This document shows, piece by piece, positions 1 through 64,000 of a stretch of 64,000 nucleotides of DNA. Below the pieces are notes generated by a model. It ran no database searches, was not told the DNA's origin, and worked only from the letters and a program-made list of their open reading frames with translations. Source of the stretch: Nakamurella panacisegetis (GTDB lineage: Bacteria > Actinomycetota > Actinomycetes > Mycobacteriales > Nakamurellaceae); contig NZ_LT629710.1 of assembly GCF_900104535.1 (NCBI RefSeq), positions 4,685,501-4,749,500 of the forward strand, read 5' to 3'. A program made the position numbers and the translations under genes. Numbering within the stretch: the stretch's first letter is position 1; every line of letters starts with the position of its first letter.

Positions 1-159
1 ACTGACTTCATGGAACACGAGCAGACCTACGAAGAGCACGTCGCCGAACTCGAGGAATACAGCGAGGCCATCCACGATCCGGCCATCACCCCGGAGGAGA
101 AGGCCGAGCTCGAGAAGGTGGAGGCGGCCAAGCCCCTGGGCCCGGACGAGGAGATCTGA
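1..159 (+). CDS. C-terminal end of an unidentified protein (5' end outside window)
   Basis: Frame 1 is open from the first base to a TGA at 157-159 and encodes 52 residues. The tail is strongly acidic and helix-prone, rich in Glu, Lys and Ala, with two E-E-H/E-E-Y type stretches and ending in PDEEI. High GC at third positions supports real coding. The fragment is too short and too low in complexity for a family call. It could be the charged cytoplasmic tail of a membrane protein or the end of a soluble protein. The upstream sequence is needed to identify it. Confidence 0.6.
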   Translation, partial: TDFMEHEQTYEEHVAELEEYSEAIHDPAITPEEKAELEKVEAAKPLGPDEEI

Positions 160-276
160 CCAACCGGCCCGGCCGGGCCGCCTCACGAACGCCGGACGCC
201 GGGACGGTTGTGCCCCAGATCACAATGCGGTGATACTGGTGGCCCGTCCCGACGAACCGACGAAAGCAGGTCCGAG

Positions 277-690
277 ATGACGATTCGGCTCAATCCTTAC
301 CTGAGCTTCCGCGACACAGCGCGATCGGCCATGGAGTTCTACCACTCGGTGTTCGGCGGCGAGCTCACCATGAGCACCTTCGCCGAGATGCACGCCAGCG
401 AGGACCCGGCCGAGGCCGACAAGATCATGCACGCCATGTTGGTGGCCCCCAACGGCCTGACGCTGATGGCCGCCGACACGCCGAACAGCATGGACTACGC
501 GCCCGGCGGGAGCTTCTCCGTCTCCCTCAGCGGCGACTCCGATGCCGACCTCCGCGACTACTGGGCCAAGCTGTCCGAGGGAGCGACCATCACCGCTCCG
601 CTGAACCAGGCGCCATGGGGCGACACCTTCGGCATGTGCACCGACCGGTTCGGCATCAACTGGCTGGTGAACATCAGCGCTGCGTCCTGA
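277..690 (+). CDS. VOC-family protein (PhnB/glyoxalase-like)
   Basis: This 137-residue protein has the vicinal-oxygen-chelate layout of the PhnB/3-demethylubiquinone-methyltransferase-like group: an N-terminal NPYLSFRDTARSAMEFY segment, a central NGLTLMAADTP strand and a C-terminal WGDTFGMCTDRFGINWLVN segment. Two beta-alpha-beta-beta-beta modules fit the length. I chose ATG 277 because a GAAAGCAGG ribosome site sits just upstream; an earlier ATG at 208 would add 23 low-quality residues. Members of this group often lack proven enzymatic activity, so no substrate is assigned. It converges with the minus-strand gene ending at 703. Confidence 0.85.
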   Translation: MTIRLNPYLSFRDTARSAMEFYHSVFGGELTMSTFAEMHASEDPAEADKIMHAMLVAPNGLTLMAADTPNSMDYAPGGSFSVSLSGDSDADLRDYWAKLSEGATITAPLNQAPWGDTFGMCTDRFGINWLVNISAAS

Positions 691-702
691 CGTGACCTAC
701 CG

Positions 703-1104
703 TCAGTGACCGCCGAGTGGCACCACGACGTAGGGAACCTCGCCGTCACCGTCGTCCGACCGGCGCGAGGCGTCCGCACGGTCGCCCTCCGGCCAGTCCA
801 TCGGTCCCTGGCTCGCGGCCGAGGCCAATGCCCCCGCTTCGGTGTCCGACCCGACGGCTCCGGTGTCCGGCGCGACGGCTTCGGTGTCCGGCGCGACGGC
901 TGGCCCTGGTCCGTCCGGCTCGGTCGTCTGGGCCCCGGTCGGATAGACCGATACGAAGAATCCGCCCTGCACATCCTCGGGAAGCCCTGAGGCACCGAGC
1001 CGCTCCCGCGCAGCGGTGAGGACGTCGTCGGTGGCGGCCACCTGGAACTCGATGAACTGATTCACCGACAGATTCGACAGGAGGTAGGTCTGGTGGGTTG
1101 TCAT
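703..1104 (-). CDS. hypothetical protein with an internal short repeat
   Basis: A 133-residue ORF starts at ATG 1104. Residues 1-60 look like a normal folded domain (NLSVNQFIEFQVAATDDVLTAA then a GGFFVSVYPTG strand). The middle is a low-complexity linker with repeated A/S-x-DTxA units encoded by a 21-nt tandem repeat. The C-terminal PYVVVPLGG may be a returning strand. I do not recognise the family. The gene converges on the VOC gene, leaving only 12 nt between the stops. Confidence 0.55.
   Translation of the reverse strand: MTTHQTYLLSNLSVNQFIEFQVAATDDVLTAARERLGASGLPEDVQGGFFVSVYPTGAQTTEPDGPGPAVAPDTEAVAPDTGAVGSDTEAGALASAASQGPMDWPEGDRADASRRSDDGDGEVPYVVVPLGGH
840..902. repeat. three tandem copies of a 21-nt in-frame repeat
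   Basis: Three consecutive 21-nt units (840-860, 861-881, 882-902) begin CGGTGTCCG and end with CGACGGCT plus one base. Copies 2 and 3 differ only at their last base, and copy 1 has a few further changes. Each unit encodes seven residues of the low-complexity linker in the minus-strand gene 703-1104, so copy-number changes would keep the frame. Confidence 0.8.
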
Positions 1105-1206
1105 GGTTACCCAGTTCCCGGCCGCCCTTTCGTTGAATCAGAACGGAAGGCCCGCAACGGGTCCACGTCGATCCACGGCAGCGGGCGGGGCGACCCGGAA
1201 ATGACG

Positions 1207-1235
1207 GAACCCCGCACCGGGAAGGTGCGGGGTTC
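1207..1235 (-). terminator. hairpin downstream of the small-ORF pair
   Basis: GAACCCCGCACC (1207-1218) and GGTGCGGGGTTC (1224-1235) are perfect complements separated by a 5-nt loop. The hairpin lies about 20 nt beyond the stop of the 49-residue minus-strand ORF. There is only a weak T run after it on that strand. It most likely terminates the two-ORF transcript; the plus strand has no gene that would use it. Confidence 0.6.
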
Positions 1236-1254
1236 GGTCCTGCGGTGGTCTGCG

Positions 1255-1404
1255 TCAGACGAAGACGCCCTGCTGTCCGGCCAGGACGATCAGTTCGTTG
1301 CGCTCGCTCACGGTGGCAGCATTGGCGATGGCGAACTCGATGGAATTCCGGTACTGCTCACGCCGCAAACGGCGCTCGCGGATGACGGAGAGGATCTTCA
1401 TCAT
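1255..1404 (-). CDS. small protein (49 aa), similar to its upstream neighbour
   Basis: Reading the minus strand from ATG 1404 gives 49 residues beginning MMKILSVIRERRLRREQYR and ending in a TGA at 1255. The start overlaps the stop of the 53-residue ORF as ATGA, which implies translational coupling. Both proteins share an Arg-rich helix followed by a R-x-ELIVL core (SERNELIVLAGQQG here, SMRDELIVLHQR upstream), so they look like a tandem duplication. The expected structure is two short helices. No function is known to me. A perfect hairpin follows, supporting a real transcription unit. Confidence 0.55.
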   Translation of the reverse strand: MMKILSVIRERRLRREQYRNSIEFAIANAATVSERNELIVLAGQQGVFV

Positions 1405-1562
1405 CGCGAAAGCCCGTTCATGGTGCGCTGATGCAGGACGATGAGCTCGTCACGCATACTCGGCGACGAGGCGGACTCGATCGCTCGACGGATCTCGCGG
1501 TTGCTGCGGGCCACTCGCCGACGGCCACGGAAACCGCTGGTACCACTGGTACTGCTGGACAT
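1401..1562 (-). CDS. small basic protein (53 aa), first of a coupled pair
   Basis: ATG 1562 is preceded by an AGGGA ribosome site about 7 nt away and encodes a 53-residue protein. A Ser/Thr/Gly-rich N-terminus is followed by RGRRRVARSNREIRRAIESA and the MRDELIVLHQR core. The resemblance to the following 49-residue ORF covers roughly 35 residues. Short actinobacterial proteins with this RDELI/L core are common hypotheticals from my memory, with no assigned role. The Arg-rich helix might bind nucleic acid or membrane, but that is inference. Confidence 0.6.
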   Translation of the reverse strand: MSSSTSGTSGFRGRRRVARSNREIRRAIESASSPSMRDELIVLHQRTMNGLSR

Positions 1563-1744
1563 CAGAAAAATCCCTTGCTGTTGTGCTGGTGATGCGCTTG
1601 CCCTCTTCGGAACACCTGCGCTCAGGCCGGAGTCCCGGTTGGACCTCGGCCGATCGAGCGACGGGAGTAACTCCGTCATACAAGTAGGACGCGTGAGGCC
1701 CCCGGTTCGGTACCGAAAACGACCACGATCCGCGGTGATTCCGC

Positions 1745-2539
1745 TCACCCGGATCTCGCCCCTCGCCCGGACTCGCTCAGCTCGACGCGTGGGACGAGCG
1801 GGGCACGCCGGCGGGTCAGCTCACGCAGATGCTGGGCGAAGCCCTCTGGGGCCCGCCCGACCAGCCGTCCGCTGGTCAGCACCGGGCCGGCCCCGGTGGC
1901 GACCACTCGGGCGCCCAGACGACGCACGGCCTCGACCAGCAGCCGGTCCTCGTGAGCCGAGATCGGGAGGAATCCACCCGCGCGGAGGTAGCAGTCCGCT
2001 CGGATCCCCAGGTTCGCGCCGTGGATGTGCGGATGCCCGTCCGCCAGCCGGTGCTGGCTTATCCAGCGGGCCACCATCTTCTCGTTGACGTCCTGCGGAT
2101 CCGGTCGGACGGTGCCGAGTAGCAGGTCGGCGCCGGCCTGCGCCTGTCTCAGATGGGTCAGCAGCCAGTCGGCGGGCACGGCGGAATCGGCATCGGTGCA
2201 GGCGATCCAGATCTCCCGGGGATCCCGGCCGGAGGTGGCCAGTCCGTGAGCGATACCGCGCCCGCGAGCGGCCCCGACACTGCCGTCGTCGGCCGTCAAC
2301 GCCTGGACGGCGTCCCACTGCGCCACCACCTCGGCCGAGCGGTCCGTACAGCGGTCCAGCACGACCAGGACCCGGACCATAGGCGGCCGGGCCGACTGAG
2401 CGGACAGACGGTTGCGGGCGACCTCGAGCGCAGCGAGCGCGCGGGGCAGATGCAGTTCCTCGTTCCGGGCCGGAATCACCACGAGCATCTCGGTGATCGT
2501 TCCGCCACCGACCGAGTCCGCACGGTCGAAGGGACTCAC
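1745..2539 (-). CDS. GT2-family glycosyltransferase
   Basis: This 264-residue protein has the GT-A fold signature of family 2 transferases: an N-terminal MLVVIPARNEELHLPRAL strand-helix, a VLVVLDRCTDRSAEVV segment, the metal-binding TDADSAVP motif and a later GANLGIRADCYLRAGGF acceptor-side segment ending HEDRLLVEAVRRLGARV. No membrane helices are evident. The GTG start at 2539 overlaps the stop of the deacetylase/methyltransferase gene (GTGA); an in-frame ATG at MLVVIP about 17 codons on is the alternative. It is the last gene of a three-gene coupled operon, so it probably glycosylates a product processed by its neighbours. Donor and acceptor are unknown. Confidence 0.85.
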   Translation of the reverse strand: MSPFDRADSVGGGTITEMLVVIPARNEELHLPRALAALEVARNRLSAQSARPPMVRVLVVLDRCTDRSAEVVAQWDAVQALTADDGSVGAARGRGIAHGLATSGRDPREIWIACTDADSAVPADWLLTHLRQAQAGADLLLGTVRPDPQDVNEKMVARWISQHRLADGHPHIHGANLGIRADCYLRAGGFLPISAHEDRLLVEAVRRLGARVVATGAGPVLTSGRLVGRAPEGFAQHLRELTRRRAPLVPRVELSESGRGARSG

Positions 2540-3939
2540 CCGAGCAATCCGCTCTCCCGAGCCACGGACCGTCCGGGGGGCCGGACGAGGACGTCCAGCC
2601 GGAAGTCCTCCTCCTCGTGGCGGGCCAGGACCACCAGGCCGGCCTCGCCCTCGAGAGCCCGGTGCACCTCGTCACCGCCGAGCGGATACTCCGGCACCGG
2701 ATGACGCCAATGACAGGCGACCAGCACGCCGTCCTCGGTCAGGCTGCGCGCGGCGCGATCGATCAGCCGCGCCAGGTCGGCCGACGAGCAGTAGTACGCC
2801 ATCTCCGACAGCACGATCAGGTCGAACTGCGCGTCGGGCCACTCCTGGGGCACCGTCCGCCGTTCGAATCGCACCCAGGGTGCGTCCGCCAGCCGGGTCC
2901 GCGCCGCCGCCAGCGGCACCTCGGAAATATCGGTGGCCAGCAAGGAGTCGCAACGAGCGGCGAGTTCCGCGGTCAGCACGCCGATCGAACACCCGGGCTC
3001 GAACGCGCTCCGGAACCGACGACGCGGCAGTGCGGCCAGGGTCAGGGCCCGTTTCCGCTCTTCGTACCAACGGGTCTCGAAACCCCACGGGTCGCTCTGC
3101 CCTTGGTAGAACTCGTCGAAGAAGTCACCGTCCAGGCTGCGGCCGTCCGACCCGGTGGTGCTCGTCGAGTCGGGCGAGGGCCCCGACGGCATCACGAAGA
3201 TCTCGTAGGGCCGGTCGAAATGACGGGCGAAGTCCGGACCGACGACGGCCTCGTCGCCCGGCGCGTCCGAGAGCGGATCGGTCTGGGTGACGTGCCGGGC
3301 GAGCGCCGCGGCCTTGGCCCGCTGGTCGTCGGCCCCCAACCCGAGCCGCACCATCGCCGGGTCGAATCCGTCCGGCACCGCCCAGTGCCACGCCCAGATC
3401 GGATACTGCAGCAGCACCGCGCCCCGACGGAGCGCTGCCCGTTCGGCGGCCGCGCCGACGGCTTCGTGGTCCGGGTGTCCGTCTCTCGACCACGGTGAGA
3501 CCAGGAGCGTATCCGGACCCGGGACGGCGTCCGAGATCGCCGCGGTCAGGTCCTCGACGCGCTCGGCCAGACCGCCGTCCGGCCACCCAAGGAGCTGGAC
3601 CGAAGCGCTCGGGGCCACCAGTTCCAGGGCGGCGAACACCTCGGCCCGTCGGCGGGTGGCCAACTCGTCCGGAGTGTGGGTCGTCGACGCCGGGTGGGAG
3701 TTCTCGCCCGACGTGGCCACGATGACTCCGGTGGGGATGCCCTGCCGGTGCGCGGCGGCGAGAAGGCCACCGGCGCCGAGGGTTTCGTCGTCCGGATGGG
3801 CCGACAGCACCACGACGTGCCGGTACCTCGACAGCTCGAGCATCGGCAGGTCAACACCGCTCAGATGGCGGGCCCACTCCGTCTCCGGGGTGCCCGGGTC
3901 ACGGTGGTCGAATTCGGGACGGCGTTCGGCCGTCACCAC
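2536..3939 (-). CDS. PIG-L-family deacetylase fused to a NodS-like SAM methyltransferase
   Basis: This is a 467-residue two-domain protein. Residues about 38-250 form a PIG-L/LmbE zinc deacetylase: AHPDDE at 47-52 and the second metal motif HPDHEA at 155-160. Residues about 272-467 form a class I methyltransferase beginning SDPWGFETRWYEERKRA, with the SAM-binding FEPGCSIG at 312-319, D/E acid in LLATDIS and a motif IV-like FDLIVLSEMAYY; this resembles NodS-type N-methyltransferases. PIG-L enzymes remove N-acetyl groups from GlcNAc-type sugars, so deacetylation then N-methylation of one amino sugar is a plausible inference. Starts GTG 3939 or GTG 3936; both overlap the upstream acyl-CoA-dehydrogenase-like gene, the latter as GTGA. 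Confidence 0.88.
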   Translation of the reverse strand: MVTAERRPEFDHRDPGTPETEWARHLSGVDLPMLELSRYRHVVVLSAHPDDETLGAGGLLAAAHRQGIPTGVIVATSGENSHPASTTHTPDELATRRRAEVFAALELVAPSASVQLLGWPDGGLAERVEDLTAAISDAVPGPDTLLVSPWSRDGHPDHEAVGAAAERAALRRGAVLLQYPIWAWHWAVPDGFDPAMVRLGLGADDQRAKAAALARHVTQTDPLSDAPGDEAVVGPDFARHFDRPYEIFVMPSGPSPDSTSTTGSDGRSLDGDFFDEFYQGQSDPWGFETRWYEERKRALTLAALPRRRFRSAFEPGCSIGVLTAELAARCDSLLATDISEVPLAAARTRLADAPWVRFERRTVPQEWPDAQFDLIVLSEMAYYCSSADLARLIDRAARSLTEDGVLVACHWRHPVPEYPLGGDEVHRALEGEAGLVVLARHEEEDFRLDVLVRPPGRSVARESGLLG

Positions 3940-5015
3940 GGGCGAACCCCGGCCGCCAGGTGTCCGCCCAGGGCCGCCTCGTCACGTTCGGCGTGGTGCT
4001 GGCGGACGTAGATCTCCAGATCGGCCACCCGACGGGCGTGATGCTCGTTCTGGGTCAGCGGCGCCGGCCCGAGGGCGTGCCCGACCCGCCTGATCGTCTG
4101 TTCGGCCGCGCCCGCCACCAGTCCCCGGGTGCGGGCGGCAACCACCACCCCGGCCACGCCGTCGGCCTCGCCCCGGTCGATCGCCCGGGCCGCGTCGAGC
4201 AGGGCCAGGCGAGCCCCGGTCAGGGCGAGATCGACGGCCCCCAGATGCATCTGGGTGATCTGGTCGGCCGGCCGTTGGACGCAGCGCTCCCACAGCAGCC
4301 GGGCCACCCCGACCGCACCGCCGTACCAGCAGGCGGCGACACCGGCCCCGCCCCAGGCGAACCCCGGACGTTCGAGATACCAGCCGTCCGCTCCGATCGG
4401 GATCGCCGGCGCGTCGGTCAGGACGATCGGTCCGGAGGGCACCGCGGTCAGGCCCCGGCTGAACCAGCCTTCGTCGGTGGTGCGCACGCGTCGGTCCCTC
4501 AGGTCGACGGCGAACAGCCGGCGATGCTCTCCCGGTGTGTGCGCGGTGACCAGCGCGTGGGTCAGGCGGCCGGCCAGCGAACACCAGGGCTTGGTCCCGT
4601 CAAGGCGCCATCCGTCCTGGCCCGATCGGGTGGCCTGTACCCGCAGCCCAGGACCCTCAGCCGCGAAGACACCCCAGGTCGATCCGGGCCCGGCGTCGAC
4701 GGCGGCCAGGTCACGCTCCGGATCGACGCCGGCCTCGTCCAGGATGGCCAGGGCATCGAGGTGCGCCTCCGCGACGCGGGCCGCCGTGAGGTCGATCGCG
4801 GCCAACGTGGCCAGGACCGACCATCGTTCGGTGGTGCGGCCGGCACCCGGGGCGGCGAGGAGGCCGCCCACCCGCCGGGCCAGCTCGATCGCGGCATCGG
4901 CGTCACCGTCGACGCCGGCCGCCCATTCGGCCACCGACGGGCCGAGGTCGGATGCATCCCGGACGCCGCCGAGGTGGACGGCCCCTTGGTCGGTCGGGGC
5001 ATTGAGGGTCTGCAT
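3933..5015 (-). CDS. acyl-CoA dehydrogenase-like protein
   Basis: The 360-residue protein has the acyl-CoA dehydrogenase order: helical N-terminus, middle beta domain with GSTWGVFAAEGPGLRV and DGTKPWCSLAGRLTHALV, and a C-terminal four-helix region with MHLGAVDLALTGARLALLDAARAI. The N-terminus is shorter than in fatty-acid-oxidising members and I could not place a clear catalytic Glu, so substrate and even redox activity are uncertain. ATG 5015 is chosen for its AGGAG site 6-7 nt upstream; the longer frame to 5207 adds an Arg/Pro-rich implausible leader. It is first in an operon with the PIG-L/methyltransferase fusion and GT2 gene, hinting at a role in modifying a glycan or amino sugar rather than beta-oxidation. 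Confidence 0.75.
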   Translation of the reverse strand: MQTLNAPTDQGAVHLGGVRDASDLGPSVAEWAAGVDGDADAAIELARRVGGLLAAPGAGRTTERWSVLATLAAIDLTAARVAEAHLDALAILDEAGVDPERDLAAVDAGPGSTWGVFAAEGPGLRVQATRSGQDGWRLDGTKPWCSLAGRLTHALVTAHTPGEHRRLFAVDLRDRRVRTTDEGWFSRGLTAVPSGPIVLTDAPAIPIGADGWYLERPGFAWGGAGVAACWYGGAVGVARLLWERCVQRPADQITQMHLGAVDLALTGARLALLDAARAIDRGEADGVAGVVVAARTRGLVAGAAEQTIRRVGHALGPAPLTQNEHHARRVADLEIYVRQHHAERDEAALGGHLAAGVRPW

Positions 5016-5043
5016 GAGGTTCTCCTGACGACGCCGCCGCTGA

Positions 5044-5064
5044 CCGGTCGACGCGATCGACCGG
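5044..5064. promoter_or_regulatory. perfect inverted repeat in the leader of the ACAD/PIG-L/GT2 operon
   Basis: CCGGTCGA (5044-5051) and TCGACCGG (5057-5064) are perfect 8-nt arms around a 5-nt CGCGA loop, about 30 nt upstream of the start at 5015. It could be an operator or an RNA hairpin in the leader. The 209-bp intergenic region also has to hold the divergent promoter of the PLP-enzyme gene at 5225. Confidence 0.4.
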
Positions 5065-5224
5065 CGCCGGCCCCGGACGCGGCCCGTTCGAGGCCACTGG
5101 CTGGACCTCGTACTCGGCTGGCCGGTACCCGCGCCCGTCTCGCCCAAACCCGAGGGTGGGAGCACGGGCGGTGATGCGGTGTCGCGGGCGCCGGGAGCGC
5201 AGGTCAACCCGGTAGGTTCGGTCG

Positions 5225-6352
5225 ATGAGCCACGACTCTTCCCTCAACCGATCGACCCTTGCCGTCTGTGCCGGACGGCCGGCCCCCGCCCCCGGGGGCC
5301 CGCTCAATACCGGCGTCAGCCTCTCGGCCACGTTCCATGCCGGCACCGAGGCGAACTACCTCCGCCAGGGTGGCAGCGAGATCACCCGCGCCTTCGAGGC
5401 CGCCCTCGGTGAGTTGGAAGGCGGTCGGGCGCTGGGCTTCTCGTCCGGTATGGCGGCGATCGCCGCCGTCGTCGAGCATCTGCCGACCGGCAGCACGATC
5501 GTCGGTCCGCTCGCGGTCTACTCGGGCACCAGCATGCTGTTCGACGAGCAGGAACGGCTGGGTCGCGCCAGGGTCCGCCGGGTCGACATCAGTGACACGG
5601 AAGCCGTTCTGGAGGCGCTGCGGCTGGATCCGGCGCCCGACCTGTTGTGGATCGAGACGCCGACCAATCCGACATTCGGCGTGGCCGACCTGCCGGTGCT
5701 CATCGAGGCCGCGCACGCCGTCGGCGCGCTGGTCGCGGTCGACTCGACCTGGAACTCGCCGATGGTGCTGCGCCCGTTGGAATACGGCGCCGACGTCGTC
5801 ATGCACTCGGCCACGAAGTATCTGGCCGGCCACTCCGATGTCCTGATGGGCGCGCTCGTCGTCGCCGACGACGAGGTCTTCGCGCGGCTGAAGGCGCGAC
5901 GGGATCTGGGCGGCGCGACCCCGGGGGCGCTGGAAACATTCCTCACGCTCCGCGGGATGCGGACGCTGTCGGTGCGAATGGACCGGGCCCAGGCGAACGC
6001 GGGCGAGCTCGCCCGGCGGTTGACGTCCCACCCGTCGGTCGAGCGGGTGCTCTATCCGGGCCTCCCGGACGATCCGGCCCACGATCGAGTGACCCGTCTG
6101 CACGACGGATACGGCGCCATGGTGTGTTTCCTGGTCACCGGTGGGTCGGCGGCGGCCGACCGAGTGTGCGAGCGGGTGCACCTGATCACGCACGCCACCA
6201 GCCTCGGCGGGGTCGAGTCCTTGATCGAACGACGGGCCCGGTACGCCGTGGATGCCGCCAACGGCACGCCGGAGAACCTGATCCGCTTCTCGGTCGGGAT
6301 CGAGGACGTGGACGATCTCTGGCACGACCTGCAGCAGGCCCTGATCGACTGA
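5225..6352 (+). CDS. Cys/Met-metabolism PLP-dependent enzyme (cystathionine gamma-synthase/lyase family)
   Basis: This 375-residue protein matches the trans-sulfuration PLP family over its full length. The phosphate-binding SSGMAAIAAV, the PLP-ring-stacking Tyr in the AVYSGT region, the IETPTNPT motif, the substrate-side VDSTWNSP and the Schiff-base lysine in MHSATKYLAGHSD are all present. It ends with the usual ENLIRFSVGIEDVDDL segment. Family members make or cleave cystathionine, or eliminate methanethiol from methionine; sequence alone does not separate these here. It diverges from the acyl-CoA-dehydrogenase-like operon and has no obvious methionine-pathway partner nearby. Confidence 0.9.
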   Translation: MSHDSSLNRSTLAVCAGRPAPAPGGPLNTGVSLSATFHAGTEANYLRQGGSEITRAFEAALGELEGGRALGFSSGMAAIAAVVEHLPTGSTIVGPLAVYSGTSMLFDEQERLGRARVRRVDISDTEAVLEALRLDPAPDLLWIETPTNPTFGVADLPVLIEAAHAVGALVAVDSTWNSPMVLRPLEYGADVVMHSATKYLAGHSDVLMGALVVADDEVFARLKARRDLGGATPGALETFLTLRGMRTLSVRMDRAQANAGELARRLTSHPSVERVLYPGLPDDPAHDRVTRLHDGYGAMVCFLVTGGSAAADRVCERVHLITHATSLGGVESLIERRARYAVDAANGTPENLIRFSVGIEDVDDLWHDLQQALID

Positions 6353-6398
6353 CCGGACGTGCCGGCCGGGCCACCGCCACCCCCCCGGGCGCGGCCGC

Positions 6399-6989
6399 TC
6401 AGGGCGATCGGAACGAGGCGGCCGACTCCTCCAGCGTCGCCCGGAACTGCGACCACCAGGCTTCATCGCGTTCGGGCAGATTGCTGCCATCGGCCCGCAG
6501 CCCGGCGCGTCCGTCGATCAACTCGCGGACGATGTCGGCCTGACCGGCGTGACGATCGGCTTCGGCGATCATGTGCACCAGCACGCGGTGCAGCGTGACC
6601 TCGCTGCGGTCGGGCGGCCACCAGGCCACGTGACCGGGACTGTCCAGGTCCAAGGCGTCGATGGTGGCATCGGCGTGGGCCCACGCCCGCTCCTGGAACG
6701 CCAGGACCATCGGCCGGGTCCGCTCGGCCGGCACCCACATGTCCGCGTTGGTCTCGGCGTCCTCGTCCAGCCAGGGCATCGGTTCGGGGAACGGACGCCC
6801 GAAGGTCTCGCCGAAGTAGCTGACGCCGACACTCGCCACGTGCTGGACGAGGCCCAGCAGGTTGGTGCCGGTGCCGGTCAGGGGGCGTCGCACGTCGTAC
6901 TCCGACAGCCCATCCAGCTTCCACACCAACGCCTGCCGGGCCCGGCGGAGGTAGTCGTGCAGAACTGTCTTCTGATCGTCAGTGGCCAT
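6399..6989 (-). CDS. DinB-family (DUF664) protein
   Basis: This 196-residue four-helix-bundle protein has the DinB-like metal-binding pattern: NLLGLVQHVASVGVSYFGETFGR for the first His, and TLHRVLVHMIAEADRHAGQADIVRELIDG for the paired His residues on the third helix. Such proteins bind a divalent metal; some are thiol-dependent S-transferases, for example for mycothiol or bacillithiol. I start at ATG 6989 (MATDDQKT), the usual N-terminus of this family, rather than the upstream GTG frame to 7043. It lies just downstream of the sigma-factor gene on the same strand with about 54 nt between them. Confidence 0.85.
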   Translation of the reverse strand: MATDDQKTVLHDYLRRARQALVWKLDGLSEYDVRRPLTGTGTNLLGLVQHVASVGVSYFGETFGRPFPEPMPWLDEDAETNADMWVPAERTRPMVLAFQERAWAHADATIDALDLDSPGHVAWWPPDRSEVTLHRVLVHMIAEADRHAGQADIVRELIDGRAGLRADGSNLPERDEAWWSQFRATLEESAASFRSP

Positions 6990-7043
6990 GCCCTCAGCGT
7001 GCCCGGCGGCGGCCGACCCGGCAAGCCACAGCCCGGACCGCAC

Positions 7044-7862
7044 TCAGGCCGAGAGCTGCAGCATCAGCTCGGAACCTTCGCCGTCGGCCGACATCTGGGC
7101 CTTCAGCCGGGTCAGGGTGGCCCGCAGGATCCGGGAGATCTGCATCTGGCTGACGCCGATCGCTTCACTGATCTGCTGCTGGCTCTTGTCCTCGAAGTAC
7201 CGCAACCACAGCACTTCCCGTTCGCGTTCGGGCAGCGCGGCCAGCGCCCGCTGCAGGATCATCAGATTCTCGGCCTGCTCCAGGTCGTGATCGGCCTCGG
7301 GACTGGCGTGCTCCACCACACGGTCGTTGACCGACTGCAGGTCGGTGCTCAGCATCCGGCAACTCGCGGCGGCCGCTCGCTGCTTGCGCATCTCGTCGAC
7401 GTCGACCCCGGCGGCAGCGGCCACCTCGGCGTCGGTGGCCGGGCGTCCGAGATACTGCTCCAGATCGGCCGACAGGGCCGAGGCCTCGGCCCGGAGCTCC
7501 TGCATGGCCCGCGGGATGCGGATCATCGTGCCGTGGTCGCGGAAGAACCGCTTCATCTCGCCGATGATGGTCGGGAACGCGAACGGCAGGAAGTCGGTGC
7601 CGACCTCGGGCCGCCACCGCTTGACCGCCTTCACGAGCCCGAGACGGGCCAACTGGTGAAGGTCTTCGAAGTCGACGCCGCGGTTCCGGTACCGGCGGGC
7701 GAGAGTTGTGGCCACGGTGAGGTGGCTGCAGATCACATCGTGCTCGGCCGCCCTGACGGCGGCGGCGGACCCATCGGCCCTGGCCTTGACCAAGCGCTCG
7801 AGGCCGGCTCTCTGCTCGGCATCGGTGTGTCGTTGGTTGGTCGTTCTGACAACAGTACTCAC
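7044..7862 (-). CDS. SigB/SigF-type alternative sigma-70 factor
   Basis: The 272-residue protein carries sigma-70 region 2 (FEDLHQLARLGLVKAVKRWRPEVGTDFLPFAFPTIIGEMKRFFRDH), region 3 and a region 4 helix-turn-helix (KSQQQISEAIGVSQMQISRILRATLTRL). Region 2 FAFPTIIGEMKRFFRDH with following IPR is characteristic of the SigB/SigF/SigG stress and development group. The GTG start at 7862 follows AAGGGA by 7 nt. No anti-sigma or anti-anti-sigma gene is adjacent, which is unusual for the group. The closely related gene at 41858-42661 shares both protein architecture and the 5' leader. Confidence 0.92.
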   Translation of the reverse strand: MSTVVRTTNQRHTDAEQRAGLERLVKARADGSAAAVRAAEHDVICSHLTVATTLARRYRNRGVDFEDLHQLARLGLVKAVKRWRPEVGTDFLPFAFPTIIGEMKRFFRDHGTMIRIPRAMQELRAEASALSADLEQYLGRPATDAEVAAAAGVDVDEMRKQRAAAASCRMLSTDLQSVNDRVVEHASPEADHDLEQAENLMILQRALAALPEREREVLWLRYFEDKSQQQISEAIGVSQMQISRILRATLTRLKAQMSADGEGSELMLQLSA

Positions 7863-7996
7863 GCCATGGTCCCTTCAAATACGACCCGTGCGCGGCACTC
7901 TGTTGTACCGATGAATCTACAAGGAGACTAACGCGATAACGGCCCTACGACAAGCTCCGGGTCCGGCGAGAATGTGGGTTGCGGTTCCTTCGCAGG

Positions 7997-8485
7997 TCAC
8001 TCGCGGTGAAACTCGGCAAATCGGGCCCACGTATGGGCGAGTAAAGCGCGAGAAATAGCCCCGTCCAAATTCGACAGGCTGACCAGGCCGACCAGTCGGC
8101 CGGAACCGTCGACCACCGGCAGCACCCACAGCCCGGCGTCGTCCATCTCGCCCAGGATCGATTCGACGGGCGCGTAGTGGGCCACCGCCGCCGGATGCCG
8201 GTCCATCACCGCCCCCACCGGGGCCGACCGATCCGTCCCGGCCGCCACCGCGGCCAGCACCCCGGTCACCGTCACCGTCCCGAGCAACCGGTTGTCCGGC
8301 CCGCGGACCGGCAGGGCCGGGAGGCCGGAGCCGGCCAACAGGCCGGCCGCCTGCTCCAGCGTCGACTCCGCCTCGACCGCGACGAACTCGCAGTTCATCA
8401 GGTGTCCGGCGGTCGGCGGAGGCCTACTCGTCAGCCCGACCAGGGCTGGTGGTGCCAACCGATGCGCCTGGGGCGAGCTGTTCAT
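7997..8485 (-). CDS. CBS-domain-pair protein
   Basis: The 162-residue protein contains two CBS motifs: residues about 33-80 (ESTLEQAAGLLAGSGLPALPVRGPDNRLLGTVT) and about 95-145 (HYAPVESILGEMDDAGLWVLPVVDGSGRLVGLVSLSNL). CBS pairs bind adenosine nucleotides and act as energy sensors. No other domain is present. It resembles the protein at 10188-10625, particularly in the LWVLPVVD / TWVLPVID segment and the C-terminal ALLAHTWARF / AVLADAWRRI, so the two are probably paralogues. It sits upstream of the sigma factor on the same strand and may share stress regulation. Confidence 0.85.
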   Translation of the reverse strand: MNSSPQAHRLAPPALVGLTSRPPPTAGHLMNCEFVAVEAESTLEQAAGLLAGSGLPALPVRGPDNRLLGTVTVTGVLAAVAAGTDRSAPVGAVMDRHPAAVAHYAPVESILGEMDDAGLWVLPVVDGSGRLVGLVSLSNLDGAISRALLAHTWARFAEFHRE

Positions 8486-8503
8486 CAGCCGCCTCCCGGC
8501 CGG

Positions 8504-8716
8504 TCAGGACTTCTTCTTCTTGCCGATGCTCGGGAAGCGCTTCTTCACGGCCGCCTTGACCTTCTTCTGCTCCGCCGGCGTGCCGTTCTGCGCGACCCGG
8601 GCGAGCGCGTTGCGAGCGTGCGCCTTGTCCGGGATGGGGTACTTGCGCTTGCCCGGCAGGGCGAACGACTTCCGGCCGAGCTTCTTCCGGTCCTTGGTTG
8701 TCAGTTCCTTCGCCAT
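8504..8716 (-). CDS. small basic protein, DUF6582-like
   Basis: This 70-residue Lys-rich protein has the recognisable core FALPGKRKYPIPDKAHARNALARVAQNGTPAEQKKV followed by KKRFPSIGK. This matches small proteins now grouped as DUF6582, which occur alone in actinobacteria and at the ends of some phage proteins. The YPIPDKxHARNAL stretch is the diagnostic part. Function is unknown; the charge suggests nucleic-acid or chromatin association, which is inference. The plus strand across it is only an antisense shadow. Confidence 0.8.
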   Translation of the reverse strand: MAKELTTKDRKKLGRKSFALPGKRKYPIPDKAHARNALARVAQNGTPAEQKKVKAAVKKRFPSIGKKKKS

Positions 8717-8898
8717 AGGGGAACCGTTTCCCTGGGCGCACGGCGTACAAACGAACTTCCTTATGTCCTACAACTCTCAATCATTCGACGGTCAAGCTAC
8801 TTGCCAGCCGACCGAGAGGACGTGGATCTCGATATGATCCGTCGGCGAACAATTTCGATATCGACCCGAACGCGCTCGGTACCCGGCGGCCGCTCCGG

Positions 8899-9576
8899 TC
8901 AGGTCCTTTCGTGCGGGGAGGGCTCCTGCACCGCTCGCGCCTCGGCCAGAACGGTGGGCGCCAGCGCCGTCGCGATCAACGCGTAGCCCGCGCTGGACGG
9001 ATGGAAGCGGTCGGCGCTGAACAGCGCGGGGTCAAGGGCGAACGCGGCCACGGTCTCGGCCAGGTCGGCCACCACCGCCCCCTCACGGCGCGCCACCTCG
9101 GTCTGGGCCTGCCGCAGCACGGCACTCCCGGTTCTGACCAGCAGGCGGAACTCCGGAGGCACACCCGGCACCACACTCAGATCCGGCGCCGGCGTGACGA
9201 CCACCCGCGCGCCCGCTCCCCGGAGCGACCGCACGGCCGTACCCAGCGACCGGGCGGCCTGTTCCGTCGGGACGAACTGCGTCAGGTCGTTGGCGCCGAT
9301 GATGACCAGGGCCAGCCCGATCCGCCAGGCGGTCGCCCTGAGCACCTGCTCGGCCAGGTCCCCGCTGCACGCCTGCGGGACAGCGAACGTCTGCACGACG
9401 GCATCGACGTCCGCCGCCCGGAACCTCGCCATCAGCCGGGCGCCGACCGCCTCGGACGGGTCCGCGGCGCCCTGCCCGTAGGCGATCGAATCGCCCAGGA
9501 CGCCTACCCGCAGGGTGGCGCTCAGGCCGAGACCGAGCGGCGCGGGAGCTTCCAGTTCGGCCGCACGAAGTGGCAC
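8899..9576 (-). CDS. SGNH/GDSL-family hydrolase
   Basis: The core has the SGNH blocks: [16 protein letters not shown] (catalytic Ser in GDS), a Gly-containing block [11 protein letters not shown] (block III Asn) and [14 protein letters not shown] (block V with catalytic Asp-x-x-His). Family members hydrolyse esters or remove acyl/acetyl groups. No signal peptide is visible. The start is uncertain: a GTG at 9576 gives 225 residues and overlaps the end of msrA by 55 nt; the open frame extends to 9678 inside msrA, which is less likely. Overlap with msrA on the same strand suggests cotranscription. Confidence 0.8.
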
Positions 9577-10037
9577 GTGTACCCGTTCGGATAGTGCTCG
9601 AGATAGTCCTGGTGTTCGGGCTCGGCCATCCAGAAGTCGCCGGCCGGGGCCAATTCGGTGACCACCTTGCCGGGCCACAGCCCAGACGCGTCGACGTCGG
9701 CAATGGTGTCCTGCGCGACGCGCTTCTGCTCCTCGTCCAGGTAGAAGATCGCCGACCGGTAGCTCAGGCCGATGTCGTTGCCCTGGCGGTTGCGCGTGGT
9801 GGGGTCGTGCACCTGGAAGAAGAACTCGAGCAGGTCACGATAGGTGGTCTGCTCGGGGTCGAAGGTGATCTCGATCGCTTCGGCGTGCGTGCCGTGGTTG
9901 CGGTAGGTCGCGTTGGGCACGTCGCCACCGGAATAGCCCACCCGGGTCGAGATCACTCCGGGACGGCGACGGATGAGGTCCTGCATGCCCCAGAAACATC
10001 CTCCGGCCAGGATCGCCTTTTCCGTCTTCTGCGTCAT
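9522..10037 (-). CDS. msrA: peptide-methionine (S)-S-oxide reductase
   Basis: The 171-residue protein has the MsrA catalytic motif [11 protein letters not shown] (Cys14), [30 protein letters not shown] and [18 protein letters not shown], all hallmarks of the family. It repairs S-epimers of methionine sulfoxide in oxidised proteins. ATG 10037 has AAGGAG about 8 nt upstream; an upstream extension to 10142 has no support. The protein lacks the fused MsrB domain. It is followed by the overlapping SGNH hydrolase gene. Confidence 0.95.
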
Positions 10038-10187
10038 GTTCTCGTGCTCCTTCTGGCCTACGTCTACGGACCTTTCGATTATGCCCGCGTACCTCGTCGG
10101 CCGACGGGGTGTGTAATACCCCTGCTCGGCCGAACGGATCACCTCGCGTGGTTCCGGCTATCGCGAGCGGACCGTCAGGAGGTCACC

Positions 10188-10625
10188 ATGCAGCCCAGCC
10201 GCCCCGGCCGGACGGCAGCCCAGTTGTCCTCGGACCACCCTTTCTGGGTGCACCCGGCCGACTCGTTGGCCGTGGCCGCCCGGACGCTGGCCAGGGCCGG
10301 CTTCCCGCTGCTGCCGATCTGCGACGAACACCGGCGGCTGGTCGGAACGATCACGGCGGCGACCCTCCTGGCCACCTTCGGCGCCGGTGCGGCCCACGAG
10401 CAGGCGGTGTCGGAGGTCCTGGACCCCGATCCCCCGGTGATCGCCGACTACGCGGGACCGGAATGGGTGCTGACCGAGATGATCGACGCCCGGACGTGGG
10501 TCCTGCCGGTGATCGACGCCGGCGACCACCTCGTAACCCTGATCAGCCTGCACGATCTGACTCCCGTCATCGGGGCGGCCGTGCTGGCCGATGCCTGGCG
10601 CCGGATCACTGCTCGCGGACCGTGA
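10188..10625 (+). CDS. CBS-domain-pair protein
   Basis: ATG 10188 follows CAGGAGGT and gives a 145-residue protein with two CBS motifs: residues about 17-60 (HPADSLAVAARTLARAGFPLLPICDEHRRLVGTIT) and about 75-125 (ADYAGPEWVLTEMIDARTWVLPVIDAGDHLVTLISLHDL). The second CBS and C-terminus parallel the protein at 7997-8485, so I take them as paralogues. It probably binds an adenylate nucleotide and acts as a sensor or partner module. It diverges from msrA. Confidence 0.85.
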   Translation: MQPSRPGRTAAQLSSDHPFWVHPADSLAVAARTLARAGFPLLPICDEHRRLVGTITAATLLATFGAGAAHEQAVSEVLDPDPPVIADYAGPEWVLTEMIDARTWVLPVIDAGDHLVTLISLHDLTPVIGAAVLADAWRRITARGP

Positions 10626-10700
10626 TCCGTCGGCGCGGACGGTCGGACATTCGCTCGGTTGCCACTTGCTGCCCGTCCTCCGCACGCGCACATTTGAGGC

Positions 10701-11777
10701 ATGACGTCGCCCATTGCCGTGACTTTCCTGCGCGACACCGGCCACGGCGGCGAACCGGGCCAGCCGCAGGCGATCGCCGCCGCCCTGGCCGAGTTCGTCG
10801 ACGCCGCGCGGAACTCGATCGACATGGCGATCTACGACTTCCGGCTGTCCGATGCGCTGGCCGAGATCGTGGTCGGCAGGCTGATCGAGGTGGCCGATGG
10901 GGGCGTGTCGGTGCGGATCGCCTACGACCACGGCAAGCCGGCCGATGCGACGGCCGCCGATTTCGCCGCTCTGGAAGCCGACCCCGCGCCGTCCGGCACC
11001 GCGCGATGGGTGGCCGAGCACTTCGGCGGGTCAGCCGTGCGGATCGCCGGGATCGATGCCGGTTCGCAACTCATGCACTCCAAGTACGTGGTCCGTGACG
11101 GTGCCGCGGTCTGGACCGGGTCGACGAATTTCACCGACGACGCCTGGACCCTCCAGGAGAACGACGTCATGGTCATCGAGGCCGAGCCGGTGGCCGCGGC
11201 CTACGAGCGCGACTTCGTCGCCCTGTGGGACAGCGGCGGGATCAGGGGTACCGGCCGTGGCGACAACGGGTCGGTCACGCTCGAGAACTACGGCGTCTCG
11301 TGGGATTTCGCCCCCGGGGACGGCCGGGAGATCGACGCCGAGCTGGTGTCGATCGTGGACGGAGCGGCGACCCGGCTCGTCCTGGCCGGCATGGTCATCA
11401 CCTCGCACCCGCTGCTCGCGGCCCTGGCCGCCGCCATCGAGCGTGGAATTCCGGTGTCGGGGATCTACGACAGTGGCCAGATGGGGCCGATCGCCGCGAA
11501 CTGGGATCCCGGATCGGCCGTGCTGGCCGACTGGACCGCCGTCTCCGCGCATGTGGCCGACAAACGGTCCTACCCGTACACCCCGACGTCGCCGCACAAC
11601 TTCATGCACCACAAGGTTCTGGTCGGCGACGACACCGTCGTCACCGGCAGCTACAACTTCTCCGCCAACGCCGAGCGCAATGCCGAGAACCAGGTGCGCA
11701 TCACCGATCCGGCGCTGGCCGGCGAGTACGTCGACCACATCGCCCTGATCGCGGCCGCCTACCACCAGCCGTCCTGA
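10701..11777 (+). CDS. phospholipase D-like (HKD) protein
   Basis: The 358-residue protein has two PLD half-sites: MHSKYVVRDGAAVWTGSTNFT around residue 131 and MHHKVLVGDDTVVTGSYNFSANAERNAEN around residue 305. Each supplies H-x-K and the downstream GSxN that build the two-His active site. The N-terminal DAARNSIDMAIYDFRLSDALAEIV is typical of cytoplasmic PLD-like nucleases and phosphatidyl hydrolases. No signal peptide or helicase domain is present. Whether the substrate is phospholipid or nucleic acid cannot be told from sequence. It converges on the monooxygenase gene with 10 nt between stops. Confidence 0.85.
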   Translation: MTSPIAVTFLRDTGHGGEPGQPQAIAAALAEFVDAARNSIDMAIYDFRLSDALAEIVVGRLIEVADGGVSVRIAYDHGKPADATAADFAALEADPAPSGTARWVAEHFGGSAVRIAGIDAGSQLMHSKYVVRDGAAVWTGSTNFTDDAWTLQENDVMVIEAEPVAAAYERDFVALWDSGGIRGTGRGDNGSVTLENYGVSWDFAPGDGREIDAELVSIVDGAATRLVLAGMVITSHPLLAALAAAIERGIPVSGIYDSGQMGPIAANWDPGSAVLADWTAVSAHVADKRSYPYTPTSPHNFMHHKVLVGDDTVVTGSYNFSANAERNAENQVRITDPALAGEYVDHIALIAAAYHQPS

Positions 11778-11787
11778 TCGCGACCCG

Positions 11788-13272
11788 TCAGCTCGGCCCG
11801 CTGCGGACCCGAAAGGCCAGCTCGGGACCGGCGATCGGGCCACGGAGCAACCGCGCGTCCTTCGGGTACTGCTGGTGGATCCGCCACGGCGGCCGGTCGC
11901 CCTGCCGCGGGAGCCGGGATCGGCCCCGCTCGAAGTAGCCCGAGGACATCTCGATGTACGGCGTCGTGCGGAGCGCCTGGATCGGCCGCAGCGGCATCAC
12001 CTCGTCGTACCCCCGGTCGCGCATGAAGTTGAGCAGCCGGGTGACGTAGTCGGTGGCGAGCTCGACCTTGAGGGCCCAGGTGCCGTTGGTGTAGCCGATC
12101 GCGAAACCCAGGTTGGGCACGCCGTCGAGCATGGTGCCCTTGTAGACCACCCGCTCGGACACGTCGACCGGATCCCGGTCGACGCTCAGGGCGATGTCGC
12201 CGAGCGTCAGTAGCTCCAGACCCGTTGCCGTGACCACGATGTCGGCCTTCAGCCGGCGCCCCGAGCGGAGGCGCAGGCCATCGGAGGCGAACGATTCGAC
12301 GTGATCGGTGGCGATCTCCGCCCGGCCGGAGGAGATCGCCGCGAAGAAGTCGCCGTCCGGTACCAGACACAGACGCTGGTCCCAGGGATCGTAGGTGGGC
12401 CGGAAGTGCCGGTCGACGTCGAACCCTTTCGGCAGGCGCCGCCGGACCCCGTGGCGCAGCAGCCGGCCCGACGTCCGCGGGAATCGCTGACACAGCTGGT
12501 AAAGGGCCGTGGCCACCCGCATGTTCTTCCAGCGGATCACCCCGGAGGCGCGCTCCGGCGAAAGGATCCGCAGCAGCAGCGATCCCAGCGGGTCCCGGGT
12601 CGGGAGGACCATCACCCAGGACGGCGACCGTTGGAGCATCACCACGTGCGCTCCCGCCGCGACCAGGGCCGGGATGAGGGTGACGGCGGTGGATCCGCTC
12701 CCGATCACCACCACTTCCCGGCCGTCGACGTCGAGATCGGCCGGCCAGTCCTGCGGGTGCACCACGCACCCGGTGAAGTCCTCCCGGCCCGGCCAACTCG
12801 GCGTGTAGCCGTGGTCGTAGCGGAAGTATCCCGTGCACAGGTACAGGAACCCGCACGTGCGGACCTGGCGCCGGCCCGTCTCGGTGTGTTCGACGGTGAC
12901 GGTCCACCGCGCCGACGCACGGTTGAAATCGGCCCGGAGGACGCGCCAGTGGTATTCAATCCGGTCGGCGACGCCGTAGGCGGCGGCGGTCTCCCGCAGG
13001 TAGCTCAGGATGTCGGATCCGGCGGCGATCGACTTCCCCTGGACCCAGGGCCGGAATCGGTAGCCCAGGGTATACATGTCCGAATCGGACCGGATGCCCG
13101 GGAAGCGGAACCGGTCCCACGTCCCGCCGCTGGCCCCGCGCGCTTCGACCACGGCCCAGGTGCGGTCGGGGGCGTGCGTCTGCAATGTGCACGCGGCGCC
13201 GATCCCCGACAGACCGGCCCCGACGATCAGCACGTCGACGTGGGATCGCGGTTCGCCCTCTGCTGCGACCAT
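11788..13272 (-). CDS. flavin-containing Baeyer-Villiger-type monooxygenase
   Basis: The 494-residue protein has an N-terminal FAD Rossmann motif VGAGLSGIG (17-25), a GGTWDRFRFPGIRSDSDMYTLGYRF block, the Baeyer-Villiger-like fingerprint FTGCVVHPQDWP (166-177) and a second NADPH-binding VIGSGSTAV (189-197). Such enzymes insert oxygen next to ketones or oxidise S or N atoms; EthA of mycobacteria is a well-known relative of this arrangement. The C-terminus contains the usual FAIGYTNGTWALKVEL segment. It is transcribed divergently from the small Cys-rich gene at 13329, and no pathway partners are adjacent. Confidence 0.9.
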   Translation of the reverse strand: MVAAEGEPRSHVDVLIVGAGLSGIGAACTLQTHAPDRTWAVVEARGASGGTWDRFRFPGIRSDSDMYTLGYRFRPWVQGKSIAAGSDILSYLRETAAAYGVADRIEYHWRVLRADFNRASARWTVTVEHTETGRRQVRTCGFLYLCTGYFRYDHGYTPSWPGREDFTGCVVHPQDWPADLDVDGREVVVIGSGSTAVTLIPALVAAGAHVVMLQRSPSWVMVLPTRDPLGSLLLRILSPERASGVIRWKNMRVATALYQLCQRFPRTSGRLLRHGVRRRLPKGFDVDRHFRPTYDPWDQRLCLVPDGDFFAAISSGRAEIATDHVESFASDGLRLRSGRRLKADIVVTATGLELLTLGDIALSVDRDPVDVSERVVYKGTMLDGVPNLGFAIGYTNGTWALKVELATDYVTRLLNFMRDRGYDEVMPLRPIQALRTTPYIEMSSGYFERGRSRLPRQGDRPPWRIHQQYPKDARLLRGPIAGPELAFRVRSGPS

Positions 13273-13328
13273 CAGGTCAGGCTAGACCGCCGCCCAGCAC
13301 CGTCGCGCGCGCTAGGGTTGAGCGCATC

Positions 13329-13748
13329 ATGGCCTCCGCGACCGACAAGCTCACCCGCCGCGAAGCGGCGATCCGACTCGACATCCCGCCGGAGATGGCC
13401 GTACGCAACGGGTTACCCGCACGAATCTCCGAAGCGGCGCTCGCCCGTCTGGACGCCGATCCCCCACCGTGGCTGGCCCAGTCCCGGGCCAATCGGACCG
13501 GCCGCAAGCCGGTCTGGACCCAGCTGACCTGTGACCTGTGCGGCCGCACGGAGACGGTGCGGCCGAAGAAGTGGTGGCCCGACTTCACCTTTGTCCGGTG
13601 CGACGACCACCGGCCGGATGCGTTGCCCGCCGTCGCCGACGGTTTCGTCCGGGCCGAGTACCCGGGAATCGGAACCCGGTTCGTCGGAGTGCTGGACGAG
13701 GCGCTCGCCGATCCCCCGGCGCCGGACGACTCACTCGGCGACCGCTGA
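13329..13748 (+). CDS. hypothetical protein with a zinc-ribbon-like motif
   Basis: A 139-residue protein starts at ATG 13329. The N-terminal 45 residues resemble a helix-turn-helix-like module (KLTRREAAIRLDIPPEMAVRNGLPARISEAALARL). Residues about 66-92 contain LTCDLCGRTETVRPKKWW followed by FVRCDDH, a C-x2-C ... C-x2-H arrangement that could bind one zinc. I do not recognise the family. It may be a small DNA-binding or redox-sensing protein (inference). Its 3' end overlaps the convergent membrane protein gene by 18 nt. Confidence 0.7.
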   Translation: MASATDKLTRREAAIRLDIPPEMAVRNGLPARISEAALARLDADPPPWLAQSRANRTGRKPVWTQLTCDLCGRTETVRPKKWWPDFTFVRCDDHRPDALPAVADGFVRAEYPGIGTRFVGVLDEALADPPAPDDSLGDR

Positions 13749-14993
13749 GGTCCGATCAGAGGTTGGGGCAACGGCCGGCTCCGGGGTCGATCGCCCGGCC
13801 GGACGGGCGGCGGCCAGCACCACGGCCAGGCCGGCCGTCATCGCGCCCCACCAGATCCAGGGACCGTGCCAGGGCGCCTCGGCCAGGAAGGTGAGCGCGG
13901 CGGACGCCACCGCGACCGGCACCAGGCGGGAGCGCGACCTCGACGCGGCCACCAGGGCGACGATCAGCACCGGCCACAGGTAGTAGGCCACCATCACCGT
14001 CTCGAACACACAGCGGAGGGCGAGAGCGGCGGCCGTCCACCACAGGAACTCCACCAGGACGGCGTCGTCCCAGACCCCGGAACCGGCCCGACCACGAAGC
14101 CGCCGGGCCAGCACCAGCGCACAGGCCACCGCGCACACCACCGCCAGGAGCCGGCCCGGCCCGGCGGCCACCGCGCCGTTGCTCATCTCCGGGGCCAGGG
14201 AGGTCCACGGCGTCGGATGGTTGCGGCTGGGAAAGTTGGGCTGACTGGTGACGGCGCGGAGGGTGGCCGTCCAGTTCGCCGCTGCCGCGGTCCCGAGAAG
14301 GACCACCGCGGGCAGCGCGGACCGGACCAGGTAGCCGATGACCTTCGGTCGCGGCAGCATCACCAGGACCATGGGATAGGCCAGCAGCACCAGCGGTTGC
14401 ACCGCGACCGCCGCGCCGATCAACCACGCGGACCGGGCGCGACGTCCATCGGCCAGGGCCAGCGCGCCGTAGAGGAACAGGGCCACCGCGACCGCGTCCT
14501 CGGGGTGCCCCCACCGCACCGACACGCTCCACAGGGTCACCGCCCCGGCCAGGGCGAGCAGCAGCCGCGTCGGCCGGGTCGCCCCGAAGCGCTCGGCCAC
14601 CCGGTCGGCCGCGAACAGCACCGACGCCGACAGGGCGATCTCGTAGGGGCCGGCCACCAGCCAGGCCGCCGGATACGGGTTGTGCACGGTCTGGAACGCC
14701 AGCCCGAGACCGGCGCCGTCGATGACCAGGACGATCGGCACCAGTACCAAGGCGGCTCCCGGAAACGTGACCAGCGCCGTCGGCTGCGTGTACAACCCGC
14801 CGACGTTCCAGTGGCGCAACCGATCCCCGGCGACCAGGGTCCGCCACAGATCGTGCGGGACGGACCAGCTGCTCTGCCCGATCAGGTCGGCGCCGACGGT
14901 GCTGGTGCTCATGGCGACCACGATCAGGGCGAGGGTGGCCAGTAGCGGGAACTTCCGTCGCGCGGCCCAGCTCGTCAGCGTCACGCCCCGCAT
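13731..14993 (-). CDS. multi-pass membrane protein, GT87-like glycosyltransferase
   Basis: The 420-residue protein has about 10-11 hydrophobic segments with short polar loops. After the first segment there is a large extracytoplasmic loop (VGADLIGQSSWSVPHDLWRTLVAGDRLRHWNVGGLYTQPTALVTFPG), and later a SVRWGHPEDAVAVAL loop. The pattern fits polyprenyl-phosphate-mannose-dependent mannosyltransferases of the GT87/GT-C type, including acidic residues after the first helix. Acceptor glycolipid or protein is unknown. The assignment rests on topology rather than a decisive motif, so a generic integral membrane protein remains possible. Confidence 0.7.
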   Translation of the reverse strand: MRGVTLTSWAARRKFPLLATLALIVVAMSTSTVGADLIGQSSWSVPHDLWRTLVAGDRLRHWNVGGLYTQPTALVTFPGAALVLVPIVLVIDGAGLGLAFQTVHNPYPAAWLVAGPYEIALSASVLFAADRVAERFGATRPTRLLLALAGAVTLWSVSVRWGHPEDAVAVALFLYGALALADGRRARSAWLIGAAVAVQPLVLLAYPMVLVMLPRPKVIGYLVRSALPAVVLLGTAAAANWTATLRAVTSQPNFPSRNHPTPWTSLAPEMSNGAVAAGPGRLLAVVCAVACALVLARRLRGRAGSGVWDDAVLVEFLWWTAAALALRCVFETVMVAYYLWPVLIVALVAASRSRSRLVPVAVASAALTFLAEAPWHGPWIWWGAMTAGLAVVLAAARPAGRSTPEPAVAPTSDRTSAVAE

Positions 14994-15025
14994 CCTAGGT
15001 TCTCACCGATCGTTTCCCGGGCCGG

Positions 15026-16027
15026 TCACACCCGCTCGGGCAGCGAGGGGCCCAGCGGGCTCGGCTCGTCCGTGAGCTGCGGGAAGCTCTCGCTTCGGCG
15101 CAACTCGTCGACCCGGATCACCGCTACTCCCCCGACGATCAGCAGGCCACCCAGGAGCTGGATGACGGTCGGCAACTGGTCGACCAGCAGCCAGGCGAAC
15201 AGCACGGCGAAGAGCACCTCGGTCAGACCGACGAACGACGCCATGGTGGCCCCGAGAGCCCGGGCCGCCATCACCCCGACGGCATAGGCGAAGGCGGCGG
15301 CGATCACGGCCAATCCGAGCATCGGGATCCACCACGCGACCGCGCCGCCGTGCAGGTGCACGGTGACGGCGCCGGCCCGGAGCGGCAGGACGCCGATTCC
15401 GCCGAAGACAGCCAGCATCACGGCTCCGATGGCCATGCCGGTCCCGGCCATGGCCACCGGTGGCAGTGCGTCGTCGACCTTGGCCGAGATCAGGAAGTAG
15501 GCGGCCAGCCCGACCGCGGCGCCGAGTCCCCACAGCACCCCGATCGGATCGATCCGGATGCCGCCGAACAGGTCGAGGACCAGGGCCAGCCCGGCCACCG
15601 CCAGCAGCGAGCCGAGCACGGTCAGCCGTTGGGGCCGGCGGCCGTGGCGCAGCCACATCCACAGCACCACCAGCACCACGCCCAGATACTCGATCATCAG
15701 GGCGACGCCGACCGAGAGCCGTTGGACCGCGTGGAAGTAGAAGACCTGCGCACCGCCGACGGCCAGTACCGCGTAGAGCACGACGGATCGGCGCCCGGAC
15801 CAGAGCCGGGACCACTGGCCCCGCAACGACAGGATCGACGGAACGGCCAGGATCAGTGCGCCCAGACTGATCCGGATCAGGACCACCAGGGCCGGGCTCC
15901 AGCCGTCCTCGATCAGCGAACTGGCGAACGCGCCCGAGGTGCCGAATGAGGCCGCCGACAGCAGAGCCAGCACGAGCCCGAGGCTCGAACCGCCAGTGGT
16001 CCTGATCGAGCTCGCTGGGTTCGTCAT
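15026..16027 (-). CDS. EamA-family (DMT superfamily) transporter
   Basis: The 333-residue protein has ten predicted membrane helices in two homologous EamA halves: residues about 15-145 (LVLALLSAASFGTSGAFASSLIEDGWSP...) and about 160-300, the second containing MAARALGATMASFVGLTEVLFAVLFAWLLVDQLP. The EamA group exports metabolites or amino acids. I start at ATG 16027 (MTNPASS), which has GGAG 5 nt upstream; the longer start at 16048 would place the start codon inside a perfect palindrome. The gene is divergent from a CGNR zinc-finger regulator, a layout that suggests control by it. Confidence 0.88.
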   Translation of the reverse strand: MTNPASSIRTTGGSSLGLVLALLSAASFGTSGAFASSLIEDGWSPALVVLIRISLGALILAVPSILSLRGQWSRLWSGRRSVVLYAVLAVGGAQVFYFHAVQRLSVGVALMIEYLGVVLVVLWMWLRHGRRPQRLTVLGSLLAVAGLALVLDLFGGIRIDPIGVLWGLGAAVGLAAYFLISAKVDDALPPVAMAGTGMAIGAVMLAVFGGIGVLPLRAGAVTVHLHGGAVAWWIPMLGLAVIAAAFAYAVGVMAARALGATMASFVGLTEVLFAVLFAWLLVDQLPTVIQLLGGLLIVGGVAVIRVDELRRSESFPQLTDEPSPLGPSLPERV

Positions 16028-16043
16028 CCCTGCTCCGTCACTA

Positions 16044-16067
16044 GTCATCAGCGGTTAGACTGATGAC
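16044..16067. promoter_or_regulatory. palindromic operator candidate between EamA transporter and CGNR regulator
   Basis: GTCATCAG (16044-16051) and CTGATGAC (16060-16067) are perfect inverted 8-nt arms with an 8-nt spacer. The site lies in the 68-nt intergenic region of a divergent transporter/regulator pair, 17 nt from the transporter start and 28 nt from the regulator start. Position and symmetry fit a dimeric regulator binding site controlling both genes, the CGNR protein being the natural candidate. Confidence 0.6.
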
Positions 16068-16095
16068 CGTAGTTCCCGTTCCGTGAGGAGTCAAC

Positions 16096-16638
16096 ATGGT
16101 TTTCACTCATGACACCGCAGTGGCCCTGATCGGCGCCGCCGCCTGGGTGAACACCGACGCCGACACCGAGGAGATCCCCGACGTCGCCGCCCTCGACGCG
16201 TTCGTGACGACCTGGGGATGGACCGGCAGCCGCACCCACGACGAGACCGAACTGCTTGCCGTCCAAGGACTCCGGCCCCGGCTCCGGCAACTCTGGCTCC
16301 TGGACAAGGACGGGGTGGTGGCCCTGGTCAACGAACTGCTGACCGAGTTCCGGGCGTTGCCGCAGCTGGTCCGGCACGACGAATGGGACTACCACCTGCA
16401 CGCCACCCCGAGCAGCGCGCCGCTGGCCGATCGGATGGCCGTCGAGGCGGCCATGGCCATGGTCGACGTCGTCCGGGCTGACGAGCTCAGCCGCCTCCGG
16501 GTCTGCGAGAACTTCGACTGCGAGAGTGTGCTGGTCGATCTGTCGCGAAACCGCTCGAAGCGGTACTGCGATCTGGTCTGCACCAACCGCGCCGCCGCCC
16601 GGGCCTACCGCTCCCGCGGCGCCGCCGCCGAAGTGTAG
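16096..16638 (+). CDS. ABATE/CGNR zinc-finger transcriptional regulator
   Basis: The 180-residue protein has an N-terminal helical domain of the ABATE type (DTAVALIGAAAWVNTDAD...TWGWTGSRTHDETELLAVQGLRPRLRQLWLLD) and a C-terminal CGNR-type finger at about 137-175: RVCENFDCESVLVDLSRNRSKRYCDLVCTNRAAARAYRSR, supplying four Cys residues. The finger binds DNA; the N-terminal domain is thought to sense a ligand. ATG 16096 has a strong GAGGAG site. It probably regulates the divergent EamA exporter through the palindrome at 16044-16067. Confidence 0.88.
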   Translation: MVFTHDTAVALIGAAAWVNTDADTEEIPDVAALDAFVTTWGWTGSRTHDETELLAVQGLRPRLRQLWLLDKDGVVALVNELLTEFRALPQLVRHDEWDYHLHATPSSAPLADRMAVEAAMAMVDVVRADELSRLRVCENFDCESVLVDLSRNRSKRYCDLVCTNRAAARAYRSRGAAAEV

Positions 16639-16640
16639 GG

Positions 16641-16669
16641 GCCCGGCTGGGCCCGGAGCCCGGCCGGGC
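16641..16669 (+). terminator. strong GC hairpin after the CGNR gene
   Basis: Arms 16641-16652 and 16658-16669 form a 12-bp stem (one G-T pair) with a CCGGA loop, beginning 3 nt after the TAG stop. There is no T tract, as is common in high-GC actinobacteria. It separates the regulator from the GH13 gene downstream. Confidence 0.6.
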
Positions 16670-16795
16670 GGCGGCCCGATCGTGGCGTGACCGCCGGGTC
16701 CCGTTCCGGGTGCGAACATGTACGCGGACCGTGTTCGGCAGTTCGCACCGGCCAGCGTTGCGCAGAGCCCACATTGTGCGAGAGGACCCCAGAGC

Positions 16796-19030
16796 GTGAA
16801 CCCGAAGACCGGCCCGACCCCGAGCGACGACGACCCGACGGAGACCGGTGACGGCGCTCTGCCGTCCGAGGTCACCTTCGATGAGCAGTTCTACCCGGCC
16901 CGACCCAAGGCGCTCCGTCCGCGCGCCCGGCGACGGGCCGCGGTCACCGTCAACCTGAACCCGCCGTTCGAACCGGACGCGCGCAACAAGGCCTACGTCG
17001 AGTGGCTGGTCAACCAGTCGATGCTGGGCGACGCCACCACCCTGGCCCGACAGCTGGCCGGCCAGGCCAGCATGTGGGCCCACCCGTTCGCCCATCCGAA
17101 TCCGCGGGATGCCGTCGACAAGGCCTCCGTGTGGTTCACCGCGTACCCGCTGTCCCTGATCACCGGCAAGGGCCAGAGCTTCCTCTCGGCCCTGGGTGCG
17201 GAGGACCTGTGGGCGGCGTTCGAGCAGATCGGCATCAAGGCGGTGCACACCGGGCCGGTCAAGCTGGCCGGCGGCATCAGCGGCTGGGAGCCGACCCCGA
17301 GCATCGACGGCCACTTCGACCGGATGAGCATGGCCATCGACCCGCTCTTCGGAACGGAGGAGGACTTCCGCGCCATGTGTGAGGCGGCCGGCTCGCACGG
17401 CGGCACGATCATCGACGACATCGTCCCCGCGCACACCGGCAAGGGCGCCGACTTCCGCCTGGCCGAGATGAACTACCGGGACTACCCCGGCATCTACCAC
17501 ATGATCAACATTCCGGAGGCCGACTGGCATCTGCTGCCCGAGGTCCCGGCCGGCGAGGACTCGGTGAACCTGAGCCTGGAGCACGAGAAGGCCCTGCAGG
17601 AGGCCGGCATCATCATCGGCCAGCTCCAGCGGGTCATCTTCTACGAGCCGGGCATCAAGGAGACCAACTGGAGCGCCACCCGGGAGATCTACGACACCCA
17701 GGGGCAATTGCGTCGCTGGGTCTACCTGCACTACTTCAAGGCCGGGCAGCCGTCGATCAACTGGTTGGACCCCACCTTCGCCGGAATGCGGCTCGTCATG
17801 GGCGACGCCCTGCACTCGCTGCTCGACCTCGGATCGGGGGCGTTGCGGCTGGACGCCAACGGATTCCTCGGGGTGGAGAAGAGCGCCGAGGAGTCACCCG
17901 CCTGGTCGGAGGGCCACCCGCTCTCGGAGGCAGCCAACCATCTGATCGGGAGCATGGTCCGCAAGGTCGGCGGCTTCACCTTCCAGGAACTGAACCTGAC
18001 CATCGACGCCATCAAGTCCACGTCGGAGGTGGGCGCCGACCTGTCCTACGACTTCATCACCCGGCCCGGGTACCAGCATGCGCTGGCCACCGGGGACACC
18101 GAGTTCCTCCGGCTGACCCTCAAGGAGGGCCTGGCCATCGGCATCGACCAGGCCTCCCTGGTGCACGCGATGCAGAACCACGACGAACTGACCTACGAAC
18201 TGGTCCACTTCGCCACCGCCCACGCGCACGACGTCTACGAACTCGGTGGCGAGGAGCTGCCCGGTTCCGTGCTGGCCGAAAACATCCGGGAGTCGTTGCG
18301 GCAGAAGCTGACCGGGGAGGCCGGCCCGTACAACCGGGTGTTCACCCAGAACGGGATCGCCTGCACGACGGCCAGCGTCATCACCGCCACGCTCGGCTTC
18401 ACCGATCTCACCGTCCTGACGCCGGACGACATCGAACGGATCACCTCGGCCCATCTCCTGCTGGCGATGTACAACGCGTTCCAGCCCGGGGTGTTCGCCC
18501 TGTCCGGCTGGGACCTGTGCGGCACCCTCCCGCTGGAGGCGACCGAGGTCCGGTCGCTGATCGCCGGGGGCGACACCCGCTGGATCGAACGCGGCGCCCA
18601 CGACCTGATGGGCTGGAACCCCGAGGCGACGGCCTCGTCGTCCGGCATGCCCAAGGCGCTCTCCCTGTACGGCACGTTGCCGGACCAGCTGGCCGACCCC
18701 CGGTCGTTCGCCTCCCGGCTCAGCCGTATCCTCGCCGTCCGCGAGCAGCACGGTATCGCCACCGGACAGCTGCTGGACATCCCGGACGTGCCCGCGCCCA
18801 GCGTGCTGGTGATGGTCAACCGCCTGGCCGTCGGCGCGGTCCAGATCACCCTGCTGAACTTCAGCGAGGAGCCGGTGTCCGGCCCGGTGGTGTCGTCGCA
18901 CTTCCCGCCGGGGGGCCGCCTGGTCGACCTGGCCACGGGCGAGGACCTCGGGACCATCGCGACCAACGGCTCGTTCACCCTCACACTGCCCGGGTTCGGC
19001 GGGCTGGCGCTCATCGTCAAGGAGGACTGA
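16796..19030 (+). CDS. GH13 alpha-amylase-family protein, trehalose-synthase-like
   Basis: The 744-residue protein carries GH13 catalytic blocks in order: [11 protein letters not shown] (about 207-217), [15 protein letters not shown] with the nucleophile Asp353, [12 protein letters not shown] with acid/base Glu398, and AMQNHDEL with the His-Asp pair at 462-463. The C-terminus is a beta-sandwich ([22 protein letters not shown]). The N-terminal [24 protein letters not shown] resembles maltose/trehalose interconverting enzymes, but the protein is longer than typical TreS (about 550-600 aa) and lacks a maltokinase domain. GTG 16796 has GAGAGG about 10 nt upstream. Expected activity is maltose-trehalose isomerisation or related glucosyl transfer; substrate is inferred. 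Confidence 0.82.
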
Positions 19031-19110
19031 GCTCCCGACGGCCCCCGGGGAACGCTCTCGACGGCCCCGGGGAAGCCGCCCGTCCCGGGAAGTCGCCGGC
19101 CGGTCCCGTG

Positions 19111-19503
19111 CTACGGCACCCGCGTCACCGACGCGCTCGACCGGACCGCCTTCGGGATCTCCGCGACGGCGTCGACCCGGGCCAGCAGCTCGGCCACCTC
19201 CCCCGGCGATGCCGCGGAGCGGACCTCCACCTGGTAGGTGATCCCGGTCGACTGCCACGACACCGGGTCGAAGCCACCGCGAGCCAGCACCCTGACTCCG
19301 TCGAGACCGATCCCGAGACCCGCGGCCTCCCGGTAGAGATCGTTGAGCACACACCCGGCCACGGCCAGGTGGAGGAGGTGGGCACCGGTGAAGTCCGCCT
19401 CGACGGTGACCCCCTCGTCCGTCCACCGGTGGGGGAAGCCGACTGCCGTGGCCGACGGCGACCTCAGGTTCCCGGCGGCGACCGTCACCTCCGCATCGGC
19501 CAT
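19111..19503 (-). CDS. OsmC-family protein
   Basis: The 130-residue protein begins at ATG 19503 with GGGAGGAC upstream. It has the OsmC/Ohr fold pattern: a strand-rich N-terminus, TGAHLLHLAVAGCVLNDLYREA with one redox Cys on the first long helix, and a VEVRSAASPGEVAELLARVDAVAEIPKAV segment. A second conserved Cys, present in most peroxidase-active OsmC proteins, is missing, so hydroperoxide reductase activity is doubtful. It may be one of the OsmC-like proteins of unknown function. It converges on the GH13 gene. Confidence 0.8.
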   Translation of the reverse strand: MADAEVTVAAGNLRSPSATAVGFPHRWTDEGVTVEADFTGAHLLHLAVAGCVLNDLYREAAGLGIGLDGVRVLARGGFDPVSWQSTGITYQVEVRSAASPGEVAELLARVDAVAEIPKAVRSSASVTRVP

Positions 19504-19667
19504 CGGTGTCCTCCCGTACGACGGTGAGCCCACGTTCACGGCGAGGGTCAGATCAAGACGGTGTCACTCCTTGAATATCAGATCTCGTCCGGGTCGACCA
19601 TACCGACGACGACGGACGATGCCCGGCCGGGGACATCACGGCCACACCGGCAGGACCGAGTGCACCG

Positions 19668-20699
19668 TCACGCTCGCTGCGGCGACCTGAGCCTCGGATC
19701 GATATGGATCTTGGGACCGTCCCCGGCCGTGGCCGGCCGCCATCCGGCCAGCACCGCACCGGCCTGGTCAAGGCCGACGGTCGCCGCCACCAACGGACGC
19801 GGGTCGACCGTCCCCGCCGCATACTGCTCGATCGTCCCGGCCAGACCCGGTGACGCGGACAGGATCCCGACCGCCGTGACGTCCTTGAGGGCCAGGTCCC
19901 TGGTGTCGATCGTGCTGGGCCGGCCGGCCAGCCCGATGTAGACCACGCGCCGACCCGGTTCGACCAATTCCAGGGCCCGGGCCGGAAGCCCGGGCGCATT
20001 CGACGCGTCGACCACCGCGTCCCAGGGCAGATCCGGCAGCGCCTCCCCGTCCCACACGCCGGCAAAGCCGAGGGTCCGCGCGAATTCCAGCGATCGCTGC
20101 GTCCGCCCCATCAGATGGACCTCGGCCCCCAGCGACTGGGCGAAGAGGGCGACCAGCAGACCGATGGTGCCCGGGCCGAGAATCAGCACCCGGTCACCGG
20201 CCCTCACATCGGCGCCCCGAACCGCGCGTAGTGCATTCCCGCCCGGCTCGACCATCGCCCCGGCCAGGGCATCGACGGATTCCGGGAGCTGGTGCAGTGC
20301 CGGCACCGGAACCGCCAACTGCTCAGCCAGCGCCCCCGCGAAGCCGCCCCGGATGCCGATCTCGAACCGCTCCGCGCAGACGTGTTGTCGTCCGGCCCGG
20401 CACCGGCGGCAACGGCCACAGCCCAGCATGGTGTCGCCGGTGACCCGTCGGCCGATCCAGCCGGGATCGACACCGTCACCGACGGCGGAGACGGTGCCGC
20501 ACCACTCGTGACCCAAACGCATCGGATATTGGGCGAAACCTTGGTGCAGGTAAGCCATCTCGCCGGTGAAGAACTCGCCGTCGGTGCCGCAGACGCCGAC
20601 CCGTTCCACATCGACCACGGCCTGGCCCGGGCCGGCCACCGGCGCCGGCACCTCCTGGACCCCCGATTCCCGTGGCCCGGTGACGACAAAGGCCCTCAT
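19668..20699 (-). CDS. zinc-dependent MDR dehydrogenase
   Basis: The 343-residue protein belongs to the medium-chain dehydrogenase superfamily. Catalytic zinc ligands are Cys37 (GVCGTDGEFF) and His64-Glu65 (RLGHEW). The structural zinc lobe has Cys94, 97, 100 and 108 (LGCGRCRRCRAGRQHVC). The NAD(P) motif is ILGPGTIGLLVALFAQ. GTD after the catalytic Cys resembles glucose/sorbitol/threonine dehydrogenases. It lies 31 nt downstream of the D-lactate-dehydrogenase-type gene and shares its strand, so it likely acts on a sugar, polyol or hydroxy acid in the same pathway. Confidence 0.88.
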   Translation of the reverse strand: MRAFVVTGPRESGVQEVPAPVAGPGQAVVDVERVGVCGTDGEFFTGEMAYLHQGFAQYPMRLGHEWCGTVSAVGDGVDPGWIGRRVTGDTMLGCGRCRRCRAGRQHVCAERFEIGIRGGFAGALAEQLAVPVPALHQLPESVDALAGAMVEPGGNALRAVRGADVRAGDRVLILGPGTIGLLVALFAQSLGAEVHLMGRTQRSLEFARTLGFAGVWDGEALPDLPWDAVVDASNAPGLPARALELVEPGRRVVYIGLAGRPSTIDTRDLALKDVTAVGILSASPGLAGTIEQYAAGTVDPRPLVAATVGLDQAGAVLAGWRPATAGDGPKIHIDPRLRSPQRA

Positions 20700-20730
20700 C
20701 CGGCCCGTCCGGAGTCCGAGCGGCTCGTCG

Positions 20731-23544
20731 TCATCGGGTGGCTTCCTCGAGCAACTCCAGGATGTGCCGGTAGGAACGGCCGGTGGCCCGGCTCATGCCC
20801 ATCTCGCAGGTCCGGTTGGTGGAGGCATAGGCGGTGAAGGTGCGCTGCGAGATCTCGGCCGCTTCGGCCCTGGTGGCCGACGCGGTGAGCTGGGGATGCA
20901 GCATCCCTCGATCGCCGGCGAAGGCGCAGCAGCCCCAGGCGTCGGGAACCAGGACGTCGTCGGCGATGGCCTCGGCGATCGTTCGCAGTGCCCCGTCCAG
21001 GTGCAGCCGGGTCGAGGAACACGTCGGATGGATCGCGACCGACCCCAGCTTCGCCCCGACCCGGAGGCGAGGCAGGAACTCGTTGCGGGCGAAGGTGATC
21101 GAGTCGACCACCTCGAGATCGGCGTACCGGGAGTCCGCGCTGGACCCGATCATCTGCCGCAGGCCTTCGGTGCAGGAGGACGCGTCCGACACGATGGGGA
21201 TCCGTCCGCCGGCCGAGGCTGCGTGGAGTGCGGGCAGCACCTGGCCGGCCATCGTCGCGTAGCCGTCCGAGAGTCCCTTCGACTTCCAGGGCGTGCCGCA
21301 GCAGAGCGATCCAATGCCCTCCGGGGTGGCCACCGTCACCCCGGCCCGGCGGGCCAGGGTGACGAACGCCAGGCTGACCCCGGGGCTCTCCTGACCGACG
21401 CCGAACATCGATCCGATGCAGGCCGCGAAGTAGACGGCGTCCGGGTGCGGCGCGACGACGGGCCGCCGGCGTGGGCCACCGCTGGGGATGTCCTTCTGCC
21501 ACAACGGGACCGTATCCGGGCCGAGGATCTTCCGACCGACCCGGCTGGCCCCCGCCACCACCGCCGGCACCCGCTGCGCCGCGCTCAAGGCGCCGGACGC
21601 GCCCCTGGTCACGCGTCCCCAGTGTCGGGCGGCCAGGTTCCACCCGGCCTGCTCGGCGCGGTTGCGCTGTTCGGACCGCAGTCGCTTGACCAGTTGTCCG
21701 GTGTCGATCAAGACCGGGCAGCTGGTCTGGCACATGCCGTCGACCGCGCAGGTGTCGACCCCGTCGTACTGGTAGTCCCGCTCCAGCTCGGCGACCAGGT
21801 CGGCCTCTCCGGCCTGCTCGGCCCGGGCCAGCTCGCGGCGCAGCACGATCCGCTTGCGCGGGGTCAGGGTCAGATCCTTGCTGGGGCAGACCGGTTCGCA
21901 GTAGCCGCACTCGACGCAGCGGTCGACCTCCTCCTCCACCGGCGGTGCGACCTTGAGGTGGCTGACGTAGGACAGCGGGTCGTCGGTGAGCACCGCGCCG
22001 GGGTTGAGCAGGCCGGCCGGATCGCACAACCGCTTCACCTCGAGCATCACCTCGTACAGTTCGTCGCCGTACTGACGGCGGACGAACGGGGCCATGATCC
22101 GGCCGGTGCCGTGTTCGGCTTTCAGGGTGCCGTGCCGGCCCAGGACCAGCTCGACCAGATCCTGGGTGAAATCGACGTAGCGGTCCAGCATCTCGGACCG
22201 GTCCAGCCGTTCGTTGATCAGGAAGTGGATGTTGCCGTCCTTGGCGTGACCGAAGATCACGCTGTCGGAGTAGCCGTGCCGATCGAACAGGCCGGTCAGT
22301 TCCTGGCAGGTCGCCCCGAGGGCGGCGATCGGAACGGCGATGTCCTCCAGCAGGGCCGTCGTTCCCGGCGGCCGGTTGCCGGCGACGGTCGCATACAGGC
22401 CCTTGCGGATGTGCCACAAACCGGCCCGGACGGCCGGATCGGCGCTCAGCTCGGCCGGGACGGTCAGCGGGAGCTCGGCCAGCAGCGCAGCCACGGACGT
22501 CGTCCGGGCCGAGATCGCCTCGAGGGACATCTCCTGGAATTCCACCAGCAGTGCCGCATGGTCGCGCACGGCAAGGCTTTTCAGCACCGGGGCGGCCGCC
22601 GGATCACGTTGCCCGACCCGCAACGACGTGGCGTCCATCAGCTCGATGGTGGCGAACCCGGCCGCCACCAGGTCAGGGAGCGCAGCCGTGGCGGCGAAGA
22701 GGTCGGGGAAGACCAGCAGTCCGGTGGCCGGCACCGGCTTCACCGCCACCGTGCGCCAGACCGCGTCGGCCACGAACGCCAGGGTGCCCTCGCTGCCGAC
22801 CACCAGGTGCAGCAGGAGATCGACCGGGTCGTGATGATCCAGGAACGCGTTGAGCCCGTAGCCGAGGGTGTTCTTCATCGAGAACTGTTGTCGCAGAGTA
22901 CGAACCGACGCCGGGTCGGCCCGCACCCGATCACGCAGCCGAACCAGGCCCGCGTACAGCTCGGGCTCCAGTGCGGCCAGTTGCCGGTCGCTGTCGGCCC
23001 GGCCGGTGTCGATGGTGGTGCCGCTGGGCAGCACCAGGACCGCCGATTCCAGCGTGCGATAGGTGTTGAACTCGGTGCCGCAGGCCATGCCGCTGGAGTT
23101 GTTCGCGATCACTCCCCCGACGGTGCAGGCGATCTCGCTGGCCGGGTCCGGCCCCAGCTTGAACCCGAAGCGGGCCAGCCGCTGGTTGACCTGGCGGATC
23201 GTCGCACCGGGCCCGGTACGCACCCTGCGTCCCCCGTCCAGGACCTCGATGTCCCGGAAGTGCCGACGGGTGTCGACCAGCACCTGATCGGTGCCGGCCT
23301 GGCCGGACAGGCTGGTGCCGCCCGACCGGAAGGTCAGGGGCACACCGCTGGACGCAGCCCCGCGCAGGAGCCGGGCCACCTGCTCGGCACTGGTCGGCGT
23401 GACCACCGCCCGCGGCGTCAGCAGGTAGTGCGAGGCGTCGTGCGCCATGGCCAGACGGTCGATGGCCCGGGTCGAGACGCAGTGCGGCGCGGCATCCTCC
23501 AGACCGGCCAGGAGAGCGGCATCGGCCAGGTCAGTGCGACTCAC
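20731..23544 (-). CDS. FAD/Fe-S D-lactate dehydrogenase-type oxidoreductase (GlcD-GlcF-like fusion)
   Basis: This 937-residue protein fuses a FAD-binding type 4 oxidase to an Fe-S reductase. The N-terminal third has the PCMH FAD fold (LTPRAVVTPTSAEQVARLL, FRSGGTSLSGQAG, CTVGGVIANNSSGMACG); the FAD-oxidase C-terminal domain includes FGHAKDGNIHFLIN and KAEHGTGRIMAPFVRRQYG. Next come two 4Fe-4S motifs (DRCVECGYCEPVCPSKD and DTCAVDGMCQTSCP), then CCG-type motifs (GSLCCGTPWKSKG and GCCAFAGDRG). It oxidises D-2-hydroxy acids and passes electrons to the quinone pool or an unknown acceptor. The GTG start overlaps the dehydratase gene by 14 nt, indicating coupling. Confidence 0.9.
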   Translation of the reverse strand: MSRTDLADAALLAGLEDAAPHCVSTRAIDRLAMAHDASHYLLTPRAVVTPTSAEQVARLLRGAASSGVPLTFRSGGTSLSGQAGTDQVLVDTRRHFRDIEVLDGGRRVRTGPGATIRQVNQRLARFGFKLGPDPASEIACTVGGVIANNSSGMACGTEFNTYRTLESAVLVLPSGTTIDTGRADSDRQLAALEPELYAGLVRLRDRVRADPASVRTLRQQFSMKNTLGYGLNAFLDHHDPVDLLLHLVVGSEGTLAFVADAVWRTVAVKPVPATGLLVFPDLFAATAALPDLVAAGFATIELMDATSLRVGQRDPAAAPVLKSLAVRDHAALLVEFQEMSLEAISARTTSVAALLAELPLTVPAELSADPAVRAGLWHIRKGLYATVAGNRPPGTTALLEDIAVPIAALGATCQELTGLFDRHGYSDSVIFGHAKDGNIHFLINERLDRSEMLDRYVDFTQDLVELVLGRHGTLKAEHGTGRIMAPFVRRQYGDELYEVMLEVKRLCDPAGLLNPGAVLTDDPLSYVSHLKVAPPVEEEVDRCVECGYCEPVCPSKDLTLTPRKRIVLRRELARAEQAGEADLVAELERDYQYDGVDTCAVDGMCQTSCPVLIDTGQLVKRLRSEQRNRAEQAGWNLAARHWGRVTRGASGALSAAQRVPAVVAGASRVGRKILGPDTVPLWQKDIPSGGPRRRPVVAPHPDAVYFAACIGSMFGVGQESPGVSLAFVTLARRAGVTVATPEGIGSLCCGTPWKSKGLSDGYATMAGQVLPALHAASAGGRIPIVSDASSCTEGLRQMIGSSADSRYADLEVVDSITFARNEFLPRLRVGAKLGSVAIHPTCSSTRLHLDGALRTIAEAIADDVLVPDAWGCCAFAGDRGMLHPQLTASATRAEAAEISQRTFTAYASTNRTCEMGMSRATGRSYRHILELLEEATR

Positions 23545-25246
23545 GCGATACCTGATCTCCGCTCGAGCCGACCAGGAAGTCCAGGTCGGCCCCGTTGTTG
23601 GCGCCCTGCACGGTCTGCACGTACAGCTTCTCCCAGCCCCGCTTCGGATTGGCGTACGCCGCGGCCGCGATCTCCGACGGTCGCCGCGTGGCCAGTTCCT
23701 CGGCCGGAACGTCGATGTCCAGCCGACGTCCGGCCACGTCCAGGACGATCATGTCCCCGGTCCGGACCAGGGCCAGCGGCCCATCGGCGGCCGCCTCCGG
23801 CGAGACGTGCAGCACCACGGTGCCGTAGGCGGTACCGCTCATCCGGCCGTCGCAGATCCGCACCATGTCCCGGACGCCCTGCTGCAGCAGCTTCGTCGGC
23901 AGCGGCATGTTCGCCACTTCCGGCATGCCCGGGTATCCCTTCGGCCCACAGCCCCGCAGGATCAGCACCGAGTCGGCGTCGACGTCCAGGTCAGGGTCGT
24001 CGATCCGGGCATGCATGTCCTCGATGGAGTCGAAGACCATCGCCCGGCCCCGGTGCTGGAGCAACCGCTCGGACGCCGCGGCGGGCTTGATCACCGCCCC
24101 TTCTGGAGCCAGATTGCCGTACAGCACAGCGATTCCGGCATGCGGCTGCACCGGCGCCTCGCGCCGCGAGATCACCTCCGGATCCCAGATCGGCGCGTCG
24201 TCCAGGTAGTCGACCAGCGGTTTCCCGGTGACCGTCAAGGCCGCCGGGTCCAGCAGATCCCGCACCTGGGCCAGCACGGCCAGCAGGCCGCCGGCCCGGA
24301 AGAAGTCCTCCATCAGCCACCGGCCGGCCGGCTGCAGATCCACCAGCAGCGGTACGTCGGAACCGGTCCGGTCGAAGTCGTCCTGGGTCAGATCGATCCC
24401 GAGCCGCCCGGCGATGGCCAGCAGGTGCACCACCGCGTTGGTCGAACCGCCCACCGCGGCCAGCGCCACGATCGCGTTGAGGAACGATCCCCGGGACAGG
24501 ATGGTCGACGGACGCCGGTCCTGCTCCACCATCTCGACGATCAGGCGCCCCGTCTCGTGCGAGGCCTCCAGCAACCGGCTGTCCGCCGCGGGAGTACCGG
24601 CCAGACCGGGGATGATGGTGCCCAGCGCTTCGGCCACCACCGCCATCGTCGACGCCGTGCCCATGGTGTTGCAGTGCCCTCGGCTGCGGATCATCGACGA
24701 CTCCGACTTCAGGAACTCCGCCTCCGACATGTTCCCGGCGCGTACCTCCTCCGACAGCCGCCAGACGTCGGTCCCGCAGCCGAGGGCCACCCCCCGGAAC
24801 GTGCCGGTCAGCATCGGACCACCCGGGATCACGACGGCTGGGATGTCCACCGATGCCGCCGCCATCAGCAGCGACGGGATGGTCTTGTCGCAGCCGCCGA
24901 GCAGCACGACGCCGTCGACCGGATTGGCCCGCAACATCTCCTCGGTGGCCATCGCCGCCATGTTGCGCCACAGCATCGCGGTCGGGCGCACCAGCGTCTC
25001 ACCCAGCGAGACCACCGGAAGGTTCAGTGGAATCCCGCCGGCCTCGTAGACACCCTGCTTGACGCTCTCGGCCACTTCGTTGAAGTGCGAGTTGCACGGG
25101 GTCAGATCAGAAGCGGTGTTGGCGATCGCGATGTGCGGCCGGCCGTCGAAGGCGTGCCCGGGCAGGCCGCGGCGCATCCAGGCCCGATGGATGTAGGCGT
25201 TGCGATCATTACCGGCGTACCACTGGGAGCTTCGATGCTCAGCCAT
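23531..25246 (-). CDS. IlvD/Edd-family dehydratase, probably sugar-acid dehydratase
   Basis: The 571-residue protein has the three Fe-S Cys sites of the family: TPCNSH (Cys51), GGCDKT (Cys119) and GHCNTMGTASTM (Cys192), plus GGSTNAVVHLLAIAGR and RMSGTAYGTVVLHVSPE. The N-terminus AEHRSSQWYAGNDRNAYIHRAW resembles aldonate (arabinonate/xylonate-type) dehydratases more than housekeeping IlvD. ATG 25246 follows GGAAGGG. It heads an operon with a D-2-hydroxyacid oxidase and a zinc dehydrogenase, which favours sugar-acid catabolism over branched-chain amino-acid synthesis; the substrate remains unproven. Confidence 0.85.
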   Translation of the reverse strand: MAEHRSSQWYAGNDRNAYIHRAWMRRGLPGHAFDGRPHIAIANTASDLTPCNSHFNEVAESVKQGVYEAGGIPLNLPVVSLGETLVRPTAMLWRNMAAMATEEMLRANPVDGVVLLGGCDKTIPSLLMAAASVDIPAVVIPGGPMLTGTFRGVALGCGTDVWRLSEEVRAGNMSEAEFLKSESSMIRSRGHCNTMGTASTMAVVAEALGTIIPGLAGTPAADSRLLEASHETGRLIVEMVEQDRRPSTILSRGSFLNAIVALAAVGGSTNAVVHLLAIAGRLGIDLTQDDFDRTGSDVPLLVDLQPAGRWLMEDFFRAGGLLAVLAQVRDLLDPAALTVTGKPLVDYLDDAPIWDPEVISRREAPVQPHAGIAVLYGNLAPEGAVIKPAAASERLLQHRGRAMVFDSIEDMHARIDDPDLDVDADSVLILRGCGPKGYPGMPEVANMPLPTKLLQQGVRDMVRICDGRMSGTAYGTVVLHVSPEAAADGPLALVRTGDMIVLDVAGRRLDIDVPAEELATRRPSEIAAAAYANPKRGWEKLYVQTVQGANNGADLDFLVGSSGDQVSRESH

Positions 25247-25416
25247 GACAGCCCTTCCGCATCCGGGTGGGACGCAATATGTTCGGCGTCGGAACAGACT
25301 ACGTTGCGACGCAGCCGGCCCCCGTTCCCGGCCCGGGCTGTCGCGGGCGGGCCACGGGCGTGCGAAGGTGACGATCACGGTGCGGGCCGCCGCCCTGGGT
25401 CCTCAGGAGGTCGATC

Positions 25417-26490
25417 ATGGGTGGGACGCTCACCGGGATCCGGATCGTCGAACTGGGCGGTATCGGACCGGTACCGCACGCCGGCATGGTTCTGGCCGAT
25501 CTCGGAGCCGATGTGGTCCGCGTCGAACGACCCGGATCGGACGTCACCGAAATGAGCTCGGATCAACTCCTGCGGGGCAAGCGCGTGGTCCTGGCCGACC
25601 TGAAATCGGCGGCCGGCCGCGCCGGAGTGGCCGGTCTGCTGGCGCTGGCCGATGTCGCTCTGGAAGGCTTCCGACCCGGGGTGGTCGAGAAGCTCGGAAT
25701 CGGACCAGCCGATTGCGCAGCGGCCAATCCTCGTCTCGTCTTCGGCCGGATGACCGGCTACGGGCAGGACGGCCCGCTGGCCGCGGCGGCCGGGCACGAC
25801 ATCAACTACATCGCGCTGACCGGCGCCCTGCACGCGATCGGCGGGGCCGACCCGGTGCCGCCGCTGAACCTGCTCGGCGACTTCGGCGGTGGCTCACTGT
25901 TTCTCGTCACCGGGGTCCTGGCCGCGCTGGTGGAGCGGGAGCGCACCGGGCGGGGGCAGGTGGTCGACGCGGCGATCGTGGACGGCGTCAGCGTCCTGAT
26001 GGCCCTGATCTTCTCGGCCCGCGACCGCGGTTGGTGGCGGGACGAACGGTCGGCCAACCTGCTTGACGGCGCCGCCCCGTTCTATCGGACCTACCGTTGC
26101 TCCGATGGGCGACACGTCGCCGTCGGCGCCCTGGAGTTGCCGTTCTACGCCGCACTCTGCCGCGGCCTCGGTCTGCCGGACGCCGAGTTGCCCGATCGCG
26201 ACGATCCGGCCAACTGGCCGGAGCTGTCCCGCCGGATCGGCGAGGTCTTCCTGGCCCACCCCCGCTCCCACTGGGAATCGGTGTTCAGCGGGACCGATGC
26301 CTGCGTGTCTCCGGTACTGGCCATCGACGAGGTCGCCGGGCATCCGCACATGGCGGCCCGTGGCTCGGTCCGGCACGGCACCGACTTCACCGTCGTCGCG
26401 CCGGCGCCCCGGTTCTCCGACAGCCACCCGGGGCCGGTCGTCCCGGCGACCGTGCTGGACCTCGATGCGGCCGCCGCGCGCTGGGTGTGA
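25417..26490 (+). CDS. CoA-transferase III family protein (alpha-methylacyl-CoA racemase-like)
   Basis: The 357-residue protein starts at ATG 25417 with CAGGAGG. It opens with the family signature GIRIVELGGIGPVPHAGMVLADLGADVVRVERPG. The GHDINYIALTGALHAIGG block contains the His, and NLLGDFGGGSLFLVTGVLAAL the Asp, that form the racemase acid/base pair of mycobacterial MCR; formyl-CoA-transferase-type members have a catalytic Asp in a different context. It should invert the 2-methyl stereocentre of branched acyl-CoA esters. It diverges from the dehydratase operon. Confidence 0.88.
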   Translation: MGGTLTGIRIVELGGIGPVPHAGMVLADLGADVVRVERPGSDVTEMSSDQLLRGKRVVLADLKSAAGRAGVAGLLALADVALEGFRPGVVEKLGIGPADCAAANPRLVFGRMTGYGQDGPLAAAAGHDINYIALTGALHAIGGADPVPPLNLLGDFGGGSLFLVTGVLAALVERERTGRGQVVDAAIVDGVSVLMALIFSARDRGWWRDERSANLLDGAAPFYRTYRCSDGRHVAVGALELPFYAALCRGLGLPDAELPDRDDPANWPELSRRIGEVFLAHPRSHWESVFSGTDACVSPVLAIDEVAGHPHMAARGSVRHGTDFTVVAPAPRFSDSHPGPVVPATVLDLDAAAARWV

Positions 26491-26512
26491 TCGGGCCCGG
26501 GGGCGCGGGTGG

Positions 26513-27440
26513 CTACTGGCCCGTGCGCAGCTTCGGGAGCAGCGAGGTGATGGTGTTGGCGGCGATGGCGAACCCGATTCCGTTGGCCGAGGTGTCACGG
26601 CTGGAGGTGGCCACCATGGTGTTCATGCCGACCCCGTGACCGGCGGAGTCGACCAACGGGCCACCGGAATTCCCGGAACTGATCGGGGCATCGGTCTGCA
26701 GCAGTCCGGTCAGGGTTTCTGTTGCGCCGGTGGCGGTCTCGGTGCTGGCTTCACGGTTGATGGCGGAGATGATGCCGGCCGTCACCGTCGGTCCACCGGT
26801 GAGCGCGAGGGCGTACCCCACCGCGATGACGCCATCCCCGGGAACGGTCTTGCTGGAGTCTCCGAAGATGACCGTGTGCAGGTTGCTCTGCCCCTTGACG
26901 CGCAGCAGCGCCAGATCGTGGACGTTGTCGGCGCTGACGATGGTCGCCGCCATCGCGGTGGTGGAATTGCTCAGGGTCACCTTGACCGACGTGGCCCCGC
27001 TGACCACGTGGGCGTTGGTCAGGATGTCGCCGGTGGCGGTCACGATCATTCCGGTGCCCTCGTCCGTGACGGTCGAACCGCTCGACGAGCCGAACGGATT
27101 CGTCTCGGTCGACGTCGAGGTCGCCTCGACCGAGACGACGGCGGGCAGGACGCCTACGAGCAGACTCTGGATGTCGGCCGGTTTCCGGTGATCGAACTGG
27201 TGTTGCTCACGAAGCGATCGACCGTGGTCTGTTTGCCCCAGCCGGTGACCCGGGCGACCGCCATGGCCGAGCCGGCGCCGACCACGGCGGCCACGACGAC
27301 GAGCACGATCACCAGGCGGGCCGAGGCCAGCCACCGCCGGCGTTCCCGCGCCGGGGGCCAGGCCGGAGTCGGGGCGGGGCCGGAGTCGGAGTCGGCACCG
27401 GGGACGCCACCACGTCCGGCATGTCGATGCTGTGGGTCAT
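26513..27440 (-). pseudogene. HtrA-like trypsin-fold serine protease, apparently frameshifted twice
   Basis: The protease core is intact in one frame: TNAHVV (His), VHDLALLRV (Asp) and SSGNSGGPLV (Ser), ending without a PDZ domain. Its natural N-terminus is in two other frames. MTHSIDMPDVVASPVPTPTPAP starts at ATG 27440 with a GAGAGGAC site; the frame changes near 27365 to one encoding a membrane anchor (ARLVIVLVVVAAVVGAGSAMAVARVTGWGKQ and VDRFVSNTSSITG), then changes again near 27183-27187 into the protease frame. Each change is consistent with one missing base. GC3 stays high in the relevant frame on both sides, so the damage is recent or an assembly error. If intact it would be a membrane-anchored extracytoplasmic quality-control protease. 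Confidence 0.6.
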
Positions 27441-27576
27441 CGGTCGGTCCTCTCCGGCTGAGCGGCCAGCGCCAGGAAGATGCTCTGACCTTCACCATCT
27501 CCGGTGGGTGCTGACCCAGCCAGGGCCGAAAGACCTGACCGGCCGGGTCGGGCGACCCCCGGCCGGATACGCCGAA

Positions 27577-27606
27577 CCCGCCCGGAACGACGTCGGACCG
27601 GGCGGG
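27577..27606 (-). terminator. GC hairpin downstream of htpG
   Basis: CCCGCCCGG (27577-27585) pairs perfectly with CCGGGCGGG (27598-27606) around a 12-nt loop. It lies about 22 nt after the htpG stop on the minus strand, the expected place for termination. No T tract follows. Confidence 0.45.
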
Positions 27607-27627
27607 CGGGCGGCGCCGCGTCCGGAA

Positions 27628-29556
27628 TCAGGACAGGGTGCTCTCCAGCCGCTTGGACAGCAGCGCGACGAACGCCGCCGGTTCGGCCAGCTCCCCACCC
27701 TCGGCCAGCAGCGCCATGCCGTACAGCAGCCGGGCGGTGTCGGCCAGCGCCGGATCGTCGGCGTGGGCCTCGTGAGCGGCCCGCAGGCCGGTGACCAGCC
27801 CGTGCTTGGGATTCAGCTCGAGGGTCCGCTTCACCTTCGGCGGCTCCTGACCCATGGCGCGGTACATGCGTTCCAGGGCCGGCGTCAGGTCTCCCGGGTC
27901 GTTGACCAGGACGGCCGCGGAGTCGGTGAGCCGGTGCGACAGCCGGACCTCCTTGACGTCGTCCGACAACTCGGTGGCGACCCAGCTCAGCAGCGATTCG
28001 AAGCCCTGCCTGGTGTCGTCGTCGATGTCTTCGCCGCCCAGATCGACCTCGCCACGGGCGATGGAGGTCAGGTTCTTCTCCTGGAACGCGGGCACCGCGT
28101 CGACCCAGACCTCGTCGATCGGGTCCGTCAGCAGCAGCACCTCGTAGCCCTTGGCCCGGAACGCCTCCATGTGCGGCGAGTGCTCGAGCGCCGCGCGGGA
28201 CTCACCGGTCATGTAGTAGATGGCGTCCTGCCCCTCCGGCATCCGCTCGACGTACTGGCCCAGAGTGGTGAGCTCCTCGGCGTCGTGCGTCGAGGCGAAC
28301 GAGCAGACCTCCAGGATCGACTGCTGGTTGTCCTGGTCGGACAGCAACCCCTCCTTGAGCGCCCGCCCCACCTCGGCCCACAGAGTCGAGTACTTCTCCT
28401 TCTCGTCCTCCTGCAACGACTTGATGGTCGAGAGAACCTTGCGCACCAGGCGCCTGCGGATTAGCTGGATCTGCCGATCCTGCTGCAGGATCTCCCGCGA
28501 CACGTTCAGCGACAGATCGCTGGCGTCGACCACACCCTTGACGAAACGCAGGTACTCCGGGATCAGTGCCTCGCACTCGTCCATGATGAAGACCCGTTTG
28601 ACGTACAGCTGCACGCCCCGCTTGCTGTCCCGCATGTACAGGTCCATCGGCGCATGGCTGGGCAGGAACAGCAGCGCCTGGTACTCGAACGTTCCCTCGG
28701 CGGACAGCCGGATCGTCTCCAGCGGCTCCCGCCAGTCGTGGCTGACGTGCCGGTAGAACTCGGCATACTCCTCGGCCGACACCTCGCTCTGCGGCCGGGA
28801 CCACAACGCCTTGCCCGAGTTGACCACCTGCGGCTCGGGCGCGGCCACGTCGTCCTCGCCCTCGGCCGGCGCCGGCCGCTCGGCGGCCATCCGGATCGGC
28901 CAGGTGATGAAGTCGGAGTACCGCTTGACGACGCTGCGAACGGTGGCCGGATCGGTGAAGTCCTGCAGCGAGTCCTCGGTGTCCTCCGCCTTGAGGTGCA
29001 GGGTCACCGCCGTGCCCTGCGGCGCCGCGGGCAGTTCGGACACGGTGTAGGTGCCCTCCCCGGTGGATTCCCACCGGACGCCGTGGTGGGTGCCGGCCTT
29101 CCGGGTCACCATGACGACCCGGTCGGCGACCATGAAGCTGGAGTAGAAGCCGACGCCGAACTGACCGATCAGCTCGGCCGTCCCCTCCTCGGAGCCACCC
29201 GCTTCCCGGGCCTCCCGCAGCTGGGCCAGCATCTGCCCGGTACCGGACTTGGCGATGGTGCCGATCAGGTCGACCACCTCGTCGCGGGTCATGCCGATGC
29301 CGTTGTCACGGATGGTCAGCGTGCGCTGGGCCGGGTCGATCTCCAGATCGATGTGCAGATCCGAGGTGTCCACCTCGAGGTCCTTGTCGCGGTAGGCGGC
29401 CAGCCGCAGCTTGTCCAGAGCGTCGGACGAGTTGGAGATCAACTCACGCAGGAACAGGTCCTTCGTCGAATAGATGGAGTGAACCATCAGCTGAAGGAGC
29501 TGACGGGCCTCGGCCTGGAATTCGATCGTCTCGTTCGAGATCGCCTCGGTGCTCAT
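27628..29556 (-). CDS. htpG: Hsp90-family chaperone HtpG
   Basis: The 642-residue protein matches HtpG throughout. The GHKL ATP site is present: FLRELISNSSDALDKLR, IRDNGIGMTRDEVVDLIGTIAKSG and GQFGVGFYSSFMVADRV. The middle domain has RGVQLYVKRVFIMDECEALIPEYLRFVKGVVDASDLSLNVSREILQQ with the catalytic-loop Arg. The C-terminal dimerisation domain ends at AAFVALLSKRL. Start ATG 29556 (MSTEAISNETIEFQAEARQLL) is the conserved N-terminus; an upstream open frame to 30189 is an antisense shadow of the lipoprotein gene. No CIRCE-like element was seen upstream. Confidence 0.96.
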   Translation of the reverse strand: MSTEAISNETIEFQAEARQLLQLMVHSIYSTKDLFLRELISNSSDALDKLRLAAYRDKDLEVDTSDLHIDLEIDPAQRTLTIRDNGIGMTRDEVVDLIGTIAKSGTGQMLAQLREAREAGGSEEGTAELIGQFGVGFYSSFMVADRVVMVTRKAGTHHGVRWESTGEGTYTVSELPAAPQGTAVTLHLKAEDTEDSLQDFTDPATVRSVVKRYSDFITWPIRMAAERPAPAEGEDDVAAPEPQVVNSGKALWSRPQSEVSAEEYAEFYRHVSHDWREPLETIRLSAEGTFEYQALLFLPSHAPMDLYMRDSKRGVQLYVKRVFIMDECEALIPEYLRFVKGVVDASDLSLNVSREILQQDRQIQLIRRRLVRKVLSTIKSLQEDEKEKYSTLWAEVGRALKEGLLSDQDNQQSILEVCSFASTHDAEELTTLGQYVERMPEGQDAIYYMTGESRAALEHSPHMEAFRAKGYEVLLLTDPIDEVWVDAVPAFQEKNLTSIARGEVDLGGEDIDDDTRQGFESLLSWVATELSDDVKEVRLSHRLTDSAAVLVNDPGDLTPALERMYRAMGQEPPKVKRTLELNPKHGLVTGLRAAHEAHADDPALADTARLLYGMALLAEGGELAEPAAFVALLSKRLESTLS

Positions 29557-29734
29557 CTGGTGTCGCGTCCTCACACACTCGCAGGAAAGCTTGCACCGCG
29601 CAGGATAGTCGTGACCGGCAGCCGGCGAACGCGCATCGCTCCGGAACAGGGCCGACGGGGTGGAATCCGCCGAGCTTCGAGGGTGCCTTCGGCGTATCGT
29701 CAATCGGTCGCCTTCGCAGGACCGTGGATAGGTC

Positions 29735-30853
29735 GTGAGCGCCATGCATGACGAACGTTCCCCGCGGCCGGTCGCCCTGATCGTCACCGTCCTCGCCGTC
29801 ATGGTCGCGGCGGCCTGCCAGACCGGATCACCGACGGCCACGTCATCCACCAGCACACCGTCGGTGGCCACGGTCTCCGGGACGAGCCGGATGACACCGG
29901 CCGCGGCCGGTCCCGCGTCCAGTACCGCGATGCGGATCGCCGCCGGAACAGCGGCGGGATCGGCCGGGACCACGGCCTCGTCGGGGTCGCCCTCCTCGGC
30001 GCCGGCCCGATCAACGTCGGCGGCCCCAACCACGTCGTCCTCGTCCTCGTCAGCGGCCCCATCGGCATCGTCCCCGTCGTCGTTCTCGTCGGCCTCCGCG
30101 TCCTCGTCGGTGTCGACCCGTCCGACCCGGAGCGCCGCCGCCGTCGGCGACGCCATCTGCGCCCTCACGTTTCCGAAGGCCGGCGTCACCGGCCACTGCC
30201 GCGCCAGCGGGGTGCGTGTTTCGGCCTCGAACCCGGACTGGGCATACGCCCACGAGGGGATCTACGACGACCGCGGGCAATTGGCCAGCGACTACGACCA
30301 GGTCATCGTGAACCTTCGCACGCATGCCGTGATCGGACCGACGAACGTCGGATTCTGCGGGGCCGGGCCGGCCGCGAGCGGGCCGATCGGCGGATATTCC
30401 TCCGTGCCGACCCGGGTGCTGAGGGACCTCGGGTTGGCCGCCTGCGCCGGATCGGCCGCAGCGTCCCCCTCCGGTTCGACGACGGCACCGGGGCCAGAGC
30501 CAGGTACCCCCTTCGCCCAATTCGCCGGTCGATGGGGGGCGCACGAGTCGGCCCTGGTCGTCGACAGCAGCGGCCACGGCACCCTGACCTACGCCGACCT
30601 CTCCAAATGCCCGAACTGCGCGCTCGCCGATGCGCCGGCCGGCACACTCACGTTCGTGCTGACCACGTCCGCGGGCGGCGCCGCGTCCGGGCGGGTCACC
30701 GCCTCGTCGGACGTGCAGGTCTGGGCGGTCGGCGCGCCGGTCTCCGTCCGGATCGTGGCCGGTTCGCCGGGTCAGTTGCTGCAGGTCACCATCGCCGGAA
30801 AGTCCCTGCTGCCCTTCTGCAACCAGACGTCCGCCGGCCAGTGCGGAGCGTGA
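29735..30853 (+). CDS. putative lipoprotein with Ser/Thr/Ala-rich stalk
   Basis: The 372-residue protein has a lipoprotein signal: RPVALIVTVLAVMVAAAC with lipobox VAAAC at residue about 28. Residues about 30-130 are a low-complexity Ser/Thr/Ala/Pro stalk. Two folded parts follow: residues about 135-230 with four Cys residues, and residues about 255-372 starting FAQFAGRWGAHESALVVDSSGHGTLTY, a beta-rich domain with a CPNC motif and two C-terminal Cys. The second domain resembles actinobacterial secreted hypotheticals that begin GRWxxHxxxLxI; function unknown. Start is GTG 29735 or ATG 29744. Confidence 0.75.
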   Translation: MSAMHDERSPRPVALIVTVLAVMVAAACQTGSPTATSSTSTPSVATVSGTSRMTPAAAGPASSTAMRIAAGTAAGSAGTTASSGSPSSAPARSTSAAPTTSSSSSSAAPSASSPSSFSSASASSSVSTRPTRSAAAVGDAICALTFPKAGVTGHCRASGVRVSASNPDWAYAHEGIYDDRGQLASDYDQVIVNLRTHAVIGPTNVGFCGAGPAASGPIGGYSSVPTRVLRDLGLAACAGSAAASPSGSTTAPGPEPGTPFAQFAGRWGAHESALVVDSSGHGTLTYADLSKCPNCALADAPAGTLTFVLTTSAGGAASGRVTASSDVQVWAVGAPVSVRIVAGSPGQLLQVTIAGKSLLPFCNQTSAGQCGA

Positions 30854-31379
30854 ATCCTGGCCGGAGTCCTCGCCACTGATCCGTTGGCCCGGGCCGCGAC
30901 AATACGAATCCATGATCCATTTCTCGCCATACCAACCCTTTACACCGCTCGCGAGGCGGCATTGCCCGAGTACGACCTCACGGAATTCATCACCACGCTT
31001 GAACTGGACATCACCCATCGATCTGGCCACGACGGAAGTCGAGAGGCAACCGGAACTCAACCGGGAGCGAATCGCGTCACCGGAGAATTCCGTGCAAGGC
31101 GATGCGAGCCGGAGTGAACTTTACTCTTTCATGACTGAGCGTGCTTGGTTGCACGCGGACCGGAGTGGCGACGGCATTTGCTGTTGCTCGACGTGACCGG
31201 GTGGGCACATCGGGAGATTGCCCCACATGGCTGATTGACTGTTCTTGGGCATTTGCGAGCATCTGATCTACGCAGGTGGCTATTTCGGAGAGCCGAATTC
31301 GATTCGAATTCCACTCCCGCCCGGAGCCTTCTCCGCACCGGGCGAGCCCACCCCGACCTGCCCTGACGAAAGGTGCGTA
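30854..31379. other. 526-bp intergenic region without a convincing gene
   Basis: Short ORFs on both strands here (for example 30884-31117 plus and 31077-31262 minus) lack the GC3 bias of neighbouring genes, recognisable motifs or good ribosome sites, so I do not call them. The stretch 31050-31310 is visibly less GC-rich than its surroundings and includes a perfect palindrome at 31295-31311. It presumably holds the promoter of the ScyD-like gene; an unannotated small RNA or a decayed gene is possible. Confidence 0.5.
31295..31311. promoter_or_regulatory. perfect odd palindrome upstream of the ScyD-like gene
   Basis: GAATTCGATTCGAATTC has perfect 8-nt arms around a central T. It is AT-richer than the rest of the window and lies 69 nt before the start codon at 31380, a reasonable operator position. 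No regulator gene is adjacent. Confidence 0.4.
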
Positions 31380-32534
31380 ATGCGGAAAACCTTCGGCGCC
31401 ATCAGTGTGGCCGCTCTCACGGCCGCCGCGGTCCTGTCGGCGGGACCCCCCGCCTCCGCGGCGCCGCCGTCACCGGCCACTGCGGCCACGGTGATCGCCG
31501 GCGGCCTGGACAATCCCCGCGGGCTGTACGTGTCGCACGGCATTCTGTACTTCGCTCAGGCCGGTAAAGGCGGTACCGGAGCCTGCGTCACCAGCCCCGA
31601 GGGCGGCCAGTCCTGTCTGGGTGACACCGGCAAGATCTCGGCCGTGCGCATCGGCGACGGACGTCACCCGTCTCGGTCCAAGGTCTGGGACCTGGTGTCC
31701 GGACTGCCATCGCTCGGCGCACAGGGGACCGGGAACAGCGCCATCGGCCCGAGCGATGTCACCGTTGGTCCGCACGGAATTGTGTGGGCCACCGTCGGTC
31801 TCGCCGAAAATCCGGCCGTGCGGAGCACGACGCTGGGCAACTCCGCACAGGCCAGGAAGCTGGCCACGGTCGGGACCGTGCAATGCGGCCGGTACATCCC
31901 CCGGGCCGACCTCGGTGCCTTCGAGGCCGCCCACAACCCCGACGGCGTCACCCCTCCGGACACGAATCCCCAAGCCCTCGTGGCCACCCGTGACGGGGTC
32001 CTCGTCACCGATGCCGGCGGCAACGACCTGCTGTCGGTCACCGGCCGTGGCCACGTGAGCAGCAAGGCCGTGTTCCCCGATCTGCCGAGCGTGCCCAACC
32101 CACTGGACCCGTCAGCGCCCGACATCGCGCCGCAGGCGGTACCGGACAGCATCGTGCGCGGTCCGGACGGCGCCTACTACATCGGTCAGCTGACCGGATT
32201 CCCGTTCGTCCCGGGCACGGCGTCGGTGTGGCGGTGGGTTCCCGGTCACCAGCCGACCGTGTACGCGAGCGGGTTCACCAACATCATCGACCTGGCTTTC
32301 GGCCCGCGCGGCGATCTGCTGGTGCTCGAGATCGCCAAGGATGGGCTGACCAGTCCGAACGGACCGGTCGGGGCCTTGATCAAGGTCCCCCACCACGGCG
32401 CTCGCTCCACCGTGCCGACCGGTGCCCTGTTCGCCCCGGGCGGGCTGGCCGCCGTGGGGAACACCGTCTACATCTCCGACAATTCGATCCTGGCCGGTCA
32501 GGGACGGATCCTGCGCGTGCATCTGGCCGGATGA
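31380..32534 (+). CDS. secreted ScyD/ScyE-family beta-propeller-like protein
   Basis: The 384-residue protein starts at ATG 31380 with an AAAGG site. A Sec signal peptide is clear (KTFGAISVAALTAAAVLSAGPPASAAP). The mature part matches the ScyD/ScyE-type family: VIAGGLDNPRGLYVSHGILYFAQAGKGG, an NPQALVATRDGVLVTDAGGNDLLSV block, DSIVRGPDGAYYIGQLTGFPF and FTNIIDLAFGPRGDLLVLEIAKDG. These repeated strand blocks suggest a beta-propeller. ScyD and ScyE are named for cyanobacterial scytonemin clusters, but most actinobacterial homologues have no such link and no known activity. Confidence 0.85.
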   Translation: MRKTFGAISVAALTAAAVLSAGPPASAAPPSPATAATVIAGGLDNPRGLYVSHGILYFAQAGKGGTGACVTSPEGGQSCLGDTGKISAVRIGDGRHPSRSKVWDLVSGLPSLGAQGTGNSAIGPSDVTVGPHGIVWATVGLAENPAVRSTTLGNSAQARKLATVGTVQCGRYIPRADLGAFEAAHNPDGVTPPDTNPQALVATRDGVLVTDAGGNDLLSVTGRGHVSSKAVFPDLPSVPNPLDPSAPDIAPQAVPDSIVRGPDGAYYIGQLTGFPFVPGTASVWRWVPGHQPTVYASGFTNIIDLAFGPRGDLLVLEIAKDGLTSPNGPVGALIKVPHHGARSTVPTGALFAPGGLAAVGNTVYISDNSILAGQGRILRVHLAG

Positions 32535-32539
32535 CGGCG

Positions 32540-32579
32540 GGCCCGGCCCCGGCGCCCGAACGGACGTCCGGGCCGGGCC
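32540..32579. terminator. bidirectional terminator candidate between convergent genes
   Basis: GGCCCGGCCC (32540-32549) pairs with GGGCCGGGCC (32570-32579) across a 20-nt loop. It fills the 70-bp gap between the stops of the convergent ScyD-like and LLM genes, so it may serve both. No T tract is present on either side. Confidence 0.4.
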
Positions 32580-32604
32580 GACCCGATCCGGCGGACCCGG
32601 CTGC

Positions 32605-33624
32605 TCAGCGCCAGCCGAGGGCCGGCGCGACCTCGGTCAGCAGGGACTGCAGAATGTGCGCGCAGTAGTCGACTCCGAGCTGATTGGGAATGGTCAGCAG
32701 CAGCGTGTCGGCCGCGGCGATGGCCTCGTCGCCGGCCAGCTCCTCGATCAGGTGGTCCGGCTCCCCGGCGTAAGTCTTGCCGAACCGGGCCTTCCCCCCG
32801 TCCAGGTAGCCGACCTGGTCGTGGCTGTCCCCTTCCGCCCCGAAGTAGGCCCGGTCCAGATCGTTGACGATCGGGAAGATGCTGCGGCTGACCGAGACCC
32901 GGGGTTCACGCCCGTGGACATCGGTGTCCCAGGCCTGCCGGAACCGTTCGATCTGCTCGGCCTGCAGCTGATGGAACGGCACGCCGGTGTCCTCGCCGAG
33001 CAGCGTCGAACTCATCAGGTTCATCCCCTGCTCGGCCGTCCACTCGGCGGTCTTGCGGGTGCCGGCACCCCACCAGATCCGCTCGCGCAGGCCGGATGAG
33101 TGCGGCTCGATCCGCAGCAACCCGGGTGGGTTGGCGAACATCGGGCGGGGGTTGGGCTCAGCGAACCCGTTGCCCTTCAACACCTCCAGGAAGACCTGGG
33201 CGTGCTCGCGGGCCATGTCGGCGTGGTCGGTGCCCTCCGACGGCGCATACCCGAAGTAGCGAAAACCGTCGATGACCTGTTCCGGCGATCCGCGGCTGAT
33301 CCCCAGCTGCAACCGGCCGCCGGAGATCAGATCGGCCGCGCCCGCGTCCTCGGCCATGTACAGCGGGTTCTCGTACCGCATGTCGATCACCCCGGTGCCG
33401 ATCTCGATGGTGCTCGTTCTGGCCCCCACGGCGGCCAGCAGCGGGAACGGCGACGCCAGCTGGTTCGCGAAGTGGTGCACCCGGAAGTAGGCGCCGTCCG
33501 CCCCGAGTTCCTCGGCAGCGACCGCGAGGTCGATGGACTGCAGCAGGACGTCGGACGCGGAACGGGCCTTCGAGTGCGGCGAGGCCGACCAATGGCCGAA
33601 GGACAGGAAGCCGATCTTCTTCAT
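32605..33624 (-). CDS. LLM-class (luciferase-like, FMN or F420-dependent) oxidoreductase
   Basis: The 339-residue protein has the bacterial-luciferase-like TIM-barrel pattern: KKIGFLSFGHW, AEELGADGAYFRVHHFANQLASPFPLLAAVGARTSTIEIGTGVIDMRYENPLYMAEDAGAADLISGGRLQLGISRGSPE, and a C-terminal ADTLLLTIPNQLGVDYCAHIL. The VHHFA and DLISGGRLQLGISRG segments are typical of the group containing alkanal monooxygenase-like and F420 enzymes; FMN versus F420 use cannot be fixed by eye. ATG 33624 follows GGAG. It is divergent from the class III aminotransferase with an extended dyad between them. Confidence 0.88.
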   Translation of the reverse strand: MKKIGFLSFGHWSASPHSKARSASDVLLQSIDLAVAAEELGADGAYFRVHHFANQLASPFPLLAAVGARTSTIEIGTGVIDMRYENPLYMAEDAGAADLISGGRLQLGISRGSPEQVIDGFRYFGYAPSEGTDHADMAREHAQVFLEVLKGNGFAEPNPRPMFANPPGLLRIEPHSSGLRERIWWGAGTRKTAEWTAEQGMNLMSSTLLGEDTGVPFHQLQAEQIERFRQAWDTDVHGREPRVSVSRSIFPIVNDLDRAYFGAEGDSHDQVGYLDGGKARFGKTYAGEPDHLIEELAGDEAIAAADTLLLTIPNQLGVDYCAHILQSLLTEVAPALGWR

Positions 33625-33630
33625 AGTCGC

Positions 33631-33685
33631 TCCAACGTACCCGGGACCGATCTTGTGCCGGCTCGGGTACGCCTCGTACGTTGGA
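33631..33685. promoter_or_regulatory. nested inverted repeats in the LLM/aminotransferase intergenic region
   Basis: TCCAACGTAC (33631-33640) is perfectly repeated in inverse as GTACGTTGGA (33676-33685). Inside it, CGTACCC (33636-33642) pairs with GGGTACG (33665-33671). The site occupies the centre of the 104-nt divergent promoter region, 7 nt from the LLM start and 44 nt from the aminotransferase start. It may be a pair of operator half-sites; no regulator gene is adjacent. Confidence 0.45.
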
Positions 33686-33728
33686 CTCGCGCTCCGGGCA
33701 GAAGGCCCACCTCGATGATCAGGCAGGG

Positions 33729-35093
33729 ATGTTGGACATGAACGATTCCGAACGCGGTGCCCACATCCGACGACTGGACCGGAAGCACGTCTTCACCTCC
33801 TGGGCCGCCCAGGACGTGGTGGAGCCGATGCCCATCGCCGGCGCCCTCGGCAGTGAGTTCTGGGACTACGACGGCCACACGTACCTCGACTTCTCCTCTC
33901 AGCTGGTCAACGTCAACATCGGCTATCAGCACCCGAAACTGGTGGCCGCCATCCAGGAACAGGCGGCCCGACTGTGCTCGGTCGGCCCCAACTTCGCCAA
34001 CGACGCCCGCAGTGAGGCGGCCGCCCTGATCGCCGCCCAGGCGCCGGGAGACCTCGACCGGGTGTTCTTCACCACCGGCGGCGCGGAGGCGAACGAGCAC
34101 GCTCTGCGGATGGCCCGGGTGCACACCGGGCGTCACAAGGTGTTGTCGACCTACCGCAGCTACCACGGGTCGGTGGGCAATTCGATGGTCGCCACCGGCG
34201 AGCCCAGGCGCTGGGCGGCCGAGACCGGAGTCAGTGGCCACGTGCACTTCTGGGGCCCGTACGCGTACCGGTCGCCGTTCTACAGCGTCGACGCGGCCCA
34301 GGAGTGCGAGCGGGCCCTTGACCACTTGGCGAACGTCCTGATGGTGGAGGGACCGAACCAGGTCGCGGCCATCCTGCTGGAGACGGTGGTCGGGACCAAC
34401 GGGATCCTGGTGCCGCCGGACGGCTACCTGGCCGGCGTGCGAGCGCTCTGCGACCGATACGGGATCGTCCTGATCTCCGACGAGGTGATGGCCGGCTTCG
34501 GCCGGTGCGGCGAATGGTTCGCTGTCGACCGCTGGGGCGTCACCCCCGATCTGATCACCTTCGCCAAGGGCGTGAACAGCGGGTACGTGCCACTGGGGGG
34601 CGTGATCATCTCCGAGAGGATCGCCGCATCGTTCTCCACCAAGCCTTACCCGGGCGGATTGACCTACCAGGGGCATCCGCTGGCCTGCGCCTCGGCCGTG
34701 GCCAGCATCAAGATCTTCCAGGAGGAGAAGATCGTCGAGCACGCCCGCTGGCTCGGCACCGACGTGATCGGACCGGAACTGGCCAAGATCGCCGATCGCC
34801 ATCCGTCGGTCGGCGAGGTCCGCGGCCTCGGGGTGTTCTGGGCGGTCGAGCTGGTGAAGGACCGGGCCACCCGCGAACCGTTGGTGCCGTTCAACGCCAC
34901 CGGCGCCGACGCCAAGCCGATGGCCGACTTCACCGCCGCCTGCAAGGAACGCGGTCTGTGGCCGTTCGTCCATTTCAACGGCACGCACGTGGTCCCGCCG
35001 TGCACCATCACCGAGATCGACCTGCGGCGTGGGCTGTCGATCCTCGACGACGCCCTGACCGTGGCCGATGGCTACTACACGGGCGCCGAGTAG
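33729..35093 (+). CDS. class III PLP-dependent aminotransferase
   Basis: The 454-residue protein is a subgroup II (omega) aminotransferase. It shows FFTTGGAEANEHALRMARVHTGRHKVLSTYRSYHG (phosphate and ring-stacking residues), the LISDEVMAGFGRCGEWFAVD block with the PLP-N1 Asp, and ITFAKGVNSGYVPLGGVIIS with the Schiff-base Lys. The C-terminus has LGVFWAVELVKD and HVVPPCTITEIDLRRGLSILDDAL. Substrates in this group include beta-alanine, GABA, taurine and diamines with pyruvate or oxoglutarate; the precise one is open. Start ATG 33729 or 33738. Confidence 0.9.
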   Translation: MLDMNDSERGAHIRRLDRKHVFTSWAAQDVVEPMPIAGALGSEFWDYDGHTYLDFSSQLVNVNIGYQHPKLVAAIQEQAARLCSVGPNFANDARSEAAALIAAQAPGDLDRVFFTTGGAEANEHALRMARVHTGRHKVLSTYRSYHGSVGNSMVATGEPRRWAAETGVSGHVHFWGPYAYRSPFYSVDAAQECERALDHLANVLMVEGPNQVAAILLETVVGTNGILVPPDGYLAGVRALCDRYGIVLISDEVMAGFGRCGEWFAVDRWGVTPDLITFAKGVNSGYVPLGGVIISERIAASFSTKPYPGGLTYQGHPLACASAVASIKIFQEEKIVEHARWLGTDVIGPELAKIADRHPSVGEVRGLGVFWAVELVKDRATREPLVPFNATGADAKPMADFTAACKERGLWPFVHFNGTHVVPPCTITEIDLRRGLSILDDALTVADGYYTGAE

Positions 35094-35110
35094 GCCGGCG
35101 ACCGGCGCAG

Positions 35111-37474
35111 TCAGTCGAAGGCGTCCAGGAACCGGTTCCGGAAGGCGTCCATGGGCCAGACCGGCCCGTTGCGGGCCGGCAGCAGACCCGGGGTCCAGTT
35201 CCAGGCCGCGACCCGGTTCGTCACCGCCGGGTCGCGGGCGATGATGGTGATCGGGACTTCGTGGCCGGCCGAAGCCCCGCTGACGATCGTCGCCGGCTGA
35301 TGGTCTCCGAGCAGGACCAGGACCAGATTCTTGTCACCGTAGGTCTGCACGAACGAGATCAGCGACGTCAGCGAGTACCGGATGGACTGCCCGTAGGCCG
35401 CCCCGACCTGGTCGGCCCGGCTCCAGACCGCTTGCGGCGATTGTCCTTTGGCCGGCATGCCGTCGAAGATCGAACCGTCCCCGATGGCGTTCCAGTCGAC
35501 CGTCGTCGGTAGCGGCGCCCACGGTGTGTGACTGGAGACGAGGTCGATCTCGGCCATCACGGGGGCGTGCCGCGGATCGGCCAGCTCGAGTTCGCGGAAG
35601 CGGGCCAGGATGTACTGATCCGGCATGTCGGCGTAGCTGAACGCCGGTCCCCGGTACCCCAGGTTCCGGACGTCGTAGACCTGGTCGTAGTGATAGAAGG
35701 TTCTGCCTTCGGGCCAGTCCCGATCGTTCGACGGGACGTCGCCCACCGTGCGCCAGCCGGCCCGGCGAAAGGCATCGCTCAGGGTGAACCGATCGCTGGC
35801 CATCAGCTGGTCGTACCGCTGCTGACTGTCCACCCAGAGCCCCGACTGCAGGGTGGAATGGGCGAGCCAGCTGATACCGCCGAAGGTGGGCGAGGTGAGA
35901 AATGCGCTCTCGGACGAGAACCCGGCCGCCTGCAGACTCCTGCTCCCGGCGGTCAGGACGGCCCGCACCCCGGGCGAGAACGGCGAGTCCTGTACCGCGA
36001 CCTGACCGTAGCTCTCGACGAAGGCGAAGATGACGTCCTTCCCGGCCAGGCCGGTCAGCAGACGCCCACCCGGAGTGATGGCCACCGGGTCGCTGGAGAT
36101 CGCGGCCGAGAACGTCTGCTCGTCCTGCAGACTGTGGCGGATCTGCCCGACCTGCTCCACGGCCAGGGCGGCCGCACCGGCGGAGGCGATGGGCGCCCCG
36201 GAGATCTGGACCCCGATCGCGGCCGCGACGACCCAGAGCGCGGCTCCGGCCGTGACGACACGCGCCGACACGCGGCGCCGGCGGGCCACCAGGCCGGTCA
36301 GTCGACGCATGGCCAGCGGCACGAAGACGCACACGGCGACGACCAGGGCGGCCGCCAGCACCACGACGGCCACCCCGGCGAACCGACCGATCGAATCGGT
36401 CAGCACGCCGACCGCTGGCGGCAGGTAGCTCCAGTCCGAGACCGGGTCGAACGGCCGGTCCAGCGCGGCCAGGAAACCCATGTCGAGAATCCTCACGACG
36501 GTCAGCAGGCCGAGCAGCACACCGACGATCGTGGCCACGGCCCGGCCGATTCGAGGCGGCAGCAGCAGAACCAACCCGAACAGGGCCACCCCTTCGATCG
36601 GTATGCGGGTGAACTGGGCCGGGGTCAACCGATCCACCTGCTCGGGCCCGAGCAGGGCGAACCAGACCAGCAGAATCGCCCCCGTCGTGGTGACCCCGGC
36701 GGCCCATCGTTGCCGACGCGAGCGGCTCGCCACCGGACCGGACGCACCGCCGGGCTGCGCCCGGCCGGACCCGGGCCGGCGGTGTCTCCCCAGCCAGAGG
36801 ACGTCCCGCCCGAACGACTCGGTCAACAACGTCAGGGCGAGCAGGACCACGACGACCGCCGCCGGCCTCGGCAGGGCGCCGGACGCGACCAGGGTCAGCG
36901 CGATGCCCTGGATCGCGGCCACCACCTTGCACCAGTAGCGCGGCGGCGCGGGCTGCCGGAGCCACGGCCACCACCACCCGGCGGCCACGAACAGGTAGCG
37001 GGCCGCGCCGATCAGCAGGACCGGAGCCCCGACGAACCGGACGTCGTACACCGAGAGCGCCAGGATCGCGAACGCGTCGACCTCCATGTCGAACCGGGCC
37101 CCGACCGCCGACACGGTTCCGGTCCGGCGCGCGACCCGTCCGTCGACCGCGTCCAGCACCAGCGCGGCCACGGCCAGCAGGACCAACGCCGGGGTCGGCA
37201 CGGCCCGGGTGAACGAGTCGGCCACCATCGCCGCCACGCCGCCGACCAGGGCGGCCCGGACCAGGGTGACCCCGTCGGCCGGCCCCGGACCCGCAGCGCC
37301 GGAACGGATCAGCCCCCGGGCCAACGCGATCACCGTGGTGAGGCCGCACGCGATCCCGACCGTCCAGCCCGGTCCGTGGAGTCCGGTGGAACCGGCCAGG
37401 ACCCCGAGGACCGTGAGCTGCCCGGCCAATCCGGCCACGGCGGCGGGGATCGGGCCGATCTGAACCTTCCGCAC
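35111..37474 (-). CDS. CDP-alcohol phosphatidyltransferase fused to a sulfatase/LTA-synthase-like membrane protein
   Basis: This 787-residue protein has three modules. Residues 1-220 are a CDP-alcohol phosphatidyltransferase with the full D-x2-D-G-x2-A-R-x8-G-x3-D-x3-D motif at 108-133. Residues about 255-425 are a set of membrane helices. Residues about 475-787 are an alkaline-phosphatase-fold domain: VIFAFVESYG (metal Glu), SPTFGGISWLAHSTL (likely Thr nucleophile), VSSHTPW and LLGDHQPA (metal Asp-His). The first module would swap CMP for an alcohol on a diacylglycerol; the last resembles lipoteichoic-acid-synthase-like phosphoglycerol transferases. GTG 37474 has GGAGG 5 nt upstream; a longer frame to 37576 would translate promoter repeats. 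It diverges from the five-gene operon at 37591. Confidence 0.85.
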   Translation of the reverse strand: MRKVQIGPIPAAVAGLAGQLTVLGVLAGSTGLHGPGWTVGIACGLTTVIALARGLIRSGAAGPGPADGVTLVRAALVGGVAAMVADSFTRAVPTPALVLLAVAALVLDAVDGRVARRTGTVSAVGARFDMEVDAFAILALSVYDVRFVGAPVLLIGAARYLFVAAGWWWPWLRQPAPPRYWCKVVAAIQGIALTLVASGALPRPAAVVVVLLALTLLTESFGRDVLWLGRHRRPGSGRAQPGGASGPVASRSRRQRWAAGVTTTGAILLVWFALLGPEQVDRLTPAQFTRIPIEGVALFGLVLLLPPRIGRAVATIVGVLLGLLTVVRILDMGFLAALDRPFDPVSDWSYLPPAVGVLTDSIGRFAGVAVVVLAAALVVAVCVFVPLAMRRLTGLVARRRRVSARVVTAGAALWVVAAAIGVQISGAPIASAGAAALAVEQVGQIRHSLQDEQTFSAAISSDPVAITPGGRLLTGLAGKDVIFAFVESYGQVAVQDSPFSPGVRAVLTAGSRSLQAAGFSSESAFLTSPTFGGISWLAHSTLQSGLWVDSQQRYDQLMASDRFTLSDAFRRAGWRTVGDVPSNDRDWPEGRTFYHYDQVYDVRNLGYRGPAFSYADMPDQYILARFRELELADPRHAPVMAEIDLVSSHTPWAPLPTTVDWNAIGDGSIFDGMPAKGQSPQAVWSRADQVGAAYGQSIRYSLTSLISFVQTYGDKNLVLVLLGDHQPATIVSGASAGHEVPITIIARDPAVTNRVAAWNWTPGLLPARNGPVWPMDAFRNRFLDAFD

Positions 37475-37486
37475 TGCGCCTCCGTC

Positions 37487-37522
37487 TGTAGGGATGTGAC
37501 CGCCTGTGGGGATGTGACCGCC
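37487..37522. repeat. two tandem 18-nt direct repeats in a divergent promoter region
   Basis: Positions 37487-37504 and 37505-37522 are identical except for one base (TGTAGGGATGTGACCGCC and TGTGGGGATGTGACCGCC). They occupy the 116-nt region between the divergent CDP-alcohol transferase fusion and the BchC-like gene. Tandem sites of this size in a shared promoter could bind a regulator of both transcripts. Confidence 0.55.
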
Positions 37523-37590
37523 GGCGACTGGCCGTACCCGGAGAACGCCGGATCGGCCGAAGTCGTTCAAACGCACCGAGGAGGTGGCAG

Positions 37591-38589
37591 TTGCCCGCCC
37601 AGGCCCGTGCCTTCTGGCTGAGCGAACCGGGAACCGGCGAGATCCGGGCGGTCGAACTGGCGGCGGCCGGCCCGGGCGATGTCGTCGTCCGCACCCTGTT
37701 CTCCGGGGTGAGCCGGGGAACCGAATCGCTGGTCTTCCGTGGCCGCGTTCCGGTCGCCCAGTTCCAGGCGATGCGGGCGCCGTTCCAGGACGGGGATTTC
37801 CCGGGGCCGGTGAAGTACGGCTACCTGAACGTCGGCGTCGTCGAGTCAGGTCCGCCGGACTTGTTGGGGCGGAACGTGTTCTGCCTGTATCCGCATCAGA
37901 CCCGCTACGTGGTGCCGGCCGCGTCGGTGTTCGTCGTGCCCACGGATGTGCCGCCGCGTCGCGCGGTGCTGGCCGGGACGGTGGAGACGGCGATCAACGC
38001 CTTGTGGGATGCGGCCCCGTTGATCGGCGACCGCATAGCGGTGATCGGGGCGGGCATGGTCGGGTGCTGCGTGGCCCGGTTGCTGTCCCGGTACCCGGGG
38101 GTCGCGGTCACGCTGGTCGACATCGACCCCGGTCGGGCTGTGGTGGCGGCCGCGTTGGGTGCGGAATTCGCCCGGCCCGAGGACGTCACCGGCTCCTACG
38201 ACCTGGTTGTGCACACCAGCGCCACCTCAGCCGGTCTGCAGCTGGGGATCGACCGGTTGGCCAGGGAGGGAACGGTGATCGAGCTCAGCTGGTACGGCGA
38301 TGCCGAGGTGCGGCTCGCCCTGGGCGGCGCCTTCCACACGGGCCGGCTGGCCGTGCGGGCAAGTCAGGTCGGCGTGGTGGCACCGTCCCGCCGGGCTGGC
38401 CGTACTCCGGCCGATCGGCTGCGCCTGGCATTGGAGTTGTTGCGCGACAGCGCGTTCGATGCGCTGCTGACCGGCTGGTCACCGTTCGCTGATCTACCCG
38501 CCGTGATGGCCCGGCTGGTCGACGGCGACCTGCCGGCCATCTGCCACACCATCACCTACGACCGAGAGCAGGCCACGTGTTCAGTGTGA
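37591..38589 (+). CDS. BchC-like medium-chain dehydrogenase without obvious zinc ligands
   Basis: The 332-residue MDR protein starts at TTG 37591 with GAGGAGG about 6 nt upstream. The usual catalytic Cys position reads [14 protein letters not shown], and no four-Cys structural zinc lobe is present. [17 protein letters not shown] and [43 protein letters not shown] closely recall the BchC type of bacteriochlorophyllide dehydrogenase family. The NAD(P) Rossmann motif is GAGMVG. It begins an operon with a pterin-synthase homologue, GT4, flippase-like protein and RibD-C reductase, so it likely oxidises an intermediate of that pathway. Its end overlaps the next start by 13 nt. Confidence 0.82.
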
Positions 38590-38975
38590 CCGTCCGCGAC
38601 CACATGATGATCGCCCACAGCTTCCGCGGTGCCGTCTTCGGCCCGGCCCAACGACTGCACGGCGCGACGTACGTGGTCGACGCCACGTTCCGCAGCCCGG
38701 TGCTGAACTCCGACGACATCGTGGTCGACATCGGTCGGGCCGCGCAGGAGCTGCAGGCCGTGGTGGGCGAACTCGGATATCGCAATCTCGACGAGGAGCC
38801 CGATCTGGCCGGCGGCAACACCACCACCGAGGTGCTGGCCAGGGTGATCGCCGACCGGCTCGCCGATCGTGTGCGCGCGGGCCGGTTCGGCGGCGGCACG
38901 GAGAATCTGGACGGCGTGACGGTGACCCTGCGCGAGTCGCACATCGCCTGGGCGAGCTACGAGCGACCGTTGTGA
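38577..38975 (+). CDS. 6-pyruvoyl-tetrahydropterin synthase / QueD homologue, atypical active site
   Basis: The 132-residue protein (GTG 38577) has the T-fold layout of 6-PTPS/Que[80 protein letters not shown] and a final [17 protein letters not shown]. Zinc in the family is held by three His: one in the AHSF position and two in an HGHxY motif. Here HGHxY is HGATY, so the third ligand is Ala, and no Cys occupies the usual catalytic position before it. It may therefore act on a different substrate or bind metal differently. Start and stop overlap both neighbours (GTGA with the GT4 gene). Confidence 0.82.
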
Positions 38976-40090
38976 CGGTGGCCGATCCGGCGGTGCTCAA
39001 CGGGCGGTCGGACAGCGTCCGCGGGGGCGAGGTCGCCCGGCACGTCGTCGACGTCATCGTTCCGGCCGGCATCGACGATCCGCGGCGGCCCAGCGGCGGC
39101 AACCGGTACGACCGGAGGGTCTGCGACGGCCTGCGGGGGCGGGGCTGGCAGGTGCGCGAGCACGCCGTGCCCGGCCGCTGGCCGCAACCCGAGGACGACG
39201 CCTTCCGTGCCCTGGCCGAGGTGATGGCCCGGTTCCGGGACGGGGCGGTGCTCCTGATCGACGGGCTGATCGCCTCGGCCGCCCCGGATGTGTTGTTGCC
39301 GCACGCCATCCGGCTCCGGCCGGTGGTCCTGGTCCACATGCCGGCGGCCGACCGCAGCGCCGCGGCCGCCGAGCGGGAGCACGCCGTGCTGCAGACCGCC
39401 GCCGCCGTGATCACGACGAGCCATTGGACCCGCCACGACCTGCTCCGCCGGTACGGCCTGGGCCCGGCGCTGGTCCACGTCGCCCACCCCGGTACCGATC
39501 AAGCCGTTCCGGCTTCCGGATCAGTCCGCGGCGGCCGGCTCCTGTGCGTGGGCGCGGTGATCCCGGGCAAGGGACACGACGTGCTGTTCGAGGCATTGGC
39601 CGGCCTCGGGCCGCGAGCGTGGACGTGCACCTGCGTCGGCGCGCTGGACATCGAACCGGGCTTCGTTCATCGGCTCCGCCGGCAGTTGCGCGGCGCCGGA
39701 CTGGGCGGACGCGTTCGATTCACCGGCCCGCTGGGTGAACCTGAGTTGTCGGCGGCCTACGCGGACGCTGACCTGCTGGTGCTGGCCTCGGCCGCTGAGA
39801 CCTACGGCATGGTGGTCGCCGAAGCGCTGGCCCGAGGCCTTCCGGTGGTGGCGACCGCCGTCGGTGGACTGCCGGAATCGTTGGGCCGGGCGAAGGACGG
39901 CACGGTCCCCGGAATCCTCGTCCCGCCGGCCGACCCGCGCCCGCTGAGCGCAGCGATCGACCATTGGCTGGGCGATCCCGGGCTGCGGGAGCGACTGCGC
40001 CACGCGGCCGGGCAGCGCCGGGAAACGTTGGCCGCCTGGTCCGACACGGTCGCGAAGATCTCGGCCGTGCTGATCAGGGCGGGCGCGTGA
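38972..40090 (+). CDS. GT4-family glycosyltransferase
   Basis: The 372-residue protein has the GT-B fold of family 4. The N-terminal domain includes [29 protein letters not shown], typical of retaining transferases that bind acceptor there. The C-terminal domain has [25 protein letters not shown] and the E-x7-E nucleotide-sugar motif in [32 protein letters not shown]. No membrane helix is present. GTG start and TGA stop both overlap neighbouring genes by 4 nt, placing it firmly inside the operon. Acceptor is unknown; the adjacent pterin-synthase-like and RibD-C-like genes suggest a heterocycle or lipid-linked product. Confidence 0.9.
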
Positions 40091-41034
40091 GGGGCGGCCG
40101 GGTGGCCGGCGCCGCCATCCTCGCACTGTTGGTGTGGCGCCTTGGCACCGGACCGTTTCTGGACGGACTTGCCGGGATCGACGTCGGGCCGCTCGCGCTC
40201 GCGGCCGGGATCACGGCCATCACCACCGCCGCGGCGGCCTGGCGCTGGACCCTGGTCGCGCGTGGCCTGGGCCTGACGATCCGGCCGCGGGACGCGATCG
40301 TGGCCTACTACCGCTCACAGTTCCTCAACAGTGTTCTGCCCGGCGGCGTGCTCGGCGACCTGCACCGCGGTCTGCGGCACGGACGTCGAACCGGTGACGT
40401 CGGCCGTGGACTCCGGGCCGTCGGCTGGGAGCGTGGCGCCGGCCAGGTCGTGCAGATTGCCGTGGTGCTGGTCGTTCTCCTCGTGCTGCCGTCACCGGTG
40501 CCCCACTGGCTGCCGTTGACCGGGGTGGCCGCCGTCTCGGCCGTCCTGATCTCGATCGCCCGCCTGGTGCGGCGGCCCGACAAGGAGGACACCCGCCACC
40601 CGAGCCTGCGCCGGGCCGCGGACGAGATCCGCGACGGCATCCTGGCCCGGCCGGCATGGCCGGGCATCCTGCTGGCCTCCCTGGCGGTGGTGGCCGGGCA
40701 CGCCGCCGTGTTCCTCGTGGCCTGCCGGACGACCGGGGTGACGGCACCCGTTGGTCGGCTGCTCCCGATCGGGCTGCTCGTGTTGCTGGCCATGGGGTTG
40801 CCGACGAACGTCGGCGGGTGGGGCCCGCGCGAGGGCATGGCGGCCTGGATGTTCGCGCTGGCCGGGTTCGGGGCGAGCACCGGCGTGGGCGTCGCCGTGG
40901 CCTACGGCGTCTTGTCCCTGGCCGCGACCCTGCCCGGCGCGGTGCTGTTGTTCGCCGACCGGAGGGGCCGCCCGGCGGCGGAACCGGTTCGTACGCAAGC
41001 TGTCTCCGCGAAAGGGGATACCGATGGTGGCTGA
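40087..41034 (+). CDS. lysylphosphatidylglycerol-synthase-type transmembrane protein (flippase-like)
   Basis: The 315-residue protein has about seven to eight membrane helices and the LPG_synthase_TM/UPF0104 signatures: AAWRWTLVARGLGLTIRPRDAIVAYYRSQFLNSVLPGGVLGDLHRGLRHG and LPIGLLVLLAMGLPTNVGGWGPREGMAAWMFALAGFG. The catalytic GNAT-like domain of MprF is absent, so it matches the flippase half. In such a cluster it probably translocates a glycosylated lipid across the membrane (inference). GTG 40087 overlaps the GT4 stop (GTGA), and its 3' end overlaps the RibD-C gene by 11 nt. Confidence 0.85.
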   Translation: MRGGRVAGAAILALLVWRLGTGPFLDGLAGIDVGPLALAAGITAITTAAAAWRWTLVARGLGLTIRPRDAIVAYYRSQFLNSVLPGGVLGDLHRGLRHGRRTGDVGRGLRAVGWERGAGQVVQIAVVLVVLLVLPSPVPHWLPLTGVAAVSAVLISIARLVRRPDKEDTRHPSLRRAADEIRDGILARPAWPGILLASLAVVAGHAAVFLVACRTTGVTAPVGRLLPIGLLVLLAMGLPTNVGGWGPREGMAAWMFALAGFGASTGVGVAVAYGVLSLAATLPGAVLLFADRRGRPAAEPVRTQAVSAKGDTDGG

Positions 41035-41761
41035 TCGTCCGTACACCGTCCTGAGCTGCTGCATGTCCATCGACGGGTACCTGAGCGGGCCGTCCGATGT
41101 CCGGTTGCTCTTGTCCAACCCGGACGACCTGGATCGGGTCGACGAGGTCCGCTCGACGTGCGACGCGATTCTGGTCGGCGCGCGCACCGTCCGGGTAGAC
41201 AACCCGCGATTGCTGCTGCGGGATCCCGCCCGGCGGGCTCGGAGAGTGGCCCGGGGCCTGGCTCCGTCCCCGGCCAAGGTCACCGTGACCGCCGGCGCGC
41301 ACCTGGATCCGGCGGCCGGGTTCTTCACCTCCGGTGACGGAGAGAAGCTCGTCTATTGCGCCAGTCCGTCCCTGGGGAAGGCGCGCGGCCGGTTCGGGTC
41401 GTTGGCCACCGTGATCGACGGGGGCTCGGCCGTGAACATGTGCCGGCTGAGCCACGACCTGCACGATCGCGGGATCGGGCGACTGCTGGTCGAAGGGGGT
41501 GCAAGCATCCACACCCAATTCCTGACCGCCGATCTGGCCGACGAACTCGATGTGGCGGTCGCGCCCTTCTTCGTCGGGGACTCGCGGGCGCGCCACTTCG
41601 TCGGTGACGGCCGGTTCCCCTGGCACCCCGGACACCGGGCGACGCTGGCCGAGGTCCGGCAGGTCGGCGACGTCGCGCTGATGCGGTACGCGCTGTCCGA
41701 CCGGTTCGAGACGTCGACCGAGCGGATCCCAGTGAATAGCTTGGGCGCTCGATTTGCATAG
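41024..41761 (+). CDS. RibD C-terminal (DHFR-fold) reductase family protein
   Basis: The 245-residue protein starts at ATG 41024 after AAAGGGG. It has the pyrimidine-reductase half of RibD without the deaminase half: YTVLSCCMSIDGYLSG, CDAILVGARTVRVDNPRLLLRDP, VYCASPSLGKARGRF and GIGRLLVEGGASIHTQFLTADLADELDVAVAPFFVGD. The VGARTVRVDNP and LVEGGASIHTQF blocks are the NADPH/substrate site of 5-amino-6-ribosylaminouracil reductase-like proteins. No riboflavin genes are nearby. Together with the pterin-synthase-like gene it implies a GTP-derived heterocyclic intermediate. Last gene of the operon. Confidence 0.85.
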   Translation: MVADRPYTVLSCCMSIDGYLSGPSDVRLLLSNPDDLDRVDEVRSTCDAILVGARTVRVDNPRLLLRDPARRARRVARGLAPSPAKVTVTAGAHLDPAAGFFTSGDGEKLVYCASPSLGKARGRFGSLATVIDGGSAVNMCRLSHDLHDRGIGRLLVEGGASIHTQFLTADLADELDVAVAPFFVGDSRARHFVGDGRFPWHPGHRATLAEVRQVGDVALMRYALSDRFETSTERIPVNSLGARFA

Positions 41762-41857
41762 TTAGACGTCTTGAGCGTGGTCCGCCCGTCTTGTCTACTT
41801 GGAACCGGTAGAGCAGCCTGCCGACAGCAGTCTCCGCATTTCCGAAGGGACCACGCC

Positions 41858-42661
41858 GTGGACATCAACTCCACCGCTTCGTCGTACGAGCTCACCACCG
41901 CCGCACAGCAAGACGCACTCGACCGGTTGATCACGGCCAGAACGTCCGGTTCGGAGTCGGCCATCCGGTCGGCCGAACACGCGGTGATCTCCACCCATCT
42001 CGCCTTCGCCACCGCCCTGGGGCGGCGCTACCGCGGTCGCGGGGTCGACCAGGACGATCTGCAGCAACTGGCCCGGCTGGGACTGGTCAAGGCGGTCAAG
42101 CGATGGCTGCCGGATGTCGGCAACGACTTCGCCCCGTACGCGTACCCGACCATCCTGGGTGAGATCAAGCGGTACTTCCGCGACCACAGCACCATCATCC
42201 GGGCCCCCCGGGGGCTCCGCGAGCTGCACACCGAGACCGACGCCGTCGCCGAGGGTCTGGAACAACGACTGGGCCGGCCGGCCAACGACCACGAACTGGC
42301 CGAAGCCGTCGGCGTCACCCCGCAGCGGATCCGCCAGCAACGGGCGGCGGTCCAGGCCTGCCGGTCACTGAGCCTCGACCTGCGTGCCGTGCAGGGCTCC
42401 GCCGACCAGGTGCCCAGCGAGTCGGCCGAGTCCGAGTTGGGGCGGGTGGAGAACCTGATGATGGTCCGTCAGGCCATCGTCGGCCTGACCGACCGGGACC
42501 GGCAGGTCCTGGCCCTGCGGTACTTCCAGGAGAAGAGCCAGGCCCAGATCGCCGCGGTCATCGGCGTCAGTCAGATGCAGGTCTCCCGGATCCTCCGCGG
42601 CATCCTGACCAAGCTCCGGGACGAGTTGGCCGACCGGCCGGCTCTCCAGTTGGCCAGCTGA
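41858..42661 (+). CDS. SigB/SigF-type alternative sigma-70 factor (second copy)
   Basis: The 267-residue protein starts at GTG 41858, 7 nt after AAGGGA. Region 2 reads VDQDDLQQLARLGLVKAVKRWLPDVGNDFAPYAYPTILGEIKRYFRDHSTIIRAPRGLREL and region 4 KSQAQIAAVIGVSQMQVSRILRGILTKL. It is clearly paralogous to the factor at 7044-7862, including the leader (GAAGGGACCA then GTG start after four to seven bases). No anti-sigma gene is adjacent. It lies 96 nt after the heterocycle/glycan operon on the same strand, so read-through is possible. Confidence 0.92.
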   Translation: MDINSTASSYELTTAAQQDALDRLITARTSGSESAIRSAEHAVISTHLAFATALGRRYRGRGVDQDDLQQLARLGLVKAVKRWLPDVGNDFAPYAYPTILGEIKRYFRDHSTIIRAPRGLRELHTETDAVAEGLEQRLGRPANDHELAEAVGVTPQRIRQQRAAVQACRSLSLDLRAVQGSADQVPSESAESELGRVENLMMVRQAIVGLTDRDRQVLALRYFQEKSQAQIAAVIGVSQMQVSRILRGILTKLRDELADRPALQLAS

Positions 42662-42703
42662 GCCCGGCTCGGCCGGCTGATCCGGGCCCGAAACCGCGCC
42701 GGG

Positions 42704-43099
42704 TCAGTCGTGTTCGTGCCGCTGGAGCTGCCGACCGAGTTCGGCCTTCGTCATTCGCGAAATCCCCTTGATTCCAGCTCGTTTCGCGCGTTCGAGCAGC
42801 TGAGCCCGGGTGTTGCCCTCGACGTCGATGCCGCCGAAGGTCGCGCCCTCACCGCGGCGTTTGGCTGCCGTCGGCTTCTTGGACCGCTCGTCGGACGGGC
42901 CCTTCCGATCCTTGAGCTGCCAATGGTCCCCGACCTTCTCGGCGACGTGCTTCACCGAACTCCAGGCCGTCCGATGGGCCCGCTCCTCATCGCCGGCGTA
43001 CTGCTGCTCGGCGTTGCTCAACGTTTCGACGTAGGTTCGACGTACCTTCGGGGCCGACCGCTCGACAGTGCCGGGGATCTCGGGTTCTTCGGTGGGCAT
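42704..43099 (-). CDS. ChaB-like protein with C-terminal Rho N-terminal/SAP-like domain
   Basis: The 131-residue protein starts at ATG 43099 with GAGAGGAGA upstream. Residues about 15-65 match ChaB (VERSAPKVRRTYVETLSNAEQQYAGDEERAHRTAWSSVKHVAEKVGDHWQLKD). The tail, residues about 98-131 (NTRAQLLERAKRAGIKGISRMTKAELGRQLQRHE), resembles the Rho N-terminal or SAP-type helix pair that binds nucleic acid. A Lys/Arg-rich linker separates them. ChaB was named from an E. coli cation-transport locus, but its role in actinobacteria is unknown; DNA association is inferred from the tail. Confidence 0.82.
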   Translation of the reverse strand: MPTEEPEIPGTVERSAPKVRRTYVETLSNAEQQYAGDEERAHRTAWSSVKHVAEKVGDHWQLKDRKGPSDERSKKPTAAKRRGEGATFGGIDVEGNTRAQLLERAKRAGIKGISRMTKAELGRQLQRHEHD

Positions 43100-43263
43100 C
43101 GCTGGTCTCCTCTCTCGGCCGGGACGGCTGCGAAGCACGGGGCATACGTGCCTCGGTCGTCGGCCGTGTCCGATCACGTCGACCCTCACGGTTCCCGACC
43201 AGGGCTCGGACCTAACCTCGCAGACCGGTGGCTGAGCGACCGTGGGGCCACCGACTCCGAATG

Positions 43264-43278
43264 AGGTCTTTCGACCCT
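43264..43278. promoter_or_regulatory. DosR/DevR-box-like site upstream of DUF3040 gene
   Basis: AGGTCTTTCGACCCT is an imperfect palindrome close to the mycobacterial DosR half-site pattern GGGACTTTNGTCCC. It ends 107 nt before the DUF3040 start at 43386 and is 165 nt upstream of the ChaB-like start on the other strand. The match is weaker than those near the universal stress genes. Confidence 0.4.
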
Positions 43279-43385
43279 GCCGACCGGACACCGCCTGTGC
43301 CTAACCTGATCTCAGTCGCCGGAGAGGGACATGCCGGTCGGGACGGATTCGGATCCCGGAATGTGACGAGGCAAGGAGTTTGACC

Positions 43386-43727
43386 ATGTTGTCCGATCGC
43401 GAGCGGTCCGCTCTGACGCAGCTGGAACATGATCTACGGGAATCCGATCCGCGCTGGGCCGCATCGATGGCGCGTCGGCGACGTTCGGCCGTCCGACTGG
43501 GCCTGGCTGCGGTCCTCCTGGTCGTCGGTCTGGCCGGCCTGGTCGGCGGCGACATCTTGGCCGGAAGGATGGCGATCCCCGGAACCGCGCTGGCCGTAGC
43601 CGGTTTCGTCCTGATGGTGGGCGCGACCTGGATGCTCGGCTTCGGGTCTTCGTCGCTGCCGGCCGTGCTGCGGTCGTTGCGTCGTGGCGGCCGCACACCC
43701 ACTGACACCCATTCGCGGCTCCGGTAG
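43386..43727 (+). CDS. DUF3040 membrane protein
   Basis: The 113-residue protein starts at ATG 43386 with AAGGAG. It opens with the DUF3040 signature LSDRERSALTQLEHDLRESDPRWAASM, followed by two membrane helices (LGLAAVLLVVGLAGLVGGDILAG and IPGTALAVAGFVLMVGATWMLGF) and a short Arg-rich cytoplasmic tail. Such proteins are widespread in actinobacteria and unnamed. A possible DosR-like box lies upstream. Confidence 0.9.
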   Translation: MLSDRERSALTQLEHDLRESDPRWAASMARRRRSAVRLGLAAVLLVVGLAGLVGGDILAGRMAIPGTALAVAGFVLMVGATWMLGFGSSSLPAVLRSLRRGGRTPTDTHSRLR

Positions 43728-43768
43728 CCGCCGGTCGCCCCGGCCGTCCACCGCTCCGGATCGCCGGC

Positions 43769-44254
43769 TCACGCCGATCGATCGATGAGCGTCTCTCGTC
43801 CGCTGATCGTGGTGGCTGTGATGCGGACCCAATGCGGACGGGCCACGAACCGGACCCACGGGCGCAGTCCCAGTTTGTTCAACCGGGCGGTCACTTCCGC
43901 CGATTCCTCCCGCCGCGCCTGACCGGCGAACAGGACGCTCCAGGCCGCGCCGCGCTGCTCGTCCAACCCGTCGACCTCGAAGGCGACCGGCTGGCCGAGT
44001 TCCACGGCGGCCAGCAAGGATCCGGGATCGGTCAGGAACACGACCTCGTCCCCGTCCAGTTCGTGGTTGATCGGGAGGATCACCTGTTCGCCGTCCAGCA
44101 CGAACGCGACCCGCCCCATCCGGGCGGATGCGATCCGCCGCAGGCACTCCTCCTTGTTCAGGATGAGCAGTCCGGCGTGGTCGAGCGGTGAGCCGACCGC
44201 CTTCACCTGGCCGTCGTCTTGCGGCGTGGCCCTGGTCGAGTGGGGGTGCGTCAC
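43769..44254 (-). CDS. pyridoxamine 5'-phosphate oxidase-like flavin/F420-binding protein
   Basis: The 161-residue split-barrel protein starts at GTG 44254 with AAAGGA 5 nt upstream. It has the PNPOx-like pattern ILNKEECLRRIASARMGRVAFVLDGEQVILPINHELDGDEVVFLTDPGSLLAAVELGQPVAFEVDGLDEQRGAAWSVLFAGQARR. The GRVAF...ILPINH...G and AWSVLFxGxAR blocks fit the actinobacterial subgroup that binds flavin or F420, or only haem or nothing in some members. True PNPOx activity is unlikely given size. It sits downstream of the DevS-type kinase on the same strand. Confidence 0.82.
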   Translation of the reverse strand: MTHPHSTRATPQDDGQVKAVGSPLDHAGLLILNKEECLRRIASARMGRVAFVLDGEQVILPINHELDGDEVVFLTDPGSLLAAVELGQPVAFEVDGLDEQRGAAWSVLFAGQARREESAEVTARLNKLGLRPWVRFVARPHWVRITATTISGRETLIDRSA

Positions 44255-44319
44255 GTTGATCCTTTCGGTCGTCCGGTCGAGGTGCGATGTCGGTTGCCCC
44301 ACGGTCGGTTTCGGGTCGG

Positions 44320-46095
<1,776 letters not shown>

Positions 46096-46258
46096 TCAAC
46101 ACTGACACAACCCTCACCACCGACGTATACGCCATAAGAGCGACCCTGAGAGGCAATCCGGCACGCCGGTCTACCCCATAAGGGTCGATGACACAGCGAC
46201 CGGAGGAATCCGGCCCACTCACTCGAAAGAACGGAGCTGGGTGACGCTGCACCGGGTG

Positions 46259-46273
46259 GAGACTTTCGGCCCT
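46259..46273. promoter_or_regulatory. DosR/DevR-box-like site upstream of the hypothetical/M50 pair
   Basis: GAGACTTTCGGCCCT differs little from the GGGACTTTCGGCCC form of the DosR box. It ends 16 nt before GTG 46290 and 34 nt before ATG 46308, close enough that the transcript may be nearly leaderless. It is 167 nt from the divergent kinase start. Confidence 0.5.
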
Positions 46274-46289
46274 ACCCGTTGTCCGTCCG

Positions 46290-46730
46290 GTGTCCGACCC
46301 TTCTTCCATGATCGAAACGCTCGGACGTGCCGACCCGGGGCAGAGCCTCGTCGGCCGTCAACTCGCCGGCCCGACCGCACCCCCGCCGGACCTCGGGTCC
46401 ATGGCCGGCGCAGGCGATCCAGCGGCCGCGGCCGAGCGTATCGCCGCCACCGCCGCGGCGTTGCGTACCCGGGACCGAATCGCCGCGCTGGAGGCCAAGG
46501 TGTGGGAGGCCGCCCTCACATGGTGTTCGGCCGCCGAATTCCTGGTCGCTCTGAGTGCGGGCGCGAACGGTTCGGTGACCGCGTACGGATTCGTCCCGTC
46601 CGAGGTGATCCGGGAAACCGTGACCGGCATGTGCCGGGCCTGGCCGGAAGTGACCAACGTGATCGATCAGCTGGCTTGCCTTCCGAGCCGGCGGCCACCC
46701 GAGTCAGCCGACTGGTCGCTCCGGCGATGA
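46290..46730 (+). CDS. hypothetical protein coupled to the M50 protease
   Basis: The ORF encodes 146 residues from GTG 46290 (140 from ATG 46308). A Pro/Gly-rich N-terminus is followed by a helical part: AAAAERIAATAAALRTRDRIAALEAKVWEAALTWCSAAEFLVALSAG. No family is recognised. Its TGA overlaps the ATG of the M50 protease (ATGA), indicating translational coupling, and a DosR-like box lies immediately upstream. These contextual features, with strong GC3, support a real gene. Confidence 0.6.
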   Translation: MSDPSSMIETLGRADPGQSLVGRQLAGPTAPPPDLGSMAGAGDPAAAAERIAATAAALRTRDRIAALEAKVWEAALTWCSAAEFLVALSAGANGSVTAYGFVPSEVIRETVTGMCRAWPEVTNVIDQLACLPSRRPPESADWSLRR

Positions 46731-47953
46731 CCAGCGGCCCCAGCCGCTTCGAGGGATCACCGGCGACGGGCCAACCGACCCCGATCAGGCGCCGGGATAC
46801 CCCGTTCGGCCCGGGTCTCCCGATGGGCCGCTGGGCGGGCGTACCGATCCGCGCGCACCCGTCCGTGCTGCTCATGTTGGCCTTCTTCGCCTATTTCCTG
46901 GCCACCTCGGCCCTCCCGGCGGTCCGGTCCGGGCAATCCACGGCGGCCTACTGGTGGGTCGGCAGCATCACCGCGGCCGCCTTCTGGTTGACGTTGCTCG
47001 CGCATGAGCTGGCCCATGCCGTCACGGCCCGCCACTTCGGCATGAGGGTGGAGAGGATCACCCTGTGGGCCTTGGGCGGCCTCACCGAACTCCACGGCGA
47101 GCCCCCGTCGCCTCGCGCCGACGCTCTGATCGCCGGGTCGGGCCCGGCCGTCAGCCTGGTCATCGGTGGGGCCTGCGGCGCGGTGGCCTGGTGGTCGGGT
47201 ACGTCGAGCCTGGCGGTGGCGGCCGTCGCCTGGCTGGCCGGCGCCAGCGTCTTTCTCGGGGTGTTCAATCTTCTCCCGGCCGCCCCTCTGGACGGCGGAC
47301 GCCTGCTGCGGGCCTGGCTCTGGTGGCGTTCCCACGACCGGGCCAAGGCCGCGGTCCGAGCGACGTCCGCCGGCCGGGTGCTCGGCACCGCGCTGGTCGT
47401 TCTCGGCTTCCTCGAACTCCTCGCCGGTGGATGGGGCGGCCTCTGGCTCGCGCTGATCGGCTGGTTCATCGTCAGCGGCGCGGCCGGCGAGCGCTACGCG
47501 GTCAGTGCCGAGAAGCTGCGGACCCTGACGGTGCGCGAGGTGATGAGCCCGGCCCCGTTCGTCGTCGCGGATTGGTGGGCGGTCCAGCATCTGCTCGACC
47601 AGCTCCGTCTGGAGGACACCCATCAGGCCGCTTATCCGGTGATCGACTTCTCCGGCGCCGTCCACGGCGTCCTCACGCTTCAGGACCTGCTGCGCGTACC
47701 ACCCGACCGGCGGGAAGGAACGCGGCTCCGCGACATCATCCGGCGTCCCGTGCTGCTCGTCTCACCGGACGTCTCGATGGCGGACCTGCTGCTGTCGCTG
47801 CATCTGCGGGGCGGTATGGCCGTGGTCGGCGAGAACGGCCGCCCGGTCGGCCTGGTCACGCCGGACGACCTGTCGCGGGCGGCCGCGCTGGCCGAGCTCG
47901 GCTGGCCGGCGAAGCATCCCGGGTCCCGGCCGGACGGTCCGCACACCGTGTAG
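46727..47953 (+). CDS. site-2-type M50 membrane metalloprotease with CBS domains
   Basis: The 408-residue protein has about six membrane helices in residues 45-235. The zinc site is HELAH at 93-97 plus the third-ligand motif NLLPAAPLDGG at 181-191. A cytoplasmic CBS pair follows at about 255-400 (VMSPAPFVVADWWAVQHLLDQLRLEDTHQAAYPVID and RRPVLLVSPDVSMADLLLSLHLRGGMAVVGENGRPVGLVT). This Rip3-like architecture couples intramembrane cleavage to adenylate sensing. Mycobacterial Rip3 (Rv2625c) belongs to the DosR regulon, consistent with the box upstream. Start ATG 46727. Confidence 0.9.
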   Translation: MTSGPSRFEGSPATGQPTPIRRRDTPFGPGLPMGRWAGVPIRAHPSVLLMLAFFAYFLATSALPAVRSGQSTAAYWWVGSITAAAFWLTLLAHELAHAVTARHFGMRVERITLWALGGLTELHGEPPSPRADALIAGSGPAVSLVIGGACGAVAWWSGTSSLAVAAVAWLAGASVFLGVFNLLPAAPLDGGRLLRAWLWWRSHDRAKAAVRATSAGRVLGTALVVLGFLELLAGGWGGLWLALIGWFIVSGAAGERYAVSAEKLRTLTVREVMSPAPFVVADWWAVQHLLDQLRLEDTHQAAYPVIDFSGAVHGVLTLQDLLRVPPDRREGTRLRDIIRRPVLLVSPDVSMADLLLSLHLRGGMAVVGENGRPVGLVTPDDLSRAAALAELGWPAKHPGSRPDGPHTV

Positions 47954-48013
47954 GTCGTGCGGGACGTGGCCGGCAACGGGGATGCGACCGACCCCCGCGA
48001 GCGGCGCGCCGCG

Positions 48014-48027
48014 GGGACTTTCGCCTC
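48014..48027. promoter_or_regulatory. DosR/DevR-box-like site upstream of the HAD-ATPase gene
   Basis: GGGACTTTCGCCTC resembles the box core with a weak right half. It lies 84 nt before ATG 48112 in the 158-nt gap after the M50 gene, suggesting the HAD-ATPase gene has its own promoter. Confidence 0.45.
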
Positions 48028-48111
48028 TGGTCGTTGACGGTGGCCGGGTCCGACGATGAACGCGGGCCGGACATGCCAGGTCGGCCGCCGGCTATGGAGG
48101 GAAGAGCAGAG

Positions 48112-49803
48112 ATGGGGTGGATTCGCGCGGTCGCGCTGGACCTGGACGGGACCATCGCGGCCGACGAGATCATCGCGTCGTCCATCCTGGACGCGATCAA
48201 GGATGCTCGCTACCGGGGAGTCCGTGTCGTGCTGGTGACCGGGCGAACGGCCGACTCGGTCGGCCGGCACTTCCCCGGACTGCTAGAGGACTTCGACGTC
48301 GCCGTGGTCGAGAACGGCGGCGTGCTGATCGCGGACGGCTGTCACCGCCTGTTGGGCGAACCGGTGGATCCGGCCTTGGTCGCCGCTCTCGCCGAGCAAG
48401 GGGTGCCGGTTCAGAGGGGTGAGCTGCTGGTCGCCGTGTCGGCCCAGCACGACGTGGCCGCTCTGCACGAAGTCGGCCGTCTCGGCCTGGACTGCACACT
48501 GCTCCGCAATCGGGCGGAGTTGATGATCGTGCCGAGCGGAATCTCGAAGGGAACCGGCCTGCTCGCAGCGCTCAACCTGCTCGGGCTGTCGCCGCACAAC
48601 TGTCTGGCCGTCGGCGACGCCGAGAACGACCATTCCATGTTCGATCTCGCCGAACTGGCCGCAGCCCCGACCAATGCGATCCCGGCCGTACTGCACCATG
48701 CCGATCTGACCCTCGAAGCGGCCGACGGAGCCGGCGTGGCCGAACTTCTGGCCGGTCCGGTGATCCGCGGCGAACGACGCCCGACCTCCCGTCGCCGTCA
48801 GATGCGGATCGGTACGTTCCCGGACGGGACACCGGTTCGACTGCCGACCAGCCCGTCGACGATGGTGATCGCCGGCGGCAGCGGGCGCGGAAAGTCCTAC
48901 CTGGCCGGTGTCGTCGCCGAGCAGCTCATCTCCGGCGGGTACCACGTCCTGCTGATCGATCCGGAGGGCGAGCAGTCCGCCCTGGAGGACGCGGCCGGGA
49001 TGATGGCCCTGCGGGTCGGCGACCTCCAGGACGTCGCCCTGGCGGTCGACGCGCTGCGCTCCGGATCCAGTGTGGTACTGGATCTTTCGGGCACTGCGAA
49101 AGACGGCCTCGACGCCGTCCTGGGCGATCTTCTCGCCCGGGTCGTGCCGCTGCGCGCCGAGTTGGGATACCCGCAGTGGGTGATCATCGACGAGGCCCAC
49201 AACCTGGCCGGACCGAACGGCCGGCTGCGCCCCCTGTTCGATCCGACGGCCGGCGGTCACTGCCTGGTCACCTTCCGGCCCGATCTCCTGTGCGCCGAGA
49301 TCCTCACGGACGCGGACGTCATCATCTCCACCAGTCCGCCGATCGATCAGATGCTGGGTACCGCCGATCTCCCCGCCTCGGGTTTGCCCAAGGCCGTCAC
49401 CGGGCAGGCCGTGCTGCTGCGGACCGACCGCGTGGAGCCGGGTCGTCCGTTCCAGGTGACCCAGCGATCGACCCACCACCGGCGCCACCGGCGCAAGTAC
49501 ACCGACCTGCCGCTGCCGCCGGGCAAGGGGTTCCGATTCCGCGGCCCGAACGGAGCCGGTCTGCCGGAGGCCAGGACGGTCGGCGAGTTCCGCGATCAGC
49601 TGGACGACGTCGACCCGGACACTCTGAACTGGCACCTGCGGCGCGGGGACCTGTCCCGTTGGGTCGGCGACGTGGTGCAGGACCGCGAGCTGGCGGTACA
49701 CATCATCCGTCTGGAACACGAGTTGGCGGCGCGTCAGGCGGCCGACATCGCCTGGGCCCGCGAACAACTGGCCGACGCCGTCGATGCCAGGTACGGCGCC
49801 TGA
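48112..49803 (+). CDS. HAD-superfamily phosphatase fused to a HerA/DUF87-like ATPase
   Basis: The 563-residue protein joins two enzymes. Residues 1-215 are a HAD-IIB (Cof-like) phosphatase: ALDLDGT (8-14), TGR at 43-45, Lys146 and VGDAENDHSMF (167-177). Residues about 230-480 are a P-loop ATPase: Walker A GGSGRGKS (255-262), VLLIDPEGEQSALEDAAG and Walker B WVIIDEAHNL (356-365), with the shape of HerA/DUF87 translocases. An Arg/His-rich linker and a C-terminal helical tail (HIIRLEHELAARQAADIAWAREQL) follow. The P-loop part could respond to the phosphatase substrate; no DNA partner genes such as nurA are nearby. ATG 48112 has GGAGGGAAG upstream. Confidence 0.85.
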   Translation: MGWIRAVALDLDGTIAADEIIASSILDAIKDARYRGVRVVLVTGRTADSVGRHFPGLLEDFDVAVVENGGVLIADGCHRLLGEPVDPALVAALAEQGVPVQRGELLVAVSAQHDVAALHEVGRLGLDCTLLRNRAELMIVPSGISKGTGLLAALNLLGLSPHNCLAVGDAENDHSMFDLAELAAAPTNAIPAVLHHADLTLEAADGAGVAELLAGPVIRGERRPTSRRRQMRIGTFPDGTPVRLPTSPSTMVIAGGSGRGKSYLAGVVAEQLISGGYHVLLIDPEGEQSALEDAAGMMALRVGDLQDVALAVDALRSGSSVVLDLSGTAKDGLDAVLGDLLARVVPLRAELGYPQWVIIDEAHNLAGPNGRLRPLFDPTAGGHCLVTFRPDLLCAEILTDADVIISTSPPIDQMLGTADLPASGLPKAVTGQAVLLRTDRVEPGRPFQVTQRSTHHRRHRRKYTDLPLPPGKGFRFRGPNGAGLPEARTVGEFRDQLDDVDPDTLNWHLRRGDLSRWVGDVVQDRELAVHIIRLEHELAARQAADIAWAREQLADAVDARYGA

Positions 49804-49845
49804 TGAGGCGCCCCATCCGCCCGTCGCGCGTCCGGCCGGCCGGCG

Positions 49846-50838
49846 TCAGGCCCGGGCGTGGCTCCTGATGTCACGGAACACCTCGGCCAGGGCCAGACGC
49901 GGAGTCGGTGCCAGCCGGGTGAAACTGGGCTTGGGCCATCCGGCGCGGATGATCATGTGGGTGAACTGGCCGGACGGCACCTCTCGGTCCAGGTACTCGC
50001 GGGTCGTGAAGGACTCCAGCGGTTGAGTGATCGGACAGGTGGCGAGGCCGATGGCCGATGCCTCCAGGAGCACCGCGCTGGTGGCCTCACCCGAGCGCAT
50101 TCGTGCCCGGGGATCATCGGTCGGGCCGGCGAGCAGCAGGAGCTCGCCCGCATCTTCCTCCGTCGAGTTGCCCGGCCAGGTCAGCTCACCGGCCGGAAAC
50201 GTCCGGTCCGCGTCGTGTCCGGTTCCCGCCGGCCGCACGCTACCCGGGATCCCGACGGTGTCGGGTAGGTGCTGACCGGCCCATCGGCGCAGCTCGTCCC
50301 GATAGCCGGGGTCACGCTCCTGCTGGAGTGCAGCCGCCCGGACGGCGGCCTCGAGGCGCTGGCGGCGCCGGCCGTCGGACACCTGGATCAACCCGGCCTG
50401 GTGACGGGCGGCCACCTCGCTCAGCACGTTCAGCAGGGAAGCCGGGATCTCCCACGAACTGTAGGGCCGGCGATCGGATCGCCGGACCGGGATCGCGGCC
50501 GCCCACCGGGCCTGCTCGGCCGTCGGCTCGGCCGCCCGGAACTCCAGCGCCGCCAGATGGTCCGGCTGGGAGGGGTCGGGGAACCGGGTCACCTTCGTGG
50601 CCCATCCGGCCGCGGCGAAGGCCACCCGGGCGTGGTGCAGAACAGCGCCGCAGCTGAGCAGCAGGTCCAGGCCCTCGGGGTCGGTGGCCCGGAGCCATCG
50701 GCGACGGTCCGCATGCAGGTGCAGCGAATTGTCCTGGAGGTCCCAGCGCCACGGCTGACTGTTGTGGATCGAGGGGGCGCGCTGCGCGAGCGTCAGGACG
50801 GTGGTCACCGTCTGGACGTCAGGCCTTGGTTGAGACAT
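49846..50838 (-). CDS. Acg-type nitroreductase-fold protein
   Basis: The 330-residue protein starts at ATG 50838 with GGGAGG 8 nt upstream. It matches the Acg family: TLAQRAPSIHNSQPWRWDLQDNSLHLHADRRRWLRATDPEGLDLLLSCGAVLHHARVAFAAAG, and AIPVRRSDRRPYSSWEIP. The C-terminus has TSAVLLEASAIGLATCPITQPLE. Acg (Rv2032) of M. tuberculosis is DosR-regulated and binds FMN in a lid-blocked way, probably sequestering rather than reducing. A DosR-like box lies about 120 nt upstream on this gene's side of a divergent promoter region shared with a universal stress protein. Confidence 0.88.
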   Translation of the reverse strand: MSQPRPDVQTVTTVLTLAQRAPSIHNSQPWRWDLQDNSLHLHADRRRWLRATDPEGLDLLLSCGAVLHHARVAFAAAGWATKVTRFPDPSQPDHLAALEFRAAEPTAEQARWAAAIPVRRSDRRPYSSWEIPASLLNVLSEVAARHQAGLIQVSDGRRRQRLEAAVRAAALQQERDPGYRDELRRWAGQHLPDTVGIPGSVRPAGTGHDADRTFPAGELTWPGNSTEEDAGELLLLAGPTDDPRARMRSGEATSAVLLEASAIGLATCPITQPLESFTTREYLDREVPSGQFTHMIIRAGWPKPSFTRLAPTPRLALAEVFRDIRSHARA

Positions 50839-50958
50839 GGGAAACGACCTCCCGATCGACATGCTGGTAAGAGACCGCGTTCCCGGTGCCGCCGACCCAG
50901 CATCACGGCCGGCGTCGGTCCTGATGATGATGTTGGGCCTGCGCGCCGTCCCGGAACA

Positions 50959-50972
50959 GGGTCGAAGGTCCC
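50959..50972. promoter_or_regulatory. DosR/DevR-box-like site upstream of the Acg-type gene
   Basis: GGGTCGAAGGTCCC has the GGG/CCC arms and the GTCC half of the box. It lies in the 302-bp divergent region between the Acg-type gene (start 50838) and the universal stress gene (start 51141), 121 nt from the former. The rest of that region has no ORF worth calling. Confidence 0.5.
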
Positions 50973-51040
50973 GTCCCACAACCGGTTTCGACGAACCGGC
51001 GAGCTGGAGGGCTCGGCCGGAGCGACCCGGCGGGTGACAA

Positions 51041-51055
51041 GAGTCCTTTGTCCCC
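51041..51055. promoter_or_regulatory. DosR/DevR-box-like site upstream of universal stress gene
   Basis: GAGTCCTTTGTCCCC reads GGGGACAAAGGACTC on the other strand, close to the box core. It ends 86 nt before ATG 51141, similar to the spacing seen at 57529-57542 before the second universal stress gene. Confidence 0.5.
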
Positions 51056-51140
51056 GCGATGACGACCTCGGCCTCTGGACCACCGATCGCGACGCGTCGG
51101 AGAATGATCCACCATCACAAACCGATCGGAGATCGACCCC

Positions 51141-51638
51141 ATGACCAGAGCCCAGGACGCACCGTCAGAACACGCCGAGCGAACCGCCGTCATGCCGGAC
51201 TCGTTGCGCGGCAGCGTCATCGTGGGCGTCGATGGTTCGCCGGCCTCGCTGGAGGCCATCCGGATGGGTCATCGTCTGGCCGGCGCTCTTGGACTGCCAC
51301 TGTCGGCCATTCACATCTGGCACCCTTCCAGCCCGCTCCGGGTGCCACCCAGCTGGCATCCCCACGATGACGCGATGACCATGCTGGCGCACTCGGTTCG
51401 CGTTGCCTTCGAGCCGGAGCCGGCACCCGACGTGCAGTTGTTCGTCGAGCGGGGTGACGCCGCCTCGTCACTGATCGAATGCAGTGACGGTGCGGCGATG
51501 CTGGTCGTCGGCCGGAAGGCCACGCGGAGCGGACTGGGCGGGGCGTTGATGGGCTCGGTGAGTTCGGCCTGTGCGGCGCACGCCCGGTGTCCGGTGCTGG
51601 TCGTCCAGCAGCCCGGGGATGCGGACGGAAGCGCCTGA
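51141..51638 (+). CDS. universal stress protein (single UspA domain)
   Basis: The 165-residue protein has one UspA domain: SVIVGVDGSPASLEAIRMGHRLAGALGLPLSAIHIWHP and the nucleotide-binding end MLVVGRKATRSGLGGALMGSVSSACAAHARCPVLVVQQPG. The G-x2-x-T/S-rich loop ending GS is of the ATP-binding type. A 20-residue N-terminal extension is present. A DosR-like box upstream and the divergent Acg-type gene suggest hypoxia or starvation control. Its 3' end overlaps, antisense, an uncertain ORF of the minus strand. Confidence 0.9.
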   Translation: MTRAQDAPSEHAERTAVMPDSLRGSVIVGVDGSPASLEAIRMGHRLAGALGLPLSAIHIWHPSSPLRVPPSWHPHDDAMTMLAHSVRVAFEPEPAPDVQLFVERGDAASSLIECSDGAAMLVVGRKATRSGLGGALMGSVSSACAAHARCPVLVVQQPGDADGSA

Positions 51639-51944
51639 TCCTTCCGGCGCACCGACCGTCGCGACCGGCTCGTCCGTCGCGACCGGCTCGTCCGGTCGGG
51701 ACAGGTGTCCCACCGCGACGGGGTGCGTCTCCGGGGCCGGGGTCTCCGGACGGGCCAGCCCACGGAGTTCGACCGGGGTCAGCGACGACAGGATGCGACC
51801 GGTTCTCGGATCGCAGGTCAACATGGCGTCCACGCCGGCCGCATCCATCCGGTCGGCCAGAGCCGACAGCGTGGGTGCCGTGCCGAGGGCCTGGAGAAAT
51901 CGTCCCCGGTTTCCGCCCGACTCACCGGAACTCGATGCCGCCAT
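51468..51944 (-). CDS. uncertain ORF after htpX, partly antisense to the universal stress gene
   Basis: The ORF starts at ATG 51944, only 1 nt after the htpX stop, and encodes 158 residues. The first about 100 residues look plausible (RGRFLQALGTAPTLSALADRMDAAGVDAMLTCDPRTGRILSSLTPVELRGLARPE), with an 18-nt tandem repeat giving DEPVATDEPVAT. The last 57 codons are antisense to the end of the universal stress gene and have the Arg/His/Gln composition of a shadow. The true stop may have been lost by a frameshift, or the ORF may be spurious. Confidence 0.35.
   Translation of the reverse strand: MAASSSGESGGNRGRFLQALGTAPTLSALADRMDAAGVDAMLTCDPRTGRILSSLTPVELRGLARPETPAPETHPVAVGHLSRPDEPVATDEPVATVGAPEGSGASVRIPGLLDDQHRTPGVRRTGRTHRAHQRPAQSAPRGLPADDQHRRTVTAFDQ
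51658..51693. repeat. two perfect tandem 18-nt repeats
   Basis: Units 51658-51675 and 51676-51693 are identical (GTCGCGACCGGCTCGTCC). They lie just after the universal stress gene stop and inside the uncertain minus-strand ORF, where they encode a duplicated six-residue block. Confidence 0.75.
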
Positions 51945-51945
51945 C

Positions 51946-52884
51946 TCACACCGTCCGGGTTCTGAGCATCGACTCGAGAGCGGCGATGCGTTCGGCGAGC
52001 GGCGGGTGGGTGTCGAACAGCCGATGCACGAAGCCCTCGTGATGTCGCAACGGGTCGCAGATGAACATCGAAGCCGTGGCGTGATTGACGCGCTTCAGTG
52101 GCGCCTGCGTCCGGTCCAGGTCCCGGAGCGCCCGCAGCAGCCCAGCCGGGTTCCGGGTGAGCTCGACCCCGCTGGCGTCGGCCATCGCCTCCCGGCGACG
52201 CGAGACGGCGAGCCGGATCAGGGGGCCGACCAGGAACCCGACGACGGCCAGCAGCGCCGAGGCGAGCAGGGTGATCGCCGTCACCTGGGCCGCGTTGCGC
52301 CCCTGCCCCCTGACCAGCACCGCCGTGCGCCAAAGGGTCGCCGACAGCAATCCGGCCAGCCCGATCATGGTGGCGACGATCAACAGCAACCTGGTGTCGA
52401 AGTTCTTGATATGACTCATCTCGTGGGCCAGGACCCCCTCCAGTTCCTCCCGGTCCATCACCGCCAGGAGGCCGGTCGTCACGCAGACCGCGGCGTGCTG
52501 GGGGCTGATCCCGGTGGCACACGCGTTGGGGGCCGGGTCATCGATCACGTAGACGGCGGGGGTCGGCAGGCCGTCGCCGATGGCCAGCGCCTCCACCAGG
52601 TCGCACAGCGCGGCGTAGCGGGCCGGATCGGCCGGCCGGGCTCCGGCCGTTGCCAGCACCAGGCGGGCACCGGAGACCAGACTGAACGCCGCGGCCGCGG
52701 CGGCGAAGACGGCGGCGACCACGATCCCGAAGACGACATCCGGCATCGCCGAGGTGTGTCCGGGCCGGGTGGAACCGGCGCCGACGAGCCAGCCGACCAG
52801 CGCTCCGACCCCGATCCAGATCAGCACGAAAAGGATGACATAGGCAATACTGCGGCGTTTGTTGCGCGCGATTTCGTGGTACAT
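51946..52884 (-). CDS. htpX: HtpX-family membrane metalloprotease
   Basis: The 312-residue protein starts at ATG 52884. It has two N-terminal membrane helices (about 14-35 and 50-72), the M48 zinc site HEMSH at 154-158 followed by IKNFDTRLL, two more helices, and the third-ligand region REAMADASGVELTRNPAGLLRALRDL. The C-terminal FDTHPPLAERIAALESM is diagnostic of HtpX. It degrades damaged membrane proteins. It follows lemA by 10 nt in a CBS/BON-lemA-htpX operon; LemA-HtpX pairing is common. Confidence 0.92.
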   Translation of the reverse strand: MYHEIARNKRRSIAYVILFVLIWIGVGALVGWLVGAGSTRPGHTSAMPDVVFGIVVAAVFAAAAAAFSLVSGARLVLATAGARPADPARYAALCDLVEALAIGDGLPTPAVYVIDDPAPNACATGISPQHAAVCVTTGLLAVMDREELEGVLAHEMSHIKNFDTRLLLIVATMIGLAGLLSATLWRTAVLVRGQGRNAAQVTAITLLASALLAVVGFLVGPLIRLAVSRRREAMADASGVELTRNPAGLLRALRDLDRTQAPLKRVNHATASMFICDPLRHHEGFVHRLFDTHPPLAERIAALESMLRTRTV

Positions 52885-52894
52885 GGACCGACCG

Positions 52895-53485
52895 CTATCG
52901 CATCGGGCGGGGGTTCGAGGTTCCGAATTCCACGGACGGCACCGCCTGATCAGCCGGCTCGGCCTCGAAGTAGTCCAGCTCGGTGAAGCCGAACGGCTTG
53001 GCCAGCAAGAGATTCGGGAAGCTCTGGATGGCACTGTTGTAGTCCCGCGCGCTCGTGTTGTAGTAGCGACGCGCGTATTCCAGCTTGTCCTCGGTGGCCG
53101 TGAGCTGTTCTTGCAGGGCGATGAAATTCTCGGCCGCCCGGAGGGCCGGGTAGCCCTCGGCCACGGCGAACAGCGACCGCAGGGTGGATGTCAATGCGTT
53201 CTCGGCTGCCCCCACGACGGCGGGGTCGCCGGCGGCGCGGGCGCTGACCGCCGCGTTCCGGGCCTGCGTCACGGCTTCGAACGTGCCGCGCTCGTGGGCG
53301 GCATATCCCTGCACGGTCTGCACCAGATTGGGCACCAGGTCATGTCGCCGTCGCAGTTCCACCTCGATCTGCGACCACGCTTCGCGGGTGCGGTTGCGCC
53401 GGCGCACCAAGCCGTTGAACGCGATCACGGCACCGATGACGACCAACGCGGCCACCACCGCGATCACGATCCAGGTCGCCGTCAC
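52895..53485 (-). CDS. lemA: LemA-family protein
   Basis: The 196-residue protein has one N-terminal membrane anchor (TWIVIAVVAALVVIGAVIAFNGLV) and the LemA helical bundle: REAWSQIEVELRRRHDLVPNLVQTVQGYAAHERGTFEAVTQARNAA, ALRAAENFIALQEQLTATEDKLEYARRYYNTSARDYNSAIQSFPNLLLAKPFGFTELDYFE. All conserved blocks are present. The GTG start overlaps the upstream CBS-BON stop (GTGA). It likely works with the adjacent HtpX in envelope quality control. Confidence 0.95.
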   Translation of the reverse strand: MTATWIVIAVVAALVVIGAVIAFNGLVRRRNRTREAWSQIEVELRRRHDLVPNLVQTVQGYAAHERGTFEAVTQARNAAVSARAAGDPAVVGAAENALTSTLRSLFAVAEGYPALRAAENFIALQEQLTATEDKLEYARRYYNTSARDYNSAIQSFPNLLLAKPFGFTELDYFEAEPADQAVPSVEFGTSNPRPMR

Positions 53486-54519
53486 GGAGTGCTCCCTCGG
53501 CGGTCCTCATCGGCCATGTCGACCGGGCCGACCGAATGGACGCCGATGCCGGCGATCGTGGCCAACGGCCAGGGGCTCAACCAGTGTTCGTCCGCGGTCG
53601 GGTGAAAGGTCGAGGTGGGGCTGGTCAGATGACTGTCGACGTGGACCACTCCGGCGGTGACGGACACCGACTGCAGCAACGTCTCCAGCACTCCGGGTTC
53701 GGAGAGTTCCCCGCGCAGCGTGACCACCCCGTGGTCCACGTCGACCCGGACCTGCAACGGGTCCAGCAGGAAGGTGTCCCGGATGACGTCGTCCCGGAGG
53801 TGGTCCGCGATCTCCTGATCGGTGCGCAGGAACAGCCGGACCAGATCAGCCCGGCTCACGATCCCGACCAGACGACCGCGATCGTCCACCACCGGCAGCC
53901 GCTTCACCCGACGGGCGCCGGACAATCGCGCGACCGCCGGAACCGGATCCTCCGGACCCACCACGATCGCCGGCGCCGACATCAGCTCCCCGGCGGTCAT
54001 CGCCCGTGCCTTCACCGACTGCGCCGCCGCCGCCGTGCCCGGAATCACGAACCGGCGGGACTGGTCGACGGTCGCCAGTTTGGCCAGCAGGTCCTGTTCG
54101 GAAACCACGCCGACCACGGCCCCGTCGGCATCGACCACCGGGACCGCACTCACCCCGGCCGAGGTCAACGCATCCACCACGGCCGCGAACGGCGCATCGA
54201 CCGGCACCGACACCACGGACGTCGTCATCACGTCCTGGGCCCGCAGCCGGTCAACCGCCCACGAGTGTTCCGGCTGTCTCCGTCCGCCCGGCCCCGACGG
54301 ATGGACACCATCGGACGCCGCCGCGGGCGGACCGTCCGGATGAGCACCGTCCGAACCCGCCGCCGACGCCGACTCGGCGGCCGACGCCGAGGCCCGGCCC
54401 ACCGCCGCCAGGTACGACCGCAATGCCCGCTGCTGAGGTTCGCTGAACGCACCCGAGGCCAACGCGTCCAACGCCGACGCCTCGACCCTGGCCCTCTCCA
54501 CCTGATCCGTCATCACCAT
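53482..54519 (-). CDS. CBS-pair plus BON-domain protein
   Basis: The 345-residue protein has a low-complexity N-terminus (RSYLAAVGRASASAAESASAAGSDG), a CBS pair at about 85-225 (AQDVMTTSVVSVPVDAPFAAVVDALTSAGVSAVPVVDADGAVVGVVSEQDLL and ELMSAPAIVVGPEDPVPAVARLSGARRVKRLPVVDDRGRLVGIVSRADLV) and a BON domain at about 235-305 (DDVIRDTFLLDPLQVRVDVDHGVVTLRGELSE). CBS senses adenylates, BON is thought to bind membranes. ATG 54519 has GGAGAGG upstream; nearby GTG and ATG codons are alternatives. Heads the lemA-htpX operon. Confidence 0.88.
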   Translation of the reverse strand: MVMTDQVERARVEASALDALASGAFSEPQQRALRSYLAAVGRASASAAESASAAGSDGAHPDGPPAAASDGVHPSGPGGRRQPEHSWAVDRLRAQDVMTTSVVSVPVDAPFAAVVDALTSAGVSAVPVVDADGAVVGVVSEQDLLAKLATVDQSRRFVIPGTAAAAQSVKARAMTAGELMSAPAIVVGPEDPVPAVARLSGARRVKRLPVVDDRGRLVGIVSRADLVRLFLRTDQEIADHLRDDVIRDTFLLDPLQVRVDVDHGVVTLRGELSEPGVLETLLQSVSVTAGVVHVDSHLTSPTSTFHPTADEHWLSPWPLATIAGIGVHSVGPVDMADEDRRGSTP

Positions 54520-54610
54520 CACGTTCCTCTCCTGCGACCCCGGACCGACACGAACCCCTCCACCACACCGACGGAGCGGTGCACCTGCCGAACTCCACCG
54601 CTCGCACCGA

Positions 54611-54895
54611 TCACCGCGGACCAGGGAAGCGAGCGGCACCATCACCCGGCGGCGCGTGGATCCCGATCTCGTTCAGCACGACGTGCACATCGGGAACGCG
54701 CAACGCGGCCCGCGCGGCGAGCATGATCTCGACATTCGAGCGCGCCGTTCCGGCCAGGGTCACGGCGCCCTCGGACACGGACACCTCGATGCGTTCGTCA
54801 TCCAGTTGCCGGACGGCGTGGAGCTTTTCCATGACGGCGCGTCGAGTGGTCGCCGCACCCGAGGTCGAGGTGTCGATCGGTGTCATGCCGGCCAA
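54611..54895 (-). CDS. small BON-domain protein
   Basis: This 94-residue protein consists of one BON domain: RRAVMEKLHAVRQLDDERIEVSVSEGAVTLAGTARSNVEIMLAARAALRVPDVHVVLNEIGI. TTG 54895 has GGAG 4 nt upstream; ATG 54886 is the alternative and gives 91 residues. It lies between two CBS-domain genes on the same strand. A DosR-like box 28 nt upstream overlaps the end of the preceding CBS gene. Confidence 0.82.
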   Translation of the reverse strand: MAGMTPIDTSTSGAATTRRAVMEKLHAVRQLDDERIEVSVSEGAVTLAGTARSNVEIMLAARAALRVPDVHVVLNEIGIHAPPGDGAARFPGPR

Positions 54896-54919
54896 TCTGC
54901 TCCGGACGGCCCCGAACAG

Positions 54920-55531
54920 CTAGGGCATTTGGTCCCCACCTTGTGGGTGGCCGTCGAGAATGCTGACCCGGATCGCACCGGGCACCCCCTCGGCCAGTAC
55001 CTTGGCCACCTCACGATCGGATTCCTGGTTGAACTGGTCCCAGACGCTGACGTCGCCGTTCACCACCTGTACGGTCCAGCGGCCCCGGCCGCCCAGCACC
55101 CGCAGATGGGCCCGGACATCGTCGGCGATCTGTGCGTCGGAGCGGGTCAGCATCCGCAGGATGTCCCGTCGCGTGACGACGCCGACCAACCGGGTGCCGT
55201 CGACGATCGGCATCGAACGCCGGTGGCCCTGCAGCATCGCGCGGGCGACCAGCGACAGGTCGGCGTCGTCGCTGACGCCCACCACCGGACTGGTCATCAC
55301 CTCGGACACCTTCCGCGCCGCCGGTTCAGCCGGGTCCGGTGCCGGCGTACCGTCGTCGAACCGGGAACCGACGACATCGGCCTCGGTGATCACGCCGACC
55401 AGTCCGCCGTGGGCGTCGACGACCGGGAGTGCCGAGAATCCGCGGCGCACCAGGATCGAGGCCGCCTCGGCCAGCGGCGTGTGCGGTCGAACGGTGACCA
55501 CGTTGCGGGTCATCACATCACGAGCGTGCAC
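54920..55531 (-). CDS. CBS-pair protein with C-terminal BON-like region
   Basis: The 203-residue protein has two CBS motifs at about 1-57 (MHARDVMTRNVVTVRPHTPLAEAASILVRRGFSALPVVDAHGGLVGVITEADVV) and 75-130 (VSEVMTSPVVGVSDDADLSLVARAMLQGHRRSMPIVDGTRLVGVVTRRDILRML). Residues about 135-200 (DAQIADDVRAHLRVLGGRGRWTVQVVNGDVSVWDQFNQESDREVAKVLAEGVPGAIRVSIL) look like a diverged BON domain. It is the third CBS and/or BON gene in a row. Confidence 0.88.
   Translation of the reverse strand: MHARDVMTRNVVTVRPHTPLAEAASILVRRGFSALPVVDAHGGLVGVITEADVVGSRFDDGTPAPDPAEPAARKVSEVMTSPVVGVSDDADLSLVARAMLQGHRRSMPIVDGTRLVGVVTRRDILRMLTRSDAQIADDVRAHLRVLGGRGRWTVQVVNGDVSVWDQFNQESDREVAKVLAEGVPGAIRVSILDGHPQGGDQMP
54923..54937. 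promoter_or_regulatory. DosR/DevR-box-like site upstream of the small BON gene
   Basis: GGGCATTTGGTCCCC matches the right half of the box (TTTGGTCCC) well. It overlaps the last codons of the CBS gene and is 28 nt from the BON start at 54895, so it could drive BON and perhaps the CBS-BON/lemA/htpX genes. Confidence 0.5.
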
Positions 55532-55591
55532 GTTCGTTCACCCTTCCGGCCCCACCCGCCGAGAGCCTCTCCCCCGGGTCGGCCACGTCCC

Positions 55592-56551
55592 TCATCGGCG
55601 CTTTCCCACCTTGTCGCGCTCCCGCCAGATCAGCCGGTGCACACCGAGATATCTCGGGAGGGACCGGAGACCGGGGATGACCGGAATGCAGATCAGCACC
55701 AGGGTCAGCAACATCATCAGACCCCAGACCAAAGCGTCGGCGTTGTCGGACGTCGAGAATGGTTTGACCTGGTACCAGAACGTGTAGAGCCACATCCAGG
55801 GCTGCCCCGGGTAGTTGCCGCTCTCGTTCATCATTCCCCACTGGTCGCCGCCGAGTTGCTCGGCCCTGGCCTGGTCCTCCAGGTAGGCGCCGTCGGCCAG
55901 CAGCAGCAGCGGGCGGGTCTGGTCGGTGCCGTAGAAGCTGTCATTGCCGGTGAGCATGCTCTCCAGGCCGCCGGACCGGGCCAGGACCAGGAACTGCGCG
56001 GCCATCACCGGCACCGGCCCGTAGTCGCCCGCCGCCACGGACGCCGGATCACCGTTCGGCGCCGCGGCCAGGGCATCGGAGTACGCGCCGGCCCACGTCG
56101 TTCTTTGCGAGTCGGTGGCGCCGGACCAGGCCGAGAGAGCCGCCGTCAGGGCCGGAACTCCGCTGACGTGCTGCAAGGGGGTCACGACGAGGTCCTGGGC
56201 GCTGTCGACCGGGATGGTCACGCCGGCCCACTTCTGCAGGCTCAGTGGGCCGAGTTTCTGACCCGAGGAGGCCGAATTGTAGGGGGGCCCGTAGCTCGCG
56301 CTGGTGCTCGTTCCGGCCAGTTCGGCCGCCGCCGTGGCCACGACGTCGTCCGGCGCCTGTTGGGCCCAGGTGGCCAGGGTGATCGATTCCCGGTCGGGTG
56401 AGGAGAAGATCGCGGCCAGTGCCACGGTGAGCAGGCCGACCACGACCAGCGCGACGACGAATTCCTTGACCAGGTCGTACGGCCGGGTCGGGAACAGGTG
56501 CGAATCGGGAGTCCGGTCCCGGCGCGGCCGGGCCGGGGCGCGGGTGGTCAT
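55592..56551 (-). CDS. membrane protein of a split cytochrome b operon with a large extracytoplasmic domain
   Basis: The 319-residue protein has a helix at about 28-48 (KEFVVALVVVGLLTVALAAIF), a ~220-residue presumably extracytoplasmic domain, and a helix at about 272-296 (ADALVWGLMMLLTLVLICIPVIPG) ending in LRSLPRYLGVHRLIWRE. The end resembles the C-terminal helices of cytochrome b/subunit IV-type proteins, but no haem His pair is visible. It begins with ATGA overlap on the cytochrome b gene. It probably docks with that subunit; no Rieske or cytochrome c gene is in the window. Confidence 0.75.
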   Translation of the reverse strand: MTTRAPARPRRDRTPDSHLFPTRPYDLVKEFVVALVVVGLLTVALAAIFSSPDRESITLATWAQQAPDDVVATAAAELAGTSTSASYGPPYNSASSGQKLGPLSLQKWAGVTIPVDSAQDLVVTPLQHVSGVPALTAALSAWSGATDSQRTTWAGAYSDALAAAPNGDPASVAAGDYGPVPVMAAQFLVLARSGGLESMLTGNDSFYGTDQTRPLLLLADGAYLEDQARAEQLGGDQWGMMNESGNYPGQPWMWLYTFWYQVKPFSTSDNADALVWGLMMLLTLVLICIPVIPGLRSLPRYLGVHRLIWRERDKVGKRR

Positions 56552-57228
56552 GACCGCTCCTGCATCGACGCGTCGGTCCGCTCGGGGCCGTCCGGCCCCG
56601 CGTAGTCGGCCGGTTCGGCATCGAACGGCGGGACAACGCCGTGCCGCCGGACCAGCAGGATGTGCAGGCCGACGAGCACACCGACGGCCAGCGGTAGCAG
56701 CGTGACGTGCCAGAGCAGCATCTGCCCGGAGTTGAGCACATTGAATTCGCTGCCGATGCCCACAGCGTTGAGCCCGTCCTTCGCCTGCCCGGAGATCCAT
56801 TGCGAGTCGAAGTTCGACTGGGAGAGATAGCCGGTGAAGGCCGTGCCGATCGAACCGACGAATGCGATCGCTCCGGTCGCCCAGGTCAGCGCGCGGTGCC
56901 CGCGCCACGCCGCCATGAAGAACTTGCCCCACAGGTGGATCACCATGAGCGCGAAGAACAGTTCAACGCTCCACAGATGGGTGGAGTTGACGAAGTGGCC
57001 AAGGCCGGAGCGATGCCACCACGCGGCTCCCTTGATCACCAGGACCACGCCCGACAGCACGACGTAGATCAGGGCGGCCAGCGAGCCGACCCCGAACACG
57101 TAGATCCACGAGTGCACGTACGCCGGTTGCCGGTCCGGCAGCCACTGCCCTTCCGGCACCATCCGGACGACCCGGCGGCGCAGCCCGGACGTCCAGTTGC
57201 CGCCGGTGACCTCGTCACCTCCGGTCAT
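56548..57228 (-). CDS. cytochrome b (N-terminal-type, four-helix di-haem) subunit
   Basis: The 226-residue protein has four membrane helices with two bis-His haem sites: His84 and His98 (STHLWSVELFFALMVIHLW, 13 residues between) and His174 and His189 (LLWHVTLLPLAVGVLVGLH, 14 residues between). The 14-residue spacing in the last helix is the cytochrome b6 pattern. PSWYVHS-like entry (PAYVHSWIYVFG) precedes helix A. It should carry electrons across the membrane to or from menaquinol. It sits between a small membrane protein and the C-terminal partner, all overlapping. The divergent promoter region carries two DosR-like boxes. Confidence 0.85.
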   Translation of the reverse strand: MTGGDEVTGGNWTSGLRRRVVRMVPEGQWLPDRQPAYVHSWIYVFGVGSLAALIYVVLSGVVLVIKGAAWWHRSGLGHFVNSTHLWSVELFFALMVIHLWGKFFMAAWRGHRALTWATGAIAFVGSIGTAFTGYLSQSNFDSQWISGQAKDGLNAVGIGSEFNVLNSGQMLLWHVTLLPLAVGVLVGLHILLVRRHGVVPPFDAEPADYAGPDGPERTDASMQERS

Positions 57229-57391
57229 CGCCCACCTCCCGCCGGTCGGCCGAACTCGGGAACGGCAGCACCAGAGCGAGGACGAAGACGACGATCATGG
57301 CCAGGATGACCAGGAGATTCGCGAGGGATATCTGCACGACCCCCATTCGCAGATAGGTCGCGCCACTGCCCAACATCGTGGTCGTGTACAT
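57215..57391 (-). CDS. small single-pass membrane protein (58 aa), probable cytochrome b partner
   Basis: Minus-strand ATG 57391 is preceded by GGGAG about 8 nt away and encodes 58 residues. A short N-terminus is followed by one membrane helix (VVQISLANLLVILAMIVVFVLALVLPF) and a charged tail, SSADRREVGDDRR. Its stop at 57215 overlaps the cytochrome b start at 57228 by 14 nt. Size and position suggest an accessory subunit of the cytochrome b complex. Family not recognised. Confidence 0.65.
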   Translation of the reverse strand: MYTTTMLGSGATYLRMGVVQISLANLLVILAMIVVFVLALVLPFPSSADRREVGDDRR

Positions 57392-57502
57392 CGGTCACGC
57401 TCCCGGTCTCCCGTCGCCGTCGATGGAAGACTCCACCCGGTCGACGCCTGCTCGGCCACGTTCGCCTGTGATGACTCTGTTCCGTTCGGGCACTGGCCGA
57501 TA

Positions 57503-57516
57503 GGGTCTTTGGTCCC
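57503..57516. promoter_or_regulatory. DosR/DevR-box-like site 1 in the cytochrome b/universal stress intergenic region
   Basis: GGGTCTTTGGTCCC is a close match to the DosR box core with both GGG and CCC arms. It lies 111 nt from the universal stress start at 57627 and 112 nt from the small membrane protein start at 57391, so it could serve both directions. Confidence 0.65.
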
Positions 57517-57528
57517 CCCTGGTGATCC

Positions 57529-57542
57529 GGGACTTTGGTCTC
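57529..57542. promoter_or_regulatory. DosR/DevR-box-like site 2, tandem with site 1
   Basis: GGGACTTTGGTCTC matches the strong left half GGGACTTT. It starts 26 nt after site 1, an arrangement of paired, roughly phased boxes that is familiar from strongly DosR-induced mycobacterial promoters. It ends 84 nt before the start at 57627. Confidence 0.65.
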
Positions 57543-57626
57543 TACTGACGCAGATCCGTTCTGGTGTCTGCTGTTTAGTGGCGGGCCACCGCCCGCGGAC
57601 GTCCTCAGCGGCTGGAGGTTGATGCT

Positions 57627-58463
57627 ATGACAGGCCGAATAGTGGTCGGCTGGACGGATTCGGCCGAGGCGCACGCCGCCCTGGACTGGGCCGTCCATCA
57701 GGCTCTCCTCACCGGCCGGTCGGTGACCCTCGCCCACGAGATGACGCGTGGGGCGACCGGAACCGAAGACCCCGGAAACGCGTGGGAAGTCGAGGCCAAG
57801 GCCCGGAGACGGGTGGAGGCCATCCGGCGGACGGTTGTCGGCGAGTTCCCGGACCTCGAGTTCCAGCCGGTCGTCGAGTGGGGCGAGCCGGGAGCCGGCT
57901 TGCTGCGGTGGAGCCGATCGGCGGACATCCTCGCCGTCGGCGCCCCGCCGAATCGGCATCTGCGGATGCTGGGAGCCCTCACCGATCACCTCGCCGCGGC
58001 GGCCGAATCCCCCGTCGCGCTGGTTCCCCGGACGTGGCGCGGCAATTCCCGCGGCGCCCGTACTGTCGCGGTCGGAGCGACCAGCAGCCCGGGGGGTCGC
58101 GCCGCACTGAAATTCGCGTCGCACGAAGCGATCCGGATGACGGCCTCGCTGGTGGCCGTCATCGGTGCGGACCGGCACTCGGAGCAGGCGCGAGCCATTC
58201 TGCAGAACCTGGAACACGTCGAGAACGAATGCCCTGGCCTGCCGATCGAGATCCATTGGGAGAAAGGCGATGTCGCACCGGCGTTGATCCGGATCTCGCA
58301 GACGTCCCAGATCGTCGTCCTGGGCACGCATCACAGTCCCGATCGTTGGTCCATCCGCCTCGGGCCGGTCACCGATCTGGTCCTGGGCCACACCGCCTGC
58401 CCGGTCATCACCGTCGCCCGCCTGCGCGCACGAAGCGACACCGAGCTGGTCGGATCCGGGTGA
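57627..58463 (+). CDS. universal stress protein with two UspA domains
   Basis: The 278-residue protein has two UspA folds: residues 1-135 (GRIVVGWTDSAEAHAALDWAVHQALLTGRSVTLAHEM...ILAVGAPPNRHLRMLGALTDHLAAAAESPVALVP) and about 147-278 (ARTVAVGATSSPGGRAALKFASHEAIRMTASLVAVIG...IVVLGTHHSPDRWSIRLGPVTDLVLGHTACPVITV). The tandem arrangement matches mycobacterial DosR-regulon Usps. The ATP loops are only partly conserved. The two upstream DosR-like boxes are the best in the window. A strong hairpin follows the gene. Confidence 0.9.
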   Translation: MTGRIVVGWTDSAEAHAALDWAVHQALLTGRSVTLAHEMTRGATGTEDPGNAWEVEAKARRRVEAIRRTVVGEFPDLEFQPVVEWGEPGAGLLRWSRSADILAVGAPPNRHLRMLGALTDHLAAAAESPVALVPRTWRGNSRGARTVAVGATSSPGGRAALKFASHEAIRMTASLVAVIGADRHSEQARAILQNLEHVENECPGLPIEIHWEKGDVAPALIRISQTSQIVVLGTHHSPDRWSIRLGPVTDLVLGHTACPVITVARLRARSDTELVGSG

Positions 58464-58527
58464 CACCGGCCGGACCGACATCGGGCGCGGGACAGCCTCG
58501 CTGAGCGGTTCCCCCACCTGAACAGAC

Positions 58528-58553
58528 GGCCCGGCGCCGACCGGCGCCGGGCC
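58528..58553. terminator. bidirectional terminator hairpin between universal stress and DUF302 genes
   Basis: GGCCCGGCGCC (58528-58538) and GGCGCCGGGCC (58543-58553) form a perfect 11-bp stem with a 4-nt GACC loop. It sits in the 120-bp gap between convergent stops at 58463 and 58584. Confidence 0.65.
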
Positions 58554-58583
58554 GCTACCCGGCCGAATGGGCCGATGGGTGCG

Positions 58584-59027
58584 TCAATTCGCGGTGACCG
58601 ATGCCCCGGACGCCGGGGAATCCACCGGGCTCGGCGGCTCACCGAGCGCGGCCAGCACCAAGGACAGCCGATGGCCCGCATCCTCCGCCATCGGCAGCAG
58701 AGCCGGATTGTTGGTCAGCGAAATCATCACGCTCGGATCGAGGATCTGAACCTGGGTCCGCGCGCCGTTGATCTCCTGCACCGTCACGTTGCAGGGCAAC
58801 AGAAGTCCGATCGACGGCTCGGCCTCGAGGGCCGCACCGGCCAGTTGCGGGCGGCAGGCGCCGAGCAGAAGCTGGCGCGGGATGGTCATCCCGATCTTCT
58901 CGGCCAGCACCTTCTGCAGGTCGATCGTGGTGAGGACGCCGAAACCTTGCTCGGCCAACGCGTTCACCGTGCGGGTCACGGTGTCGTCGAACGAATCGCT
59001 GACCGTGACCGAGAGTGCATAGCTCAT
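58584..59027 (-). CDS. DUF302-family protein
   Basis: The 147-residue protein starts at ATG 59027 with AAGGAG upstream, overlapping the PEP synthase stop as ATGA. It has the DUF302 pattern: [76 protein letters not shown] and [21 protein letters not shown]. The TIDxxxxLxxKxG and LGACxPxLAxxAL segments are diagnostic. Function unknown; genes of this type often accompany stress and hypoxia operons. Confidence 0.9.
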
Positions 59028-61363
59028 CGTGATGCTCCTTGCTTCGACAGGCGGTTTGGGGGCCGATCGGCACCCGATCTTCTTCTCGGATCGGCCGATT
59101 CCAGCAGTATTCGCCATTCGGCGGTGCTGATGGTCTTCCGGACCGCGTCGACGGCATCCGGATTGACCGAGATGGACGTGATGCCGAGGCGGACCAGGTG
59201 CTCAGCGAATTCGGGGCGGTTCGACGGTGCCTGACCGCACAGCGAACTCGTGATGCCGGCGTCCTGACAGGCCCGCACGATGCGTTCGATCGCGTCCAGC
59301 ACCGCCGGATCGGCCTCGTCGAACAGCTCGGCGCAGATCTCCGAATCGCGATCCACCCCCAGCATCAGCTGGGTGAGATCGTTGCTGCCGATCGAGACCC
59401 CTTCCACGCCCATCTCGGCGTAGGTCGGGATCCAGTAGGCGACCGAAGGTACCTCCGCCATCACCCAGATCGGCAGGGCACGGGCGGTCGGATGGGCCGA
59501 GATCAGGTCGAGGCACTGCCGGAGTTCCCACGCCGTCCGGACGAACGGAATCATCAGGCGCAGATTCGGTGTCTGCGCGGCGACCTGCCCGAGGACGTCC
59601 AGCTCCAACTGGAACAGGTCGGGTTGCCGGACATACCGGTAACAACCGCGATACCCGATCATCGGATTCTGTTCCTCGGGTTCGAATCGATCCCCGCCCT
59701 CGAGGCCGCGGAATTCGTTCGACCGGAAATCGATGCTGCGGTAGACAACCGGACGAGGCGCGAAGGCCCGGGTGATCCGCAGCAGCGATTCGGACATGGC
59801 GGTGACGAATGCGCCCGTCTCGCCGCGCTCCATGAGCAACCGGGGATGCACCCCCTTCAGCGCATCGGCCACCATGAACTCCGCTCGCAGCAGGCCGACC
59901 CCGTCGACCGGGAGTGCGGCGACCTGTTCGGCGTGTTCGGCGACGGAGAGATTGGCGTAGACCCGCGTGGCCGTCGGGCCCTCCTCGGTCCGTGACGGTG
60001 CCGCCGCGGCAGCCGCCCCGGCATCGGCCGGACTCCGACCTTCGTCGACGACCCCCTCGTAGACCTCGCCGCGCTTGCCGTCCACCGTCACCAGTTCACC
60101 GTCGCGCAGCGTGGTGGTGGCGTTGCGGGTCCCCACGACACACGGCACCCGAAGCTCGCGGGAGACGATCGCGGCGTGGCAGGTCAATCCCCCGCCGTCA
60201 GTGATGAGCGCTGCCGCCCGGCGCATGGCCGGCACCCAGTCCGGGCTGGTCATCGACGCGACCAGCACCTCGCCGTCCTTGAGTTGGTCGCCCTGGTCCG
60301 GCGAGGACAGGACCCGTACGACCCCGGAGGCGCGGCCCGACGACGCGGCCAGTCCGCGGACCAGCACCCGGTGGGGCACCGCCTTCGGCTCGGCCCCGCG
60401 ATCGCGCAGGGTGGTGATCGGCCGCGACTGCACCAGATAGGTCCGTCCACCGGCCTTCGCCCATTCGATGTCCTGGGGCGATCCGTAGTGGTCTTCGACG
60501 GCCGTCGCCAGCCGGGCGAGTTCGGCGACCTCCTGGTCGCTCAGCACCCGGCGGGCCCCCTCGTCCGGGCTCAACGACAGCGTCTGGTCGGTACCGTCCG
60601 GACCCTGAACGATCATCCGGGTCTGGTGGCCGACCCGGACGCTGAGAATCTTGGGGCCGTCCTTGAGGACGACATAGGTGTCCGGCTCGACCATCCCGCT
60701 CACGATGGCCTCGCCCTGTCCGAACACCGCCTCGATCACCATGCGGTCCAGCAGATCGGTGGACGGGTCGGCCGTGAAGATGATCCCCGAGGATTCCGAC
60801 GGGATCATCAGCTGGACGATGACGGCGATCGAGGGTTCCTCGCTCACCCGTTCGGTGGCCCGGTAGGAGATCACGCGCTCGCTGTACAACGACGCCCAGC
60901 AGTCGACGATACGGGCGAGCAGCTGCTCCTTCCCGCTGACGTTGGTGAAGGTGGCATTCATGCCGGCGAAGGAGTTGTCGGCGCCGTCCTCGGCCGTCCC
61001 GGACGACCGTACGGCCACGCGGGCGTCGTCGCCCAGAGCGCTGTACGCGGCGACGATACGCTCGGCCAGCGCCGGGGGAATCTTCGTGCGCAGCACCGCC
61101 GCGTGCGCCGCCCGGGCGGCCTCGGCCAGCGCGGCCGGATCGTCGGGATCGATCGTGGCCACCAACTGCCGCAACTCGTTTCGAGCCCCGGACAGCTCGA
61201 TCGCCTCCAGGTAGGCGTCGCTGGTCACCACGAACCCCGGTGGCACGGGAAGACCGGCGCGCAGCAGTTCACCGAGGTTGGCGCCCTTCCCGCCCACGGA
61301 TGGCACGTCGGCGAGGGTCACATCGTCGAGGGGGCGGACCACTGCCGCCATTGTCTGGGTCAC
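59024..61363 (-). CDS. ppsA: phosphoenolpyruvate synthase (pyruvate, water dikinase)
   Basis: The 779-residue protein has the three PpsA domains in order: N-terminal ATP-grasp ([47 protein letters not shown]), swivelling phosphohistidine domain ([27 protein letters not shown], His about 396) and C-terminal TIM barrel ending with [18 protein letters not shown] and [10 protein letters not shown]. It makes PEP from pyruvate and ATP for gluconeogenesis. GTG 61363 has GGAG 8 nt upstream; GTG 61393 overlapping the ATPase stop (GTGA) is an alternative adding ten residues. The operon ATPase-ppsA-DUF302 is tightly coupled. Confidence 0.93.
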
Positions 61364-61389
61364 GTCGATCGCTCCGTTTCCACGGCGCG

Positions 61390-64000
61390 TCACACCCTCG
61401 CCGTCCGTCGGTCATCTGTCACACGGTCGGGCCCAGACTGCAACGGTCCCCGCTGGCCCGGAAGAGTCGAAAGTCCCCACGTCCGACCGGTCCGGCGTCG
61501 TCCGATCCAGCGCCGGATCTCGTCGGCACCCCAGACGACGAACGGGAACGGGATGACCAACGCCAGCTGACTCGCGGTGGGGGTGGCCGTGCCGAACACC
61601 GGGTGCAGGAACGGCACGAAGACGACGGCCGCGGCCAGCACGAGTTCGATCGCGATGGCGCCCAGCAGGAGCGGATTGCTGAACACGCCCGTGCTGCGCA
61701 GCGACGCCCGTTCGGTCCTGGCCGCCATGGCCGCGCCGACCTGGCAGGACACGATCCCCAGCCAGGCGACGGTGGTCGCCTGTTGATAGAGGTGATGCAG
61801 CGGGGTCCCCACGCCGGTCGGGGCGTGCAGAGACCAGCCACCTCGCTGGAGCACCACGAAGAATCCGGCCAGCACCAGACCGGCCGAGATGACCCCGAGG
61901 AACCCCCAGGCCCGGGCCAGCAGACGCGGGCGGATGACGCCTTCGGACCGCGGCCGCGGTGGCCGGCGCATGACGCCCGGTTCGGCCGGTTCACGGCTGA
62001 GGGCCAGCGCCGGAAGGGTATCGGTGAGCAGATCGATGGCCAGCAGCTGCATGACCGTGAGCGGAAGCGGAATGGCCCCGCCCGACAGGGCGAACAACAG
62101 GAACGGGACGATCTCGGGAATCGCGTGGGCGAAGATGTACAGGATGAACTTCCGGACGTTGTCGTAGACCCGGCGCCCCTCTTCCACCGCATCGATGATG
62201 GTGCCGAACCGGTCGTCGGTCAGCACCATGGTCGCCGCCTGGCGGGCCACCTCGGAACCTGACCGCCCCATCGCGACCCCGATGTCGGCCGCCCGCAGCG
62301 CGGGGGCATCGTTGACCCCGTCGCCGGTCATCGCGACGACCTGACCGAGACTCTGCAGAGCATCGGCGATGCGGAGTTTCGCCTCCGGCGAGCTCCGGGC
62401 GAAGATGATCTCACCCGGAGCCTCCAGCACCGCGTCGAGTTGCGCATCGCTCATCGCGTCGAGCTCGGACCCGGTGATCGTTCGGCATCCCCCCGTGCCC
62501 GCGCCGATCCCCACCTGTTGGGCGATCTCGGCCGCGGTGACACCGTTGTCGCCGGTCACGACCAGGATCCGGATGCCGGCGTCATGGGCCCGCGCGATCG
62601 CGTCCGAGGTCCGCTCCCGCGGCGGATCGAGCATCGCGATGATCCCGAGCAGGCACAGATCCTTCTCCACGACCCGCCGATCGACCGGGATCGCCCGCTC
62701 GCCCGGCAGATCCCGCTGTGCGACCGCCAGCAGCCGGAGCCCGCGACGGGCGTACATGTCGAGCACCGCGGCGATCTGCTGTCGATCCTCGTCGGTCAGG
62801 ACGCGGGTGGCGTCCGGGCCGCTGGCAATGCGTGACGCGAGGCCCAGTACCGCCTCCGGCGCGCCTTTGGTGTAGGCGCGGAGATGGTCGCCGTCCGTGT
62901 CGATGGTGCTCATCAGTCGGATCCGGGGATCGAACCGGAAGATCGCCGATCGTCGGATCCCGGACTCCTCCTCGTCACCGATCAGTTGTGCCCCGAGCCG
63001 AACCAGCGCCACCTCGGTCGGGTCGCCACTGGGACCGTCCGGGCCGATCTCGGCGGTGCAGCACCGCACGGCCGCCCGGACCAGCACGGCCACCAACCCG
63101 GACCAGTCGACGCCGGAAACACCGGAGCCGTCCGATCCGTTGATCGCGACCGAACCGTGGGACGTCCACAGGTCGGTGACCTGCATACGATTCTGCGTGA
63201 GCGTCCCGGTCTTGTCGGTGCAGATGACGGTGGTCGAGCCGAGCGTCTCCACGGCCGAGAGCCGTTTGACCACCGCCCCTCTGCGCGCCAGGTCCTGCAC
63301 CCCGACGGCCAGGGCGAGGGTGATCGTCGGCAGCAGGCCCTCGGGCACGTTGGCCACGAGCAGACCGATCGCGAAGCTGACCGCAGCCACGGTCGTCAGC
63401 CCGGCCGCGATCCCCAGGGGCAGAAAGGCCACCGCAACGGCGATGGAGACCAGGGCGATCAGCCGGGCCACCTTGCGGACCTGGACCTCCAGCGGGCTGC
63501 GATCGCCTCCGACCCGCTCGGACAATGCGGCGATCCGGCCGATCTCGGTGTGCATGCCGGTGGCGGTGACCAACACGCGGGCTTCGCCGGCCAGGCAGGC
63601 ACTCCCACTGAAGACCATGTTGTCGGCCTGCAGCAGCGGGACGTCGGCATCACTGGGACCGACGGAGCGATCCAACGGCTGCGACTCGCCGGTCAGCGTG
63701 GACAGATCGACCGTGATGGAACCATCGGTGAGGCGCCCGTCGGCGCTGATCCGGTCGCCCTCCTGCAGGATCAGGATGTCGCCCGGCACCAGTTCGGCGG
63801 CCGCGACGTTCTGGGCCGACCCGTCGCGGAGGGCGCGGGCCTGGTCCGGCAGGTAGGCGGCCAGGGCCTCGACCGCGTGCTCGGCGTGGATCTCCTGGAA
63901 GAAGGCGAAGACGGCATTGAGCACGACCACCGCGAGGATGGCCACCCCGAGGGCCACGCTGTGGTTGACGATGGCCAGGACCGCGGCGACCATGAGCAAC
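61390..64000 (-). CDS. P2-type cation-transporting ATPase (5' end outside window)
   Basis: About 870 C-terminal residues are visible; the frame is open at 64000, so the start lies beyond. Motifs: [13 protein letters not shown] (actuator), [19 protein letters not shown] (M4), [14 protein letters not shown] (phosphorylated Asp), [11 protein letters not shown] (nucleotide binding), [22 protein letters not shown] (hinge) and six C-terminal helices. PEGLLP and an extended C-terminal transmembrane domain place it in the P2A calcium/manganese-type group like mycobacterial CtpF, which is DosR-regulated. Its stop overlaps the alternative start of ppsA. Confidence 0.92.

Follow-up and report, generated by a model that had tools for sequence, protein, structure and literature searches.

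The locus of Nakamurella panacisegetis described here encodes, with a probability of about 0.6, one biosynthetic pathway that starts from a pyrimidine made by a type II or type III GTP cyclohydrolase opening GTP. Most likely the cluster converts GTP to a small ring compound, to which a sugar is added and which is then carried to or through the membrane, and we infer as its product a pterin- or pyrimidine-like compound that is glycosylated and probably attached to the membrane. A previous sequence-only reading of the locus had proposed a heterocycle- or sugar-modified phospholipid or a related exported compound; this proposal is partly supported, and a combination of GTP-derived heterocycle, sugar and phospholipid or export chemistry fits the evidence best, the product itself being deduced from the genes.

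Layout of the locus

The window, which is the whole analysed stretch of 64,000 nucleotides, contains a plus-strand run of five end-to-end overlapping genes that diverges from one minus-strand fusion gene (Table 1). All six open reading frames were confirmed as previously described, and the families given for them are matched by Pfam and NCBIfam scans of the locus proteins. The plus-strand overlaps amount to 13, 4, 4 and 11 nt, the last being 8 nt if GTG 41027 is the start of the RibD-C gene. Comparison with homologues suggests that the fusion gene begins at GTG 37474 rather than at 37576; the divergent starts would then lie 116 nt apart, and a promoter scan of the stretch between them found no sigma-70 consensus. 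An adjoining aminotransferase and an adjoining sigma factor were rejected as cluster members, with matches in two of 80 related loci (one at 24%) and in one of 80 (24%), respectively.

Table 1. Features of the locus, in positions of the window
Feature	Positions	Strand	Basis
Fusion of CDP-alcohol phosphatidyltransferase (N) and predicted membrane LtaS/EptA-like domain (C)	35111-37576	minus	ORF, 821 aa
CDP-alcohol phosphatidyltransferase domain, aa 101-246	36839-37276	minus	PF01066; invariant motif in alignment
Transmembrane and predicted LtaS/EptA-like domain, aa 290-821	35111-36709	minus	23-sequence alignment, structure model, Foldseek
Intergenic stretch separating the divergent genes, assuming the GTG 37474 start	37475-37590		
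BchC-like medium-chain dehydrogenase, TTG start	37591-38589	plus	ORF, Pfam/NCBIfam, conserved columns
PTPS-IV homologue, assigned orthologue of SCO6650	38577-38975	plus	Pfam, PDB search, signature
GT4 glycosyltransferase	38972-40090	plus	Pfam/NCBIfam, PDB search
LPG-synthase-TM-type flippase, GTG start	40087-41034	plus	ORF, Pfam
RibD_C reductase	41024-41761	plus	Pfam/NCBIfam, PDB search

The PTPS-IV protein and its conserved neighbours

The PTPS protein of the window (PF01242, 81 bits in the Pfam scan) matches the structure of Streptomyces coelicolor SCO6650 over its full length (PDB 3d7j, 2.3e-58 in the PDB search) and is by this comparison its orthologue. The FGPAQ signature of PTPS-IV is present in the window protein and in 78 of 80 related loci, and judged by its sequence the protein is a member of this orphan group; at least 527 relatives are found in species genomes. 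Where HGH is expected the window protein has HGA, the canonical zinc/Cys motif is absent, and none of the motifs CxxxHGH, CxxxxxHGH or ExxHGH occurs in any of the 80 PTPS proteins of related loci. Most of the annotated plasmid records examined call the protein 6-carboxytetrahydropterin synthase and attach a queuosine GO term; the conserved route proposed here suggests that many genes so labelled are misnamed. A PTPS-IV neighbourhood with PF00925 and PF01872 was already printed in 2017 as AGeNNT cluster-node 62 (PMC5445326), in a paper whose main text holds neither the word glycosyltransferase nor PF03706, PF01066 or PF00534. The window and its relatives have both the signature and this neighbourhood in common with the group described there, RibD_C (PF01872) lying in the window itself and GCHII (PF00925) in related loci.

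Neighbours were counted in 80 loci related by their PTPS. GT4 is linked to PTPS in all 80, the BchC-like dehydrogenase in 79, the flippase in 74, the CDP-alcohol transferase and a methyltransferase in 69 each, GCHII in 64 and RibD-C in 42, of which 38 are close. Versions of the cluster occur in Rhizobiaceae, where the full gene set lies on plasmids, in Chromatiaceae and, as a looser variant, in haloarchaea. The genes do not co-occur by chance; a chance association had been set as one of two outcomes refuting the sequence-only reading. Neither GCHII nor creatininase nor the usual methyltransferase (fused to GT4 in locus L123) is linked within the window, and the methyltransferase of a related locus (L058) gave no match in the own genome in a search run without positive control. 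Two plasmid copies of PTPS stand without any cluster, one genome with a PTPS of 56% (L121) has only dehydrogenase and partial GT4 matches, and four PTPS hits of about 30-34% identity (L127-L130) have no BchC or GT4 match near them, L127 having RibD-C and GCHII matches 5-7 kb away.

Are these ordinary cofactor enzymes? Database labels such as 6-carboxytetrahydropterin synthase, RibD and RibA point to queuosine, folate or riboflavin genes that lie beside envelope genes by chance, a reading made highly improbable by the lack of the three motifs in 80/80 PTPS, by conservation across phyla and by the evidence on each route. A queuosine role was rejected on the missing CxxxHGH motif and on QueC, which was not convincingly found: the match in the own genome reaches 21.1 bits over 57 positions and stays below the cut-off of 22, and in 17 genomes of the genus all matches are short or weak, those of 10 genomes reaching or slightly exceeding the cut-off (21-27 bits, nearly all covering some 57 of the 210 positions within long frames). 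Biopterin (PTPS-II) and folate (PTPS-III) roles were likewise rejected, with CxxxxxHGH or ExxHGH in 0/80. An ordinary riboflavin role was rejected because the genome has separate genes for it, two for RibBA and one of RibD type; one RibBA lies behind a RibE-like frame on inspection (L082) and the best RibD_C match of the genome in a 382-aa frame (L085), both away from the cluster. The absence of riboflavin genes nearby, previously remarked, holds for the window, the two GCHII genes being about 1.6 and 2.1 Mb distant. The PTPS and RibD-C proteins resemble neither ordinary queuosine nor ordinary riboflavin enzymes, so that the second outcome set as refuting the sequence-only reading did not occur either.

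A service of PTPS-IV to cofactor F420 would be in keeping with the 5-amino-6-ribityl-pyrimidine precursor used in F420 synthesis. A passage remarking on an archaeal PTPS-IV role as unpublished points the same way (PMC5041015). Among the 17 genus genomes, however, CofG is found in 11 and PTPS in 5, CofG occurring in 3/5 PTPS carriers versus 8/12 non-carriers; two PTPS carriers (G407 and G409, 98 and 96% complete) lack a CofG match and eight CofG carriers lack PTPS. As the two do not track, an F420 role is largely refuted for this lineage and scarcely credible as an explanation of the locus.

Opening of GTP and the fate of the pyrimidine

A linked GTP cyclohydrolase, the possibility of which had been raised before, is thus present in relatives, and its type goes along with a second gene. 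Where the switch residue of GCHII is Met or His, a creatininase is present in 32/32 loci, and where it is Tyr, in 0/32; all four GCHII-bearing alphaproteobacterial clusters examined have Tyr and no creatininase. The GCHII tree splits 31 Tyr-type sequences from the Met/His type by a branch of 1.65 (100/100) and groups the Met/His type with the own RibBA, which is most simply read as two recruitments. Counted on this tree, the association of Met/His with creatininase goes back to one or two origins. According to a 2006 abstract, SCO6655 is reported to be a GCHII that forms FAPy and has Met120 as its switch residue, and the Streptomyces-type GCHII query has Met at position 120. The Streptomyces creatininase scores highest with MftE, not ArfB, and stays under every NCBIfam cut-off, and close RibD-C and creatininase are found together in 0/80 clusters. 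The creatininase of the own genome (L084) was set aside; on inspection it lies beside nucleoside-phosphorylase-like and amidohydrolase-like frames, not near the cluster. Two of four haloarchaeal clusters examined, both from Haloarcula, contain GCH III (PF05165, 271.7 bits in L155), a family unrelated to GCHII, adjoining CDP-alcohol transferase, dehydrogenase, PTPS and methyltransferase. Since GTP-opening enzymes of different origin are found at one core, the pathway appears tied to a GTP-derived pyrimidine.

The RibD_C protein (PF01872, 115.1 bits) is similar in sequence to reductases of 2,5-diamino-6-ribosylamino-pyrimidinone 5'-phosphate. Its PDB matches include 6p8c, and its top NCBIfam model is TIGR01508, that of the archaeal-type diaminopyrimidine 5'-phosphate reductase, with 105.6 bits against a cut-off of 186.45, which falls short of an ArfC-type assignment. 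One might imagine that RibD-C and GCHII form a module of their own, making a compound different from that of the PTPS/GT4 module and sharing only its regulation, as RibD-C is linked in only 42/80 loci and the RibD-C/GCHII pair can stand alone (L131, L132, L138). We regard this as improbable, given that the cyclohydrolases linked to the PTPS core differ in origin and that RibD-C adjoins this core in Actinomycetota and in alpha- and gammaproteobacteria. Three of five Streptomyces genomes searched have a RibD-C of 50-51% elsewhere, beside another GCHII, and two (L005, L029) have nothing above 34%; the one unlinked RibD-C that was scanned, in L131, forms a fusion with a deaminase-like part and may therefore belong to a riboflavin-type route.

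In the proposed single pathway GTP would be converted to the diaminopyrimidine APy, supplied in the window strain by an unlinked RibBA; in the Streptomyces type the Met/His-type GCHII would yield formylated FAPy, from which the creatininase-family protein would remove the formyl group. The RibD-C protein would reduce the diaminopyrimidine, and the T-fold PTPS-IV together with the dehydrogenase would reshape it to a pterin-like (or ribityl-pyrimidine) compound. This dehydrogenase matches the BchC model TIGR01202 with 60 bits, far under the cut-off of 291, has no ADH_N Pfam match and on inspection did not show the usual zinc-ligand set.

Sugar, lipid and export

GT4 (PF00534/PF13692 in the Pfam scan) would add the sugar, and in most relatives the methyltransferase would methylate the product. 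The CDP-alcohol transferase could then make a lipid partner or head-group donor, the flippase (LPG_synthase_TM, PF03706, 107.6 bits) could translocate the product through the membrane, and a phospho-head group could be transferred outside by the LtaS-like domain. CDP-alcohol phosphatidyltransferases carry the motif D(x)2DG(x)2AR(x)8G(x)3D(x)3D. The N-terminal part of the fusion (PF01066, 36.9 bits) contains it as DAVDGRVARRTGTVSAVGARFDMEVD, conserved across aligned relatives; PDB searches with the whole fusion and with this part gave short or weak matches only, which do not indicate the alcohol. The C-terminal 532 aa are predicted to consist of a membrane part and an alkaline-phosphatase-superfamily domain (model pLDDT 77.6), a fold that as modelled is LtaS/EptA-like: MCR-1, LtaP and LtaS are the top Foldseek matches, sulfatases are also listed, and the structural matches listed have 10-16% identity. 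FVESYG, SPTFGG-SWLAH, SSH-PW and LGDHQP motifs are conserved in an alignment of 23 sequences. For this part, formerly labelled sulfatase-like, no sulfatase Pfam model matches at E 0.001.

Tentatively, the locus may represent a bacterial and haloarchaeal pathway to a new lipid class, a glycosylated, methylated pterin or ribityl-diaminopyrimidine linked to a membrane lipid through a phosphodiester and exposed on the outside, with the GTP-opening step supplied separately by two GCHII lineages and archaeal GCH III and with PTPS-IV acting without metal as a T-fold enzyme whose chemistry would be new. Alternatively, the product could be a soluble glycosylated, methylated pterin, RibD-C being a dihydropterin reductase and the CDP-alcohol transferase, flippase and LtaS-like domain having an accessory or neighbouring envelope function. 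Cyanobacterial pterin glycosides offer a comparison, and the fold of RibD_C proteins is of the DHFR type. In distant loci (L123-L126) RibD-C, dehydrogenase, PTPS and GT4 are retained without a flippase or CDP-alcohol transferase match, L147 keeps dehydrogenase, PTPS, methyltransferase and RibD-C, and among the 18 GT4-type structures listed for GT4 is a weak match (5.4e-05) to 5zer, a UDP-glucose:tetrahydrobiopterin glucosyltransferase. Several clusters (e.g. L141, L142, L147, L148 and four haloarchaeal) have no flippase or LtaS-like match, so that the export half is not universal. We nevertheless consider a soluble pterin unlikely, as the CDP-alcohol transferase is linked in 69/80 loci and also in clusters from alpha- and gammaproteobacteria, Microbacterium and haloarchaea, and as the recruited enzyme is GTP cyclohydrolase II or III, not the pterin-forming type I.

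Comparison with known systems

The open-licence literature searched yielded neither the whole route, its lipid/export half or the switch-residue/creatininase rule nor an assigned role for SCO6650/PTPS-IV or the FAPy-forming GCHII. Already known are the crystal structure of SCO6650 and PTPS-IV beside PF00925/PF01872 (PMC5445326), and the former statement that the locus matches no described pathway stands for the route as a whole but not for these parts. Here SCO6650/PTPS-IV and the FAPy-forming GCHII are joined with the GT4, methyltransferase, CDP-alcohol transferase, flippase and LtaS-like genes into a single conserved route. This route, found in Actinomycetota and Pseudomonadota and more loosely in haloarchaea, gives a concrete, testable product class, and a lipid-bound heterocycle, if that is the product, would add a membrane compound of a new kind.

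The Streptomyces-type cluster, which from gene order we take to be SCO6648-SCO6655, has the same core, in the same gene order in Streptomyces loci. Unlike the window it contains a Met-type GCHII, creatininase and methyltransferase and has no close linked RibD-C (a relative near 30% in 3/33 creatininase loci) and an LtaS-like domain in only 1/33 creatininase loci, whereas in the window RibD-C and the LtaS-like fusion are present and GCHII is absent. The early archaeal route to riboflavin and F420 runs through ArfA, ArfB and ArfC. Together with BrbF of Sinorhizobium, a creatininase-annotated bacterial FAPy deformylase described in the text of PMC9478397, it follows the order GTP, FAPy, APy and reduced pyrimidine that is proposed here, and GCH III occurs in the two haloarchaeal clusters. 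In contrast to these routes, PTPS, GT4 and lipid genes follow in the window, and riboflavin-type genes lie elsewhere in the genome. The window domain resembles the LtaS, GacH and EptA-MCR transferases in its predicted fold and in conserved motifs with E, H and DH; unlike them, it is fused to a CDP-alcohol phosphatidyltransferase.

Conservation of the locus among actinobacteria

The position and overlaps of the six genes, as claimed by the sequence-only reading, match the ORF calls in the window, and domain searches concur with its gene names: BchC-like dehydrogenase, PTPS, GT4, LPG-synthase-type flippase and RibD-C on the plus strand, and a CDP-alcohol phosphatidyltransferase fused to an LtaS/EptA-like part on the minus strand. 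The genome is a single contig of 5.01 Mb. The fusion probably starts at the GTG listed in the table, since homology begins near that position. Its C-terminal half comprises a multi-helix membrane part and then a domain with MCR-1, LtaP and LtaS as first Foldseek matches, GacH and EptC lower in the same list and sulfatases interspersed; as the model has a mean pLDDT of 77.6 and the TM-scores range from 0.23 to 0.57, this likeness holds at the fold level only. A sigma factor gene follows the locus (table), and a weak sigma factor homologue (24%) lies near the cluster in just one of 80 related loci.

Positions of features in the window and in stretches of related genomes, plasmids or the window's own genome (L-numbers)
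Stretch	Position	Feature
Window	35111-41761	Six-gene locus
Window	37474	Probable GTG start of the minus-strand fusion
Window	41771-42661	SigB/F/G-type sigma factor, beginning 10 nt past the RibD-C gene, same direction
L123	10016-11941	Single 641-aa frame, GT4-methyltransferase fusion
L131	7331-8611	Unlinked RibD-C/Tyr-type GCHII pair, Streptomyces
L135	8101-9214	Unlinked RibD-C overlapping a downstream RibD-type deaminase gene, Actinomadura
L083	799-2007 (C1 near 2615416)	Second RibBA of the window's genome
L144	9001-9426	Orphan PTPS-IV-like copy, Streptomyces plasmid
L152	8001-8399	Orphan PTPS-IV-like copy, Streptomyces plasmid

Do these genes belong together? We put the probability that they form one conserved pathway at about 0.95. 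Searching species genomes with the PTPS protein yielded at least 527 encoding relatives, of which the best 80 were retained, a set biased to close relatives (51 titled Streptomyces or Micromonospora). Scored by tblastn at 1e-8, PTPS and GT4 occur in all 80 loci, the BchC-like dehydrogenase in 79, the flippase in 74, the CDP-alcohol transferase and a methyltransferase in 69 each, RibD-C in 42 (38 at 60% identity or more, four near 30%), a creatininase in 33 and the LtaS-like part in 26, seven of which have it in one ORF with the CDP-alcohol transferase; these counts are lower bounds, several contigs stopping inside the cluster. The neighbourhood check that the sequence-only reading had proposed thus revealed co-conservation, which extends to other phyla and archaea, and the linked GTP cyclohydrolase that it had considered is present as GTP cyclohydrolase II (GCHII) in 64 of the 80 loci.

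PTPS is patchy within the genus (5/17 genomes), and in all five carriers it is accompanied by dehydrogenase, GT4, RibD-C and CDP-alcohol transferase. Of 396 phylum genomes drawn evenly 82 match PTPS, just 10 of them (own included) at 56% identity or more. Fifteen stretches from this draw and the genus genomes were examined. Outside the genus, L120 (PTPS 74%) has the full gene set, the short contig L122 bears GCHII, RibD-C, flippase, GT4 and PTPS, and L121 (PTPS 56%) has only dehydrogenase, PTPS and a partial GT4 match. In L123-L126 (PTPS 37-42%) RibD-C (28-31%), dehydrogenase, PTPS and GT4 adjoin one another; in L127-L130 (about 30-34%) dehydrogenase and GT4 are both unmatched. The distant cluster with the fused GT4 (table) retains HGH in its PTPS. 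A cluster with a 67% identical PTPS lies on a contig binned as Burkholderiaceae (L068), by horizontal transfer or binning error.

Clusters in other phyla and archaea

In a plasmid collection 24 records match PTPS, and 17 of these were examined. The dehydrogenase adjoins PTPS in 15 (exceptions L144 and L152), GT4 is matched (1e-3) in 12 and annotated farther away in two Haloarcula records, and the methyltransferase is matched in 10 and found by annotation or Pfam in the four haloarchaeal ones. Rhizobiaceae plasmids L143, L145 and L149 (the last by tblastn) carry sulfatase-type, flippase, CDP-alcohol transferase, GCHII, dehydrogenase, PTPS, GT4, methyltransferase and RibD-C genes. The Thiodictyon (Chromatiaceae) cluster comprises dehydrogenase, PTPS, GT4, methyltransferase, RibD and CDP-alcohol transferase genes plus an LtaS-like match. 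A Microbacterium plasmid of 59 kb, typed as mobilizable, carries genes for CDP-alcohol transferase, dehydrogenase, PTPS, GT4, methyltransferase, flippase and RibD. On two Haloarcula plasmids CDP-alcohol transferase, GTP cyclohydrolase 'IIa', dehydrogenase, PTPS and methyltransferase are consecutive, the cyclohydrolase of one (L155) being PF05165, GCH III (271.7 bits). H. sinaiiensis and Halomicrococcus have dehydrogenase-PTPS-GT4-methyltransferase, with no annotated GTP cyclohydrolase in the stretches read; in H. sinaiiensis a creatininase-family gene and a CDP-alcohol transferase lie near the cluster. Since the haloarchaeal PTPS proteins match at only 31-33% identity and retain the H-x-H pair, these represent the same arrangement, not close orthologues.

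A cytochrome b gene joins the gamma- and alphaproteobacterial clusters (L140, L143, L145), of b561 type by Pfam in L143. The orphan PTPS copies (64-66% identity) lie without the cluster, and MBL-fold, cupin and sigma/BTAD regulator genes are near both.

The proposed GTP-opening and reductase steps

At GCHII position 120 (Streptomyces-type numbering), reportedly the product switch of SCO6655 (Met to FAPy, Tyr to APy), 30 of 64 proteins have Met, two His and 32 Tyr. A long branch (1.65 changes per column; support 100/100) divides 31 Tyr-type proteins from the 30 Met and two His rows, the divergent Tyr row L070 and the two own RibBA, in a tree with few outside rows in which long branches may attract. 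A creatininase is linked in all 32 Met/His loci and in none of the 32 Tyr loci, 30 of which have a close RibD-C; as the Met rows group in one clade and the His rows in another, this rule amounts to one or two events in this set. L027 is a creatininase locus with no GCHII in the stretch. The alphaproteobacterial clusters with GCHII (L143, L145, L148, L149) are Tyr-type and have no creatininase match. The creatininase-annotated Sinorhizobium protein BrbF can deformylate FAPy, according to an excerpt of PMC9478397. The Streptomyces cluster protein matches Pfam Creatininase with 206.7 bits and scores best with MftE among NCBIfam models, under every cut-off. GCH III, a family unrelated to GCHII, converts GTP to FAPy. 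The pathway very probably starts from a GTP-derived pyrimidine, and the best case for this is that GTP-opening enzymes were recruited separately to a shared core.

In the window's genome GCHII is unlinked to the locus, and two RibBA genes elsewhere (L082, L083) would have to supply GTP opening. The second has CNHH vs CDCG in the other, one presumed zinc cysteine being His, and sits, by inspection, between ThiG-like and sugar-isomerase-like frames.

The top NCBIfam model for the window RibD-C is TIGR01508 (archaeal reductase), with a score under its cut-off, and diaminopyrimidine phosphate reductases are among its PDB matches. In nine genomes with no close RibD-C in the cluster, a copy was sought elsewhere. 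Three Streptomyces genomes (L044, L061, L047) have an unlinked RibD-C (50-51%) adjoining a Tyr-type GCHII of 63-65% identity; these pairs (L131, L132, L138) are divergent. In L131, the one scanned, a deaminase-like part is next in the same frame, reversing the order usual in RibD, and because of this fusion the role of the L131 reductase may lie in a riboflavin-type route. Copies of 52-58% occur in L078 and two Actinomadura genomes, and a 44% copy with an internal stop in L027, with no GCHII beside them in five stretches (L133-L137); the L005 and L029 genomes have no RibD-C above 34%. In L135 the reductase again precedes the deaminase.

The PTPS protein and the product

The sole PDB match of the window PTPS at E 0.001 is the Streptomyces coelicolor orthologue SCO6650 (3d7j), which reportedly lacks zinc and PTPS activity. 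Zinc-bearing relatives have His after HG; the window and all 80 loci have Ala there. All 80 also have Ala at the Cys position of CxxxHGH. In the C-terminal ESH motif the Glu is conserved. Motifs of PTPS-I, II and III occur in none of the 80 loci, and FGPAQ, given as the PTPS-IV signature in an excerpt of PMC5445326, is present in the window and 78 of the 80. PTPS-IV is said, as unpublished, to serve F420 in archaea (PMC5041015). CofG occurs in 11 and PTPS in 5 of 17 genus genomes; two PTPS carriers lack CofG and eight CofG carriers lack PTPS. QueC gives a single match of 21.1 bits in the window's genome, under the cut-off of 22; ten of 17 genus genomes pass it, and since these matches (21-27 bits) nearly all cover about 57 of 210 positions within long frames, they are read as other enzymes.

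SCO6648-SCO6655 are tentatively assigned to individual genes, SCO6652 presumably being the methyltransferase by gene order. In second mycelium of S. coelicolor SCO6652 is raised by 4.3 log2 units at 48 h and by 4.1 at 72 h (excerpt of PMC3610822), and expression of SCO6655 opposes predicted riboflavin flux (r -0.61), as does SCO2687 (-0.52; excerpt of PMC2853524). The expression of SCO6652 and SCO6655 fits a late, non-riboflavin role, without being proof of it.

We lean towards a product that is glycosylated and membrane-attached or exported. The modified phospholipid or related exported compound proposed by the sequence-only reading is partly supported: the single conserved pathway stands, and a true heterocycle-bearing phospholipid is doubtful. 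A description of the whole pathway was not found in the literature searched; its pieces are already known.
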